Source: Candidatus Stahliibacteriota bacterium (GTDB lineage: Bacteria; Hydrothermota; UBA3072). From it: 34,373 nucleotides of DNA. The translations under genes and the position numbers were made by a program. Below the pieces are notes generated by a model. The model did no database searches and was not told the DNA's origin. It saw only the letters and a list, made by a program, of their open reading frames with translations. Below are positions 1 to 34,373 of this stretch, piece after piece; position 1 is the stretch's first letter, and the number at the start of each line of letters is the position of its first letter. The DNA is taken from NCBI GenBank assembly GCA_030668705.1, contig DAOVFB010000005.1:1-34373 (forward strand), written 5' to 3'.

Positions 1-1
1 A

Positions 2-235
2 TTCCCTTTAATTTTTATAAGCGGGGTATTCGTTCCAATTGTAAAGATGGGTAATTGGAGGGTTATTTCCTATATCTCTCCTTTAACTTACTATACGGAT
101 TTAGCCAGATATTCGGTTGCGGGTATGAATTATTTCAACCCTGCTGTTGATTTATTAGTTCTTTTTGGTTTTGGTGTCATGTTTTTTGTTATAGCAGTGA
201 AATGGCATAAAAAGAGTCTATCTAAAAGATTCTGA
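2..235 (+). CDS. ABC-2 type transporter permease, C-terminal fragment (5' truncated by window)
   Basis: Frame is open from base 2: FPLIFISGVFVPIVKMGNWRVISYISPLTYYTDLARYSVAG...; the P-L-x-F-x-S-G-V-F...P motif plus the final TM helix and basic tail are typical of ABC-2 permeases. Confidence 0.75.
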   Translation, partial: FPLIFISGVFVPIVKMGNWRVISYISPLTYYTDLARYSVAGMNYFNPAVDLLVLFGFGVMFFVIAVKWHKKSLSKRF

Positions 236-300
236 TAGGTTCAAATTATTGAATAAAATGATAGGTAAGAATTGGTGTGATAAGAGAAAATTAGTCTAGA

Positions 301-692
301 GTCGAGAGTCCATCCTTTAGGTATTAGGTGTTTGGTCTTAGGTCTTGGGTCTTAGTTTTATTTTTTTTACCAACTTAACTACTCAACGATTTAACCACTC
401 AACCTATTACTCTTGGTAATCCAGACTTAACGACTCAACTACTCAACTATTTAACTTTTTTTACTCTGTGTAAATCTGTGTCTATTCCTTTGGTGGTGTG
501 TTCTGGGTTTATTGAGTTCATAGGGTTCGTTGGGTTCGTGGAGTTCTATGTTAGGAAGTTGGCGTGAGTTTTTAACGAAAATTAACCGTGAGTTTGCCGT
601 GGCATTTTTAGGTCTTAGGTTTTAGGGGTTAGGATTTAGGGGTTAATCAGTTGATATCTGTGTTAATCTGTGTCTAAAATGGGGTTGTGAGG
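301..692. repeat. Mosaic intergenic repeat block 1 (TTAGG-type, 'actcaact', 'ctgtgtaaatctgtgtc', 'gtgagtttgccgtggcattttta' modules)
   Basis: 301-343 matches 24454-24496 directly (40/43 by eye); 562-692 matches the reverse complement of the 34171-34340 region; internal degenerate repeats such as 'ggtcttaggttttaggggttaggatttagggg'. Confidence 0.85.
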
Positions 693-716
693 TTCCTTCT
701 TCAGTAACAAAGAATA

Positions 717-750
717 TCTTTCTCTGTGTTCTCTGTGTCTCTGTGGCAAA
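717..750. repeat. 'tctctgtgttctctgtgtctctgtggcaaa' degenerate CTCTGTG tandem module
   Basis: Three near-tandem CTCTGTG units; related sequence at 8013-8073 ('tctctgtg...tctctgtagcaaa') and inverted at about 34331-34347 ('gccacagaggcacagatt'). Confidence 0.65.
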
Positions 751-762
751 AGTGAGAAAGGC

Positions 763-790
763 TTGACAATATGTTGTGTTTACATACTTT
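763..790 (+). promoter_or_regulatory. Putative sigma70-type promoter for tRNA-Arg/tadA
   Basis: TTGACA (763-768), 16-nt spacer, TACTTT (785-790), 15 nt before the tRNA 5' end. Confidence 0.5.
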
Positions 791-805
791 ACAATAAATA
801 AAAAT

Positions 806-879
806 GCGCCTGTAGCTCAACTGGAAAGAGCAGCGGACTACGAATCCGCAGGTTGGGGGTTCGAATCCCTTCAGGCGTA
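806..879 (+). tRNA. tRNA-Arg (anticodon ACG)
   Basis: Cloverleaf read by eye: acceptor GCGCCTG/CAGGCGT, D-arm GCTC...GAGC, anticodon stem GCGGA-CTACGAA-TCCGC (anticodon ACG at 840-842), T-arm with GGTTCGAATCC. No encoded CCA. Confidence 0.93.
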
Positions 880-897
880 TTATAGGGTGTGTAATTA

Positions 898-1359
898 TTG
901 ATTGATAAATTAAAGCACGAAAGATGGATGCGAGAAGCTTTGAAAGAAGCCGAACTTGCATTTGAAGAGGAAGAGGTCCCTATCGGGTCTGTTGTGGTAG
1001 AGAACGGCTCTATAATTGGGAGAGGGCATAACAGGAAAGAAGGGCTAAAAGACCCTACTGCACACGCTGAAATAATAGCGATTACAGCAGCTGCTCATTC
1101 CATTGGTAGCTGGAGGTTGGAAGGGGCAGTCCTTTATTCAACAGTAGAGCCCTGTCTTATGTGTGCAGGGGCAATCTTGCAGGCGAGATTGAGTGGTGTT
1201 GTATATGGGGCAAATGACGAGAAATTTGGAAGTCTTGGTTCGGTAATTGATATCCGTGATAAAGGATGGAACTGGAACTTTACAGTTGTTTCAGGCGTTT
1301 TAGATAAAGAGTCGAAAGAGCTGCTTAAGAAGTTTTTTGCAAAGAGGAGGGATGGCTGA
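898..1359 (+). CDS. tadA: tRNA-specific adenosine deaminase (TTG start)
   Basis: CDA-fold motifs HAE (DPTAHAEIIAI) and PCLMCAGAI; MREALKEAELAFEEEEVPIGSVVVENG is typical of TadA. Confidence 0.95.
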   Translation: MIDKLKHERWMREALKEAELAFEEEEVPIGSVVVENGSIIGRGHNRKEGLKDPTAHAEIIAITAAAHSIGSWRLEGAVLYSTVEPCLMCAGAILQARLSGVVYGANDEKFGSLGSVIDIRDKGWNWNFTVVSGVLDKESKELLKKFFAKRRDG

Positions 1360-1437
1360 GTGGCTAAAAGCGCACGATTCGAAATCGTGTTTCCACTTTA
1401 TCGTGGAACGGGGGTTCAAATCCCTCTCCCTCCGCCA
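1346..1437 (+). tRNA. tRNA-Ser (anticodon CGA), CCA encoded
   Basis: Acceptor GGAGGGA/TCCCTCC, D-arm GGCTGAGTGGCTAAAAGC, anticodon arm CACGA-TTCGAAA-TCGTG, long variable arm TTCCAC...GTGGAA, T-arm GGGGGTTCAAATCCC, G73 then CCA. Confidence 0.94.
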
Positions 1438-1470
1438 AGTTATGTAATAACAAGCAGAAAGGAGTTATAG

Positions 1471-4400
1471 TTGATTATTTTATTGTTATCTCTTATGCTA
1501 AATTCGGGAGAAATGGATTCCTTGAAGAAGATTGTTACCCCGCGTCTGGTAAAGAAAAGAGCGGAACTCTTATCTCAGAATCCTTATTATCGAAGATTTT
1601 TAAACCCATATAATGCATACGGAGCTCGCAGGAAACAAAGTGAAGGGACACCGGGGATTCTAAGAGGAAAAGCAGCAGAACCAGAGACAGTATATGTTGC
1701 TGCTATCAGGGTTCAGTTTCTGGAAGATTCAACCCCCGTAACGACTGGAAACGGCAGGATAAATCTCGAGGGCAGTGGACATATCTGTGATACGATAATT
1801 GATGGCTCTGATACGAGTTATGTAAGGAGTCTATATTATGACCCTCCACATGATTTTACCTACTTTAATCGATTAATGGAATATCTTCATAACTACTACT
1901 GGAAGGTTTCATATCATACACAGTGGATTGAATGGAGGGTTCTACCGGATTTAACTGATTCTGTATACACCCTGCCTCATAAGATGACCTATTACGGAGA
2001 CCCATCTAATTATGTTATGGGCCTATTTAAGTTGCTGCGAGACGCAATTGAGGTTGCTGATTACGATGTTGACTTTTCTGGAATTGACGAGGTAATAATC
2101 TTCCACGCAGGTTCTATGTATCAGAGTGACTATTTTTATGATTCTCCTTATGATTTACCTGCGGTATCGGTTCATGGACTTCATCATATATTCAGTTCAT
2201 ATCTCGTAGCGGATGGCGACACGATTGATAGTGGTATTATCTATCCCGAGACCGGTTTCCAGGATGGTATGCCAGCATATCTCCAGGGCGGTCTATGCCA
2301 TGAGTTTGCGCATTCTGAAACTAATGGCCTCCTTGACCTGTATGATGTATCAGGCGAGACAATGGGAATGGGGGGATGGGCACTTATGGGAACCGGTAAC
2401 TGGAATGAATTAGGTCTTGTTCCTCCGAGATTGTGTGCTTATAACAGGATTAGTGCAGGATTTGATGAACCTGTAGTTATAAATAAAAATACTAACTCAG
2501 TTCCAATAAAGTGGGTGGGTAGTATGGATACTCTTACCCCCAGAATTTACAAGGTCCCAATAAATAAGGATGAGTATTTCTTGATTGAGAATAGATGGGT
2601 CTATATTAACCCGGACACTCATCACTATGTCAACCCCTGCACAACCAGTGTTGATTCAAATGGTGCAAGGGTATGGAAGGACAACGTATTGGTCGATGTG
2701 GACGATTATGATTCTTCACTTCCCCCAGCTCTTTATTCCGGAGGCCTTGCAATATGGCATATAGATGAAGAGAAGGTAGCAGAATCAGATACACTTAATG
2801 AACTAAACGCAGGTTTCCCTCATGCCGTTGACCTTGAAGAAGCCGATGGTATACAGGATTTCGAAAAGAACTTCTGGAATGTTTACAATATAGAGGCTAC
2901 TTTCTTTGGCTCGGAGCTTGATGTGTTCAGAGAAGGGGGATGGCTCTCGGAGTTTAGTCGCGAGACCGATCCAAACACAGAGGATAATTCCGGGAATTAT
3001 ACAGGGATTGTTATATCTAATATATCCGAGCCAGACTCAGTTATGTGGTTTGATATCTCTTTCTTAAGTAGTGTTCCTGGTTTTCCTAAAAAGGTTGGGG
3101 AGAGGATGGATGTGATTTCCCCGCAGATTCTGGATTCATCCATCTATATAGGAGATATGTTTGGCGGTGTATATCAAGTGGGTCCCGATAGGACTTTATT
3201 CATGATGGTGGATACGACAGATACTACCTATGCTGATTCCACTTATACAACCCCACTTCTTGCCGATATAACAGGGAATGGTATTCCTGATCTATTTGAT
3301 ATGACAATAAATGGTCGGTTATTCCTCTATGATTTTACCTCTGGTTCTATTATAGATTCATTATCCGTTTTAGATTGTATCTATGGAAATGCGTCGGCAG
3401 TGAACCTTGATGGAGAACCCGGGAAGGAAATTCTCTTTGGAACATCCGGTTCTGAACTCCATGTTCTTCACTGGAATGGAGATTCACTGGAAGAGATGGA
3501 GGGTTTTCCTCTATACGTTGGAGACTGGCTGGTTTCAGTTCCCCTGGTCATTAATAACTCAATATATATTCTCCCGGCGGATGGAAGGCTCTGGAAGGTC
3601 TCTACTGCAGGAGAAGTTATATGGCGGAAGGGAGAAGAAAACCTTTCCTATAGTTTGTCTTCGCCAATAGCAGGGGACATTGATCGTGATGGGATAAAAG
3701 AGATAATATGTTCAGTTGGAAAAAAATCGATATTCTCCATTGATACCTCTGGAATAATTGAGTGGGAAAAGGACCTTCCTGCAAAGACCTATTTCTCCAC
3801 TCCAGCCTTGGGCGATATTACCGGGGATGGTTATCTGGAGATCGTCTTTGCTGACAGTACTAACCTTTATGCAATGAATAGGAATGGATACCTCCTTGAT
3901 CATTTTCCTGTCAAGATAAATCTCTCAGAACAGACTCAATCCTCCATCATCTTATCCGATGTGAGTGGTGATTCCCTTCTGGATATTATCCTGGGATCAC
4001 CTGATGGAGGGGTGCTTGCATATAATGGATGGGGAGAGGCGGTCGGACAATTTCCCGTTACTACGGGTAGAAGGTCTTACTCCACGCCCTTAATTGCAGA
4101 TATAGACAATGACGGTCGCTCGGAACTATTCATCGGGTCCTATGATGGATGGTTATATGGGTGGGAGACTGATGGGTTTTATCGTAATGATGGATGGAAT
4201 CAAATCTATGGGAATAATGACCATCAATCTATTTATCCTGATTCTTTACTTTCCGAAGTAGAAGGAGAAGGAGATTTAACACTGGATGAATTCTACGTTT
4301 ATCCTTCACCTACTAATGGAATACTGCATTTTCGTTTCCGTCTGGGGAGTGCTGCAGAAGAAGTAACCCTAAGAGTGTATTCCCTATCTGGAAGATTGGT

Positions 4401-4548
4401 GATAGAGAGGAAGATTTCGGGATATTTTGGTATTAATGATGAGGAAGTAAACATATCCAGTGAGGCTAATGGAGTTTATATCGCGACCATTGAGGTGGGT
4501 AATAAATTGTTCGATAAAAAGAAATTCGCGGTCTTGAGAGGAGGTTAA
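1471..4548 (+). CDS. M6-family (immune inhibitor A-like) metalloprotease with FG-GAP/VCBS-like repeats and C-terminal T9SS type A-like sorting domain (TTG start)
   Basis: GGLCHEFAHSETNGLLDLYD (HExxH-containing M6 motif) and MGGWALMGTGNWN; repeated D-x-D/N-G-D units (GDIDRDGIKEIICS, GDITGDGYLEIVFAD, ADIDNDGRSELFIGS); C-terminus FYVYPSPTNGILHFRF...LRVYSLSGRLV...ANGVYIATIEVGNKLFDKKKFAVLR fits the Por-secretion tail pattern. Confidence 0.88.
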   Translation: MIILLLSLMLNSGEMDSLKKIVTPRLVKKRAELLSQNPYYRRFLNPYNAYGARRKQSEGTPGILRGKAAEPETVYVAAIRVQFLEDSTPVTTGNGRINLEGSGHICDTIIDGSDTSYVRSLYYDPPHDFTYFNRLMEYLHNYYWKVSYHTQWIEWRVLPDLTDSVYTLPHKMTYYGDPSNYVMGLFKLLRDAIEVADYDVDFSGIDEVIIFHAGSMYQSDYFYDSPYDLPAVSVHGLHHIFSSYLVADGDTIDSGIIYPETGFQDGMPAYLQGGLCHEFAHSETNGLLDLYDVSGETMGMGGWALMGTGNWNELGLVPPRLCAYNRISAGFDEPVVINKNTNSVPIKWVGSMDTLTPRIYKVPINKDEYFLIENRWVYINPDTHHYVNPCTTSVDSNGARVWKDNVLVDVDDYDSSLPPALYSGGLAIWHIDEEKVAESDTLNELNAGFPHAVDLEEADGIQDFEKNFWNVYNIEATFFGSELDVFREGGWLSEFSRETDPNTEDNSGNYTGIVISNISEPDSVMWFDISFLSSVPGFPKKVGERMDVISPQILDSSIYIGDMFGGVYQVGPDRTLFMMVDTTDTTYADSTYTTPLLADITGNGIPDLFDMTINGRLFLYDFTSGSIIDSLSVLDCIYGNASAVNLDGEPGKEILFGTSGSELHVLHWNGDSLEEMEGFPLYVGDWLVSVPLVINNSIYILPADGRLWKVSTAGEVIWRKGEENLSYSLSSPIAGDIDRDGIKEIICSVGKKSIFSIDTSGIIEWEKDLPAKTYFSTPALGDITGDGYLEIVFADSTNLYAMNRNGYLLDHFPVKINLSEQTQSSIILSDVSGDSLLDIILGSPDGGVLAYNGWGEAVGQFPVTTGRRSYSTPLIADIDNDGRSELFIGSYDGWLYGWETDGFYRNDGWNQIYGNNDHQSIYPDSLLSEVEGEGDLTLDEFYVYPSPTNGILHFRFRLGSAAEEVTLRVYSLSGRLVIERKISGYFGINDEEVNISSEANGVYIATIEVGNKLFDKKKFAVLRGG

Positions 4549-5151
4549 ATGTTACTGCTTTCAATACTCATATCTATCTCTCCGGCAAAGGCAGCATTCG
4601 CATCGCTTGTTCTTCCTGGTTCAGGAGATCTTATGTTAGGGGAGAAAAAAAGAGCGGCTCTCTTCATGACAACAGAAGCAACTCTCTGGCTCTCATATTT
4701 TGGACTCAATTGGTATAAGAATGAAGTTCATAACAGTTCTTCAAGCTACGCTACCCTCCATGCTTCCGCAAATGTGGATGGCAAGGATGATAGATATTTT
4801 GATGCCCTTGAGAATTTCTACTCCAGTGATGGTTATAATGAATGGGTTAAAGAACAGGCAAGAATGTTATATCCTGATACAACAGATCAAGAAATTCTCG
4901 AGCGAAGAAGAGAATATATTAGAGCAAATGTATACACAGGTGAAGATACATGGGAATGGAAGACTAAGGAAGAGGCAGATAAATATGATGACTTAAGGGA
5001 TAGCAAGAGAGAATTTGCCACAATGGCAACCAATGTGGTAGGTCTTGCAGTGGCTAACAGAGTGGTGAATTTCTTTGTGACTTATCTGGCAGGAGAAAGG
5101 GTTTCTGTGAAACTCGAGAAAAATAAGGTGGAGGTTGGGTTTAGGTTCTGA
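4549..5151 (+). CDS. Conserved hypothetical membrane-associated protein (DUF5683-like N-terminus)
   Basis: Signal/TM-like N-terminus followed by AAFASLVLPGSGDLMLGEKKRAALFMTTEATLW; ORF abuts the protease and cysS. Confidence 0.7.
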   Translation: MLLLSILISISPAKAAFASLVLPGSGDLMLGEKKRAALFMTTEATLWLSYFGLNWYKNEVHNSSSSYATLHASANVDGKDDRYFDALENFYSSDGYNEWVKEQARMLYPDTTDQEILERRREYIRANVYTGEDTWEWKTKEEADKYDDLRDSKREFATMATNVVGLAVANRVVNFFVTYLAGERVSVKLEKNKVEVGFRF

Positions 5152-6491
5152 TGAGATTGTACAACACTTTAAGCAGGAAGAAAAAGGAGTTCAAGTCGAT
5201 AAAAGATGGAGAGGTTGGTATCTATTATTGTGGCATGACCCTTCAGGAAGCTCCCCATGTCGGGCATATGAGGGCAGCTCTTACATCGGATATACTTAAT
5301 CGATATCTCCGCTACCTTGGCTTTAAAGTAAAATTGGTAGTCAATTTTACCGATATTGACGATAAGGTGCTCCTTAAGGCAAAAGAAGAAAAAAGGGATT
5401 TCAGGGAAGTAACTTCCTACTATGAAGAAGAATACCGGAAAGCAAGTAATGTACTTAACATTCTAAGGCCCAGTTTTTATCCCAGGGCGACCCAGCATAT
5501 CAAGGAGATTATCGAGCTTATAGAAAAACTCCTTGACAAGGATTTTGGTTATGAGGTAGATGGAAATGTCTTTTTCAGGGTAAGAAGTTTTAAACCTTAT
5601 GGGAAACTATCCGGTAAGAAACTAGACGATTTACGCTCGGGTGCGAGGATCGCAGTAGACAAGAAGAAAAAAGACCCCCTCGATTTTGCCCTCTGGAAAG
5701 CCGCAAAGCCTGGTGAGCCTTACTGGTTTTCCCCCTGGGGCAAGGGGCGGCCCGGATGGCATATTGAGTGTTCTGCAATGGCTATTCATCATCTTGGAGA
5801 AACGATTGACATACATGGTGGGGGAGGCGATTTAATGTTTCCCCATCATGAGAACGAGGTAGCCCAATCTGAAGCCGCAACAGGCAAGAAATTTGCCAAT
5901 TATTGGGTTCACAATGCAATGCTAAATATAAAAGGTGAAAAGATGTCCAAATCACTGCAGAATTTTATCCCTATTAATGAACTATACGAGGAATTCAATT
6001 CCAATACCATAAGGTTATATCTGCTTCAGGCGCATTATAGAAAACAGTTGAATTATAACCGGGATATGCTAAAGCAGGCCTCTTCAGGATGGGAACACAT
6101 TAAGGTTTTTCTGGATAGAACAAAGGGATTGGAAGGTAAACCTATTGGTTCGTATCTTGAAGGGTTCGAGGGGAATATGAATGATGACCTTGGAACTCCT
6201 GGTGCTATTGCTCTTGCCTTTGACCTTGTATCTCGTGGCAATGAAGCATCCCCTGATGAAAAAGGAGCATATAGAGAAACGCTTCTCTTTATCCTTGATA
6301 GCCTTGGATTCCGGGTAGAAGAGGAAGAGAGTATTAAACTAGGAGAGGTACTTGAGAGGATACTCGCTCTTAGAGGTTCTCTCAGGGAGGAAGGGAATTA
6401 TAAGATGGCAGATAGGGTTAGAGCAGTTCTTCTAAAGGCAGGAATTGCCGTGGAGGATACAAAAGAAGGAACATCATGGAGAGCGGATTAA
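5151..6491 (+). CDS. cysS: Cysteinyl-tRNA synthetase
   Basis: YYCGMTLQEAPHVGHMRA (HIGH-like), WHIECSAMA, HGGGGDLMFPHHENE, GEKMSKSLQN (KMSKS). Confidence 0.97.
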   Translation: MRLYNTLSRKKKEFKSIKDGEVGIYYCGMTLQEAPHVGHMRAALTSDILNRYLRYLGFKVKLVVNFTDIDDKVLLKAKEEKRDFREVTSYYEEEYRKASNVLNILRPSFYPRATQHIKEIIELIEKLLDKDFGYEVDGNVFFRVRSFKPYGKLSGKKLDDLRSGARIAVDKKKKDPLDFALWKAAKPGEPYWFSPWGKGRPGWHIECSAMAIHHLGETIDIHGGGGDLMFPHHENEVAQSEAATGKKFANYWVHNAMLNIKGEKMSKSLQNFIPINELYEEFNSNTIRLYLLQAHYRKQLNYNRDMLKQASSGWEHIKVFLDRTKGLEGKPIGSYLEGFEGNMNDDLGTPGAIALAFDLVSRGNEASPDEKGAYRETLLFILDSLGFRVEEEESIKLGEVLERILALRGSLREEGNYKMADRVRAVLLKAGIAVEDTKEGTSWRAD

Positions 6492-7747
6492 AAGGAAGAG
6501 AATTAGCACTTAAGTTTTTAATTGAATTTGAGAAGAAAGGGATTACCATAAAAGATTTCCTTGATAGTAGGAGAGAAGACTCCGCAAAACAGAGCATTCA
6601 AAAAGCCTATGATTATTTTTATGGTTGTGTCCGGCTTAGAAAGAGATTGGACTATATACTAAAGAAACATCTGAAGAAATACGATATTTCCGAATTACCT
6701 ATACCCATAAGGAATGTACTCAGGTTAGGAGTCTATGGGCTGGAGTTTAGCCATGATCCTGAGTATGCTGTTGTTGATACCCTTGTAACGCTTGCCAGAA
6801 AATATGGACACAACGGAACTGCTTCGCTCGTAAATGGTGTGCTTCGGAATCTTCATCGGGTAGAATATCCAGAGGAGAGGATTGAATATCTTTCGATCTT
6901 TTATTCTTTCCCAGAGTGGATGGTTAGGAAGTTGGTGAATATATATGGAGAAGATACAGAGAAGATATTAGACGCAAGTAACCAGCCCCCAGGAATCTCC
7001 ATTCGCGTAAATCGCCTGAAGATAACTCCTTCTAAACTCCAGGAGCAACTTACGAGTGAAGGTGTAGAAACTAAAGAGAGTAATGGAAGTAAATATAATC
7101 TATTGACCGATAGTTCTGTCCTTTATACACATGCCTTTCAGGAGGGCCTTTTTCAGGTACAGTCAGTTACCCAGACGTTGATTACAGAGATGCTCTCTCC
7201 AAAGAGAGGTGAAATAGTGCTGGATCTTTGTTCTTCTCCCGGTGGAAAGAGTACCGGTATTGCTGAGATTATGGGGGATGAAGGAATGATTCTATCAGTG
7301 GATATCAAGAATCTTGATAAGGTCGTTTGTAATTGCAGAAGATTGAACCTGCAGAGTGTTTTTCCTATAAGGGCAGATGCGAGAAAGTTTTATATTAGAA
7401 ATGCGCGTCGAATAATGCTTGATGTGCCCTGTTCGGGAACAGGTGTTATGGCCGCAAGAGGAGATCTCAGGTGGAATGTAAAACCCGAAACAATCGAATC
7501 TCTAAAAATCTTGCAACTGGAATTATTAAGCACAGCATCCCAGAATCTAGGCGGAGGTGGAAGTTTAGTTTATGCGACCTGTTCCATACTTCCCGAAGAG
7601 AATGAGGAGCAACTTTATCGTTTTCTTGAGGAGAATCCTGATTTTAAGCTGGAACCATTAGATAAAGATGAGCCCTTCCTGTTTAAAATTCCAGGTTTTG
7701 AAACACCGAATGGGGGGTTCGGAGCAATAATAAGAAGAGAAAATTGA
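6476..7747 (+). CDS. rsmB: 16S rRNA m5C967 methyltransferase RsmB/Sun (NusB-like N-terminus plus Nol1/Nop2/Sun domain)
   Basis: VLDLCSSPGGKSTGIAE (SAM binding), LDVPCSGTGVMAARGDLRW, LVYATCSILPEENEEQL. Confidence 0.94.
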   Translation: MESGLKGRELALKFLIEFEKKGITIKDFLDSRREDSAKQSIQKAYDYFYGCVRLRKRLDYILKKHLKKYDISELPIPIRNVLRLGVYGLEFSHDPEYAVVDTLVTLARKYGHNGTASLVNGVLRNLHRVEYPEERIEYLSIFYSFPEWMVRKLVNIYGEDTEKILDASNQPPGISIRVNRLKITPSKLQEQLTSEGVETKESNGSKYNLLTDSSVLYTHAFQEGLFQVQSVTQTLITEMLSPKRGEIVLDLCSSPGGKSTGIAEIMGDEGMILSVDIKNLDKVVCNCRRLNLQSVFPIRADARKFYIRNARRIMLDVPCSGTGVMAARGDLRWNVKPETIESLKILQLELLSTASQNLGGGGSLVYATCSILPEENEEQLYRFLEENPDFKLEPLDKDEPFLFKIPGFETPNGGFGAIIRREN

Positions 7748-8085
7748 TTATTAGCCACAGAGTCAGTGTTCAAATGCAAAATGAGAAATGTAAATTGAAA
7801 ATTGCAAAATGTCCCACTTACCACCATTATTTTAGACATAGATTAACACAGATATTAACTTATGAAGGTGAAAAATTAAGGAAATCTATGCACATCAGTG
7901 TGGATCAATGTCGAAAAATGAGGTTTTGGGGGTTCTTCTCTGGGACAAGACGACTGATTTCCTTGGGGGAATAGGTGGTTAAAGATATGGGTCAGAACAA
8001 ACAAAATAAATTTCTCTGTGAACCCTGCTTGCCCCGTAGGGAGGAACTGACCGTACTGGGGTATCTCTGTAGCAAATATAGGAGG
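7748..8085. repeat. Mosaic intergenic repeat block 2
   Basis: 'aaatgcaaaatgagaaatgtaaattgaaaattgcaaaatg' degenerate run; 'agacatagattaacacagatatta' is close to 34257-34281 and inverted relative to 647-676; 'tctctgtg...tctctgtagcaaa' relates to 717-750. Confidence 0.65.
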
Positions 8086-8090
8086 TTATA

Positions 8091-8855
8091 ATGTATTATA
8101 CTCAGAGCTCGGCAAAAATATTCTGGTTGTCTTTTTTAACATCTTTGATTGTCTCTGCTTTAGTGAGTTTCTCTATGGTTTACTTTGTCCCGAATATTCT
8201 AGAGAAAAGTAAGGAGGTTGCTTTAGAGGTTCCTGATGTTGAGCGGTTGGATATCCAAACAGCACAGATGATAATGGATAGAAACAATCTTTCTCTTGTT
8301 ATCGCGGAGAGAAAGAGTGACCCGGATATAGAGAAGGATAGAATAATATACCAGGAGCCAGCACCTGGAACAGAAATCGGAAAGGGAGGGATTGTGAAAG
8401 TAGTAGTGAGTGATGGGGCACCTGTGGAAGAGAAAATTCTGAAAAGAGAAATAATAATCCCTGATGTAACGGGATTTGAACTTAATCAGGCAAGGGTATT
8501 TTTAGCTGAGAAAGGACTGAAAGTAGGGAAGGTTGAGGAAAAACTTTCGTCAGAACCAAAAGGTAAAGTTATAGCTACAGTCCCCGAGCCTGGCAAAAAG
8601 ATAACAGAGGATATAGCGCTAAAACTTATCGTTTCCTCCGGACCTGAAGAGGTGGAAGTTCCGGATGTCAGGAAGAAAACTCTCTATCAAGCAAAGAATA
8701 TATTGAGTGAGAGGGGTTTGAAGCTTGGTAACGTACGGGAGATAACCAGTCCAGAATATCCTTTTGATATAATTATTTCCCAGGACCCAAAGCCAGGTGA
8801 AACGATGAAAAAAGGGTCCAGAGTTAATATAACCATAAACAGGGAAGCTTCTTAA
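8091..8855 (+). CDS. PASTA-domain membrane protein (N-terminal TM, three PASTA domains, no kinase domain)
   Basis: Three repeats beginning VPDVERLD, IPDVTGFEL, VPDVRKKTL, each ending in a PxPG...VKVVVSDG-like segment. Confidence 0.9.
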   Translation: MYYTQSSAKIFWLSFLTSLIVSALVSFSMVYFVPNILEKSKEVALEVPDVERLDIQTAQMIMDRNNLSLVIAERKSDPDIEKDRIIYQEPAPGTEIGKGGIVKVVVSDGAPVEEKILKREIIIPDVTGFELNQARVFLAEKGLKVGKVEEKLSSEPKGKVIATVPEPGKKITEDIALKLIVSSGPEEVEVPDVRKKTLYQAKNILSERGLKLGNVREITSPEYPFDIIISQDPKPGETMKKGSRVNITINREAS

Positions 8856-9563
8856 ATGAAGAAGATTTTTACCTATGTAGGGCTCATCATTGGTTCGTTC
8901 TTTATTGGTTTCCTAACTTTTTACTTCCTTATGCCTGTTATATCAGCTCATAGTAGAACAGTGGATGTTCCCTATCTTAAACATATGACCATAAAGGAAT
9001 CCAGGGATTTCCTTAAATCGTTGGGGCTAAAGAGTGAAATCCAGGATAGCGTTTATTCCCGGGAAGTAGAAAGCGGAAGGGTTATAGAGACCATACCTAG
9101 TAAAAAGGAGGAGGTTAGGATCGGCAGTGTTATAAAACTTATTGTGAGTAAAGGACCCGGGAAAATTAGATTACCCAGCATAATAGGTCTTTCCAGAGAG
9201 AAGGCTATAGATTCGTTGGATCATTATGGGATTACAAACAGAGTTATTATAAACATACCTGTTAAAGAGAAAGGAAGAGACGGTACAATTATAAAGACCA
9301 GACCCAGTATAGAAGACAGCCTTGAAAAAGGAGGAAAGCTTACAATTTTTATTGGGAAAGAAAAAAGGGAGGTATTTTTGATGCCTAACCTTATTGGCTT
9401 ACCTCTTTCGGAGGCAAAAGAAATCCTTGCCGATTATGAACTTGAACTTGCTCCTATAAAGCGGGTAAAATCCGTGAAAGAAGAAGTTCTCCTTCAAACA
9501 CCTTTAGCCGGTGTTGAGGTGACTCTTGGGGATACAATCAGACTCGTTGTTGGGCAGAAATAA
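8856..9563 (+). CDS. PASTA-domain membrane protein (N-terminal TM, three PASTA domains, no kinase domain)
   Basis: Repeats VPYLKHMTIKESRDFL, LPSIIGLSREKAIDSL, MPNLIGLPLSEAKEIL, each ending in GsxIKLIVSKG-like segments. Confidence 0.88.
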   Translation: MKKIFTYVGLIIGSFFIGFLTFYFLMPVISAHSRTVDVPYLKHMTIKESRDFLKSLGLKSEIQDSVYSREVESGRVIETIPSKKEEVRIGSVIKLIVSKGPGKIRLPSIIGLSREKAIDSLDHYGITNRVIINIPVKEKGRDGTIIKTRPSIEDSLEKGGKLTIFIGKEKREVFLMPNLIGLPLSEAKEILADYELELAPIKRVKSVKEEVLLQTPLAGVEVTLGDTIRLVVGQK

Positions 9564-9635
9564 TTAGTTGGGCAGTTAGTGAGCAAAGCAAATTTTCTTT
9601 ACTCTTTGATTTTTTTTAGTCTTTGTAATATGCAC

Positions 9636-9663
9636 TTGACTTATACTATATATCTTATATCTT
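9636..9663 (+). promoter_or_regulatory. Putative sigma70-type promoter for the PPIase operon
   Basis: TTGACT (9636-9641), 16 nt, TATCTT (9658-9663), ahead of the ORF at 9697 with aaaggagg RBS. Confidence 0.45.
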
Positions 9664-9696
9664 GGGTTCTAAGAAGCGACGAGAAAGGAGGCATAT

Positions 9697-11262
9697 ATGA
9701 TATCATTGTTGCTTATTTCTTTGTTTTTCAGTAATATTACAAGTGAACCTGTAGCGAAGGTAACGGGAAGAACAATCTATAGGGAAGATATTCCGCGGAA
9801 TCTCACTCTTGATGCCTATCTTAAGCGACTGGTTTTCTTTGAAATCGCAAAGGAGAAAGGATACGAGGATTCCGTGAGACCAGGTATTGAACAACGTTTT
9901 GGGGAGAAACTGGTAAAAAACCTTTATTTTGAGGTAATTAGAGCGAGTAAGTTTAACTCTGCAGAACCGTTCCTCCTATACAAACGACTTGGTAGGGAGG
10001 TTAAGGCTAAACTTATCCAAACCAATGATTTTAGGACAGCTTATGAAGCATGGGCAGAAATTATGCGGGGTAGGGATTTTGGAGAGGTTTCGGAGGAGTA
10101 TTCAACCGTAATAAGATTGAAAAATCAAAAAGGGGATATTGGATGGGTAAAATGGAATTATGATGCCAGTCCTCTTGTGAGGAAAATATTCAGTATGAAA
10201 GAAGGAGGGATTTCTTTTCCCTTCAAATCAGAGAGGGTCTGGTGTGTCATTGAAGTTTTAGAAATCAAAGATAGGGAACTCCAGGATTACAGCAAGATGG
10301 AAGATGGGCTCAGAGGGAATATAGAAAAGCTTAAAATGAAAAACCTTGCCGATAAACATTTAAATTATGTTAGAGGGATTCTTAATGTGAAGGTTGATCC
10401 GAAGGGTTTGGGTTTACTTGCTTCCCGGGTTCCAGCTTCAAAAGAAAAAACAAGAGGGGGTGTGAGGCCGGAATTCAAGACGGAGGATATGGATAAAGTT
10501 CTGGCAAGGAGTATTCTTGGTGCGTATACGGTTAGGGATTTCTCTCGTGGTATTAAATTAATGCGACAGCTACCACAGTTAAAGAATAAAGAAGAGGCGA
10601 AGTCATTTATTGAATGGAGGATTACCTATAATTTTCTGATGATAGAGGCTAAAAGATTAGGGATTCATAGAAGGCCGTTATTCGAGAAGGATTTCAAGGA
10701 TGAGTTGATGAGAGGCACTGTCAGCCGATGGAAAGCCCATGAAGTGCAGCCCCTTACACACCCAAATGGGGAAGAGCAAAAGCAGTACTTCGAAGGTAAT
10801 AAAGAAAAATACAGAGTTCCAGAAAAACGAAAGGTATACCTGATTGAAGTGAAAACCAGGGAGGAAGCGGAGGAGATTCGAAAAGAGCTCCAAAAAGGGA
10901 AGAATTTTGAGAAACTGGCAGCCGAGAAATCTATTGGTCCTGAGAAGAAGAAAGGAGGTCTCATAGGGTATATTGAAGAGAGTTATAAAGGAGAGATTGG
11001 AAAAGTAGCTTCAAGGCTTCGCGTGGGAAGAATCTCAGAACCGATTAAAACAAATGATATTTGGGCCATCCTAAAGGTGACCGATGTAAAAAAATCCTAT
11101 ATCCCTGAATTTCTAACTGTTCGATATCGTGTAACCAAGGATCTGGAAAGGGATAAAAGGGAAGAGATAGAGAATAAGATATTCGAAGAAAACAAAGACA
11201 GGTTTGGAGTTCGGATTTTGGGAGTAGAGGAAAAAGAAGTACCAGCGCAGGAAGAAAAATAA
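9697..11262 (+). CDS. Parvulin-type peptidyl-prolyl cis-trans isomerase, two PpiC-like domains
   Basis: Two segments (FGEVSEEYSTVIRLKNQKGDIGWVKW...; FEKLAAEKSIGPEKKKGGLIGYIEE...ISEPIKTNDIWAILKVTD) match rotamase motifs; N-terminal signal sequence. Confidence 0.85.
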   Translation: MISLLLISLFFSNITSEPVAKVTGRTIYREDIPRNLTLDAYLKRLVFFEIAKEKGYEDSVRPGIEQRFGEKLVKNLYFEVIRASKFNSAEPFLLYKRLGREVKAKLIQTNDFRTAYEAWAEIMRGRDFGEVSEEYSTVIRLKNQKGDIGWVKWNYDASPLVRKIFSMKEGGISFPFKSERVWCVIEVLEIKDRELQDYSKMEDGLRGNIEKLKMKNLADKHLNYVRGILNVKVDPKGLGLLASRVPASKEKTRGGVRPEFKTEDMDKVLARSILGAYTVRDFSRGIKLMRQLPQLKNKEEAKSFIEWRITYNFLMIEAKRLGIHRRPLFEKDFKDELMRGTVSRWKAHEVQPLTHPNGEEQKQYFEGNKEKYRVPEKRKVYLIEVKTREEAEEIRKELQKGKNFEKLAAEKSIGPEKKKGGLIGYIEESYKGEIGKVASRLRVGRISEPIKTNDIWAILKVTDVKKSYIPEFLTVRYRVTKDLERDKREEIENKIFEENKDRFGVRILGVEEKEVPAQEEK

Positions 11263-11287
11263 AAGGTTAAACAGAAAAGGAGGCGTT

Positions 11288-12181
11288 GTGTCCCTTAAAA
11301 TAAGAGTATCATTAAGTTTCTTGGCTTTGATTGGGATAATTCTATTCCCTGGCTGTAAGAAAGAAGAGAAGGGCGAAATAGTGGCAAGGGTAGGCAAAAC
11401 TACCCTGACTGTTGAGGAATTGCTAACCCAGATACCTCCTCAAATGCTGATAAATACGTCGCCAGAGACTCGCAAGATGATTCTGGACAACTGGGTTTCA
11501 AATGAATTGATATATCAGGATGCTTTAAAGAAAGGGTTTGAGAATAAACCCGAGGTTGAGAAACAGTTGGAACAGGTGAAGCGAGGGGTAATCACACAGG
11601 CTTATGTTCAGGAAATGCTTGCAAACAGTCGATTTATCCCTGAAAATGAGGCAAGGGCCTATTTCGAAGAGCATGAAGAGGATTACAATACAGTTATTGA
11701 GGTGTCGCATATTTCCCTGAATTCACAGGAAAAAGGGGTGGAAGTCCTCAGAAAACTAAAAGAGGGTCAGAGTTTTGCAACCCTGGCAAGGAGATACTCA
11801 ACTGATTCAGCTACAGCGAAGAAAAGGGGATATTTTGGTTCCTTCCGTAAGGGAGACCTTGTAAAGTTACCTACTTTTGAACAGATTGCCTTTTCTCTTA
11901 AGAAGTCAGGAGATATGACCCCTGTAGTGCAGACGGAATTTGGCTATGATATTATAAAACTGCTTAGCCGTAAAAAGAGTCCACAACGTGTTGAGTACGA
12001 AAATGCTGCAGAATTAATTATGCAGAAGCTCAGGCAGGAGAGGTTTCGTATCAGGTCCGAGGCCATTATAGATTCGTTGAAAAAGACATACGACCAGGAA
12101 GTGTATCCAGGGGTTTTGGAGAAGGAATTGGGAATATATTCCCCGGGAGCACCTTCTCTACCGTCTGAAACTACACAGTAA
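11288..12181 (+). CDS. Parvulin-type PPIase lipoprotein (PrsA/SurA-like; GTG start)
   Basis: Lipobox ILFPGC; FATLARRYSTDSATAKKRGYFGSFRKGDLVKLPTFEQIAFSLKKSGDMTPVVQTEFGYDIIKL. Confidence 0.9.
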   Translation: MSLKIRVSLSFLALIGIILFPGCKKEEKGEIVARVGKTTLTVEELLTQIPPQMLINTSPETRKMILDNWVSNELIYQDALKKGFENKPEVEKQLEQVKRGVITQAYVQEMLANSRFIPENEARAYFEEHEEDYNTVIEVSHISLNSQEKGVEVLRKLKEGQSFATLARRYSTDSATAKKRGYFGSFRKGDLVKLPTFEQIAFSLKKSGDMTPVVQTEFGYDIIKLLSRKKSPQRVEYENAAELIMQKLRQERFRIRSEAIIDSLKKTYDQEVYPGVLEKELGIYSPGAPSLPSETTQ

Positions 12182-13293
12182 TGCTTTTATTTTTATTGTT
12201 CTTGGGTTTTGACGAGCTATTGGGTGTAGTTGGAACAAGCGGTATCACTAAACAGGAAGTAATGCACCTTTCGCGTCTTTATCCGGGAGTGAGGCAAGAG
12301 GAACTTCTTGATAAGATGATAATGGGGAGGGTGATTGTAAGTGTAGCAAGGGAGGAGACAGTAGCGGTAAGTGAAGAAGAGGTGAATGATGCAAAGTCAC
12401 GTTTACTTGAGCAAATGCCGGGTCTTCAATCTATGCTTTCCCATCCCTATATAGATTCCCTATACAATGAAGAGTTGCGTATCCAGATTTACACCCGGAA
12501 ACTAATTCAGAGTAAGTTTCAGGGTAGAATTAACGTCCCACCTGCACGCGTTAGAGTTTTTTATGAGACACATAAAGATTCCTTTGCTTTGCCCCAAACT
12601 GTGGCCATTGAAAGGTTGGATGTCCCTGTTGTTCCGGAGGAAGAGAATGAACTCCATCTTTTAGCAGAAAGGATAATTTCTCTGTATCACTCGGGTACTG
12701 ATTTTGCCGTTCTTGTGAATAAGTACTCCGATGATACTGGAACAAAATATGTTAGGGGAGAGCTTGGCACCTTTAGGCCGGAAGATTTACCACCTTACCT
12801 TTCAGGGGTTATGGAACTTCCCCCGGGTGAGGTAGGTCTTTTTGAGTCGCCAAAAGGATATCATATCGTTCAATTGAAAAAAAGTGATATCAATGGGGTG
12901 GAACTGGCACATATTTTCCTCCAGTTCGATTTTAGCGAAAAAGAACTAAGTACTGCAGAAAAGAGGGCAGGTGAGATTCGGGAAAGGTGGGAAAGAGGCG
13001 ACTCAACGCTGGATAGGCAAATTATCTCTATGGGTGCAATACCTATAAAAGCACTGGGGTATTCACTATCTGCTTTGGTTGACACACTGGATGAAGGAGA
13101 GATATGTAGTCCAGTCCTTCAGGGCAGCAATTTTTATCTCCTTCGTGTTGTTGGAAAAAGAGAAGGTGGGATTCCTGCTTTTTCTGAGGTAAAAACAAAC
13201 ATTCATAATATGTTATACCAGCGAATGGTGGATAAGGCTCTTAAGGAATGGTTTGAAGGAATAAAAGAAGAGGTGTTTATAAAGAAGCTATGA
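12181..13293 (+). CDS. SurA-like peptidyl-prolyl isomerase
   Basis: FAVLVNKYSDDTGTKYVRGELGTFRPEDLPPYLSGVMELPPGEVGLFESPKGYHIVQLKK (parvulin core) with SurA-like N-terminal and C-terminal helices. Confidence 0.87.
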   Translation: MLLFLLFLGFDELLGVVGTSGITKQEVMHLSRLYPGVRQEELLDKMIMGRVIVSVAREETVAVSEEEVNDAKSRLLEQMPGLQSMLSHPYIDSLYNEELRIQIYTRKLIQSKFQGRINVPPARVRVFYETHKDSFALPQTVAIERLDVPVVPEEENELHLLAERIISLYHSGTDFAVLVNKYSDDTGTKYVRGELGTFRPEDLPPYLSGVMELPPGEVGLFESPKGYHIVQLKKSDINGVELAHIFLQFDFSEKELSTAEKRAGEIRERWERGDSTLDRQIISMGAIPIKALGYSLSALVDTLDEGEICSPVLQGSNFYLLRVVGKREGGIPAFSEVKTNIHNMLYQRMVDKALKEWFEGIKEEVFIKKL

Positions 13294-13541
13294 GGTTGGA
13301 TCTTTTTCTCAAGAAGGTTGGGATAATAAAGAGGAGAACAGTAGCAAAGGCACTTATAGAAAAAGGGACCATAAGTATTGTAGATAGAAGTATCAAACCT
13401 TCTATGAGTGTTTATATCGGTATGAAAATAAAAATAGGAGAAAAGATATACGAGATAATTGCAATTCCCGAAAAAATGATAAGGAATAATGAGGGGGATA
13501 AATATTATAGGGTTATAGATGATTGGGATTACTCTGGGTGA
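13290..13541 (+). CDS. Small S4 RNA-binding domain protein (Hsp15/RqcP-like)
   Basis: MRLDLFLKKVGIIKRRTVAKALIEKGTISIVDRSIKPSMSVYIGMKIKI is a canonical S4 domain; 83 aa. Confidence 0.8.
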   Translation: MRLDLFLKKVGIIKRRTVAKALIEKGTISIVDRSIKPSMSVYIGMKIKIGEKIYEIIAIPEKMIRNNEGDKYYRVIDDWDYSG

Positions 13542-14424
13542 CCCGGGTGGAATAGGGATAGAAGTCACATTAAAGGCACTCTCCTTTTCTGACAAAAAGG
13601 CAATTCTTTTCGGCAATAAGAACGCACTTCAATACTATTCTAAAAAGTTGAATCTTCCATTCCCAAAGCAAATAGAAATAATAGATATCACTGGAGAATT
13701 CTCTATGGGTAGGGTCTGTAAGGAGAATGGAGATATTGCTTACCGTTCGATTATAGAGGGGATAGGTGCATGTAAAACGGGGATATGCAGTGGATTGGTT
13801 ACGGCTCCGATTCATAAGAAAGCCTTATCGCTTGCCGGTTATAACTATCCAGGGCATACTGAATTACTTGCAAAAGAATGTAGGACTGATAAGTACGTTA
13901 TGATGATGGTCTCTGATTCGATGAAGGTAATTTTCATTACAACTCATATCCCTATATCAAAAGTTCCCTCTGCTCTCTCAAAAAAACTTATCATAGAGAA
14001 AATCGAGTTAACTTCCAAGGGTCTTAAGTATTACTGGAATATTTCCAATCCAAGATTTGGCGTACTTGGACTAAATCCTCATGCAGGGGATTCTGGTCTT
14101 TTTGGTAGGGAAGAGATAGAGATAGTGGAACCCGCGATAGAGGAACTTAAGAGTAGAGGATATAATATCGAAGGGCCTTTTCCTCCCGATACCTACTGGG
14201 CAATGCAAGAAAAGGATTGTACAGTCGCTCTATACCATGATCAGGGTATGATACCCTTTAAGTTGAAGAGTTTGTGGAGAGGCGTAAATGTTACACTGGG
14301 CATTCCTTTCCCAAGGACCTCTCCTGATCACGGGACGGCTTTTGATATTGCAGGGAAAGGGATGGCTGATCAGGGTAGCATGAAGCAAGCCGTAGAATTA
14401 GCAATATTAATGTCAAATGTATAG
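13519..14424 (+). CDS. pdxA: 4-hydroxythreonine-4-phosphate dehydrogenase
   Basis: MIGITLGDPGGIGIEV, APIHKKAL, GHTELLA, LNPHAGDSGLFGREE, HDQGMIPFKL, TLGIPFPRTSPDHGTAFDIAGKG. Confidence 0.96.
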   Translation: MIGITLGDPGGIGIEVTLKALSFSDKKAILFGNKNALQYYSKKLNLPFPKQIEIIDITGEFSMGRVCKENGDIAYRSIIEGIGACKTGICSGLVTAPIHKKALSLAGYNYPGHTELLAKECRTDKYVMMMVSDSMKVIFITTHIPISKVPSALSKKLIIEKIELTSKGLKYYWNISNPRFGVLGLNPHAGDSGLFGREEIEIVEPAIEELKSRGYNIEGPFPPDTYWAMQEKDCTVALYHDQGMIPFKLKSLWRGVNVTLGIPFPRTSPDHGTAFDIAGKGMADQGSMKQAVELAILMSNV

Positions 14425-17400
14425 CTTGATTATCCTGTTTTTATCATACTCCAATTTCGTAAGCTTTCCGACGGATAATTATTATATTAAGGACCTTTCT
14501 GAATTTCATAATCAGGTTGGAGAGGTTATAGTGGATGACTATTACTACAAGGATCAATACCTATATACAGTTAAATTGAGTGTTTTTGAAGAATGGAGTG
14601 GGGAATTTTTCCTTCGCAATTTCGGAACCTCACTACAAAAGGTCGTCAGTGAGGCACTCCGTCGAAAGGGTAGCGCAGGGGGTGGGATAATTCCTGACAT
14701 TGACCTTTCGATAAAGATGCCACGGGGCCTCAGTTATATAATTGGAGAAGGGGGACATATAGCAGTAGATGGTTCTCAATCAATTGACCTCGATCTCAGC
14801 AGGAATCAGAGTACTTCCCTTAGTGGTCTGCAAGCCTCTGCTTTTCCTCAGATAAAATTAGAGCAGCGTCTACGCGCAAATATACACGGGACAGTGGGAG
14901 AGAAGATCCATGTTAAGATTAATCATGATTCTGAAGCCATGGAACAGGATAATAAGTTAAAGATATGGTATGAGGGCGACGAAGATGATATTGTGCAGAA
15001 GATTGATGTAGGGGACCTCAAGGCACTTGGAGGTGGCAGAAATCAAAGCGTTTTTGGTATTCAAACAATTGGTGCTCTTGGTTCGACTTCCTTTGATCTC
15101 ATAGCAGGAAAACTGGAGAGTAATACATCGAGTAAGACCGAGAGTTATTCATTCTCAAGTCATTCTGATTCGCTCCCAGAGAGAGCATATGTGAGGGATA
15201 AGTACTATTATACTGGTCTATCGGAGTCGGATTCACTTATATCTCTTGTTTTATTCATACAGGAGAATACCTCAATAGGTCATAAGCCTGCACACCTTAC
15301 AGACATCAATGGAAATCCTCTGGATGAAAATGCTGAATTTGTCGAACTTACCTATGGAGATGATTATGAGTTAAGGTATTTACGCCTTTCAAACGGTAGT
15401 CTTTTCCCCTATCTCCATGTCACCAAAACCCATTCTAACAAAAGACTCGGTTTATGGTATGTTTACTACGATGGTAGCCTCGGTAGGATTGACACGCTCG
15501 GTTCCCTCGAGGGCGATACCCTCATCCTTGCTCAACTCTGTTCACAAAATCCTACTCAAGGAGATCCTAGCTGGGATCTAATGATGAAAAATATATATTC
15601 TTTTGGGACAGAAAACCCTACTTCTGTGGACGTAACAATATATAAAATGATTGCTGGAGAAGATGCTATAGAGATAGAGCCAGTGAGTGGTAAAGAGTAT
15701 ATTGAGCTACTTGGTCTTGATGTAAGTCCCGTTGATGGTAAAATAGATATAGAACAGGTTCTCTGGAGCGATGGCTGTATAATTTTTCCTTATGATAAGC
15801 CGTTCGTAAACCCTGCCCTGGGTGCAGACACTGTTCCTATAATATATAATAAACGAACCCTTATAAGCGGTGAGGGAGAGAACTACAGCATAGTAATTAC
15901 CGCTGCTTCTTCAAAGGGAGAATTTTTCATTGGATACGGAGAACTGGTCGATTCATCAGAGGTTATAGTTGTTGATAGTGATACACTTAGAAGAGGCGTT
16001 GATTATAGGATAGATTACAACACCGGTAGAGTTGTATTTACCGAGAATGTAAATCTTAGTCCCGACTCAAAGATAAGTTATACTTATGATACCGAGCCTC
16101 TTTTTTCTTTTACTTCAAGATATATAGCAAAAGCGAACATTAAAGCCCAACCCTTTACGAATAGCGAACTCAATCTTGATTTGGCCTTCCGTTCGAGTTC
16201 TAACCCTGAACCCCATCCCAGGGTAGGAATGGAACCCTCTCATATTACACGAGGTGAAGTGAATTTTTCTACAAAAAGAGGGCTTGGGGTATTGGATAAT
16301 ATCACGCGGAGGTTGCCCTTTTTTGACCCTGAAAGCGAATCAAAGATAAGGGTCAAGGGTTCCTATGGATTTTCGTTACCGAATCCTGCAACTAATGGAA
16401 AGAGTTATCTGGATGATATGGAATCAGTAAAGCTCTCAAGGGAATTGGAGATATCTGCAGGTTTATGGAACTACTGCAGCCAGCCTGATAGTTCGATTCA
16501 AATTGACCGGGTAGGGAAGATCGACTGGTTTAACTCTCGTATACCAAAAACTTATATATATCCCGAGCTTCCTGCCACCCAGCGGAATCAATATGTTGGT
16601 ACCATGGTATTGTATTTCCAGCCCGATACCTCCCTACCAAATGTATATAATAGCTGGGCAGGCATAATGAAAGCATTTTCTGCTTATGAGGATTTTTCCC
16701 AGAAGAAATATTTAGAGGTATGGGTTAAGGGAGATAGTGGAGAAATTATTCTGGAACTCGGGTCAAAGATGAAGGAAGATATACCAAGATGGGGAAGGAG
16801 TGCTTCTGGTTCCGATTCATTGCTTGAGCCCAATGGTTCCATAGATACCGAGGATAGGAATGGTAATTTTGAGTTGGAACTGGGAGAGGATACAGGCCTC
16901 GATGGCGTGGCATTTGACGATGATAAATGGACGTACATAGTGGATTCACTCGATGATGGAAGGGACGATTATCCGGTTCAGCTGAAGACCTTTCAGGATT
17001 CATTGAAACTACACAGGAAAGAGGGCAACAGGCGTCTTGATTCCGAGGATATCAACAGAGACCATATGCTTGAAGATAAGGATGAATACTTCAGGTACAG
17101 GATTGATTTAGAATCCCCTGAATTGGTCGTGAATTATGGCTCAGATGGGTGGAAGATGTATCGAATTCCTCTCACTGATTCTACTTATTATGAAAAAATC
17201 GGGGAGCCCAGTTTTGAGAATATATTATACACCCGGATCTGGACTACTAAAGTCGATAAAGCTACCAGGGTTGCCTTAGCAGGGATAGCCATTGTTGGTA
17301 ACAGATGGGTGGATAAAGGCGTTCGGAGTGATCCCTCTCATTTTTCGAATCCACCTGGCGGGAGATTCCTTATCACATACCGGAATAGTTTTGAAGATGA

Positions 17401-19810
17401 GGATTATGTTCCACCTGTGGAAGAGGAACGAGAGATATACGGAGGTTATTCAAGGGAACAGTCACTTGTGTTCAAGGTAGATTCACTGGAAAATAAATAT
17501 ACCTGTCTTGCCGAGTCTTATCTCGAACTCCCCAGGAGCAGTTCTGGTAAGGGGTACGATCTAAGATTATATAAATCCCTTCTTTTTTACTCCCAGGCAA
17601 CGAGTAATACAAGTGACTCTGTTATGATATTCCTGCGTCTGCTTACTGATTCCTCCAATTATTACCAGTACAGCTGCTATCTCTATATGGACGGTTGGGA
17701 TACCCTTGATGTTGACTTCCAGAACTTTTATAGTCTAAAATTACAAAATGATACATTAAAAGGCAGGTATTCCTTAAAGGGTAATCCAACACTAAAGAAT
17801 ATTGCATATATACAGTTGGGTGTTGTGAATCCCAACCAGGATGATTTTACAGGGGAGGTCTATTTTGATGATATTATTTTAATGGGGGCAAATACCGATA
17901 TTGGAAGCAATTTGAGTCTATCTGTATCATCAAATATTGGAGATATTATCCCAGACCTTTCCTACACTATTCACAGGAAATCGGCAAGTTATAAAATCAG
18001 TTTAGATGCCTTACGAAATATAGGAGACAAGGAGACAATTTCCCATAATTTTAATGTAAAATCTAATGCGGGAAAGTTTATAGGCAATTTTGTTAAAATG
18101 CCTCTCACTTTTAAGTACGATAGATCAAGTGAGATTCCTTTATATAGAAGGAATTCAGATATACTCTTGCCACAGGAAGAAAGGGGAAACGAGTCAAGTC
18201 TAAGCGAGTTTCAGAGGGTGTCGGGGAACATTGCGAGGCCCTCATCTCCTTCTGATAATTGGTTGTTAAGATATACAGTTAATAATATCCGTATCAATGG
18301 GTCCTTTTCTATTAGTAAGTCCTTTAAACCTGAACAGAAAGCTGATACCGTCGTTAATAGAACGGCTGGATTCAAGTATAATTTGCCTCTACCTTCAATT
18401 TCCCTACCGTTCCTTTCCGGTGGTTCAACTTCTCTTATTCCGAATAATCTTCATTTTAATGCCGATTATAAGAATAATATAAGTAACAGGTATACCTATT
18501 CGAAAGATGATGCTGTCTTACAAAAGACCGCTGTAAAACCCGTAGAGGAAGTAACACCATCCGGAGGTTTTACATATAAGCCCATTAGATGGATTAATTT
18601 AAATTACAGTATTTCAGGGAAGCAGAACTTACTTTATGGTGGTCGATTAGGAAAAAATGTATCCTTAAGGGAAGGAATAACTGCAAACCATAATTCAGAT
18701 CAGTTTAATTTAAATAATATAAATTTAACATATTCAAATAGCTACACAGAGAATCATGGTATTGATTATTCGAAAACACTTGGCGATACCCTGGATGTAA
18801 GAAGTGTAAGTCAGAATAGGACTATCACTATAAGCGATAATTTAAAAGTAAACCAGATACTCAAAAAACTCCCTGTAATCAGAGGGTTCGCCGACAATAT
18901 TAATTCTATTCGCCTTACCTCCTCTTTTAGCAGGAATAGCTCCTTTGCCTACCTGAATGCCTTTCCTGACTATAAGTTTCGCTACGGGATAGAGCCTGAA
19001 CCTGGGAGTGAATTTATCGCTTTGAGTAGTCCTTTGGATGGGGGGATGAGGACTAAGCAGTATAACCTTTCTTCCGGGTTTAATATAGGAAGGGTTAAGA
19101 TAGATGTAAGTGGACGCTTCACGGAAACAAGACCGGATGAAGTGAAGTTAAGAAATTCAGTATCAGCAAATAAGACAGCAACGCTCAGTTTCCCCAATGT
19201 AAATATTCAAATCTCAAATATTGATGACTATATTCCACCATTTAAAGGTCTAATAAAGAGTTCCAGATTCAATGTATCAATAAATATGGATTCGACTACC
19301 ACCAGGAGTCTCGTAGGGCAGGAGTACTCAGAAGGTAGTGCAACGCTTCAATTATCCCCAACTCTTGATCTTAAGTTTAAAAACGGTTTTAATATAAACA
19401 TTAAATCGGGCTATACGAAAAGAGATAATTACACCAATAGATCTTACAGGATTCATTCCCATGCCAATACTTATGATATAAAAGTAATCGGGGATTATTC
19501 CTTTAAACCTACATCAAACGGGTTCTCACTGCCACTTTTTGGTAGATTACATTGGAAAAAACCCATAAACTTAAAGGCAACATTCACAATGCTGAATAAC
19601 AAGGAAATATCCACTAATCTTACTACAGGTAAGGGGGAAATTAGACAGGATAGTAGAAATATTACCTTTAGCCTTCAAGGTAATTACGATTTTTCCAATA
19701 TGGTCTCTGGTGGTTTATCAGTTAATTATCGTAACTATCTCAACAGAAAAATTGCAAATGATGCCACAACAAGTTATGGGGCAAGTTTTAATGTTCTTTT
19801 CAAATTCTAA
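14417..19810 (+). CDS. sprA: Giant outer-membrane protein of the SprA/Sov family (T9SS translocon / gliding-motility SprA-like)
   Basis: SprA N-terminal signature: LEQRLRANIHGTVGEKIHVKINHDSEAMEQDNKLKIWYEGDEDDIVQKIDVGDLKALGGGRNQSVFGIQTIGALGSTSFDLIAGKLES; repeated beta-rich segments to the C-terminal aromatic SYGASFNVLFKF (outer-membrane beta-barrel end). Confidence 0.85.
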   Translation: MYSLIILFLSYSNFVSFPTDNYYIKDLSEFHNQVGEVIVDDYYYKDQYLYTVKLSVFEEWSGEFFLRNFGTSLQKVVSEALRRKGSAGGGIIPDIDLSIKMPRGLSYIIGEGGHIAVDGSQSIDLDLSRNQSTSLSGLQASAFPQIKLEQRLRANIHGTVGEKIHVKINHDSEAMEQDNKLKIWYEGDEDDIVQKIDVGDLKALGGGRNQSVFGIQTIGALGSTSFDLIAGKLESNTSSKTESYSFSSHSDSLPERAYVRDKYYYTGLSESDSLISLVLFIQENTSIGHKPAHLTDINGNPLDENAEFVELTYGDDYELRYLRLSNGSLFPYLHVTKTHSNKRLGLWYVYYDGSLGRIDTLGSLEGDTLILAQLCSQNPTQGDPSWDLMMKNIYSFGTENPTSVDVTIYKMIAGEDAIEIEPVSGKEYIELLGLDVSPVDGKIDIEQVLWSDGCIIFPYDKPFVNPALGADTVPIIYNKRTLISGEGENYSIVITAASSKGEFFIGYGELVDSSEVIVVDSDTLRRGVDYRIDYNTGRVVFTENVNLSPDSKISYTYDTEPLFSFTSRYIAKANIKAQPFTNSELNLDLAFRSSSNPEPHPRVGMEPSHITRGEVNFSTKRGLGVLDNITRRLPFFDPESESKIRVKGSYGFSLPNPATNGKSYLDDMESVKLSRELEISAGLWNYCSQPDSSIQIDRVGKIDWFNSRIPKTYIYPELPATQRNQYVGTMVLYFQPDTSLPNVYNSWAGIMKAFSAYEDFSQKKYLEVWVKGDSGEIILELGSKMKEDIPRWGRSASGSDSLLEPNGSIDTEDRNGNFELELGEDTGLDGVAFDDDKWTYIVDSLDDGRDDYPVQLKTFQDSLKLHRKEGNRRLDSEDINRDHMLEDKDEYFRYRIDLESPELVVNYGSDGWKMYRIPLTDSTYYEKIGEPSFENILYTRIWTTKVDKATRVALAGIAIVGNRWVDKGVRSDPSHFSNPPGGRFLITYRNSFEDEDYVPPVEEEREIYGGYSREQSLVFKVDSLENKYTCLAESYLELPRSSSGKGYDLRLYKSLLFYSQATSNTSDSVMIFLRLLTDSSNYYQYSCYLYMDGWDTLDVDFQNFYSLKLQNDTLKGRYSLKGNPTLKNIAYIQLGVVNPNQDDFTGEVYFDDIILMGANTDIGSNLSLSVSSNIGDIIPDLSYTIHRKSASYKISLDALRNIGDKETISHNFNVKSNAGKFIGNFVKMPLTFKYDRSSEIPLYRRNSDILLPQEERGNESSLSEFQRVSGNIARPSSPSDNWLLRYTVNNIRINGSFSISKSFKPEQKADTVVNRTAGFKYNLPLPSISLPFLSGGSTSLIPNNLHFNADYKNNISNRYTYSKDDAVLQKTAVKPVEEVTPSGGFTYKPIRWINLNYSISGKQNLLYGGRLGKNVSLREGITANHNSDQFNLNNINLTYSNSYTENHGIDYSKTLGDTLDVRSVSQNRTITISDNLKVNQILKKLPVIRGFADNINSIRLTSSFSRNSSFAYLNAFPDYKFRYGIEPEPGSEFIALSSPLDGGMRTKQYNLSSGFNIGRVKIDVSGRFTETRPDEVKLRNSVSANKTATLSFPNVNIQISNIDDYIPPFKGLIKSSRFNVSINMDSTTTRSLVGQEYSEGSATLQLSPTLDLKFKNGFNINIKSGYTKRDNYTNRSYRIHSHANTYDIKVIGDYSFKPTSNGFSLPLFGRLHWKKPINLKATFTMLNNKEISTNLTTGKGEIRQDSRNITFSLQGNYDFSNMVSGGLSVNYRNYLNRKIANDATTSYGASFNVLFKF

Positions 19811-21444
19811 ATCTTTCCCTCTAATTCACTCACTACTATATGAGGGGTTATAAATATTAAAACTTCCCTATTTCTTTCCTCGGTCGATGTTTTGCTAAAT
19901 AAGTTCCCGATGAGAGGGATATCCTTAAGAATCGGTATGCCTGACTTTGTCTTAGAGGTAGTCTTACTGATAAATCCTCCTATAACAAGGGTCTGTCCAT
20001 TTTTAACCAGAGCTTGTGTAGTGGCTTTTGTTTGAGTGATTGTTGGAGTCGCTGCTGTTGGTACTACATCACTCAATTCAACCGTGATGTCCATTGTAAT
20101 GTCCTCTAAAGAATTGATGTGGGGAGTAACACTTAAATCAATACCTGCTTGATACCACTTGGTGATAGGCTGACCATGAATATCTGTGGTTGTCACTGCG
20201 AATCTCTTTCCACCAAAAATCGTTGCTTTTTTGTTGTTTACAGTTGTAATTCGAGGATTGGCTATTGTCTTTAGTCGCTGGGTGTTTTCCATAGCTGCCA
20301 GTCTTGCCGAGATTTTTGCAAAATTCTTCACCGTTCCTACATTCAAATATACACCCGAAACCGGTTCAGGTGTGGTTACGTGAGAAACATCCCCTTCAAT
20401 ATTCCATTCAGCATTTCGGAGGTTGGTGACTTCCCATGAAAGCCCCAGTTCTTTAGCAGCGCTTCTATCCAGATCCACAACCCTGGCGGTGATTACAACC
20501 TGCGGTGTTTTTTTATCCAGTACCTCTACCAGCTTTTTTACCGCTTCTACTTTGGAGGGGATATCCGTTACTATAATGGAATTTGTTCTTTCGTCTTCTT
20601 CCACTGTGCCACGCTTTGTAAGAGCACTCTTTACAGTCTTTGCAATCTCCTTTGGGGTAGTAAATTCGAGGGAAAAGACACTTCGCTCCAGAGGTTTTGC
20701 CAGCTCTCCCTTCTCCCGCTCCACCGAGAATGATTCAGCAGTGCCTACTCTTATTATGTTTTCTTCAATAATATAGGTATATCCTTTTGTTTTAAGGATA
20801 AGGTCTAGGGCCTTCTCCCAATGGACGTTTTTTAATTCTACTGAGATCTCTCCTTTTACATCATCCCCTATTATCATATTCCTTCCACTATATTTAGCGA
20901 TGGAACGAAGTACTGTGACCAGATCTGCCCTTTCTAATCTCATAGAGAGTCCAGTTTTCTCAAGTACATCTCTAGTAGGGGAGGGAACCTCTTCCCCTTT
21001 TTCTTCCCCTACAGCCTCTTCTGTTGATACACTGGATGCTTCCCAGGTAGAGAAAGGTTCCGTATTAGTATTCAGTTTCAGGGAAATTATGCCTTTCCCT
21101 GGAGTATTTATTGTGTAATTGAACTCTTTAGTGCATTCTATAATAATTCTTGTGAGTTCGGCAGAAGGGATTCTGGATACCCTTATATTCTTTACTTCCC
21201 CTTTATTAATTGTCCAGCTTCTCCCCTCAAAATCGCTCTCTACTTCTAAAAGGTCAATGACTATTTTACTATCCATTCTGAAGTCAGTATAGCTTATCTC
21301 GTCTGTGAGATCAAATACCACATCGGTGTATTTTTCCACATTTCGAACAGTGATATTGGTAAGTTTAGCTTGAAGTAAATTTGAGGACATGAGTATAAAG
21401 GGTAGCAGAATTGCAAATATCCCTATTCTTTTGTACATTTTCAC
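19807..21444 (-). CDS. pilQ: Type IV pilus secretin PilQ (AMIN, STN and secretin domains)
   Basis: N-terminal AMIN-like region; VRSIAKYSGRNMIIGDDVKGEISVELKNVHWEKALDLIL (STN); LVIGGFISKTTSKTKSGIPILKDIPLIGNLFSKTSTEERNREVLIFITPHIV (secretin signature). Confidence 0.95.
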   Translation of the reverse strand: MKMYKRIGIFAILLPFILMSSNLLQAKLTNITVRNVEKYTDVVFDLTDEISYTDFRMDSKIVIDLLEVESDFEGRSWTINKGEVKNIRVSRIPSAELTRIIIECTKEFNYTINTPGKGIISLKLNTNTEPFSTWEASSVSTEEAVGEEKGEEVPSPTRDVLEKTGLSMRLERADLVTVLRSIAKYSGRNMIIGDDVKGEISVELKNVHWEKALDLILKTKGYTYIIEENIIRVGTAESFSVEREKGELAKPLERSVFSLEFTTPKEIAKTVKSALTKRGTVEEDERTNSIIVTDIPSKVEAVKKLVEVLDKKTPQVVITARVVDLDRSAAKELGLSWEVTNLRNAEWNIEGDVSHVTTPEPVSGVYLNVGTVKNFAKISARLAAMENTQRLKTIANPRITTVNNKKATIFGGKRFAVTTTDIHGQPITKWYQAGIDLSVTPHINSLEDITMDITVELSDVVPTAATPTITQTKATTQALVKNGQTLVIGGFISKTTSKTKSGIPILKDIPLIGNLFSKTSTEERNREVLIFITPHIVVSELEGKI

Positions 21445-22001
21445 CTCTCTTTTTTTAAAGTCAAGGTAACTTTATTTTGCTCTCCGAATCTGTGGAGCAG
21501 GAAGGTAATCGAGTCTTCGGTGATTTTAAATACTCTTCCATCTGTGACTCTATCACCATCCTTAAGCACATATCCTAAGTTCCCTTCCTTTAACAGAGCA
21601 AGATATCCATTCTTACCCCATATTATTCCTATCAATTTTGCAAGGTCAACGTTAATCTTTTTCTCTCCCCCTTCTCTCTCAGTTAGAAGTGGTCTGAATG
21701 GGTCGGGTTTGTTTCTATCCGAATAGTATACTTTTTCCCAGTGAAGAGCCTCTGCTATTACTGCAAGCGTGTCTTCAGAGATGGTATCTTTTTCGATGGT
21801 AACCTTTTCTCCTTTTTCTTTACTGTCTTTTTCTGCTGCTGTTACAAGGTTGACAAGATCAGCTTTCTTTTCTGTATTTGGAGAAAATCTCGCAACTACC
21901 TTTGATAATATCCTGTTGAAAAAAGTACCTCCTTCTTCACTGCAGCCAGGTAAAAACAGGAATGTAAGGCTGAATAATACTATTATTAATTTACCCTTCA
22001 A
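21441..22001 (-). CDS. pilP: PilP-like pilus assembly lipoprotein
   Basis: Lipobox FLPGC; RNKPDPFRPLL; GIIWGKNGYLALLKEGNLGYVLKDGDRVTDGRVFKI; position between pilO and pilQ. Confidence 0.82.
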   Translation of the reverse strand: MKGKLIIVLFSLTFLFLPGCSEEGGTFFNRILSKVVARFSPNTEKKADLVNLVTAAEKDSKEKGEKVTIEKDTISEDTLAVIAEALHWEKVYYSDRNKPDPFRPLLTEREGGEKKINVDLAKLIGIIWGKNGYLALLKEGNLGYVLKDGDRVTDGRVFKITEDSITFLLHRFGEQNKVTLTLKKER

Positions 22002-22551
22002 TTTTCCCTCCTTTAGAGATATATGTTATGAGGGTAAAAGAGGCAGATATTTTATACTCTTCTTCCTCCGCTTTTTCCCCTGTTTTCCCTTTTAATTTTA
22101 GACCTTTAATGTTGACCACACGTTCCATATTATTCACAGCTGCCATAAATCGACCTATTTCGTGATAACCGCCACTTATTTTCATTTCGATTGGGACTTC
22201 AACATATTTCTCTCTCGTATGCTGAGAGAGAGGTTTGAAATATTCTATTTCTACCTCATATGTTCCGCTCAATTTGGTAAGCGTTCCAAGTAATTCTGGG
22301 ATATAGCTTTCTTTTGGTAGCATTCTTTTTGCTTGTTCCCATCTTTTACTTACAAATTGGAGTTTTTTGTTAGCTTCTTCCTTTCTCTTAACCACTGCCA
22401 TTGTTTTTCTTAATTTACTCTGCAATGTCTGGTACTCTTCCTGTTTTTCTTTTATCACTTCCTTTTTACCTTTTATTGTGGTGAAATACCCACCTGCAAA
22501 GACGAGAATCGCAAAAATTGCAATAAAGATCGAAGGTCTTATCTTTTTCAT
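21991..22551 (-). CDS. pilO: Type IV pilus inner-membrane component PilO
   Basis: N-terminal TM plus coiled coil; PKESYIPELLGTLTKLSGTYEVEIEYFKPLSQ...EMKISGGYHEIGRFMAAVNNMERVVNIKGLKL. Confidence 0.9.
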   Translation of the reverse strand: MKKIRPSIFIAIFAILVFAGGYFTTIKGKKEVIKEKQEEYQTLQSKLRKTMAVVKRKEEANKKLQFVSKRWEQAKRMLPKESYIPELLGTLTKLSGTYEVEIEYFKPLSQHTREKYVEVPIEMKISGGYHEIGRFMAAVNNMERVVNIKGLKLKGKTGEKAEEEEYKISASFTLITYISKGGKIEG

Positions 22552-22554
22552 AAT

Positions 22555-23136
22555 TTAGCTCCCACTTCCTGAGACTATTTTGCCACTAACAGTGAATCCC
22601 ATTACTCGCTGATCTTTTTCTTTCTTTTCCGATACTTCTTGCAGTCTAATATCCGAGAAATATTGGGATTCTCTGAGGTGGACCATAAAACTGGATATTA
22701 TGAGGTTAGAAAAGGTTTTTCCCTCTATTTTGAAATTACCCTCGTTTTCTTCGAATGAAACCAACCACATATAATCGGGTTTTAATCGGTTTATTTCCTC
22801 CATAACATGAGTGGTCAGAGAACGACCTTTATTCAGGTCCTGAACAAGGGACACCCATCTGCTGAGTTCTTTCTGCCGATTCTGAAGATTTTCCACTATT
22901 TGTTTTTCCTTTTCAAGTTGTTTCAGTTCTTTTCTTGAAGATTCGATTTTATCCTCAAAATCACTAATTTTTGTTGTTGCACCTTTGTTCATAAAAAATA
23001 AAGTCCCGACAGCTGCAAGGAGTAAAAGGATGCTTAGTATCATATCAAGCCCGGGAATTGCAATAGTTGGTCTTTTAAATCTAACCTTCTTTATCTTTTT
23101 TCGCTCTTCTTCAGGAATTAAGTTAATTTCTATCAT
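22555..23136 (-). CDS. pilN: Type IV pilus inner-membrane component PilN
   Basis: MIEINLIPEEERKK start (EINLLP-like), TM, coiled coil, fimbrial-assembly C-terminus; operon position. Confidence 0.92.
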   Translation of the reverse strand: MIEINLIPEEERKKIKKVRFKRPTIAIPGLDMILSILLLLAAVGTLFFMNKGATTKISDFEDKIESSRKELKQLEKEKQIVENLQNRQKELSRWVSLVQDLNKGRSLTTHVMEEINRLKPDYMWLVSFEENEGNFKIEGKTFSNLIISSFMVHLRESQYFSDIRLQEVSEKKEKDQRVMGFTVSGKIVSGSGS

Positions 23137-24179
23137 TACAAGCCTCTCAAAGAGAGACCAAGAGATGGTGCAAGAATTGGCCCCATCTCTTCGGGATTTA
23201 CATTTATAAGGGATGACTCGTGTTCATACGAAAATTCTATAAATGGATTCATAATCTCAACAGGCGCTCCAAACCTCTTTTTAAGAAATTCTGGTATGCC
23301 TGACATTAGACTACCTCCACCGCTTATTACGATTTGGTTAAAATTTTCAAAACCTTCAGGTAAGTAAGGCAGTACTCTTTCGATAGCGATTCCTAAATCA
23401 TCCTGGAAACTTTCCATTGCATTCTGATAAGCATATTGGTCTATATCGCCTTTTTCCCCTGTCCTTATGATATCAGTTGCTCTTTCCCAATCTATTCCTG
23501 CCTCCCGCTGGAGTGCCTGGATCAGTGTGTTAACAGCTGTTGGTACCTCCCGGGTGAAGTGATTTACTACGCCCACAATAAAACTCATAGTTGTATATTG
23601 AGCTCCAATGTGGAATAGACCAATAAGCTTTCCCGGTTCAAGAGGATGATTGAATTCATAGATGTTCTGAAGAGAGAATGCCGCAATATCAAGCACAATA
23701 GGTTCAAGGTCAAGTTCATGGAAAAGATGCACTCTTGATTCTACTGCATCCCTCTTTGCTCCAACGAGAAGTACCTCCATAGAGTCTTCACCAGCATCAG
23801 GGTTTAGAATCTGGAAATCAAGTGAGATATCCTCAATTTCATAGGGTATATATTGTTCAGCTTCCCATTTGATTTGTTCTCTGGCCTCAGCCTGGTTCAT
23901 TTTTGGCATCTTAATCTTTTTTACAATCACATCTCGACCTGATATGCAACTCACAACCTGCTTATTTTCTACTTCCAATACATCCAGGCTGTTTCTAACC
24001 GTATCAAGGACAGATTCTCTGTCCATTATCTCACCATCAACTATTGCATGGGAAGGAAGGTTTAAAATATTGCATTTTGTCATAACAGGTTTTTTAGATG
24101 TCCCTTCGACTACAATTGTCTTCACTAAATAACTTCCTATATCGACTACAAGAATGGAACTCTTTCTAAACATAAGCAC
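23136..24179 (-). CDS. pilM: Type IV pilus assembly ATPase-like protein PilM
   Basis: ILVVDIGSYLVKTIVVEG, actin-like fold, QIKWEAEQYIPYEIEDISLDFQIL, IVISGGGSLMSGIPEFLKKRFGAPVEIMNPF. Confidence 0.95.
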   Translation of the reverse strand: MLMFRKSSILVVDIGSYLVKTIVVEGTSKKPVMTKCNILNLPSHAIVDGEIMDRESVLDTVRNSLDVLEVENKQVVSCISGRDVIVKKIKMPKMNQAEAREQIKWEAEQYIPYEIEDISLDFQILNPDAGEDSMEVLLVGAKRDAVESRVHLFHELDLEPIVLDIAAFSLQNIYEFNHPLEPGKLIGLFHIGAQYTTMSFIVGVVNHFTREVPTAVNTLIQALQREAGIDWERATDIIRTGEKGDIDQYAYQNAMESFQDDLGIAIERVLPYLPEGFENFNQIVISGGGSLMSGIPEFLKKRFGAPVEIMNPFIEFSYEHESSLINVNPEEMGPILAPSLGLSLRGL

Positions 24180-24197
24180 CTCTCACTAATTTTCTAT

Positions 24198-24226
24198 ATT
24201 ATAAGGGATAAAGTCTTATTTGTCAA
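24198..24226 (-). promoter_or_regulatory. Consensus sigma70 promoter of the pilMNOPQ operon
   Basis: On the minus strand: TTGACA (24226-24221), 17-nt spacer, TATAAT (24203-24198), then RBS AGAGGTG and ATG at 24179. Confidence 0.8.
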
Positions 24227-24285
24227 GTATTTTTTGAATTTCAAGTGGAAATATCAACACACATCGTTACATACACCATAAAAAC

Positions 24286-24301
24286 GCAGAGCAAGCTCTG
24301 C
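24286..24301. repeat. Perfect short palindrome GCAGAGC-AA-GCTCTGC
   Basis: 7-nt arms with a 2-nt centre, read directly; followed by 'tactccaga'. Confidence 0.8.
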
Positions 24302-24393
24302 TACTCCAGACTAGCAGCAAAATAGCTATAAGTATATAAGTTGGTCGGTTGGTATGTTAGGACTATCGTGGTAAGTGATATGTGATATGTGGT

Positions 24394-24448
24394 ATGTGGG
24401 AACGGGCTTCTGCCCGTGATCATCGAGGCTGGAAAGCCTCTCCCACAT
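24394..24448. repeat. REP-like palindromic element predicted to form a perfect three-way junction
   Basis: ATGTGGGA [ACGGGC-TTCT-GCCCGT] gatcatc [GAGGCT-GGAA-AGCCTC] TCCCACAT: 8-bp outer stem and two 6-bp hairpins, all perfectly paired. Confidence 0.85.
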
Positions 24449-24453
24449 GATTA

Positions 24454-24720
24454 GTCGAGCGCCCACCCTTTAGGTATTAGGTGTTTGGTCTTAGGTTTAT
24501 TGTTTCTAATGTTGAATTATGAATTATGAATTTTGAATGAAAATCAGTTCAAATCAGTGAAAATCAGTGTCTAAAATTTAGTTCTGAGTTCAGTGTTCTT
24601 AGTTTATATCAATCAGTTCAAATCTGTGTCCATCTGCGGTTTCATTTTCCTGGTGGTGTGTGGTTTTTATCTGCGTCCGTCTGCGGTTTCTTCCGTCTTC
24701 TGTCCTCTACCTATAGACCC
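24454..24720. repeat. Mosaic intergenic repeat block 3
   Basis: 24454-24496 is a direct copy of 301-343; 24621-24690 matches the reverse complement of 34091-34162; 'aatcagttcaaatcagtgaaaatcagtgtctaaaat' relates to 650-680. Confidence 0.85.
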
Positions 24721-24728
24721 ACCCGCCC

Positions 24729-24756
24729 TTGACAACCTTAGCGGCTTCTATATAAT
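24729..24756 (+). promoter_or_regulatory. Consensus sigma70 promoter upstream of ftcD
   Basis: TTGACA (24729-24734), 16 nt, TATAAT (24751-24756); leaves a leader of about 170 nt before ATG 24932. Confidence 0.75.
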
Positions 24757-24931
24757 CAGCCTGAGTGTATAATCTTTTTAGTTTTTGTAGTTTGTGAGGG
24801 AAGCTGAGAGAGGAAATGGTTTTAAAGAATAGCAACAGACGACTCAACTTGAGGACTCAAGGGGTTAAAGGGATAATTTAGATTCATACATATTCCCTTA
24901 AGTATCTTGGCAAAAGAACAAAGGAGGATTT

Positions 24932-26605
24932 ATGAAGCTAGTGGAATGTGTGCCTAATTTTTCAGAGGGCCAGGATGAAAAGAAGATTAATTTAATAGTT
25001 GACGAGATAAAAAATACTTCCGGAGTATGGCTTCTGGATGTTGACCCTGGAGCAGATACAAACCGGACAGTGGTTACCTTTGTTGGATCTCCTGATGCAG
25101 TTTCCGAGGCTGCGTTCCGTGCTATTAAGAAGGCTTCTCTGGTAATTGATATGAGGGAGCATAAAGGGGAGCATCCCAGGATGGGCGCGACTGATGTATG
25201 TCCCTTTGTTCCCGTAAGGGATGTAAGTATGGAGGAATGTATTGAAATTGCTAAAAAATTGGGGGCACGTGTAGCAGAAGAACTCAAGATTCCTATCTAT
25301 CTCTATGAAGAGGCAGCGACAGAAGAGCAAAGGAAGAATCTCGCCAATATTCGTAAGGGTGAGTATGAAGGATTTCCTTTGAAGATAAAGGAGCCGGAGT
25401 GGAAACCGGATTATGGGGAACCTGTTTTTAATGAAAAAGCCGGTGTAACTGCCATTGGTGCAAGGGAGTTTCTGATTGCCTACAATGTAAATCTCAATAC
25501 AAGGGATAAAAAACTCGCACACAAGATAGCACTGAATGTCAGAGAATCGGGGCGGATAAAGAAGGATAAGGATGGAAATGTGGTAAAGGATGAGAATGGG
25601 GTTGCGTTAAGAATACCGGGGAAACTCAAGGCTACCAAGGCAATTGGGTGGTATGTCGATGAATACGGTTTAGCTCAGATTTCGATAAATCTCACAAATT
25701 ATAAGATTACATCTCCCCAGGAGGCATTTGAGGAAATAAGGAAGGAAGCAAGAGATTTGGGACTTCGTGTTACTGGAAGCGAATTGGTAGGACTTATACC
25801 AAAAGATGCTCTGGTGGAAGCAGGTAAATATTACCTCGAAAAGCAGGGTAAATCCAGAGGTGTTTCGGAAAGGGAAATAATACACTATGCTGCAAAATCC
25901 CTGGGTCTTAATGATATTACCGAGTTTAATACGGATGATAAGGTCATTGAATACAGAATAAACAAGGAAATTGACCGACTGACTGACCTGTCGCTTACCG
26001 AGTTTGCCGATGAGTTATCATCGGATTCACCTGCCCCTGGTGGGGGCTCAGTGGCTGCTTTTTGCGGTTCACTCTCTGCCAGTCTAATAGCGATGGTTGG
26101 TAATCTAACATTCGGAAAGAACAAATATAAGGAACACTGGGAAGAAGCAGAGAAAATCGCCGGGGAGTCACAAGGGTTAAAGTGCGAATTCCTTGATCTC
26201 TGCGACGAAGATACAGAGGCATTTAATCAATTGATGAAAGCTTTTAGAATGAAGAAGAATACCGAAGAGGAGCAAAGGGAAAGGGAGGAAATGATCCAGG
26301 TGGCGACAAAGAGAGCGACAGAGGTGCCACTTAAAGTTATGAGGAAGGCTCTTTCGGCGATCGAATTGGCTTTAAAGATGGGAAGAATAGGAAACGTGAA
26401 TGCAATAAGCGATGTTGGAGTAGCTTCCGAGATGGCCGTCTCGGCATGCAAATCCGCTTCCTTAAACGTCAAGATAAATCTTCCTTCAATAAAGGATGAA
26501 GAATTTGCCAGAGAGGTTTCAGGTGAGCACGATGAGATTCTAAAGAAGATTGGAGATATTCAAGAGGAGGTAGGGAAGGTCGTTCTGGAGAAATTGAAAG
26601 ATTAG
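24932..26605 (+). CDS. ftcD: Bifunctional glutamate formimidoyltransferase / formimidoyltetrahydrofolate cyclodeaminase
   Basis: N-terminal ECVPNFSEG, DADTNR-like PGADTNRTVVTF, HKGEHPRMGATDVCPFVP; C-terminal FADELSSDSPAPGGGSVAAFCGSLSASL; NAISDVGVASEMA. Confidence 0.95.
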   Translation: MKLVECVPNFSEGQDEKKINLIVDEIKNTSGVWLLDVDPGADTNRTVVTFVGSPDAVSEAAFRAIKKASLVIDMREHKGEHPRMGATDVCPFVPVRDVSMEECIEIAKKLGARVAEELKIPIYLYEEAATEEQRKNLANIRKGEYEGFPLKIKEPEWKPDYGEPVFNEKAGVTAIGAREFLIAYNVNLNTRDKKLAHKIALNVRESGRIKKDKDGNVVKDENGVALRIPGKLKATKAIGWYVDEYGLAQISINLTNYKITSPQEAFEEIRKEARDLGLRVTGSELVGLIPKDALVEAGKYYLEKQGKSRGVSEREIIHYAAKSLGLNDITEFNTDDKVIEYRINKEIDRLTDLSLTEFADELSSDSPAPGGGSVAAFCGSLSASLIAMVGNLTFGKNKYKEHWEEAEKIAGESQGLKCEFLDLCDEDTEAFNQLMKAFRMKKNTEEEQREREEMIQVATKRATEVPLKVMRKALSAIELALKMGRIGNVNAISDVGVASEMAVSACKSASLNVKINLPSIKDEEFAREVSGEHDEILKKIGDIQEEVGKVVLEKLKD

Positions 26606-26644
26606 GGGTTGAGAAATAGGAGAGATGGTATAGATTATATATAT

Positions 26645-26717
26645 GGGTCGTTAGCTCAGTTGGCAGAGCACCGGCCTTTTAAGCCGGGGGTCGTAGGTTC
26701 GAACCCTACACGACCTA
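26645..26717 (+). tRNA. tRNA-Lys (anticodon TTT)
   Basis: GGGTCGT/ACGACCT acceptor, D-arm GCTC..GAGC, anticodon arm CCGGC-CTTTTAA-GCCGG, T-arm GTAGGTTCGAACCCTAC. No encoded CCA. Confidence 0.94.
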
Positions 26718-26742
26718 AAAAATTTAATAGGGGGTAGCGATA

Positions 26743-27231
26743 ATATCCAATTTATTTGACTACATAAAAGATAAAAAAGAGTTCATAGATGAATTTATTT
26801 ATAAAGAGTTTAAAGAGGGTGAGACTATCTTTCATGAGGGGGAAAAAGGGGATATTATGTATATTATCCTGGAGGGTGAAGTTCGTGTGGTCCTCAGAAG
26901 AGGGAACGAAAGGATAAGGCTGGCTACCCTTGGCTATGGTAATTTCTTTGGAGAAATGGGGGTTTTGATTGGAGATGTGAGGAGTGCCGATGTTGAGGCT
27001 ATTTCCGATATCAAGGTTCTTAGAGTCACGAAGACTGATATAGAGAGATTAAAGAGGAAAAATCCTGCAATAGCTGTAGAGTTCCTCTACGCTGTCTGTA
27101 GAGAACTTTGTCAGCGTTTATATAATACTGATGAATCGGTTGAATCCTATCATTTTGTTAACAGGGCATTGCTTAACAACCAGCGGTTTAGAAATTTTGT
27201 TAGGAAAATATGGAATAAAAAGGAGGAGTAA
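26743..27231 (+). CDS. Cyclic-nucleotide-binding (CAP-ED) domain protein; apparent ATA start (ORF track begins at internal ATG 26857)
   Basis: In-frame upstream sequence ISNLFDYIKDKKEFIDEFIYKEFKEGETIFHEGEKGDIMYIILEGEVRVVLRRGNERIRLATLGYGNFFGEMGVLIGDVRSADVEA is a complete cNMP-binding fold; in-frame TAG at 26728; no ATG/GTG/TTG between it and 26857. Confidence 0.75.
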   Translation: MSNLFDYIKDKKEFIDEFIYKEFKEGETIFHEGEKGDIMYIILEGEVRVVLRRGNERIRLATLGYGNFFGEMGVLIGDVRSADVEAISDIKVLRVTKTDIERLKRKNPAIAVEFLYAVCRELCQRLYNTDESVESYHFVNRALLNNQRFRNFVRKIWNKKEE

Positions 27232-29046
27232 ATGTCTGTACTTTTGTATTTATTTATAGGGTATTCTTCATTTGGCTCGGGATGCGGGACGTTAAATCTT
27301 TACTCGGCAAGAACACTTCCGATGGGGAACCTCTCTTTCAATATGCATCTTTCTTACGCACAGCAGAGCTATCCATCTCAGCCGGGTGACGATTTTGAAA
27401 CAGTTCATCATATGGGGTTTTCCAAAATGGGCTTCACCTATGGAATTGTTGACCTTCTGGAATTCTATTTAGGCACAACCATATACGGAAAGGGAGAGCA
27501 GAGAGGGGGATTCGGCGAGCCGGAAGATGAATATATGTTTGGTGTCAGGGATCTTTATGGGGGGTTGAAGTTTTATGTCCCCGTAGTGAAAGGCGAAGAT
27601 AACTCTTTTGCCTGGCTGGTAGGTGGTAATGTCAGGGGTGGTATATCTCTTTTTCATTCAGCTAAGGATGATTCGCTTACTGTCAATCAGCACTTTGAGT
27701 CATTTATGAAAAACAAGGGCGACATCTCTCTTGATTTATTAAGTGACATTGAGATTTATCCCCTTATTTTTCATCTAAATGGAGGTTATGAATTCCGAGG
27801 AGATAATGATGACATTCCCGGGATTCCAATTCCGGATACCGTGTATTTTCGGAGAGCGGAAAGGGAGAACCTGATCAAGTGGGGAGTTGGTCTTGAGGTT
27901 GCAGCTGGACCAAATGTTCGTTTTATGCTGGAAACAAAAGGTATCAATCCCGTGGATAATGGCACTGACACGGTAATGGCCGCTTTGGGTCTTCGGTTTA
28001 TGTCTCCTGATAAGTTTGGCTTTGACGTTGGTGTAGACTATATTTTAAATGATGATGTTGATTTTGTTCCTGATTGGGAAAATGTAGGTGGAAGGATTGT
28101 AAGTAGAATAGAGGATGCGAGTAAATGGAGATTCAAGGTTGGAATTACTGTGACTGGTGACCTTATACCCGAAAAGAAAGAGGTGAAACCTAAGAAAGGA
28201 GTTATAGCCTTATCCGTCAACGACATAGATACAGATGAACCACTTGAGGCTCTCGTGAGTTTTCGTGACACTGCTGTTGGGGTATTCCAAACGGATAAAG
28301 ATGGGAAAGCTAAAATTTCGCTATCACCTGGACTCTATCATATAAAAATATCCATGGAAGGATATACTGCAAGGGAAGCCTCTGTGACTGTGAAAGTGGC
28401 TTCAGAAGTAAATATAAACACTGTACTGCGCAAGAAGAAAGAGCGAAAGGGTATGTTTACTGGAACTGTGAGTTCGTATCGCGAAAAGACTCCCCTGGCT
28501 GCCAATATTGAATTCCTGGGAACAGAGATGAAACCCATAGCTTCGGATCCTGAGAAGGGAATATTTAAAGCAGAGTTACCGACCGGAACCTATAATATAA
28601 ATGTATTTACTGAAGGATATCTTCCCAAGACCTTCCCGATAGAGATAAGGGATGGAGAAACCACAGTAAAGAACATACAGTTGATAGAAAAACTTGAAGA
28701 GAAGAAGAAACTTGTTCTAAGAGGCATCAATTTCTCCTCGGGTAAGTCTACTATACTTCCTGAAGGATATACCATCCTTGATAAAGTGGTCGAGGTTCTT
28801 AAGGCAAACAAAGATGTTAAGGTGGAAATAAGTGGCCATACCGATGCAGTAGGTTCTGCTTCATATAACCAGAGACTATCAGAAGCGAGAGCACAGTCAG
28901 TAAGACAATATCTTATCGAGCATGGGTTAGATGCTTCACGGTTGGTTGCCAGAGGATACGGTGAATCAAAGCCTATAGCGCCTAATACGACAAGGGAAGG
29001 AAGAGCGCAGAACAGAAGGATTGAATTTACGGTTATATCTCAATAG
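27232..29046 (+). CDS. OmpA-family outer-membrane protein with PEGA/carboxypeptidase-regulatory-like repeats
   Basis: C-terminal OmpA domain VEISGHTDAVGSASYNQRLSEARAQSVRQYLIEHGLDASRLVARGYGESKPIAPNTTREGRAQNRRIEF; two Ig-like repeats (GLYHIKISMEGYTA..., GTYNINVFTEGYLP...). Confidence 0.92.
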   Translation: MSVLLYLFIGYSSFGSGCGTLNLYSARTLPMGNLSFNMHLSYAQQSYPSQPGDDFETVHHMGFSKMGFTYGIVDLLEFYLGTTIYGKGEQRGGFGEPEDEYMFGVRDLYGGLKFYVPVVKGEDNSFAWLVGGNVRGGISLFHSAKDDSLTVNQHFESFMKNKGDISLDLLSDIEIYPLIFHLNGGYEFRGDNDDIPGIPIPDTVYFRRAERENLIKWGVGLEVAAGPNVRFMLETKGINPVDNGTDTVMAALGLRFMSPDKFGFDVGVDYILNDDVDFVPDWENVGGRIVSRIEDASKWRFKVGITVTGDLIPEKKEVKPKKGVIALSVNDIDTDEPLEALVSFRDTAVGVFQTDKDGKAKISLSPGLYHIKISMEGYTAREASVTVKVASEVNINTVLRKKKERKGMFTGTVSSYREKTPLAANIEFLGTEMKPIASDPEKGIFKAELPTGTYNINVFTEGYLPKTFPIEIRDGETTVKNIQLIEKLEEKKKLVLRGINFSSGKSTILPEGYTILDKVVEVLKANKDVKVEISGHTDAVGSASYNQRLSEARAQSVRQYLIEHGLDASRLVARGYGESKPIAPNTTREGRAQNRRIEFTVISQ

Positions 29047-29053
29047 AAAGGTT

Positions 29054-29078
29054 AAGGGGCGGGACTCTCCCGCCCCTT
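29054..29078 (+). terminator. Strong GC hairpin after the ompA-like gene (intrinsic-terminator-like)
   Basis: AAGGGGCGGG-ACTCT-CCCGCCCCTT, perfect 10-bp stem, followed by a T-rich but interrupted tract (ctattcttatctttt). Confidence 0.7.
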
Positions 29079-29091
29079 CTATTCTTATCTT

Positions 29092-31143
29092 TTGAAATTT
29101 TTAAAAGATCTTAATGATGAACAAATAAAGGCTGTCATGCATGGGGAAGGCCCTGCATTAGTACTTGCGGGTGCTGGTAGTGGTAAAACAAGGGTAATTA
29201 CCTATAGGGTCGCTTATCTCATAGACCATCTGGGTGAATCTCCTTCCGGCATTCTTGCTGTCACCTTCACAAATAAGGCCGCCGACGAAATGAAAGAAAG
29301 AATTCATCAATTAGTTAGAGCAGATTTTAGAGGATTATGGATAGGAACATTCCATTCAATGTGTGCCCGCATCTTGCGAGAATATTCTGAAGTGATTCCT
29401 TATTCCAGAAATTTTGTGATCTACGACGCGCAAGATCAAAGGAATTTACTAAAGAGGATAATGAATAATTTAAATATTGGAGAAAGAGAGTTTTCGGTGC
29501 ACTATATACAGCGGGCAATATCAAATCTCAAAGATAGGTTAATTGGTGGGTATGAATTTGAACCATCAAGCTACAAACAGATAAGACTCAAGGATATATA
29601 TATAGAATATCAGAAAAGGCTGCTTGGGAATGATGCTATGGATTTTGATGATCTTTTGTTTAATCTCTATAATTTACTTGAAGGCAACAGGAATGTTCGC
29701 AAAGCACTTAACGGACTTTTTAAGCATAAACTGGTAGATGAATATCAGGATACCAATCATGCACAGTATATGATACTAAAAAGGTTGTCAGAAAAGAGCA
29801 AAAACCTCTTTGTTGTTGGAGATGATGATCAGTCAATATATGGTTTTAGAGGTGCGGATATCAACAATATACTTGATTTCGAGGAAGATTTCCCGGATTG
29901 CAAGATATATAAGCTACAGAGAAATTATAGGTCTACTAAAACGATCCTTCACGTTGCATCCGCCCTGGTCAATCACAATTACCAAAGAAAGGGGAAGACC
30001 CTCTGGACTGTGAAATCGGAAGGGAGTAAAATAAATCTATTTAGCGGTTTTGATGAGAATGATGAAGCCCGGAATCTCGTTCGGGCCCTTAAGAAAGAAT
30101 TGTTAAGAAAGAAGAAAAGCGATATCCTGATTGCTTACAGAACTAACGCTCAGTCAAGGGCCATTGAAGATGCACTCTTAAAAGAGGGGATCGAATACAA
30201 TATTGTAGGCGGTCTTCGTTTCTATCAGAGGAAAGAAATAAAAGACCTGCTTGCCTACATTTGGTTTGTCATCAATAAAAAGGATTCCATCTCTTTCAGG
30301 AGGATTCTTAATACCCCCAGAAGGGGTATCGGAAGGACGAGAAGGAATAAAATTGAAAGTTATGCAATAGAAAAACATATTACTCTATGGGAAGCCACGA
30401 AAGAACTCACAGAGGATGATTTAATCCTTTCCAATTTTGTCCAGCTTATTTCATCCCTTGATAATATTAAGAGAGTGGATGACCTTCTTTCCGCAATCGT
30501 CGAAAAGACCGGCTATATAGATATCTTAGAAGAGGAGGGTACAATAGAAGCAGAGTCAAGATTAGAGAACATTTTTGAATTGCTCTCAGCGGTTAAGAAT
30601 TTTACACAGAAAGAAGGAAAATGCTCTCCCGAGGAATATCTCACTTTTGTAGGTCTAAAGACAGATATAGACGAATGGAACAGAGAAGAGAGTGTGACAT
30701 TAATGACTCTACACAATACGAAGGGTTTAGAGTTCCCCGTGGTTTTTATTACAGGTCTTTCAGAGGAAATAATTCCGCACTACAGGAGTATTAAAGAAGG
30801 TAAGGTAGAAGAGGAAAGGCGATTGTTCTATGTAGGTTTAACCAGAGCAAAAGAGAAGATTTACCTTTCCTATTTCAAGAAACGAGGGATGGGTTGGGGG
30901 AATTCGAGGGTGCTAATCCCTTCCCGATTTTTGTCTGAAATGCCGGCCAGAGATATAGAGGGTTTAGCGTTTATAACGGAGAATAAGGAAGGGTTCCGAC
31001 TGGCGAAAAAGAACAGTAGCGATGAGTGGGTAGAACATCCCATATGGGGTAAGGGTAAAATTCTTAAGGTAGTTGATGGAGATAAATTGCTTATATCCTT
31101 TAATGGGATGACTAAAAAGATTAAGAGGAGTTTCTTTAAGTGA
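29092..31143 (+). CDS. pcrA: UvrD/PcrA-family DNA helicase (TTG start)
   Basis: LNDEQIKAVMHGEGPALVLAGAGSGKTRVITYR, VTFTNKAADEMKERI, DEYQDTNHAQY, VVGDDDQSIYGFRGAD, LQRNYRST, TLHNTKGLEFPVVFITGL, EEERRLFYVGLTRAKEKIYLSY. Confidence 0.95.
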   Translation: MKFLKDLNDEQIKAVMHGEGPALVLAGAGSGKTRVITYRVAYLIDHLGESPSGILAVTFTNKAADEMKERIHQLVRADFRGLWIGTFHSMCARILREYSEVIPYSRNFVIYDAQDQRNLLKRIMNNLNIGEREFSVHYIQRAISNLKDRLIGGYEFEPSSYKQIRLKDIYIEYQKRLLGNDAMDFDDLLFNLYNLLEGNRNVRKALNGLFKHKLVDEYQDTNHAQYMILKRLSEKSKNLFVVGDDDQSIYGFRGADINNILDFEEDFPDCKIYKLQRNYRSTKTILHVASALVNHNYQRKGKTLWTVKSEGSKINLFSGFDENDEARNLVRALKKELLRKKKSDILIAYRTNAQSRAIEDALLKEGIEYNIVGGLRFYQRKEIKDLLAYIWFVINKKDSISFRRILNTPRRGIGRTRRNKIESYAIEKHITLWEATKELTEDDLILSNFVQLISSLDNIKRVDDLLSAIVEKTGYIDILEEEGTIEAESRLENIFELLSAVKNFTQKEGKCSPEEYLTFVGLKTDIDEWNREESVTLMTLHNTKGLEFPVVFITGLSEEIIPHYRSIKEGKVEEERRLFYVGLTRAKEKIYLSYFKKRGMGWGNSRVLIPSRFLSEMPARDIEGLAFITENKEGFRLAKKNSSDEWVEHPIWGKGKILKVVDGDKLLISFNGMTKKIKRSFFK

Positions 31144-31274
31144 AGAAAATTGATGTAAAATACCTCGCAAAACTTGCCAAACTCAAGGGATTCTTCATAG
31201 GAAAGGTTATGCAGAAGATAAAGGGGAGGGCTGATACAAAAGAGGCCGTGAGGATTATATCAAATTATGAGTAG
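31140..31274 (+). CDS. 44-aa small protein, possible GatC-like N-terminal fragment (GTG start)
   Basis: GTG overlaps the pcrA stop; MKKIDVKYLAKLAKLKGFFIGKVMQKIKGRADTKEAVRIISNYE*; stop lies 8 nt inside uvrA. Below the ORF-track length cutoff. Confidence 0.5.
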   Translation: MKKIDVKYLAKLAKLKGFFIGKVMQKIKGRADTKEAVRIISNYE

Positions 31275-34047
31275 GGACATAGAGATCAAAGGTGCTTCTG
31301 TCCACAATCTAAAGTGTATTGATCTAAAGATACCTAGAAACAAACTGGTTATAATTACCGGTATATCAGGCTCTGGTAAATCTTCTCTTGCATTTGATAC
31401 AATCTTTGCTGAGGGCCAGCGTCGCTATATCGAATCATTATCTGCCTATGCGCGTCAATTTCTTGGTGTTATGGATAAGCCAGAGGTAGAATCGATAACC
31501 AATCTATCCCCAACTATTTCAATAGAACAGAGAAAATTATCAAAGAATCCAAGGTCTACGGTAGCGACCGTAACCGAGATATACGATTTCCTCCGGGTTC
31601 TTTTCGCGCGAGTTGGAACCCCATATTGCTATAATTGCGGTCGGGAGATTACATCACAGACTGTGGATGAGATAGTTGATCGGATATTGAAATATCCCTC
31701 TGATTCACGGCTTCTTATCCTTGCTCCGATGGTTCGCGGGAAGAAAGGGACGTTTTTACACGAATTAAAGTCAATAGCAGAGAAGGGTTATGTCAGGGTG
31801 ATTGTGGATGGAAAAATGAGAGATATAGATGATATAGGGGAACTCGATAAGAACAAAAGACATAATATAGACATCGTTGTTGACCGAGTAAAACCAAATA
31901 AGGACTTAAGGAGCAGGATAACGGATTCGATTGAGGCTGCACTCTCGGAAACTGATGGCCTAATTAAAGTAAAAAGCGTTGAGGTAGCAGATGGAAAGGA
32001 AGTAGAAGAAGTATTTTCTACAAAGTTCACCTGCCCTCACTGTGGTATCAGTTATCCTGAAATATCCCCACGTCTTTTCTCTTTCAATTCACCGTACGGT
32101 GCCTGCAGGAGGTGTCAGGGTATTGGGACTGAGATGGAGGTGGATCCCCTCTGTATCATTTTCAATGACTCTCTCTCAATTCTTGAGGGGGCTATAGCTC
32201 CTGTTGGGGAACCAAGAGGGAAATTGTACAGCCAGATTGAGTGGATGAGTCGCTTATATGAAGTTAATATGGAAAACCCCTGGAGAAAACTTACGGGTAG
32301 GGAGAAAAAGATAATCCTATATGGTAGGGAAGGATGGGAAGGAATTATTCCTTACTTGAACCGACGCCATAAGGAGACAGAATCAGACTGGATAAGAGGT
32401 GAGATAGAGAAGTATATGGTTGTTCAACCCTGTCCGGAATGCGGGGGAGCGCGACTCCGGAGAGAGGCATTAAGCGTCAGGGTCAAGGATAAGAACATTT
32501 ACCAGGTAGTTTTGATGAATATAAGCGAGGCAAAGTCGTTTATGGAGAATCTCAAGTTTCCTGACCAGAGGCAGATGATTGCATCGGAACTGATAAGCGA
32601 GGTTTTACACAGGCTCTGTTTTCTTGAAGATGTCGGTGTGGATTATCTAAGCTTAGATAGGCCTACAAGGACACTTGCAGGAGGTGAAGCTCAGAGAGTT
32701 CATCTTGCAACTCAGATAGGTTCAGGACTTATGGGTATCATCTATATCCTTGACGAACCTACTATTGGTCTCCATGAGCGAGATATCCTCCGATTGGTTG
32801 ATACTCTTAAATCCCTGCGAGATATGGAGAATACTGTTATAATGGTTGAACATGACTCAAAGAGTATTATGGCATCGGATTGGGTAATAGATCTTGGACC
32901 TGGAGCAGGTATCAGGGGTGGAGAGGTGATATTTACAGGGACACCGGAAGATCTATCCAGGAATAATTCCTCCATAACGGGTAGATATCTTTCAGGTAAG
33001 GAGAGTATTCCTGTCCCGAAAAGAAGGAGAGAGGGAAATGGGAAGCATATAAAAATTATAGGGGCTGCTGGTAATAATCTAAAAAATATCGATGTCGATA
33101 TACCCCTGAATAGATTTATGTGTCTCACAGGGGTATCGGGCTCAGGGAAGAGTACGCTACTTATTGACATATTATATCGCACTCTGGCGAGGAAGTTCTA
33201 CGGGTCCAGATATCTACCCCTTCCTCATACTAGAATTGAAGGTATAGAGAATATAGATAAGGTAATAGATATAGATCAGAGTCCAATAGGTAGAACCCCA
33301 AGGTCCAATCCTGCAACCTATACAGGTGTTTTCACGCCTATCAGGGAATTCTATGCTGAGTTACCGGAATCCAGGGTAAGAGGTTTTGGCAAAGGGAGAT
33401 TTTCCTTTAATGTTCCCGGTGGACGGTGTGAAGCATGTAGAGGGGAAGGAAAGAAAAAGATAGAGATGCATTTCCTCCCGGATGTCTATGTGACGTGTGA
33501 AGTATGCAAGGGTAAGAGGTATAAGAAGGAAACTCTTGAGGTTGAATATAAAGGTAAGAATATTGCTGATGTTCTCGATTTGTCAGTTGATGAAGCGGTT
33601 AAGTTCTTTAGTGAAATTCCTCAAGCCAAGAGGAAATTGGAGTTATTGAGAGATGTTGGTCTTGGTTATATAAAACTTGGACAGCCAGCCACAACCCTTT
33701 CAGGTGGAGAGGCGCAGAGGATAAAACTTGCAAAAGAATTGTCAAAGATCGCTACTGGAGACACGCTTTATCTTCTAGATGAGCCGACTACAGGTTTGCA
33801 TGCCTTTGATATTCGCCTCCTTTTGGAAATTCTTGATCGCCTGGTGGATATGGGTAATACAGTGGTTGTAATAGAGCATAACCTTGATGTAATCAAGCAC
33901 GCAGATTGGATTATAGACCTTGGCCCAGAGGGTGGGGAAGAGGGTGGGGAAGTGGTTGCCATCGGGATTCCCGAGGATATTGCAAAGGTTAAAGAATCCT
34001 ACACGGGTCAATTCCTTAGAGAAGTAATTGGCACTAGAGGTAAGTAA
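31267..34047 (+). CDS. uvrA: Excinuclease ABC subunit A
   Basis: Two ABC ATPase modules (GISGSGKSSLAFDTIFAEGQRRYIESLSAYARQFL; GVSGSGKSTLLIDILY), zinc-finger CxxC motifs, LSGGEAQRIKLAKEL, LDEPTTGLHAFD. Confidence 0.98.
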   Translation: MSRDIEIKGASVHNLKCIDLKIPRNKLVIITGISGSGKSSLAFDTIFAEGQRRYIESLSAYARQFLGVMDKPEVESITNLSPTISIEQRKLSKNPRSTVATVTEIYDFLRVLFARVGTPYCYNCGREITSQTVDEIVDRILKYPSDSRLLILAPMVRGKKGTFLHELKSIAEKGYVRVIVDGKMRDIDDIGELDKNKRHNIDIVVDRVKPNKDLRSRITDSIEAALSETDGLIKVKSVEVADGKEVEEVFSTKFTCPHCGISYPEISPRLFSFNSPYGACRRCQGIGTEMEVDPLCIIFNDSLSILEGAIAPVGEPRGKLYSQIEWMSRLYEVNMENPWRKLTGREKKIILYGREGWEGIIPYLNRRHKETESDWIRGEIEKYMVVQPCPECGGARLRREALSVRVKDKNIYQVVLMNISEAKSFMENLKFPDQRQMIASELISEVLHRLCFLEDVGVDYLSLDRPTRTLAGGEAQRVHLATQIGSGLMGIIYILDEPTIGLHERDILRLVDTLKSLRDMENTVIMVEHDSKSIMASDWVIDLGPGAGIRGGEVIFTGTPEDLSRNNSSITGRYLSGKESIPVPKRRREGNGKHIKIIGAAGNNLKNIDVDIPLNRFMCLTGVSGSGKSTLLIDILYRTLARKFYGSRYLPLPHTRIEGIENIDKVIDIDQSPIGRTPRSNPATYTGVFTPIREFYAELPESRVRGFGKGRFSFNVPGGRCEACRGEGKKKIEMHFLPDVYVTCEVCKGKRYKKETLEVEYKGKNIADVLDLSVDEAVKFFSEIPQAKRKLELLRDVGLGYIKLGQPATTLSGGEAQRIKLAKELSKIATGDTLYLLDEPTTGLHAFDIRLLLEILDRLVDMGNTVVVIEHNLDVIKHADWIIDLGPEGGEEGGEVVAIGIPEDIAKVKESYTGQFLREVIGTRGK

Positions 34048-34090
34048 ATATAGTTAAATAGTTTTTGTTAGTCCAACGTCCAAAGTCAAA

Positions 34091-34373
34091 TGAAACCGCA
34101 GATAAAAACACACCCCACCAAGAAGATGAAACCGCAGATGAACGCAGATAGACGCAGATAGATACTAATTAACCCCTAAATCCTAAAACCCAACACCTAA
34201 AAATGCCACGGCAAACTCACGGTTAACTCTTGATAAAAACTCACAACCCCCCAAAAATAGACACTGATTAACACAGATATCAGCTGATTAACCCCTAAAT
34301 CCTAACTCCTAAAACCTAAGACCTAAAAATGCCACAGAGGCACAGATTAATGTAGTTAAATAGTCGAGTAGTT
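34091..34373. repeat. Mosaic intergenic repeat block 4 (inverted orientation relative to blocks 1 and 3; continues past window)
   Basis: 'gaaaccgcagataaaaacacaccccaccaagaagatgaaaccgcagatgaacgcagatag' is the reverse complement of block-3 modules; 34171-34340 is the reverse complement of block-1 modules; internal duplication 34169-34215 vs 34288-34337. Confidence 0.88.

Follow-up and report, generated by a model that had tools for sequence, protein, structure and literature searches.

One-polarity mosaic arrays of worn short-unit repeats between the genes of a WOR-3 genome

The intergenic spacers of a WOR-3 (Caldifarciminota) genome carry mosaic arrays of worn short-unit repeats that run in one polarity and rearrange, a description which we regard as secure. 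A repeat found at both ends of one contig, which the initial annotation read as a large module shared there in inverted orientation, is one piece of this genome-wide intergenic vocabulary and no two-copy inverted module.

The repeat at both window ends

The window (the whole stretch of DNA analysed, 34,373 nt) is a complete contig, C172, bases 1–34373, of a fragmented genome (1.89 Mb, 174 contigs, 92.8% complete). Its ends do share an inverted core, with 599–676 matching the reverse complement of 34258–34335 at 96% over 78 nt, and the adjoining piece said to be shared is shared too (564–638 versus 34170–34244, 87% over 75 nt). No ORF had been thought to explain the repeat, and none of at least 100 aa lies over either site. 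The repeat does not occur only twice, however: AACCGTGAGTTTGCCGTGGC, the 20-nt heart of the reported element and its F module, has 83 copies in the genome (at most 2 mismatches), while a reversed-pattern control at the same tolerance gave 0 matches in the genome. A search with 562–760 returned 120 genome-wide matches, many more than chance would give. These 83–120 copies rule out a two-copy repeat or segmental duplication, and the core did not prove to be part of a longer insertion sequence.

The initial annotation also held that the modules are conserved while their order is permuted. Conservation stands, and among other genomic copies the modules are truly re-ordered, but the permutation does not apply to the window pair. 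F lies between a D-C unit and the D that comes next, which makes both sites collinear inside a tandem D-C-K-F-D run, and the apparent permutation was a misreading. Read in array direction, the left-hand copy runs K-like, F, D, D, C; the right-hand copy runs D (34326–34294), C (34289–34258), K-like (34250–34234), F (34226–34205) and D (34200–34182), then R and K. The remark that simple transposon copies behave differently holds good, the modules being multi-copy, intergenic and shuffled. Terminal inverted repeats and fixed outer ends are absent, with both module order and array ends varying.

Three arrays lie in the window. Array 1 (324–747, forward strand), located by module scan, reads D2-D-A-A-E-K-F-D-D-C-B and ends 58 bp before a tRNA-Arg gene. 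On that strand it includes two A modules with an 8-nt unit (370–455), an E module with a 9-nt unit (505–534), a K-like linker (GTTGGCGTGAGTTTTTA, 558–574), the F module (582–603), a D module with the 7-nt unit TTAGGNN (608–640), a C module with a 10-nt unit (645–676) and a B module with 8–9-nt units (722–747), a word that also occurs in phage contigs. Array 2 (24346–24694, forward strand), Y-V-D2-N-C-T-R-K-R, lies between a pilM-like gene and ftcD. Array 3 (34103–34326, reverse strand) is the right-hand copy and reads D-D-C-K-F-D-R-K in its own direction, with its F module at 34205–34226. A lone worn C module occupies the spacer after 7747 (7833–7864, reverse strand).

Contigs tend to break in repeats of this kind, and contig ends have more arrays than expected (17 of the 80 arrays lie no more than 300 bp from an end, versus 5.2% expected, p = 7e-7, the sampled contigs having mostly been chosen for carrying matches). 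Since the window is a whole contig, the presence of the repeat at both of its ends is an assembly effect.

The window also encodes an SprA/Sov-type outer-membrane translocon of the type IX secretion system (14417–19810) and a Por_Secre_tail protein (1471–4548). Other intergenic palindromes occur as well, e.g., at C34:3050–3850 and window 24286–24310, among them GTAGGGGCAATTCATGAATTGCCCCTAC (35 copies in 437 kb) and GCAGAGCAAGCTCTGCTACTCC, the latter with stem sequences that vary.

Vocabulary, polarity and location

The vocabulary was studied in a 437-kb sample (~23% of the genome) picked largely for carrying matches. Eighteen words were set by eye from over-represented intergenic 14-mers; one of them, P, is a palindrome and was left aside. 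The arrays are built from at least 17 modules of ~17–35 nt, and the majority of these are worn tandem repeats whose units measure 7–11 nt. The period is 7 for D, D2, d3, V, N, S and Q, 7/14 for T, 8 for A and Y, 9 for E and J, 10 for C and R, and 11 for F; B has periods of 17 and 9 (8+9), and the linker K has no clear period. Tandem Repeats Finder, run on the window, gave periods that match those of the words. The array strand is composed of T 0.41, G 0.24, A 0.21 and C 0.14.

Differences between the units within a word are kept among its copies, which implies that words are copied whole. Copies of D also vary in length by one whole 7-nt unit. None of these words is described in the open literature searched, whose scope leaves out most subscription journals.

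Neighbouring words lie on the same strand in 442 of 452 pairs and on opposite strands in 10. The binomial p of 2e-116 for this assumes independent pairs, which they are not. A single polarity holds in 75 of the 80 arrays, regardless of the strand of the flanking genes. Up to 17 words of differing units are chained in one array, and transitions between words are limited: K is followed mainly by F, R and B; F by D, K and E; D by C, D and A; C by K, d3 and T; and T by C. The expectation that copies would be intergenic was borne out, as long ORFs make up 79% of the sample yet hold only 13 of the 635 word copies.

Polarity dictated by gene strand or by contig GC skew was rejected, as neither showed an association. 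With gene direction corrected for, array polarity had a weak association with GC skew (rho 0.40, p = 0.019; 35 contigs, one of four tests), which may hint at replication direction.

Arrays in related genomes

In the species-representative collection, the genome is alone in its genus, and its non-chance exact F matches are to candidate division WOR-3 (Caldifarciminota) isolate RS_13_48 (G003), a member of the same family. F matches in viruses, an alphaproteobacterium and an archaeon were taken as chance, being in coding-dense, unrelated DNA that has no other array words. F has 83 copies in our genome, 3 in G003 and 0 in four other family members, and B has 61, with 86 in G003, 29 in G004 and 13 in G005. 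Across the phylum, B is present in 17 of 147 genomes.

The orthologous spacer after a NUDIX gene allows a direct comparison of two genera. It reads K-C-D-F-B-A-E-V-Y-J in our genome and K-F-B-D-C-T-C-D-D-F-A-D-D2-B-K-Q-S-V-Y-J in G003, so the array ends and polarity are kept and the interior is rearranged, the sole exception in polarity being one S word in G003. Here the flanking coding DNA is 74–76% identical, while the best common array tracts reach ~90%; constraint or transfer may contribute to this difference. G003 is a separate lineage, its flanking NUDIX protein having 74% identity to the one in our genome, and mis-binning of its contigs is thereby ruled out. Neighbouring words in this second genus lie on the same strand in 24 cases versus opposite strands in 2.

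At the ftcD and uvrA spacers, the array content is unrelated between genera (UvrA is 75–82% identical), and G002 has almost no spacer at these comparison sites.

Words in phage contigs

Exact matches to array words also occur in IMG/VR contigs: 22 stretches for the B pattern, 13 for R and 10 for D, several of these stretches being near-duplicates or parts of one contig. The GC of the contigs that carry them ranges from 0.31 to 0.68, and some have portal and major-head genes. Neighbouring B words in these contigs form inverted pairs in 14 of 14 cases, with one topology. R gives 8 inverted pairs with the topology of the B pairs and 22 neighbours on the same strand (in at least part of these cases overlapping matches inside one word), and D, with 1 inverted and 5 same-strand neighbours, is not notably paired. 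The modules of our own genome are not inverted pairs. At one gene, L185, L186 and L188 have a B-type pair that L190 lacks.

Three further observations concern these phages. In two that are ~80% identical (L191 and L192), the short-unit repeats differ between matching intergenic gaps. R words form several hairpin-like inverted pairs between head genes in L166 (824–899 and 7140–7244), L167 and L171. A phage protein (L130/L185:920–2107) has extra in-frame stretches, KTFTAETAEKESKS and KTSTAEIAENAETE, that its relatives at 53–54% identity do not have, and these are apparently translated repeat words.

The words in phages may reflect horizontal spread or convergence, the latter being readily imagined for a unit as simple as that of D. 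It is conceivable, though we would not count on it, that distant bacteria and their phages share a circulating vocabulary of degenerate short-unit words (B, R and perhaps D). It would often take the form of inverted-pair mini-elements in phages and of one-polarity arrays in the WOR-3 lineage, and a so far undescribed mechanism would copy whole words with their unit differences preserved.

How the arrays may arise

The best-supported account, and to us a probable one by a little, is tract copying via short homologies together with unit slippage, with no role for the adjacent gene. The arrays would be neutral or selfish DNA that spreads between intergenic sites. A replicating or repairing strand would switch template, or recombine, at short words common to the modules (e.g., GTGGCAT, GGTGGTGTGTG and GTTTTTAATCAG), copying or deleting tracts of 30–260 nt with polarity retained. 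Slippage by whole units would alter module length, and exchange among ~100 copies would keep the vocabulary uniform.

Several features of the arrays are consistent with such copying. Tracts in common with the reported region end preferentially at word boundaries, with 65 of the 198 ends in a single 5-nt interval versus a random mean of 13.5 and a random maximum of 20. The length of tracts common to arrays runs from 29 nt (5th percentile) to 263 nt (maximum). Of the array indels, 18.5% have exact direct repeats of 8 nt or more on both sides, versus 3.5% in same-array controls; these indels are differences between paralogous arrays and not observed events, and no event was seen at strain level. 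Most inferred junctions have only 3–6 nt of common sequence, and the gaps between paralogous arrays have short common words and no clean single-unit insertions. Against tract copying, the words were set by eye, the sampled contigs were mostly chosen for their matches and the junctions are short; copying within a genome also leaves unexplained the B, R and D words of unrelated phages and the ~90% identity of tracts common to genera whose flanking coding DNA is only 74–76% identical.

An unlikely but substantial alternative takes the individual modules to be miniature mobile elements that owe their movement to a Y1 transposase (RAYT or IS200/IS605-like), whose sequence-directed single-strand insertion would give constant polarity. 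The genome has four Y1 transposase genes, one of which, on C75, scores above the curated RAYT cut-off. Module ends are defined, the B and R inverted pairs of the phage contigs look REPIN-like in having one topology, and the B-type pair that only some of the phages have at the same gene fits a moving element. However, the modules have no hairpins such as these enzymes recognise (z about 0.5; 0 covarying pairs) and in our genome they do not form inverted pairs. Furthermore, the C75 gene (L111:1276–1812) has palindromes of the GGAGTAGC/GCTACTCC type on both sides (1183–1275 and 1848–1905), which resemble GTAG-tagged repeats (PMC3733652), and array words were not found in its flanks. A REP/RAYT system is present in this WOR-3 genome and belongs to other, palindromic repeats, so the genome's own RAYT was rejected as the mover of the modules. 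A reverse-transcriptase origin was also rejected, as an RVT_1 match is absent from the 92.8%-complete genome.

Import of words is less likely still. Inverted-pair mini-elements moving between phages and hosts would supply B, R and D, which would then be absorbed into local arrays, and the phage contigs that carry these words, with their wide GC range and, in some cases, portal and head genes, favour this. However, F is confined to the WOR-3 family of our genome, and most of the phylum seldom has B. Simple units may also have converged, above all that of D, and any transfer could have run in either direction.

We think it very improbable that the arrays are functional, e.g., as a small RNA, terminator or regulatory spacer. 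Strong conservation of the words, their polarity and, in F, a weak stem followed by T are what such a role could offer, but the stem is no better than in shuffled sequences, the polarity is unrelated to gene strand, and array content differs or is absent at orthologous genes. The small RNA implied by the initial annotation found no support: on both strands the predicted fold of the core is like that of shuffled sequences (z = 0.53 and 0.23), there are 0 covarying pairs across 16 copies, and Rfam matched tRNAs only. Compensatory changes, proposed as a check, gave a two-sided change in 0 of 13 predicted pairs. A structured RNA was rejected on the negative folding, covariation and Rfam results.

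Least credible of all is short-read misassembly of repeats as the source of the mosaics, which the 174 contigs and the enrichment at contig ends might suggest, but most arrays lie inside contigs, between genes and in one polarity, and an orthologous gene pair of another genus has the same words, joined in the same ways and with the same polarity (the 24 versus 2 neighbours above).

If tract copying is true, much of the spacer DNA in this lineage is recombining text with direction and grammar, a record of the copying and joining of short sequences. With phages that differ widely in GC carrying the same words, the origin and possible movement of worn short-unit bacterial repeats become directly testable. 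There is also a practical side: assemblies break at such arrays, and a gene call that reads through one can acquire spurious residues.

Comparison with known systems

Miniature inverted-repeat transposable elements (MITEs) and insertion sequences are likewise multi-copy non-coding DNA, but the WOR-3 arrays have no terminal inverted repeats and vary in order. The very small mobile repeats of cyanobacteria of Elhai et al. 2008 are reportedly very short, dispersed and associated with tandem short-unit repeats. We know of no one-polarity grammar among them. The WOR-3 words resemble them in being very short and dispersed in a short-unit tandem context, a comparison drawn without detail.

The heptameric repeats of Xanthomonas and Nostoc are intergenic and genome-wide, consist mostly of 7-nt units, are often degenerate and are rare in genes; their arrays use one G-rich unit and are mostly retained between the same genes in two Xanthomonas (PMC4692102). 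Cyanobacterial heptanucleotide repeats were reported by Mazel et al. 1990, as cited in the same paper (PMC4692102). The WOR-3 units are likewise tandem, intergenic and ~7 nt (or 8–11 nt) long, but their arrays chain many words with 7–11-nt units in one polarity, and the content of an array mostly differs from genus to genus.

REPs are palindromic and alternate in orientation within BIMEs (PMC3116915, PMC3733652). Like REP/BIME/REPIN sequences, the WOR-3 repeats form high-copy intergenic mosaics, and the inverted B and R pairs of phages look like REPINs; unlike them, the WOR-3 modules are non-palindromic and in a single orientation, and different repeats flank the RAYT gene. The nearest known kinds to the WOR-3 arrays are short-unit intergenic repeats, whose single-unit, position-stable form they do not share, and REP/BIME/REPIN, whose palindromic, alternating features they do not have.
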